From: Bacteroidota bacterium
GTDB taxonomy: Bacteria > Bacteroidota > Bacteroidia > Bacteroidales > UBA1556
Assembly: GCA_003648395.1 (NCBI GenBank)
Contig: QMPB01000046.1
Coordinates: 1-14,332 of the forward strand
Length of the DNA: 14,332 nt
Reading direction: 5' to 3'
The notes under the pieces are model-generated. The model saw nothing but the letters and a program-made list of their open reading frames with translations, searched no databases and was not told where the DNA came from. Position numbers and translations under genes: made by a program. This document shows, one piece after another, positions 1-14,332 of the stretch (position 1 is the stretch's first letter; every line of letters begins with the position of its first letter).

Positions 1-245
1 AATCCAATTTTTATTGGAGTATTAGGTTTATATACAATATCATTCCCTACTCCATCAACATCGGTAAGCATGAAATTATTGGTGCGGTAAAAAAAAGTTG
101 GTGTAATCATTATTCTATGAGGAAAATGATATATATAATCTGGATTATTAGCTCTAAATAATTTCTTTACAAAACCAACTTCTTGAGAAAAGGCTGAAAT
201 CGAGAAAACAAAAGACATTGTAATTAAAAGAATATATCTTATCAT
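1..245 (-). CDS. Secreted/outer-membrane protein, N-terminal part (possibly DUF4421)
   Basis: This is the first 81 codons of a gene that runs off the low-coordinate edge of the window. The start ATG (positions 245-243) opens a clear signal peptide: Met-Ile-Arg, then a hydrophobic stretch, then ...SAFSQ with probable cleavage near residue 21. The mature part begins EVGFVKKLFRANNPDYIYHF and continues with a pattern of Y/F-rich strands and a '...YKPNTPIKIG' motif. That pattern resembles the start of DUF4421-type outer-membrane proteins of Bacteroidota. This family call comes from pattern memory only and is tentative. The gene begins 4 nt after the stop codon of the Plug-like gene, so the two are probably co-transcribed and may be translationally coupled. 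The function is unknown. Confidence 0.6.
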   Translation of the reverse strand, partial: MIRYILLITMSFVFSISAFSQEVGFVKKLFRANNPDYIYHFPHRIMITPTFFYRTNNFMLTDVDGVGNDIVYKPNTPIKIG

Positions 246-249
246 TCTA

Positions 250-1542
250 TCAATAATTATTTAATGTTTGATATCCAATTAACCTATCCCAATACTGACC
301 TTGATCTTTATAATAAACATAAATTGTATATTCATTAACCGTCTCACTATAACTTCCTTCAAATGGCTCTACAAGACCAGTATTTTTTCCATTTGGCACA
401 TACAAATACTGATAATTATAATATCCTTGCTTCATTAATAGTGACGTTGTATATGTTTTGGTTAACTGATTATAAGCCATTCGAGATGAATTATCTATTC
501 TCCAGTCTGTTAATTGTCCAATAATATATATTCCACCATTTGTAATTACAGAATCCGTTTTAAGATTAAAATTAATAAAAGCATAGTCTGCTTCAATCTG
601 ATCACTCATCATTGGGTCGTCCCAGTCTATAACAGAATACCTTCCATTTAATTCTTCATATTTAAGATAATTCTTATTATATCGGCTTTCATCAGTAAGC
701 AAATCCACTTGGTAACCACTTTCATCGTATCTAATTTGGTTTACATGAGCAGATTGCACTTTTAGACTTCTAATATCAAATACTCGAAACTCATTTCCTC
801 CTTCAAATAGAATATCATTAGCAAGATTGAAATAAAGATATTCTGAAGTCATTATTTTAGGTTGGTGTTTCACAATCATATTATCTTTTCTACCATTTTG
901 CTGAATAACCATGGTAAAATCCTCATAAATATTAGGCATTGGATAATTCTGAAGATTTACTTTTACATATAGTTCTTGATCTTTATCTCTATAAATAGGC
1001 GACTTCGCCATAAAAACCTCTGAAACTACTTCTACCTTATTCTCAACAACATACATTCTCCTTGTTATTATAGGATTATCTGGTTCACCTTCTGGATAGA
1101 TCTTTAAAAGATAATTCCCCGACTTAGTAATACGCATATTACTAGATGGCAGCTGAACTCTATAATAATTGTAACGAATTGTAGTATTAAAAGAGCCTGT
1201 ATTAGAATTGAAATATTCTTCGTGCATACCATCAATATACTCCATTGGCAAAAGGTCTGCAGGAGTCCAATCGGCATTGCACAGAATAAAAGTATAATAG
1301 TAAGTTTCTGCCTCTACATTAAGGTCATCGAAAGACAATGTTAGAGTTCCTCCAGAGCCAAGTTCAAGTAGTGGTTTTGAATTCTTAAAACCTGTAGCAT
1401 GAAATAATACAGATTTAAAATTCTCACTATAAATATAATCGTCATAGCGTATATGATTATTGTCGTAATAATCATCCTCTTCTTGAGCAGAAACAGGTAA
1501 AAAAATAAATACGCCAATTATTAACAATAAGTATTTATACAT
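250..1542 (-). CDS. Type IX secretion system plug protein (DUF5103 family)
   Basis: A 430-residue secreted protein. Residues 1-20 are a signal peptide (MYKYLLLIIGVFIFLPVSAQ) followed by an acidic, Tyr-rich mature start. The body matches the DUF5103 pattern: an early 'FHATGF...PLLELGSGGTLTLSF' segment, 'CNADWTP' at about 88-94, 'YRVQLPSSNMRITKSGNYLLKIYP' at about 127-150, and a C-terminal 'EGSYSETVNEYTIYVYYKDQG' block at about 395-415 ending 'DRLIGY'. In T9SS the Plug protein closes one side of the large SprA outer-membrane channel; that role is known for the family and is assigned here by similarity. The length is normal for the family. The start is the only ATG that gives a signal peptide. 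It follows the repeat-containing secreted protein by 48 nt and precedes the partial gene by 4 nt, suggesting a small envelope operon. No classical Shine-Dalgarno sequence is visible. Confidence 0.85.
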   Translation of the reverse strand: MYKYLLLIIGVFIFLPVSAQEEDDYYDNNHIRYDDYIYSENFKSVLFHATGFKNSKPLLELGSGGTLTLSFDDLNVEAETYYYTFILCNADWTPADLLPMEYIDGMHEEYFNSNTGSFNTTIRYNYYRVQLPSSNMRITKSGNYLLKIYPEGEPDNPIITRRMYVVENKVEVVSEVFMAKSPIYRDKDQELYVKVNLQNYPMPNIYEDFTMVIQQNGRKDNMIVKHQPKIMTSEYLYFNLANDILFEGGNEFRVFDIRSLKVQSAHVNQIRYDESGYQVDLLTDESRYNKNYLKYEELNGRYSVIDWDDPMMSDQIEADYAFINFNLKTDSVITNGGIYIIGQLTDWRIDNSSRMAYNQLTKTYTTSLLMKQGYYNYQYLYVPNGKNTGLVEPFEGSYSETVNEYTIYVYYKDQGQYWDRLIGYQTLNNY

Positions 1543-1590
1543 TGTTTATTATATTTAATATAGAAACTTAGAATAAATCAAGATATAATA

Positions 1591-2661
1591 CTATAAATCT
1601 TCTAATAGTTTTATTTTATCATAATCAGCTTTATAGTCTTTATACTTAATGCTCTGATACAGAATTGATAAATCAATCTTACCGCTTAAGCCTGAAAGTT
1701 TAAGAGTAATGATTGAATTTTTATTATCCCAAGTAGTATACATTTCAACTTGTCCTTCACTAACAGCTAATCCTCTTTTAGTAAAATCTTCACGATAAGT
1801 ATCAGTCTTCCAAATAATAGTATCGCTTTGTGGTTTACCATATTTACTTATTAATATTTTCTGTAAGTGCATATAATCATATACATACTCTATTTTATCG
1901 GAATATTTATTAGCTATAAGATAATCTCCAGTAGTAAGCTTATTCTTTGTAAAATTATAAGTAAATACTACGTCAAATTTACCAATCTTCTTACTGTATG
2001 CAAGTACATTTCCATTTTCATTAATAAGTTTTGCCTTTTCTTTATCCTTAACATAGTTTTTTGAGTTTCCCCATTTACTTTTTCTGAAACCAACTTCTGA
2101 AAAAATCTTAAGATCATGTTTATAACGCAACCTATCTTCAAGATGACTAAGCTCCCTACTATAGTACTCTATGGAGAAATCAATTACACTTTTTTCACCG
2201 TTTAATGTATAAAAAATATCTGTTCTCTCAGTTTGCCATGCAGAATAAAAAAGCATTTGATCTTTACTTATAGCTAATCCCCAATTGGGGAAATCACTTC
2301 TATAAGTGTCATTTTTCCAAACAACTTCATCTTCTATTAGCTTACCATATTTAGCAGATAATCCTTCTTTTACTCTATTATATTCAATTACATATTTATT
2401 TAAATCTGTATACTTTTCAGTAACTAAATATCTAGCACTAATAAGTTTATCATAAGCAAAATTATAATAAACAATACACTTATACCCAGCAACTACAGCA
2501 TCATAGGCTATTAACACATCGGTTTCTTTAAATAATTTATTAGTTTCAAGACCTTTCACCTGCTCTTTAGTCATTCCCCAATCTGTTTTTCTAAAATCGT
2601 GAGCTTGAACTAATCCAACTAAAGCAATAAACAGAAATGATAAAATAATAAACTTCTTCAT
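1591..2661 (-). CDS. Secreted protein with two homologous ~150-residue halves, function unknown
   Basis: A 356-residue protein. Residues 1-20 form a typical signal peptide (MKKFIILSFLFIALVGLVQA, cleavage before His21). The mature protein is an internal duplication with an offset of about 169 residues. FRKTDWG (23-29) matches FRKSKWG (192-198), YNFAYDKL (66-73) matches YNFTKNKL (235-242), AKYGK (103-107) matches SKYGK (272-276), and WKNDTYRSDF (115-124) matches WKTDTYREDF (284-293). The halves are joined by a charged, probably helical linker (about 168-188) and the protein ends in a Lys/Asp-rich tail. Each half is Tyr- and Trp-rich and looks beta-rich. I do not recognise the family or any catalytic motif. 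It lies 48 nt upstream of the Plug-like gene on the same strand and may share its transcript. It is probably periplasmic or surface-exposed. Confidence 0.8.
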   Translation of the reverse strand: MKKFIILSFLFIALVGLVQAHDFRKTDWGMTKEQVKGLETNKLFKETDVLIAYDAVVAGYKCIVYYNFAYDKLISARYLVTEKYTDLNKYVIEYNRVKEGLSAKYGKLIEDEVVWKNDTYRSDFPNWGLAISKDQMLFYSAWQTERTDIFYTLNGEKSVIDFSIEYYSRELSHLEDRLRYKHDLKIFSEVGFRKSKWGNSKNYVKDKEKAKLINENGNVLAYSKKIGKFDVVFTYNFTKNKLTTGDYLIANKYSDKIEYVYDYMHLQKILISKYGKPQSDTIIWKTDTYREDFTKRGLAVSEGQVEMYTTWDNKNSIITLKLSGLSGKIDLSILYQSIKYKDYKADYDKIKLLEDL

Positions 2662-2828
2662 AAGTAATATTTGTATTGTTATTAATATATTTTAATAGAT
2701 CATCTAAATGATAATCAACGGTATTTAAGAAAATTAAACACAATCCCAAAATAATATTATTATTCTGAAATTATATTTACTAATATGCAAATATATTAAT
2801 AAAAGCTTACAATACTATAATAAGCTTA

Positions 2829-2844
2829 TTGCTATTGTTAGCAA
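2829..2844 (-). terminator. Small stem-loop after ppnP, candidate terminator
   Basis: TTGCTA (2829-2834), a 4-nt loop, and TAGCAA (2839-2844) form a perfect 6-bp stem 15 nt past the ppnP stop codon. On the transcribed (minus) strand it is followed by TAAGCTTATTATAGT. The 12-bp palindrome AATAAGCTTATT (2819-2830) abuts it. There is no strong U-run, so termination is only a suggestion. Confidence 0.35.
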
Positions 2845-2859
2845 CAAATTATTACTTCT

Positions 2860-3141
2860 TTATTTGTAATAACAAATATAAGAACTTACTTCATCAGCCT
2901 TAAATTTAAAATCTTTTCCTGCATGAGTAGTAAATTCATCATCAACACTACATTCTTTCCATTTGTCATTGCCTTCTTCCCAGAAACTAATCTTTCCAGA
3001 TGTAATCTTATAATGCTCATTAACCACAGCCCCAAATGAGAACTCTCCATCAGCAATAATTCCTACTGAAAAAGCATTATTATCACTATCGTAAGTAAGT
3101 GACATTACTCTATCGTCATGGTACTTTCTTAATTTATACAT
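2860..3141 (-). CDS. ppnP: Pyrimidine/purine nucleoside phosphorylase PpnP (DUF1255/YaiE family)
   Basis: A 93-residue protein, close to the length of the E. coli PpnP (about 94). The family pattern is visible throughout: 'SVGIIADGEFSFG' (25-37), corresponding to the E. coli SVGVMVEGEYTF segment, 'ITSGKISFW' (46-54), and the closing 'SSYICYY' (86-92), corresponding to TSYLCRY. The fold is a small cupin-like beta barrel. Family members split a broad range of purine and pyrimidine nucleosides with phosphate into free base and ribose-1-phosphate (nucleoside salvage, cytoplasmic). The start ATG at 3141-3139 is fixed by a strong Shine-Dalgarno sequence, which is unusual in this window. The gene appears monocistronic: about 200 nt of non-coding DNA follow before the next gene, and a large gap precedes it. 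Confidence 0.9.
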   Translation of the reverse strand: MYKLRKYHDDRVMSLTYDSDNNAFSVGIIADGEFSFGAVVNEHYKITSGKISFWEEGNDKWKECSVDDEFTTHAGKDFKFKADEVSSYICYYK

Positions 3142-3144
3142 ATT

Positions 3145-3150
3145 TCCTCC
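3145..3150 (-). promoter_or_regulatory. Strong Shine-Dalgarno sequence of ppnP
   Basis: On the minus strand GGAGGA lies directly upstream of the start, with only AAT between it and the ATG and an A-run before it. Genes of Bacteroidota usually lack such a site, and no other gene here shows one as clear. The GGAGG-to-ATG spacing (4 nt) is on the short side. Confidence 0.7.
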
Positions 3151-3158
3151 TTTTTTAT

Positions 3159-3172
3159 GAGATAAGTATCTC
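3159..3172. repeat. Inverted repeat in the ppnP leader
   Basis: GAGATA (3159-3164), AG, TATCTC (3167-3172) form a perfect 6-bp inverted repeat just before the A-run and Shine-Dalgarno sequence of ppnP. As RNA it could form a 5-bp stem with a 4-nt loop next to the ribosome binding site. As DNA it could be a small operator. Neither role is shown. Confidence 0.4.
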
Positions 3173-3439
3173 TAGTTAATAATCACTTCATTCTTTAGAT
3201 TTCGCAAGTTACAAAATATAGAAGCTATTGTCAAGAGGAGATAAATCAAATCTTAATTTTTACTTAGATTTATTAATCTTCACACCAAATAAAGCTGATA
3301 GCTATTCAAAAAAACAATAAAAGAATTCTAAGTAATTAATTGCCTTACACTATAATAAGCCTTACTCCTACTTGATTATTAGTTAATTACAATTTATCAT
3401 TCTAAATAAGTTCTAAATAAGCATTTTTACCCATAATAA

Positions 3440-3472
3440 TTTGCTTTTAACGAACAAAAGTTCATAATTTTG
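3440..3472 (+). promoter_or_regulatory. Candidate Bacteroidota-type promoter, plus strand
   Basis: TTTG (3440-3443) and TAATTTTG (3465-3472) match the Bacteroidota -33 (TTTG) and -7 (TAnnTTTG) boxes exactly, with a 21-nt spacer from TTG to TA, within the usual range. It points towards the small ORF at 3734, giving a leader of roughly 250 nt, or towards a non-coding RNA. It is the best promoter match seen in the window. Confidence 0.5.
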
Positions 3473-3544
3473 TCCTTTTAAGTATTTTTATACTTAATTA
3501 TTATTAAACTGTTTATCATGCAATACTCCGTTGACTTTTTGTTT

Positions 3545-3570
3545 CTCGCAAAGCCGCAAAGCCGCAACGG
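3545..3570. repeat. CGCAAAG-type dispersed intergenic repeat, copy C (short)
   Basis: Starts CTCGCAAAGCCGCAAAGCCG and shares the initial CTCGCAAAG with the longer copies at 5808 and 13195. The unit GCAAAGCC is tandemly repeated. Such motifs are common between genes in Bacteroidota. This copy lacks the longer flanking body of the other two. Confidence 0.5.
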
Positions 3571-3654
3571 TCTGGTTTACAATAATTTATATAAATTAGA
3601 CTACTACTTGTAATCACCTACATATCAATAATTTATGAAATCATAACCAGCCTG

Positions 3655-3670
3655 CCTCGATACATCGGGG
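3655..3670. repeat. GC-rich hairpin
   Basis: CCTCGAT (3655-3661) pairs with ATCGGGG (3664-3670), including one G-T pair, to form a compact stem in otherwise very AT-rich DNA. It lies about 65 nt upstream of the small plus-strand ORF. It could be an RNA structure in that leader or a terminator-like element, but no U-run follows. Confidence 0.35.
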
Positions 3671-3733
3671 AACTATTAATTATTAGCACATTATTAATTT
3701 AGAACATTATCAAATAATTAAACAACAGAAATT

Positions 3734-3838
3734 ATGTACACAACAGAGATTATATGGCTACTAACTTGGCCGATATTTATATATATGAGCCTGAAACTAA
3801 GTCATTACTTTATTGAGAAGATTGAAGAGAAAGAGTAA
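3734..3838 (+). CDS. Candidate 34-residue single-span membrane peptide
   Basis: ATG to TAA encodes MYTTEIIWLLTWPIFIYMSL (1-20) then a charged tail ending FIEKIEEKE. The composition is that of a real small membrane protein. The N-terminus is short and near neutral, a Trp/Leu/Ile-rich transmembrane segment spans about residues 5-21, and the C-terminus is amphipathic with alternating Lys and Glu. No family is recognised. It is the only plausible plus-strand gene and lies downstream of an exact Bacteroidota-type promoter with a long leader. No Shine-Dalgarno sequence is seen. A chance ORF of this length is possible, so the call rests on composition and promoter. Confidence 0.45.
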   Translation: MYTTEIIWLLTWPIFIYMSLKLSHYFIEKIEEKE

Positions 3839-3846
3839 CTAATATA

Positions 3847-3936
3847 ATGGCAATAAGACAATACAGAAATAGTTCCATAATACCTTTTCTGATTATTGAG
3901 TGTAAACCTATAAATTACGGTGAGAAACCACCTTAG
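3847..3936 (+). pseudogene. Possible HsdR_N-like coding remnant
   Basis: A 29-codon open stretch reads MAIRQYRNSSIIPFLIIECK (1-20) then PINYGEKPP before a stop. 'IPFLIIECKP' resembles the core strand and nuclease motif (E-x-K) of type I restriction R-subunit N-terminal domains (HSDR_N_2 type: '...PFLLIECKAP'). Nothing before or after extends the similarity, so it would be a tiny remnant, and chance is a real alternative. Its end overlaps the opposite-strand remnant at 3908-4060. Confidence 0.2.
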
Positions 3937-4060
3937 TAGCCTTAAGCCAAGAAACCTTAAAGTCTGAATCACTAAAGTCTGTTTCCATTGATAATACTCC
4001 CCTATCCATACTTTTAATTTTTTCTATTAGTATTGTATTATCTGAAGAAACTAGCGTGTC
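3908..4060 (-). pseudogene. Remnant of a DUF481-type outer-membrane protein gene
   Basis: On the minus strand, 50 open codons followed by TAG read DTLVSSDNTILIEKIKSMDR (first 20), then GVLSMETDFSDSDFKVSWLK (next 20), then ATKVVSHRNL. The '(K)SMDRGVL-x-METDFSDSDFK-x-W' block is characteristic of the N-terminal region of DUF481-like proteins of Bacteroidota, which normally follows a signal peptide ending in ...AQ and precedes a beta-barrel. The codon before Asp is an in-frame TAA (4063-4061). If it were once CAA, the junction would read NAQ-DTLV, as in intact relatives. No signal peptide can be read upstream and no barrel follows downstream, so both ends are lost. It lies just past the 3' end of the receiver-kinase gene. 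Confidence 0.5.
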
Positions 4061-4160
4061 TTAAGCATTTACTTTTACAAAAAATCTGTCTTTTCTGTCT
4101 TTTGCAAGCATTGTAGCGTGTTTAGCTCTATAAACTCCTCTCTTATCTCTCTTCTAATAC

Positions 4161-5279
4161 TTACAATTTCAAGATTAGACTAAATTTTGAGCCAACATCA
4201 GGTTTACTATCTACCTTAATATTTCCATTATTAAGGTCAACTATTTTTTTCATTATAGAAAGGCCAAGGCCTGTTCCAGAAATATTTCTAGTTTTAGCAT
4301 TCTTGGCTCTCATAAACTCTTCGAAAAGATGTGACTTCTCTTCTTCATTCATTCCAATACCTGTGTCTTCAACTTGAATATGGAGTTCATTTGCTTTTTG
4401 CTCTATTGTAAATATTACTTTCCCTTTTTGCTTATTGTATTTTATAGCATTTGAAAGTAAATTATTGAATATTATCTCATAATCAGATGCGTCAGCTTGA
4501 ATAATTAGTTTATTTGGGAAATTGGTAATTATCTCTACTTCTTTCTCTTTAGCAGCTGGCTCAATGGCAATAATAGAACTTTTAGCTATTTCCGTAATAT
4601 CAATTTCGGTAATATTTCGAGCTTTTCTTCCAGATTCTATCTTTGTGAAATCAAGCATATCCATTATTAATGTTCTCATTGACTGAATTCTATCGAGAGA
4701 ACGATTAATCATCAAATCATAATCTTCAAGCTTATCTCCTGCTTGCCTATCTTTGATAATTCGCAGATAGCTTTCAATTGTATTTATTGGAGATTTAAGT
4801 TCATGGGAAAGAACAGAAAGAAACTGAAAACGAATTTTCTTGCCTTCAGCTTTCATTTCTCTTGTCATTCGCTTCAAAAATAAATGTTTAGTTATGCTTT
4901 CGATTGCTGTAGTAAGTTCTTGTTTTGTAAATGGTTTTGGAACAAAATTGAAAGCACCATTATTTGTTGCTTTTACCGCTAATTCTATTGATGCATAAGA
5001 TGTTATCATCATTACAGCAAGATCATATTTTCGTTCCTTTATTATTTCAAGAACTTCTATTCCCTCTATTCCAGGGAGTTTATTGTCGAGCAAAACAATA
5101 TCTATTACATCATTCTCAATTATTGAAAGTGCTTCTTCTCCTGTTTCAGCATCCAATAATTCATATTCGAAATCATCGTCGTGAAAAGGAAATGAAATAA
5201 TTAGATTCCTAAGCCCTCGGCGTATACCTGTTCTTATTCCAGTTTCGTCATCTACTATTAAGATTTTTAGTTTTTCCAT
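4161..5279 (-). CDS. Receiver-histidine kinase (N-terminal response regulator domain fused to HisKA-HATPase)
   Basis: A 372-residue soluble protein with no membrane segment or PAS domain. Residues 1-125 are a receiver: acidic pocket Asp10/Asp11, phospho-acceptor Asp65 (IVLLDNKLPG), Thr93 and Lys115 with canonical spacing. A helical linker (about 126-150) leads to HisKA with His159 (SHELKSPI). HATPase_c follows: N-box with Asn277 (NNLLSNAIKY), G1 DTGIG (305-309), and G2 GTGLGL (335-340). The receiver is thus the input domain of a kinase, the reverse of the usual hybrid order. It should pass phosphate or a conformational signal from an upstream kinase into a second kinase step. It follows the single-domain receiver gene after 104 nt that contain phased short repeats. 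It is probably the last gene of the hydrogenase-linked signalling set. Its output partner is not evident. Confidence 0.9.
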   Translation of the reverse strand: MEKLKILIVDDETGIRTGIRRGLRNLIISFPFHDDDFEYELLDAETGEEALSIIENDVIDIVLLDNKLPGIEGIEVLEIIKERKYDLAVMMITSYASIELAVKATNNGAFNFVPKPFTKQELTTAIESITKHLFLKRMTREMKAEGKKIRFQFLSVLSHELKSPINTIESYLRIIKDRQAGDKLEDYDLMINRSLDRIQSMRTLIMDMLDFTKIESGRKARNITEIDITEIAKSSIIAIEPAAKEKEVEIITNFPNKLIIQADASDYEIIFNNLLSNAIKYNKQKGKVIFTIEQKANELHIQVEDTGIGMNEEEKSHLFEEFMRAKNAKTRNISGTGLGLSIMKKIVDLNNGNIKVDSKPDVGSKFSLILKL

Positions 5280-5309
5280 GATTTTTTATTGTAAAAGGTT
5301 TTTATACGT

Positions 5310-5383
5310 TGTAAAGAATTGTAATATCATTTTAGCACCTTAGCATTTCTTACAATTCCTTACTATTCTTTACATTATCAATA
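5310..5383. repeat. Phased 10-nt repeats and inverted repeat between the receiver and receiver-kinase genes
   Basis: On the minus strand three near-copies follow each other at 10-nt spacing: GTAAAGAATA, GTAAGGAATT and GTAAGAAATG. An inverted copy, TTACAATTCTTTAC, follows 25 nt later. On the plus strand the arms GTAAAGAATTGTAA (5311-5324) and TTACAATTCCTTAC (5350-5363) match in 13 of 14 positions. A competing right arm TTCTTTACA lies at 5367-5375. This may be protein-binding direct repeats on one face of the helix or alternative RNA hairpins that attenuate the downstream kinase. Confidence 0.5.
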
Positions 5384-5776
5384 CTACAATTTCAAAAGCT
5401 TATTAATCTCTCTATGCAGTTGATCTGGGCGAATATTCTTCTCCAAGTAAGCATCAGCTTTCATCCAGCTTTTATCAGTTTCATTCTCTAATTCGAAAAT
5501 ATAACCACTTACTGAAGATGATGCAGTAGCTAGAATAATTGGTGTGTCAGGATATTTCTTCTTGAACTTATATGATAAAATAAATCCACTATCATCATTC
5601 TCCATCATTAAGTCAAATATTGCCAAATCTGGTTTAGTTGTTTCAATTATCTCCTCGCATTCTTTTTGACTTTCCGCAATTATTGTTTCAAATCCAAATT
5701 TTTCAACATGGAACTTAATTATATTTAGACAATCTTGATCGTCATCTGCAATTAGTATTATTTTCTTGTTGTTCAT
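5384..5776 (-). CDS. Single-domain response regulator (CheY-like receiver)
   Basis: A 130-residue protein that is only a receiver domain. The acidic pocket is Asp11-Asp13 (IADDDQD), the phospho-acceptor is Asp55 (AIFDLMM), followed by Thr84 (LATAS) and Lys113 (LEKNI). The Thr-to-Lys distance is 29 residues against about 22 in standard receivers, so a short insertion (about 88-107, GYIFELENETDKSWMKADAY) sits between strands 4 and 5. It has no DNA-binding or enzymatic output domain and must act by protein contact or phosphotransfer. It lies downstream of the sensory hydrogenase-kinase and upstream of the receiver-kinase, a natural position for a phosphorelay intermediate. A candidate promoter with two adjacent palindromes lies about 100 nt upstream. 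Confidence 0.9.
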   Translation of the reverse strand: MNNKKIILIADDDQDCLNIIKFHVEKFGFETIIAESQKECEEIIETTKPDLAIFDLMMENDDSGFILSYKFKKKYPDTPIILATASSSVSGYIFELENETDKSWMKADAYLEKNIRPDQLHREINKLLKL

Positions 5777-5879
5777 ATTTTCTAGTTATTAATTGTTATT
5801 AAAATCTCTCGCAAAGTTTATTATTCGCTTTGCTCACAATATACTTATCCACAAATTTTCACGAATTAAACTAATTTCT

Positions 5880-5887
5880 CAAATTTA
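5880..5887 (-). promoter_or_regulatory. Candidate -7 box for the receiver/receiver-kinase genes
   Basis: On the minus strand TAAATTTG matches the TAnnTTTG box of Bacteroidota exactly, about 100 nt upstream of the receiver start. No TTTG stands at the expected -33 position; two palindromes lie there instead, as might occur at an activator-dependent promoter. Confidence 0.4.
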
Positions 5888-5902
5888 TTGCAATGTAAAA
5901 TA

Positions 5903-5933
5903 ATAATAAGTTATTATGTATTGCATGCAATAC
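5903..5933. promoter_or_regulatory. Two adjacent perfect palindromes, candidate operator
   Basis: ATAATAA-G-TTATTAT (5903-5917) is directly followed by GTATTGCATGCAATAC (5918-5933), a perfect 16-bp palindrome. Together they lie 15-46 nt upstream of the candidate -7 box at 5880-5887, the usual place for an activator dimer. Confidence 0.5.
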
Positions 5934-6010
5934 TTCACATAAATAGTTTTGCTATATTTTAGCATTAAATCCGTAATCATCCGCCTATTTCGTGTCATCT
6001 GTGTTCTAAA

Positions 6011-7990
6011 TTATTTTGGTAATGTAATAATGAACGTTGTTCCCAAGCTGCCTTGCTTTAGGTCATTATTTGATTTAACATTTATTTTTCCTTTATGCAT
6101 TTTAATAATTCCATACACAAGAGGCAATCCTAATCCTGTACCTTTGTTCATAGACTTGGTGGTGAAGAATGGAGTAAATATCTTCTCCAAATTCTCCTTC
6201 GCTATTCCTTCTCCAGTATCAGTTATTTCAATGATAAAATCATCACCTTTGTCTTTAATATTTACTGAAAGTTTACCACCATTAGGCATAGCATCAACAG
6301 CATTTTTCTCAATATTGGTAATGGCTTGCATCATCTGTTCGCTATCTATACTTACTATTGTATTATCTAATTCACAATTAAATTCCAAATCTATATTATC
6401 TGGTTTTACAAATGATTTGAAGCTTTTTTTAATAAAGTCAACAATATTTACTTCTTTAAGATTCACCTTATTCTTTCTGGCAAAATTAAGCAGTCCTTCC
6501 ACTATTGTTTTACAGCGTGCTGCTTGTTCGTTTATGATTTCAATATCACCAAATATTTCACTTTTAGCACTCAGTTCATCTTTCAGAATACTACTATATA
6601 AAGTAATAATACCCAAAGGGTTATTTAGCTCGTGAGCAATTCCTGCCGACAACTGCCCCATACTTGCAAGTTTTTCTGACTGTTTTAAAGCTGACTTAGT
6701 ATCAGAGAGTTGTTTATTAGAGAGATGCAATTCCTCATTAGATTTATGCAATTTCTCAATGGCATAAGGCAAGCACATTTCCGTCTCTGCCAAACCTTCC
6801 ACTACTGCACTAGCATAAGCTTTGCAAGTTTCGTAACCACAAGCACCGCAGTTGAGCATATCCTTATCTTGAATTTTCCCCATAGAAACAAGAACTGTCT
6901 CTATTTCTTCTATACTTGGCTCAGGTAAGCGCTGATCGTTGGCAGTAAATGTTCTTGACAAATCAATATCAGAATACTCTTTCTTCTCCCTCTCCCACTC
7001 TTTTTCATCAAGATTATTGAGTTTAGATTTTACATACTCACTAATCTTCATTCTCTTAACTAATTTTCCTCCCTTAACAGACATACCAGGCCCTTCAATA
7101 CAGCCATCACAACATAATAATTCAAGATGTTGGTTTTTAAGAACACCATTTTCAAACTCCTGAATAGCTTCCCTAAATTTAGTTTTACCCTCAGCAGTAA
7201 TAACTTCTCCATTCCCAAAGCCTTCAGTTTTATCAATACTCTTTAGTAATCCATGATTCACAGGAAAGAAAGCTCCTTGTCCAGAAATTGGTTTATCAAA
7301 TTCTAGTTTCTCTACATTTTCACTACCAATTTTATGATTCTCAAACATTATTCTAAGTTCAGAAAAAGTAAGATTCTCATCAAAGCTATTAGATTCAGCT
7401 TTTTTAGCAACACAAGGGCCCACAAAAACCAACTGTGAATCCTCTCCATACTTTTCTTTCAGTACTTTTGCTATAGCTATAGCAGGAGAAACAATTGGAG
7501 CAAGAAACTCAACTAATTCAGGATGATATTGCTTAATATAATTTACTATTGCTGGACAATCAGAAGTAATAACTGACTTGATTTTCTCATTTTCAAATAC
7601 ATTTTTATAAGCTTGAGCAACTAAGTCAGCGCCAAAAGATACTTCTGTAACCAAATCAAATCCCAAGACTTTTGCCATTCCCACAAAGATTTTATAATCA
7701 TCAATCACTGAAAATTCAGCGGCAAAACTTGGAGCTACACAAAGTATCTTTTGCCTATTATTCGAAAGGATATTTTCTACTTTTTCAATAGATGAATAAT
7801 AAGTTTTGGCTCCCTGACTACACACAATCACACAATTACCACAAGCAATACACCTCTCATCAATTATCTCCGCTTGACCATTAATTATCTTAATAGCCTT
7901 TACCGGACATTCACGCACACAGGTATAACATACGCGACATAAGCCTTTTACGGTATATACTAGTGGGTTATATTTTGAAAAATTAGACAT
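6011..7990 (-). CDS. Sensory [FeFe]-hydrogenase-like histidine kinase
   Basis: A 659-residue soluble protein. Domains in order: two [4Fe-4S] ferredoxin motifs (Cys18/21/24/28 and Cys47/50/53/57); an [FeFe]-hydrogenase large-subunit domain (about 80-325); a further [4Fe-4S] domain with C-x2-C-x4-C-x16-C spacing (Cys381, 384, 389, 406); a coiled coil (about 410-440); HisKA with His453 (IAHELNNPLG); and HATPase_c with Asn563 (N-box), DTGEG (591-595) and GTGLGLP (617-623). All four H-cluster cysteines are present: Cys145 (TSDCP), Cys193 (GPCVAKK), and Cys293 and Cys297 (LLCCDGC). The catalytic TSCCP motif has become TSDCP, so the proton-relay cysteine is Asp144. The usual MPC and MACPGGC surroundings are changed. 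Known sensory (group C/D) hydrogenases show comparable losses, and the kinase fusion supports sensing of H2 or redox state. It starts 90 nt after hydA, probably on the same transcript. Confidence 0.93.
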   Translation of the reverse strand: MSNFSKYNPLVYTVKGLCRVCYTCVRECPVKAIKIINGQAEIIDERCIACGNCVIVCSQGAKTYYSSIEKVENILSNNRQKILCVAPSFAAEFSVIDDYKIFVGMAKVLGFDLVTEVSFGADLVAQAYKNVFENEKIKSVITSDCPAIVNYIKQYHPELVEFLAPIVSPAIAIAKVLKEKYGEDSQLVFVGPCVAKKAESNSFDENLTFSELRIMFENHKIGSENVEKLEFDKPISGQGAFFPVNHGLLKSIDKTEGFGNGEVITAEGKTKFREAIQEFENGVLKNQHLELLCCDGCIEGPGMSVKGGKLVKRMKISEYVKSKLNNLDEKEWEREKKEYSDIDLSRTFTANDQRLPEPSIEEIETVLVSMGKIQDKDMLNCGACGYETCKAYASAVVEGLAETEMCLPYAIEKLHKSNEELHLSNKQLSDTKSALKQSEKLASMGQLSAGIAHELNNPLGIITLYSSILKDELSAKSEIFGDIEIINEQAARCKTIVEGLLNFARKNKVNLKEVNIVDFIKKSFKSFVKPDNIDLEFNCELDNTIVSIDSEQMMQAITNIEKNAVDAMPNGGKLSVNIKDKGDDFIIEITDTGEGIAKENLEKIFTPFFTTKSMNKGTGLGLPLVYGIIKMHKGKINVKSNNDLKQGSLGTTFIITLPK

Positions 7991-8029
7991 TCTTTAGTAT
8001 TGGTTATCTGTTCATTTGGTTATTTGGTT

Positions 8030-8066
8030 ATTTGTTGAGCTGATTCGATTAAGCAACTCAACAAAT
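8030..8066 (-). terminator. Stem-loop between hydA and the sensory kinase gene
   Basis: ATTTGTTGAG (8030-8039) and CTCAACAAAT (8057-8066) form a perfect 10-bp stem with a 17-nt loop, 14 nt past the hydA stop. No U-run follows in the direction of transcription; instead a run of AACCAAATA-type repeats leads to the next start. It more likely dampens read-through or marks a processing point than stops transcription completely. Confidence 0.4.
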
Positions 8067-8080
8067 TAACAAATAAGCAT

Positions 8081-9805
8081 TTATATTATAACTTCACGTT
8101 TTTGATAATGAGTATGCAAAAGCTCATGAGATTTAGCACTCAGTGGCTCTTCCAAGAAATCAGCATAAAGTTTCTGAACATCAGGGTTTTTATGCGATAC
8201 TTTTATCGACTCTTTATCATCAATATTATACAATGATTTTGCTCTAATTCTTATTGCCTCCTCATCCATCTTAATTGGCTGACCACCACCACCAACGCAA
8301 CCACCAGGGCAAGCCATAATTTCAATAAAATGAATATCGCTTCTCCCTTCTCTTATTTCATCAAGAAGCTTTTTTGCATTGGCAAGTCCATTCACAACAG
8401 CCACACCAAGCTCTAAATCACCAATTTGAATCTTAGTTTCTTTTCTATTCTTAAAATCACGAAGTGCAGTTATTTTAAACTCAATTAACTCTTTACCAGT
8501 AAGTTTGTAATGAGCAGTACGAATGGCAGCTTCGGCAACACCTCCAGTAGTACCAAAGAGTTTACCAGCAGAAGTACGACTTCCAAGGGGATTATTGGCT
8601 ACTTCGGCATTCAAATTATGAATATCAATACCATACATTTTAATGAATTTCACAAACTCTCGAGTGGTAAGCACTGCGTCAACATCGCTAATTCCATTCT
8701 GAGTCATTTCCTCTCTTTGTCCTTCAAATTTCTTTGCAGTACAAGGCATTATAGCAACAGAATACAGTTTATCTTGTGGAATATTCTCCTTATCAATAAA
8801 GTAGCTTTTTATCACAGCACCTGTCATTTGCTGAGGCGATTTGCAAGAAGAAATATTATCAATAAAATCAGGAGCAAATTCTTCGGCATATTTTACCCAA
8901 CCTGGGCAGCAGCTAGTAATAAGAGGAAGTTTCCCTTTATTTAATATTCTATGTATAAGTTCAGAAGATTCTTCCATAATGGTAAGATCCGCACCAAAAC
9001 TTGTATCAAATACATAATCGAAACCAATTTTACGAATTGCGGCATTCATAATACCATTAATATCAAGACCTGGTTCCATACCAAACTCTTCAGCTATGGA
9101 AATAGAAATAGAAGGAGCATATTGAATAGCAACTTTAATTTCTGGATTTTGGAGAGCTTGTTTTATCTCAGCAAAGTGATTTTTCTCAGTAAGAGCACCT
9201 GTAGGACAAACCATAATACATTGACCACAATTCACGCAGCTTGAAGTATTTAAACCTTTATCGAAGGCTGTTCCTACCACAGTTTGATTACCTCGCTGCA
9301 CAAAATCAATGCAAGCTACACCCATTACTTCTTCACAAATTCTCACACAACGCCCACAAAGAATACATTTCTCAGGATCGCGAACAATACTTGCGCTAGA
9401 ACGGTCTAAGGGCTGCTTATTCTTCCTTCCTCTTATTCTTCTTTCAGTAATTGAAAGCTCTTCAGAAAGTCCTTGAAGCTCACAATTTCCATTTCTAACA
9501 CAATACAAACAGTCGTCAGGATGGTTAGATAGCAATAGTTCTACTATAGTTTTTCTAGACTCATTCACTCTAGCAGAATGAGTATTTACTTCTAAGCCTT
9601 CGTATACTGGAGAAGAGCAGGAAGTTATAAGTTTACCAGAATTAACATCCTCAACCACACACATTCTGCAAGCTCCTGTGGGCATCATATTTTTAAGATG
9701 ACAAAGTGTTGGCACTTTAATTCCTTCACGATTTAAAGCATCTAGAATAGTTTCCCCATTATTAGCTTCTATGGTTTTATTATTAACTTTTATCTTCATT
9801 ATCAA
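8081..9805 (-). CDS. hydA: [FeFe] hydrogenase catalytic subunit HydA of the NAD-linked trimeric enzyme
   Basis: A 574-residue protein. Domains: plant-type [2Fe-2S] (Cys35, 46, 49, 63); His-ligated [4Fe-4S] (His95, Cys99, 102, 108); two [4Fe-4S] motifs (Cys147/150/153/157 and Cys190/193/196/200); then the H-cluster domain. Motifs TSCCPGW (Cys300), MPCTAKKFE (Cys355) and MACPGGC (Cys499, Cys503) hold all H-cluster ligands. The proton-path residues Cys299, Glu279, Glu282 and Ser319 are also present, so it should be active. Numbering coincides with Clostridium pasteurianum CpI. There is no C-terminal Fe-S extension as in the longer Thermotoga-type HydA. With HydB and HydC next to it, the likely role is reversible, electron-bifurcating H2 formation from NADH plus reduced ferredoxin in the cytoplasm. 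The start lies 4 nt after the hydB stop; Met3 is an alternative start. Confidence 0.96.
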   Translation of the reverse strand: MIMKIKVNNKTIEANNGETILDALNREGIKVPTLCHLKNMMPTGACRMCVVEDVNSGKLITSCSSPVYEGLEVNTHSARVNESRKTIVELLLSNHPDDCLYCVRNGNCELQGLSEELSITERRIRGRKNKQPLDRSSASIVRDPEKCILCGRCVRICEEVMGVACIDFVQRGNQTVVGTAFDKGLNTSSCVNCGQCIMVCPTGALTEKNHFAEIKQALQNPEIKVAIQYAPSISISIAEEFGMEPGLDINGIMNAAIRKIGFDYVFDTSFGADLTIMEESSELIHRILNKGKLPLITSCCPGWVKYAEEFAPDFIDNISSCKSPQQMTGAVIKSYFIDKENIPQDKLYSVAIMPCTAKKFEGQREEMTQNGISDVDAVLTTREFVKFIKMYGIDIHNLNAEVANNPLGSRTSAGKLFGTTGGVAEAAIRTAHYKLTGKELIEFKITALRDFKNRKETKIQIGDLELGVAVVNGLANAKKLLDEIREGRSDIHFIEIMACPGGCVGGGGQPIKMDEEAIRIRAKSLYNIDDKESIKVSHKNPDVQKLYADFLEEPLSAKSHELLHTHYQKREVII

Positions 9806-9809
9806 TTAT

Positions 9810-11744
9810 TTAAGATATTGTAATAGCATTAAATTTACAAACATCGAAACAAGTTCCGCAGGCAATACATTTATCATCAACAATAAAATGAGGTGCTTTT
9901 CTACTTCCAATTATTGCATCAGTTGGGCATTTTTTAGCACAAATAGTACAGCCAGTACAAGCATCAACATCGATGGTAAATACTCTTAATTCAGTACAAA
10001 CATTTGCTGAACATTTTCGTTCAAAGATATGCTCTTCGTATTCTTCACGAAACCATTTTATTGTACTGAGAACAGGATTTGGAGCAGTTTGTCCAAGACC
10101 ACAAAGAGAAGTCTCCTTAATAACTTTCCCTAATCGCTCAAGTTGGGTAACACCTTTAAATCTACGCAAAGCCTCGTGTTTACCATTATGATGAGGTTTG
10201 TGAGTAATGTCTTCAAGTATTTCTAACATCCTACGAGTACCTTCGCGGCAAGGAATACACTTTCCGCAGCTTTCTCGTTGAATAAAATCCATAAAGAATT
10301 TTGCAACATCAACCATACAAGTATCTTCATCCATTACAACAAGGCCACCAGAGCCCATCATTGCCCCTACCTCAATAAGTGATTCATATTCGATGGGAAT
10401 ATCAAGGTTTTGTTCAGTAATACAACCACCGGAAGGACCACCAATTTGCACTGATTTAAACTTTTTATTATTTGGAACACCTCCTGCAATATCAAAAAGC
10501 ACCTCTCTAACACTTGTTCCCATTGGGATTTCTACTAGACCTGTTTTGGTAATTTTACCAGAAAGGGCAAAAACCTTAGTGCCCTTACTTTTTTCAGTTC
10601 CAATGGCAGCAAATTTATCTTCTCCTTCTTTTATAATAAAAGGAAGATTGGAGAGAGACTCCACATTATTGATAATAGTTGGTTTGCCAAAAAGTCCACT
10701 CACAGCAGGGAAAGGAGGTCGAGGTCGAGGCATACCCCTTTTGCCCTCAATACTATTTATAAGTGCTGTTTCTTCACCACAAACAAATGCACCAGCGCCG
10801 GTTTTTACTTTAATTTCAAAATTAACATTAGACCCAAAAACATTATCTCCCAAAAGTCCATATTCTCTAGCTTGTTGAAGAGCGATATTCAGTCTTTTGA
10901 TAGCTAATGGATATTCAGCACGAATATAAACATAAGATTTAGTAGCACCAATACCATAAGCAGCTATTGCCATCCCTTCTATTAATCTGTGCGGATCACC
11001 TTCAATAACTGCCCTATCCATAAAAGCACCTGGATCACCTTCATCAGCATTACAGATAAGATATTTTTGCTCTGCAGAAGTATTTAAGGCAAATTTCCAT
11101 TTCTTACCAGTAAGAAAACCTCCTCCTCCTCTACCGCGGAGTCCACTTTTCTCAACTAAATCGCAAACTTCTTCTGAATTCTTAGTTTTAATTAAGTTTA
11201 AAAAACCTGTATAACCTCCACTTGCAATATATTCATCAATGCTAATAGGATTTACAATACCGCAGTTTTTTAGTACAATTCTAAATTGAGGTTTAAAGAA
11301 AGCTAAGTCGTTAATATCAGGTATTCCATCCCATTTATGATTCTCTTTGGATTTGAATTGGCAAAGAACTGATTGCTCTTTTACTTCTGATTTAGCTTTC
11401 AGAATACTATCAAGAATATCCTCCACTTTGTCAGCAGTAGCATTCTCAAAACAAACTCTATTATGACCTGGAAGTTGCACATCCATCAGTGGCTCTGAGG
11501 AGCACAAACCTATACAACCTGTTTCTATAATATCAGCTTCAATCTTAGTAGCTTTAAGATATGTTTTTACAGCAATCATTGTTTTATCAGCACCGGCACC
11601 AAGACCACAAGTACCTGTACCAATGAATATTACTGGCTTAGTAATTAATTCTCTCTTTAATTCTTTCACTAAATCTACATTGCTAAAATCCTTTCTTGGA
11701 TTCGACAATATTTCTTCAATTATATATTGTTTGGTAGAATTCAT
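9810..11744 (-). CDS. hydB: NADH-binding flavoprotein subunit HydB (NuoF-like)
   Basis: A 644-residue protein. It has an N-terminal thioredoxin-like [2Fe-2S] region (Cys46 in GTCGLGAGA; Cys77 and Cys81 in TGCIGLC), then a NuoF core. The core carries the FMN-binding GLRGRGGGGF (201-210), the NADH-site NADEGDPGAFMDR (232-244) and GAGAFVCGEETALI (316-329), and a [4Fe-4S] site (Cys493, 496, 499 and Cys548). The C-terminus holds Cys578/Cys583 and a two-cluster ferredoxin domain (Cys596/599/602/606 and Cys626/629/632/636). This is the usual HydB layout of trimeric bifurcating [FeFe] hydrogenases, where the flavin subunit exchanges electrons with NAD(H) and the clusters link to HydA and ferredoxin. 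The hydC stop and hydB start overlap as TAATG, indicating translational coupling; hydA follows after 4 nt. Confidence 0.96.
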   Translation of the reverse strand: MNSTKQYIIEEILSNPRKDFSNVDLVKELKRELITKPVIFIGTGTCGLGAGADKTMIAVKTYLKATKIEADIIETGCIGLCSSEPLMDVQLPGHNRVCFENATADKVEDILDSILKAKSEVKEQSVLCQFKSKENHKWDGIPDINDLAFFKPQFRIVLKNCGIVNPISIDEYIASGGYTGFLNLIKTKNSEEVCDLVEKSGLRGRGGGGFLTGKKWKFALNTSAEQKYLICNADEGDPGAFMDRAVIEGDPHRLIEGMAIAAYGIGATKSYVYIRAEYPLAIKRLNIALQQAREYGLLGDNVFGSNVNFEIKVKTGAGAFVCGEETALINSIEGKRGMPRPRPPFPAVSGLFGKPTIINNVESLSNLPFIIKEGEDKFAAIGTEKSKGTKVFALSGKITKTGLVEIPMGTSVREVLFDIAGGVPNNKKFKSVQIGGPSGGCITEQNLDIPIEYESLIEVGAMMGSGGLVVMDEDTCMVDVAKFFMDFIQRESCGKCIPCREGTRRMLEILEDITHKPHHNGKHEALRRFKGVTQLERLGKVIKETSLCGLGQTAPNPVLSTIKWFREEYEEHIFERKCSANVCTELRVFTIDVDACTGCTICAKKCPTDAIIGSRKAPHFIVDDKCIACGTCFDVCKFNAITIS

Positions 11745-12190
11745 TATTTCTCTTTTAGATTATCAATAATTTCTTTAATTGAAGATGAAGTTACCTTAGC
11801 GTGAAACTCCCCATTGATAGAAATAACTGGAGCCAAACCACAAGCACCTATACAAGCCACTACTTCAAGGCTAAAATTTCCATCACGGGAAGTTTCTTCA
11901 TTTTTTATTTTCAAGGTTTTCTCCAATTCTTGAAGAACATTTGCAGATCCCAAAACGTGACAAGCAGTTCCTCTGCAAACCTGAATATGATGTTTCCCTT
12001 TGGGCTGAAATCTAAACTGATTGTAGAATGTCGCTACACCAAATATCTTACTCACAGGTAAGTTTAATAATTCACCAATTTCAACTAGTGCATTTTCTGA
12101 CAAATAGCCTTCCTTTTCTTGTACCTCTTGCAAAATTGGAATTAAGCTATCTCTTTCTGCTTCTTTATATTTTTCAAGTATCTGCTTCAT
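11744..12190 (-). CDS. hydC: Thioredoxin-like [2Fe-2S] subunit HydC (NuoE-like)
   Basis: A 148-residue protein of normal NuoE-type length. A helical N-terminal domain (about 1-58, with the conserved SKIFGVATFY near residues 47-56) precedes a thioredoxin-like fold. The [2Fe-2S] ligands are Cys72 and Cys77 (VCRGTACHVLGS) and Cys113 and Cys117 (VACIGACGLAP). It partners with the NuoF-like subunit in NADH-linked hydrogenases. It is the first gene of the hydCBA transcript. The ATG at 12190 is preceded by an A-rich stretch without a Shine-Dalgarno sequence, as is common in Bacteroidota. No clear TAnnTTTG promoter was found in the 240 nt upstream. Confidence 0.96.
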   Translation of the reverse strand: MKQILEKYKEAERDSLIPILQEVQEKEGYLSENALVEIGELLNLPVSKIFGVATFYNQFRFQPKGKHHIQVCRGTACHVLGSANVLQELEKTLKIKNEETSRDGNFSLEVVACIGACGLAPVISINGEFHAKVTSSSIKEIIDNLKEK

Positions 12191-12430
12191 TAATTTCTTG
12201 TTTTTGAATGTTCTCTATAAAGCTATTAAGGACTTTTATCACAAAAGAATAAGCCTCTTACTTCTGTATTTCTAGTATTTAATAAGAATTAAAACCAATT
12301 TCTTAATAATAATTGCGAATAAAGGCGTCAAGGTCGAGACAGATGACATTTTGAAAATATGGAATCTACTATCGTAAATGACATATTAGCAAAGCAAATT
12401 CAACAATGATATTGTCGTTGCTATTTGTAA
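12191..12430. other. Gap upstream of hydCBA
   Basis: These 240 nt separate the receiver gene from hydC and probably hold the hydrogenase promoter. I see no exact TAnnTTTG box on the minus strand. A weak imperfect hairpin around 12402-12420 (core ACAAT-GAT-ATTGT) lies just past the receiver stop and could end that transcript. No ORF or known RNA is visible. Confidence 0.4.
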
Positions 12431-12928
12431 TTATATATATTTCTCAATATTTTCTATTAGCTTTCGTGCTTCCACCGGTTTCTTGATAAAAGCCTTTACA
12501 GGAACCCAAACAAGCTCTCCTTTTTCATCTTTATAATCAATACCGGCATTACCTAGGCTATTATTTTCAACCAATAAAACATCCAAATCGTGATTATTCA
12601 TTTCAGAGCGATAGTATCGAGCAAAACGCATAGAATCTTCATCTTTAGAAGAGAAGACATTTATGGAAGTCTGCATTATTACAGGCATATTAGCAAATTC
12701 TTCATTCGTTGCAAACTCTTTTGCTAATTCAAAACCCTCGTAATGAGTTGACATCATAACATCACAGATAGCAAGATTTGGTTTCTTTGTTTTAGCAATT
12801 TCAATGGCTTCTTCTTTGCTAGTTGCAGCAAGAACCTGGTAGCCTTCATTATTCAGGATAGTTTCCACGATAGTAATCACATCAATATCGTCATCTACGA
12901 TTAAAATTTTCTTTGTCTTTTCCATCAT
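12431..12928 (-). CDS. Response regulator receiver protein with a long internal insertion
   Basis: A 165-residue receiver without an output domain. The acidic pocket is Asp12-Asp14 (IVDDDID), the phospho-acceptor is Asp56 (AICDVMM), followed by Thr87 (MQTSI) and Lys149/Lys150 (IKKPV). The Thr-to-Lys stretch is about 62 residues against about 22 in ordinary receivers. The extra 40 or so residues (about 93-143, charged, with RFARYYRSEMNN and IDYKDEKGELVWVPV) sit between strands 4 and 5, the face that signals to partners. It lies directly upstream of hydCBA on the same strand, behind its own candidate promoter, and is probably part of the hydrogenase-linked signalling set. It has no DNA-binding domain, so it must act by protein contact. 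The start could be Met1 or Met2. Confidence 0.88.
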   Translation of the reverse strand: MMEKTKKILIVDDDIDVITIVETILNNEGYQVLAATSKEEAIEIAKTKKPNLAICDVMMSTHYEGFELAKEFATNEEFANMPVIMQTSINVFSSKDEDSMRFARYYRSEMNNHDLDVLLVENNSLGNAGIDYKDEKGELVWVPVKAFIKKPVEARKLIENIEKYI

Positions 12929-12969
12929 TAGTTGGTTTAAAAGTTTATACTATTTCGTTCTAATTATGT

Positions 12970-12987
12970 AGCAAATATATATCTGCT
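12970..12987 (-). promoter_or_regulatory. Candidate promoter -7 box inside a palindrome, upstream of the insertion-bearing receiver
   Basis: On the minus strand TATATTTG (12979-12972) matches TAnnTTTG exactly, about 44 nt upstream of the start codon. It lies inside AGCAAATATATATCTGCT (12970-12987), an 18-nt palindrome with one mismatched pair. No TTTG is seen at -33. A repressor binding the palindrome would cover the -7 box. Confidence 0.4.
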
Positions 12988-13022
12988 AAATGAAATGGGA
13001 TAGAGTATAATGTGAAAAATAT

Positions 13023-13046
13023 TTAGGGTATTTATACCTAATTAGG
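13023..13046. repeat. Overlapping palindromes upstream of the receiver promoter
   Basis: TTAGGGTATTTATACCTAA (13023-13041) is an inverted repeat with a 1-nt bulge. It overlaps CCTAATTAGG (13037-13046), a perfect 10-bp palindrome. They lie about 45-75 nt upstream of the candidate -7 box and may be a regulator site. AT-rich sequence yields such symmetry by chance at some rate. Confidence 0.35.
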
Positions 13047-13194
13047 CTATATATTTGATTGAATTACTGCTATTTACTAAATATAATTATTAAGTAAATA
13101 TTATTTCTTTAATTAGTAATTAGTTGAGGTTAAATTATTTAAAAAGGAGATTTCTTTAAATTGTTTTTGGGCTTAGGTATTTTGGTTTATATAT

Positions 13195-13420
13195 CTCGCA
13201 AAGTCGCTAAGACGCAAATGAATTATTCGCAGGCTCACAATTCTTATCTGCGAATTTTAACGAATTAGACTAATTCTACTAATTATTAATTGGTGCATTC
13301 GTGGCTAATTCTTTTCAATTCGCGTAATTCGTACAATTAGTGAAAATTAGCGAACAAAACGCAATGAGCACAGCGAATTATAATCTGTGATTATCTGCCA
13401 AATCCGTGTCACCTGTGTTT
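13195..13420. repeat. Dispersed intergenic repeat, copy B
   Basis: Starts CTCGCAAAGTCGCTAAGACG, continues with ATTATTCGC, GCTCACAAT and CGAATTAGACTAATT, then a mosaic of ATTCGTGGCTAATTC- and AATTCGCGTAATTCG-like units. It ends CCGTGTCACCTGTGTTT about 10 nt from the stop codon of the NarL-type regulator. Copy A at 5808-6006 has the same block order and the same position past a stop codon. Confidence 0.6.
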
Positions 13421-13429
13421 CAATAGCTC

Positions 13430-14056
13430 CTATAGCAATCCATTTTTCAAAGCAAACATTATTAGATTAGGAGCATTCTTAGCTCCAGTTTTATCGAATA
13501 ATCGTGCTTTATGACCATCAACAGTACGTTTGCTGAGATGTAATTTTTCTGCAATTTCTACATTAGAATAGCCTTTTGCAATAAGCTTTAGCACATCTTT
13601 CTCCCTATTGCTAATTACAACATCTGTTTGTAATATTTTAGTATTCTGTTGAGTAGATATTACAAATTCTTCTGAGAAATATGTTTCTCCATAAAATACA
13701 TTCTTAATAGCTGTAGCAAGCTGATCTTTGGTGGTTTTCTTTAATAAGAAGCCCTTAGCTCCTGCTTCTATCATCTTATTGAAATAGCCAATTTCTTCGT
13801 GCATAGTTAAAGCAATAATCTCTGTCTCAGGATATTTTTCTTTTACTCTTTTTGTTGCTTCTATTCCATTTACTCCTGGCATATTTATATCCATCAAGAT
13901 TATATCTGCTGGATTCGTCTTCATTACTCTCATCACATCTTGACCATCAAAAGCCTCATCAAGAACTTTTACAAAAGAAATTTCATTAAGAACTGTTCGC
14001 AGTCCTTTGCGAAATATTATATGATCGTCGGCTATTATTACTCCAATTATTTCCAT
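13430..14056 (-). CDS. NarL/LuxR-family response regulator
   Basis: A 208-residue protein of normal NarL-family length. The receiver is residues 1-120: Asp10/Asp11, phospho-acceptor Asp56 (ILMDINMPG), Thr84 (ALTMH) and Lys106 (LLKKT) with canonical spacing. A linker leads to a LuxR-type helix-turn-helix (about 146-202: SNREKDVLKLIAKGYSN then VEIAEKLHLSKRTVDGHKAR). It is a DNA-binding transcription factor activated by its kinase. The start lies 4 nt after the stop of the upstream sensor kinase gene, a standard two-component pair. Its target is not known from the sequence. It is the only DNA-binding regulator in the window and lies 1.2 kb upstream of hydCBA. Confidence 0.95.
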   Translation of the reverse strand: MEIIGVIIADDHIIFRKGLRTVLNEISFVKVLDEAFDGQDVMRVMKTNPADIILMDINMPGVNGIEATKRVKEKYPETEIIALTMHEEIGYFNKMIEAGAKGFLLKKTTKDQLATAIKNVFYGETYFSEEFVISTQQNTKILQTDVVISNREKDVLKLIAKGYSNVEIAEKLHLSKRTVDGHKARLFDKTGAKNAPNLIMFALKNGLL

Positions 14057-14060
14057 TTTC

Positions 14061-14332
14061 TTAATATTTTATCACTGCCATAAACATCAATCCCTTATTC
14101 TTACGACTATTGAAATCGCAATGACCTTTTATGGATTTAATTTTATTAATGATATTATTTAATCCTAATCCACCACTATTTCCTATCACATTATCCACAT
14201 CAAACCCAACTCCATCATCTTTATAATATAGTATAATCTGATTATTAATATTTTTAAGTTCAAGCTTAATAAGGCTTGCTTTAGAATGCTTTAGAGCATT
14301 ATTTATCAACTCCTTAATTGCCTGATAAAGTA
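14061..14332 (-). CDS. NarX/DesK-type sensor histidine kinase, C-terminal fragment (cut by window edge)
   Basis: The last 89 codons or so of a kinase whose 5' part lies beyond the window. The frame is open to the edge and reads LYQAIKELINNALKHSKAS through the N-box, then DDGVGFD (G1) and GGLGLNNI (G2) of the HATPase_c domain. An apparent start at 14309 is a TTG inside the N-box helix and is not a real start. The pairing with a LuxR-type regulator 4 nt downstream and the 'NALKHSKAS' N-box fit the HisKA_3 class. The input domain cannot be seen. Confidence 0.9.
   Translation of the reverse strand, partial: LYQAIKELINNALKHSKASLIKLELKNINNQIILYYKDDGVGFDVDNVIGNSGGLGLNNIINKIKSIKGHCDFNSRKNKGLMFMAVIKY

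Follow-up and report, generated by a model that had tools for sequence, protein, structure and literature searches.

The window, by which we mean the whole stretch of 14,332 nucleotides that was analysed, carries on its minus strand, in the order of transcription, a 165-aa receiver, nuoE, nuoF, hydA, hydS, a 130-aa receiver and a 372-aa receiver-kinase. The features of the locus are as follows.

12431..12928, minus strand: single-domain response regulator of 165 aa, of the kind that heads type I operons (29 of 56 loci)
11744..12190, minus strand: nuoE-like hydC subunit (Pfam, NCBIfam)
9810..11744, minus strand: nuoF-like hydB subunit (Pfam, NCBIfam)
8081..9805, minus strand: hydA, catalytic [FeFe]-hydrogenase subunit (NCBIfam NF040763, 793 bits against a cut-off of 765)
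6011..7990, minus strand: hydS, sensory [FeFe]-hydrogenase domain plus histidine kinase, ATG start, 659 aa (Pfam, tree)
7808..7948, minus strand: HydS N-terminal 2x[4Fe-4S] ferredoxin-like domain, residues 15-61 (Pfam Fer4_10 at 15-57, Fer4 at 41-61)
7088..7747, minus strand: HydS H-domain, Fe_hyd_lg_C, residues 82-301 (Pfam, E 3.6e-40)
7559..7561, minus strand: codon of Asp144, at the position of the relay Cys299 of CpI (conservation)
7112..7114, minus strand: codon of Cys293, a ligand in the earlier note, more likely at the A498 position (Ser in 5 of 120 listed relatives)
7109..7111, minus strand: codon of Cys294, probable [4Fe-4S]H ligand, equivalent to C499 (alignment, HMM, conservation)
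6767..6856, minus strand: HydS C-terminal FeS domain PF04060, residues 379-408, Cx2Cx4Cx16C (Pfam, E 5.6e-11)
6473..6661, minus strand: HydS HisKA domain, residues 444-506, phospho-acceptor H453 (Pfam)
6017..6346, minus strand: HydS HATPase_c domain, residues 549-658 (Pfam)
5384..5776, minus strand: single-domain response regulator of 130 aa (Pfam Response_reg)
4161..5279, minus strand: receiver-histidine kinase (REC-HisKA-HATPase) of 372 aa (Pfam)

By its NCBIfam match, the HydA of the window is an NADH-dependent group A6 enzyme. The window DNA holds no direct repeats or Rfam families of note.

The hydS product had been described in the earlier note as a sensory-type [FeFe]-hydrogenase domain joined straight to a histidine kinase, with three [4Fe-4S] motifs, a complete HisKA-HATPase module (His453) and no PAS domain. 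Pfam and the tree agree on the fusion, Pfam and the protein sequence on the domain content, and residues D144, C145, G191, L292, C193, C293, C297 and H453 are all present as given there. The three motifs read C18/21/24/28, C47/50/53/57 and C381-x2-C384-x4-C389-x16-C406, and the last of these, a Cx2Cx4Cx16C that follows the H-domain, is the mark of the sensory hydrogenases of groups C/D. For PAS, Pfam gives no match in HydS even at E<=1. The phospho-acceptor H453 is kept in 119 of the 120 listed relatives, and the remaining one has a gap. The highest Kyte-Doolittle mean over 19 residues is 1.9 and lies within the H-domain, so we take the protein to be soluble.

A search with residues 1-430, in which 7999 candidates were scored, finds at least 6106 relatives at E<=0.001, so a HydS-type protein is no chance match; 120 of them are listed. 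A scan of GTDB genomes confirms at least 551 stretches, and the best 80 loci, which we keep, are from Bacteroidota in 79 cases and from Spirochaetota in one. We aligned 97 H-domain proteins with MAFFT L-INS-i, and the tree holds 94 of them; the three dropped are a duplicate of the window protein, a short row and a row from the PASB group. The tree is built without the columns of the first and third motifs, is rooted at the midpoint only, and has as its group C reference RaHydS, taken from a plasmid record. A branch with support 99/94 splits the sensors from groups A and B, and both HydS and the R. albus HydS fall on the sensor side. The Asp-type kinase proteins (HKA, 29 rows) form a single group (98/91), and its sister is PASB, 13 rows of PAS-like sensors without a kinase (joint branch 98/95); the PASB label is partly by eye, with a weak sub-threshold PAS match in the five of five proteins scanned. 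Two further sets adjoin HKA and PASB (87/96, not starred): four rows of kinase-fused proteins of the Ala/Pro type, and a chemotaxis-type group on a long branch. At L092, L093 and L103 we observe H-domains with Pro at the C299 position that are fused to outputs resembling, by sequence, chemotaxis receptors or SpoIIE.

A placement in group A had been named beforehand as the result that would speak against a sensor; the tree of 94 proteins sets HydS apart from groups A and B, and we reject HydS as a catalytic group A enzyme. By its position in this midpoint-rooted tree, with RaHydS as the group C reference, HydS is a member of the sensory [FeFe]-hydrogenases (groups C/D in the broad sense). Two narrower assignments fail. 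Group D (M2e) is described as having Ser or Thr at the M353 position and a conserved Glu at TamHydS 252, which is Val in group A (PMC8163306, PMC10407848); HydS has G191 at the first (Gly in 118 and Ser in 2 of the 120 listed relatives) and L248 at the second, which by our own inference corresponds to CpI V423 (Leu in 25, Met in 3 and Lys in 1 of the 29 HKA rows). Group C (M2f) in its narrow sense is described by a PAS domain (PMC8163306), for which HydS shows no match at the threshold above.

The residue that sets the HKA proteins apart is the Asp that the earlier note had placed at the proton-relay position, in a TSDCP motif, and D144 is confirmed. Asp occupies the C299 position in 120/120 listed Asp-type relatives and in 79 of the best 80 of at least 551 loci. 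A scan for the SDCP motif flags six loci, of which five have a late ORF start that shifts the scanned stretch and one, L063, has a real Asn. L063, with Asn at position 144, also lacks hydA and both receiver genes nearby. At the same position, the 120 listed PAS-type proteins have Ala (93), Ser (22), Pro (4) or Thr (1), and the 120 listed Ala/Pro-type kinase-fused proteins have Pro (88), Ala (26) or Ser (6). A published census gives Cys 17%, Ala about 43%, Pro about 10% and Ser about 10% (PMC10055695); about a fifth is unlisted in the figures given there, and Asp may be among these. Ranked results of an open-licence literature search on "TSDCP" and hydrogenase include no paper that joins the two.

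The laboratory variant CpI C299D (6glz, 8pvm) has a TSDCP motif identical to that of HydS; unlike HydS, it keeps the remaining proton path and the Cx3C loop. As reported, Asp in place of the relay Cys leaves CaHydA, CpI and CrHydA1 active (PMC3485046, PMC6226526), and in a 19-residue saturation screen of CaHydA efficient turnover was seen with Asp only, Asn being no substitute for Cys (PMC3485046). In C299D and C169D the carboxylate forms a hydrogen bond with the amine and H2 release stays at 30-80%, but H2 uptake by C169D is only 1-2% (PMC6226526). Asp shifts the bias towards H2 evolution, with CaI C298D mostly in Hox under H2, and C-to-D variants oxidise H2 at 0.02-4% of wild type (PMC9563086), which counts against an H2-sensing reading of HydS.

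That the proton relay is replaced, as had been claimed, is therefore doubtful for its first residue, where Asp keeps three enzymes active, and stands for the residues behind it. Of the group A path, the HKA clade lacks E279, E282 and S319 (Tyr replaces E279 in 29/29 rows, and Ala replaces S319 in 27/29), and with E279 and S319 replaced that path is not continued. Since Asp is the active replacement in the saturation screen and TSDCP is the CpI C299D motif, the relay entry may be kept in HydS by another acid, Asp144. With E279, E282 and S319 lost, Asp144 may equally lead nowhere, and this counts against the explanation that we prefer below. Two further substitutions that the earlier note had singled out, GPC in place of MPC and a Leu aligned with M497, are present, and both are ordinary in sensory enzymes as these are described (Gly353 in TmHydS, Leu497 in TamHydS; PMC8163306).

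All four cysteines that had been proposed as H-cluster ligands (145, 193, 293 and 297) are present, and three keep that proposed role; C293 as a ligand is not borne out, and C294 is the probable one. In our alignment, the third motif is Cx3C in groups A and B and in the RaHydS-type, PAS-type and chemotaxis-type proteins, and one residue shorter (Cx2C) in the kinase-fused and PASB proteins. C294 is found in 120/120 listed Asp-type relatives, in which position 293 is Cys (115) or Ser (5), and in 80/80 genome loci (the best 80 of at least 551), in which position 293 is Ser in 5. Among the 120 listed Ala/Pro-type kinase-fused proteins, one has no pattern match and the 119 scored all have Cx2C, with a single Cys at the 294 position and Phe at 293. 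For the 120 listed PAS-type proteins the L3 pattern missed 21, and Cx3C is found in 99/99 scored. MAFFT L-INS-i puts the HydS deletion after C294, and a profile HMM made from Cx3C proteins alone aligns C294 to the ligand, again with the deletion after it. The MAFFT auto alignment is contrary and brings C293 in register with the Cys of the PAS-type proteins, so that sequence alone does not settle the choice between C293 and C294. C293 is thus ruled against by conservation, L-INS-i and the HMM, and allowed by the auto alignment. Given the shorter kinase-fused motif, the fourth ligand of HydS is probably C294, with C293 filling the A498 position; our preferred register in CpI numbering is L292=M497, C293=A498, C294=C499 and C297=C503. 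HydS so read has the residues that define an [FeFe]-hydrogenase, C145, C193, C294 and C297 with K196 at the K358 position, in a shorter loop, and the HKA clade keeps every pocket residue, K358 included. To our knowledge, the L3 loop of HydS is one residue shorter than in every known H-cluster-binding group, and this counts against an H-cluster and H2-sensing reading.

The surroundings of hydS are conserved. Counting only loci with enough sequence, from the best 80 of at least 551, hydA is adjacent to hydS in 72/75 (L063 is among the three exceptions), nuoE and nuoF lie upstream in 63/66, the 130-aa receiver lies downstream in 68/71 and the receiver-kinase in 62/63. Its place is a fixed one, with hydA on one side and two receiver genes on the other. 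No DNA-binding output is found in the conserved core or in the two downstream partners of hydS. A LuxR-type regulator is found upstream in 20/30 type I loci, and in the window it stands beside its own kinase end.

For the 56 loci with at least 7 kb upstream and hydA, we distinguish two types. Type I, to which the window belongs, has the 165-aa receiver and no PASB gene (29/56). Type II has a PASB gene and no such receiver (27/56). None of the 56 has both or neither. The HydA of type I loci is 63-82% identical to the window HydA, versus 36-57% for type II. In the type II loci, L008, L033 and L047 among them, the PASB gene is found upstream of nuoE in place of the 165-aa receiver. PASB is a divergent H-domain sensor without a kinase, in which the Lys of K358 is lost and the C499 ligand is often lost. 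The gene next to it is SpoIIE-like in two cases scanned with Pfam and, by BLAST, in 20/24 type II loci with 7 kb downstream. Type II loci have rex downstream in 23/24, and type I loci have hydG (18/22), hydF (17/22) and hydE (16/22) downstream (all by BLAST, with one example of each verified by NCBIfam). HydG is found in at most 10/24 type II loci, an upper figure because the minus-strand matches in L047, L056 and L073 (41-42% identity) may belong to different enzymes of the radical-SAM kind.

Among the ORFs of the window, Pfam and NCBIfam recognise no maturase. Other type I loci have hydG, hydF and hydE behind the receiver-kinase; at that place the window has a stretch of about 1 kb (3142-4160) without an ORF of at least 80 aa. 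HydF and HydG are found in 9/10 Asp-type genomes; one Asp-type genome, G005, has neither. The wider HydF scan covered 148 genomes with a capped number of candidates scored in each, and nine genomes in full. G005 and some Ala/Pro-type genomes without maturases count against an H-cluster in HydS. Four genomes (G130, G037, G057 and G138) have hydA and a kinase-fused sensor but miss maturases, possibly from incomplete assembly. G138 has HydF near the operon and no HydG or HydE. G130 (L098), which consists of one contig of 3.74 Mb, has hydA twice and a match to HydE, and no HydF or HydG at E<=1e-30.

The kinase fusion and the two-sensor layout are not new. A report of 2024 describes Hydrogenedentota and Caldithrix with a kinase-fused BfuT beside HydABC, and three Bacteroidota that have bfuT twice; by HydDB best match, the BfuT of sub-type V BfuTABC is assigned to group C3 (PMC11406978). 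HydDB had listed group C enzymes linked to histidine kinases and to phosphatases (PMC5037454). As described, sub-type V BfuT is like HydS in both respects, an H-domain fused to a histidine kinase and a place beside HydABC, and the two-sensor arrangement in Bacteroidota matches our type II loci; the window differs from that layout in being type I, where a receiver gene takes the place of the second sensor. We compare BfuT by description only, and the C299 residue, the loop length and the receiver partners are outside that description. For a fixed Asp and a shorter loop in kinase-fused sensors, we found no report in the open-licence literature. RaHydS of Ruminococcus albus 7 (L107) shares with HydS the Fer4, H- and FeS domains and adjoins hydrogenase genes as well as rex; unlike HydS, it has a weak PAS match, a separate SpoIIE phosphatase and no kinase, Cys at C299 and a Cx3C loop. 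By their description, TmHydS and TamHydS share with HydS two N-terminal clusters, a C-terminal Cx2Cx4Cx16C and altered C299, M353 and M497 (PMC8163306). Both are described with Ala at C299, against Asp in HydS; TmHydS has a PAS domain, and TamHydS has Ser at 353 and Glu252, against Gly191 and Leu248 in HydS.

The explanation that we moderately favour starts from the observed domain order, tree position, conserved operon and conserved H-cluster pocket, and makes HydS a soluble sensor kinase in which H2 or electron pressure would act through an Asp-tuned H-cluster and the FeS domain on His453, and from there on receivers. The H-domain would carry a putative H-cluster on C145, C193, C294 and C297, which H2 or strong electron pressure would slowly reduce, with Asp144 swapping protons with the bridging amine. 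With Asp144, reduction of the cluster is expected to be more difficult, and the sensor would then respond to high H2 or to a highly reduced cell. The change would reach the C-terminal FeS domain, which adjoins a helix (407-439) leading into the kinase dimerisation domain, and would alter phosphorylation at His453; the phosphate would pass to the 130-aa receiver and the receiver-kinase, and hydrogenase expression or activity would be adjusted. The C-terminal cluster of TamHydS is not reduced by H2 (PMC13104023), which speaks for a signal carried by structural change, not by electrons, and weighs against this explanation. Reviews call the H2-sensing role of such enzymes putative (PMC8924675), and we regard the putative direct coupling of H2 to the kinase in HydS as a fair inference.

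Three other readings share parts of this evidence. HydS might bind an H-cluster and sense H2 with Asp144 as an electrostatic or steric tuner, protons moving by another path. The absence of the rest of the group A path, the Pro, Ala and Ser of the sister kinase-fused set (88, 26 and 6 among 120 listed) and the reports that TmHydS and TamHydS work with Ala there (PMC10055695, PMC10407848) fit such a role, but Asp is fixed in 120/120 listed relatives while the sister sets vary, and in the saturation screen Asp replaced Cys when Asn did not (PMC3485046); we hold a pure tuner to be somewhat unlikely. The loop that is one residue shorter between ligands could also mean that the [2Fe] subcluster is gone from the H-domain and that [4Fe-4S] clusters are all it holds, the kinase reading redox state, not H2, through the ferredoxin-like and FeS domains. 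PASB, the sister group, keeps the fold with no Lys among its listed K358 residues and with Asp, Asn or Thr at C499 in 6/15, and G130 pairs a kinase-fused relative and two hydA with the lack of HydF and HydG at the threshold given above. Such a loss seems to us unlikely, as the HKA clade, unlike PASB, retains all pocket residues including K358, and 9/10 genomes have HydF and HydG, though these serve HydA too. A catalytic hydrogenase with a chance kinase tail would explain the H-domain fold and pocket, and is highly improbable for a protein that the tree separates from groups A and B, that has lost the relay path and that has a true catalytic HydA encoded next door.

Returning to the Asp-tuned sensor kinase, we tentatively extend it to a large Bacteroidota clade, in which the fixed Asp and the shortened loop would give a slow, hard-to-reduce H-cluster that serves as an alarm for high H2 with a kinase as its direct reader, and in which the operon pairs this sensor either with a receiver or with a cluster-degenerate H-domain sensor and a SpoIIE phosphatase, never both in our sample. 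Whether groups C/D are genuine H2 sensors, and by what route a signal would pass from the H-cluster, are questions on which HydS bears, as a single polypeptide with both sensor and kinase. The HydS branch is a natural counterpart of a laboratory active-site change, combined with a shortened metal-binding loop, and makes a good test case for H2 sensing, since any effect of H2 on autophosphorylation could be read directly in vitro, with two receivers from neighbouring genes. The fixed Asp opens the proton-donor pKa idea, so far studied on laboratory mutants, to a test in an enzyme from nature. The Cx2C motif, for its part, raises the question whether an H-cluster can be held by a shorter loop. 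A different departure from the canonical motifs is seen in group A hydrogenase subunits at L082, L098 (3079-4992) and L112, which have TSCSP, with Ser at the C300 ligand position.
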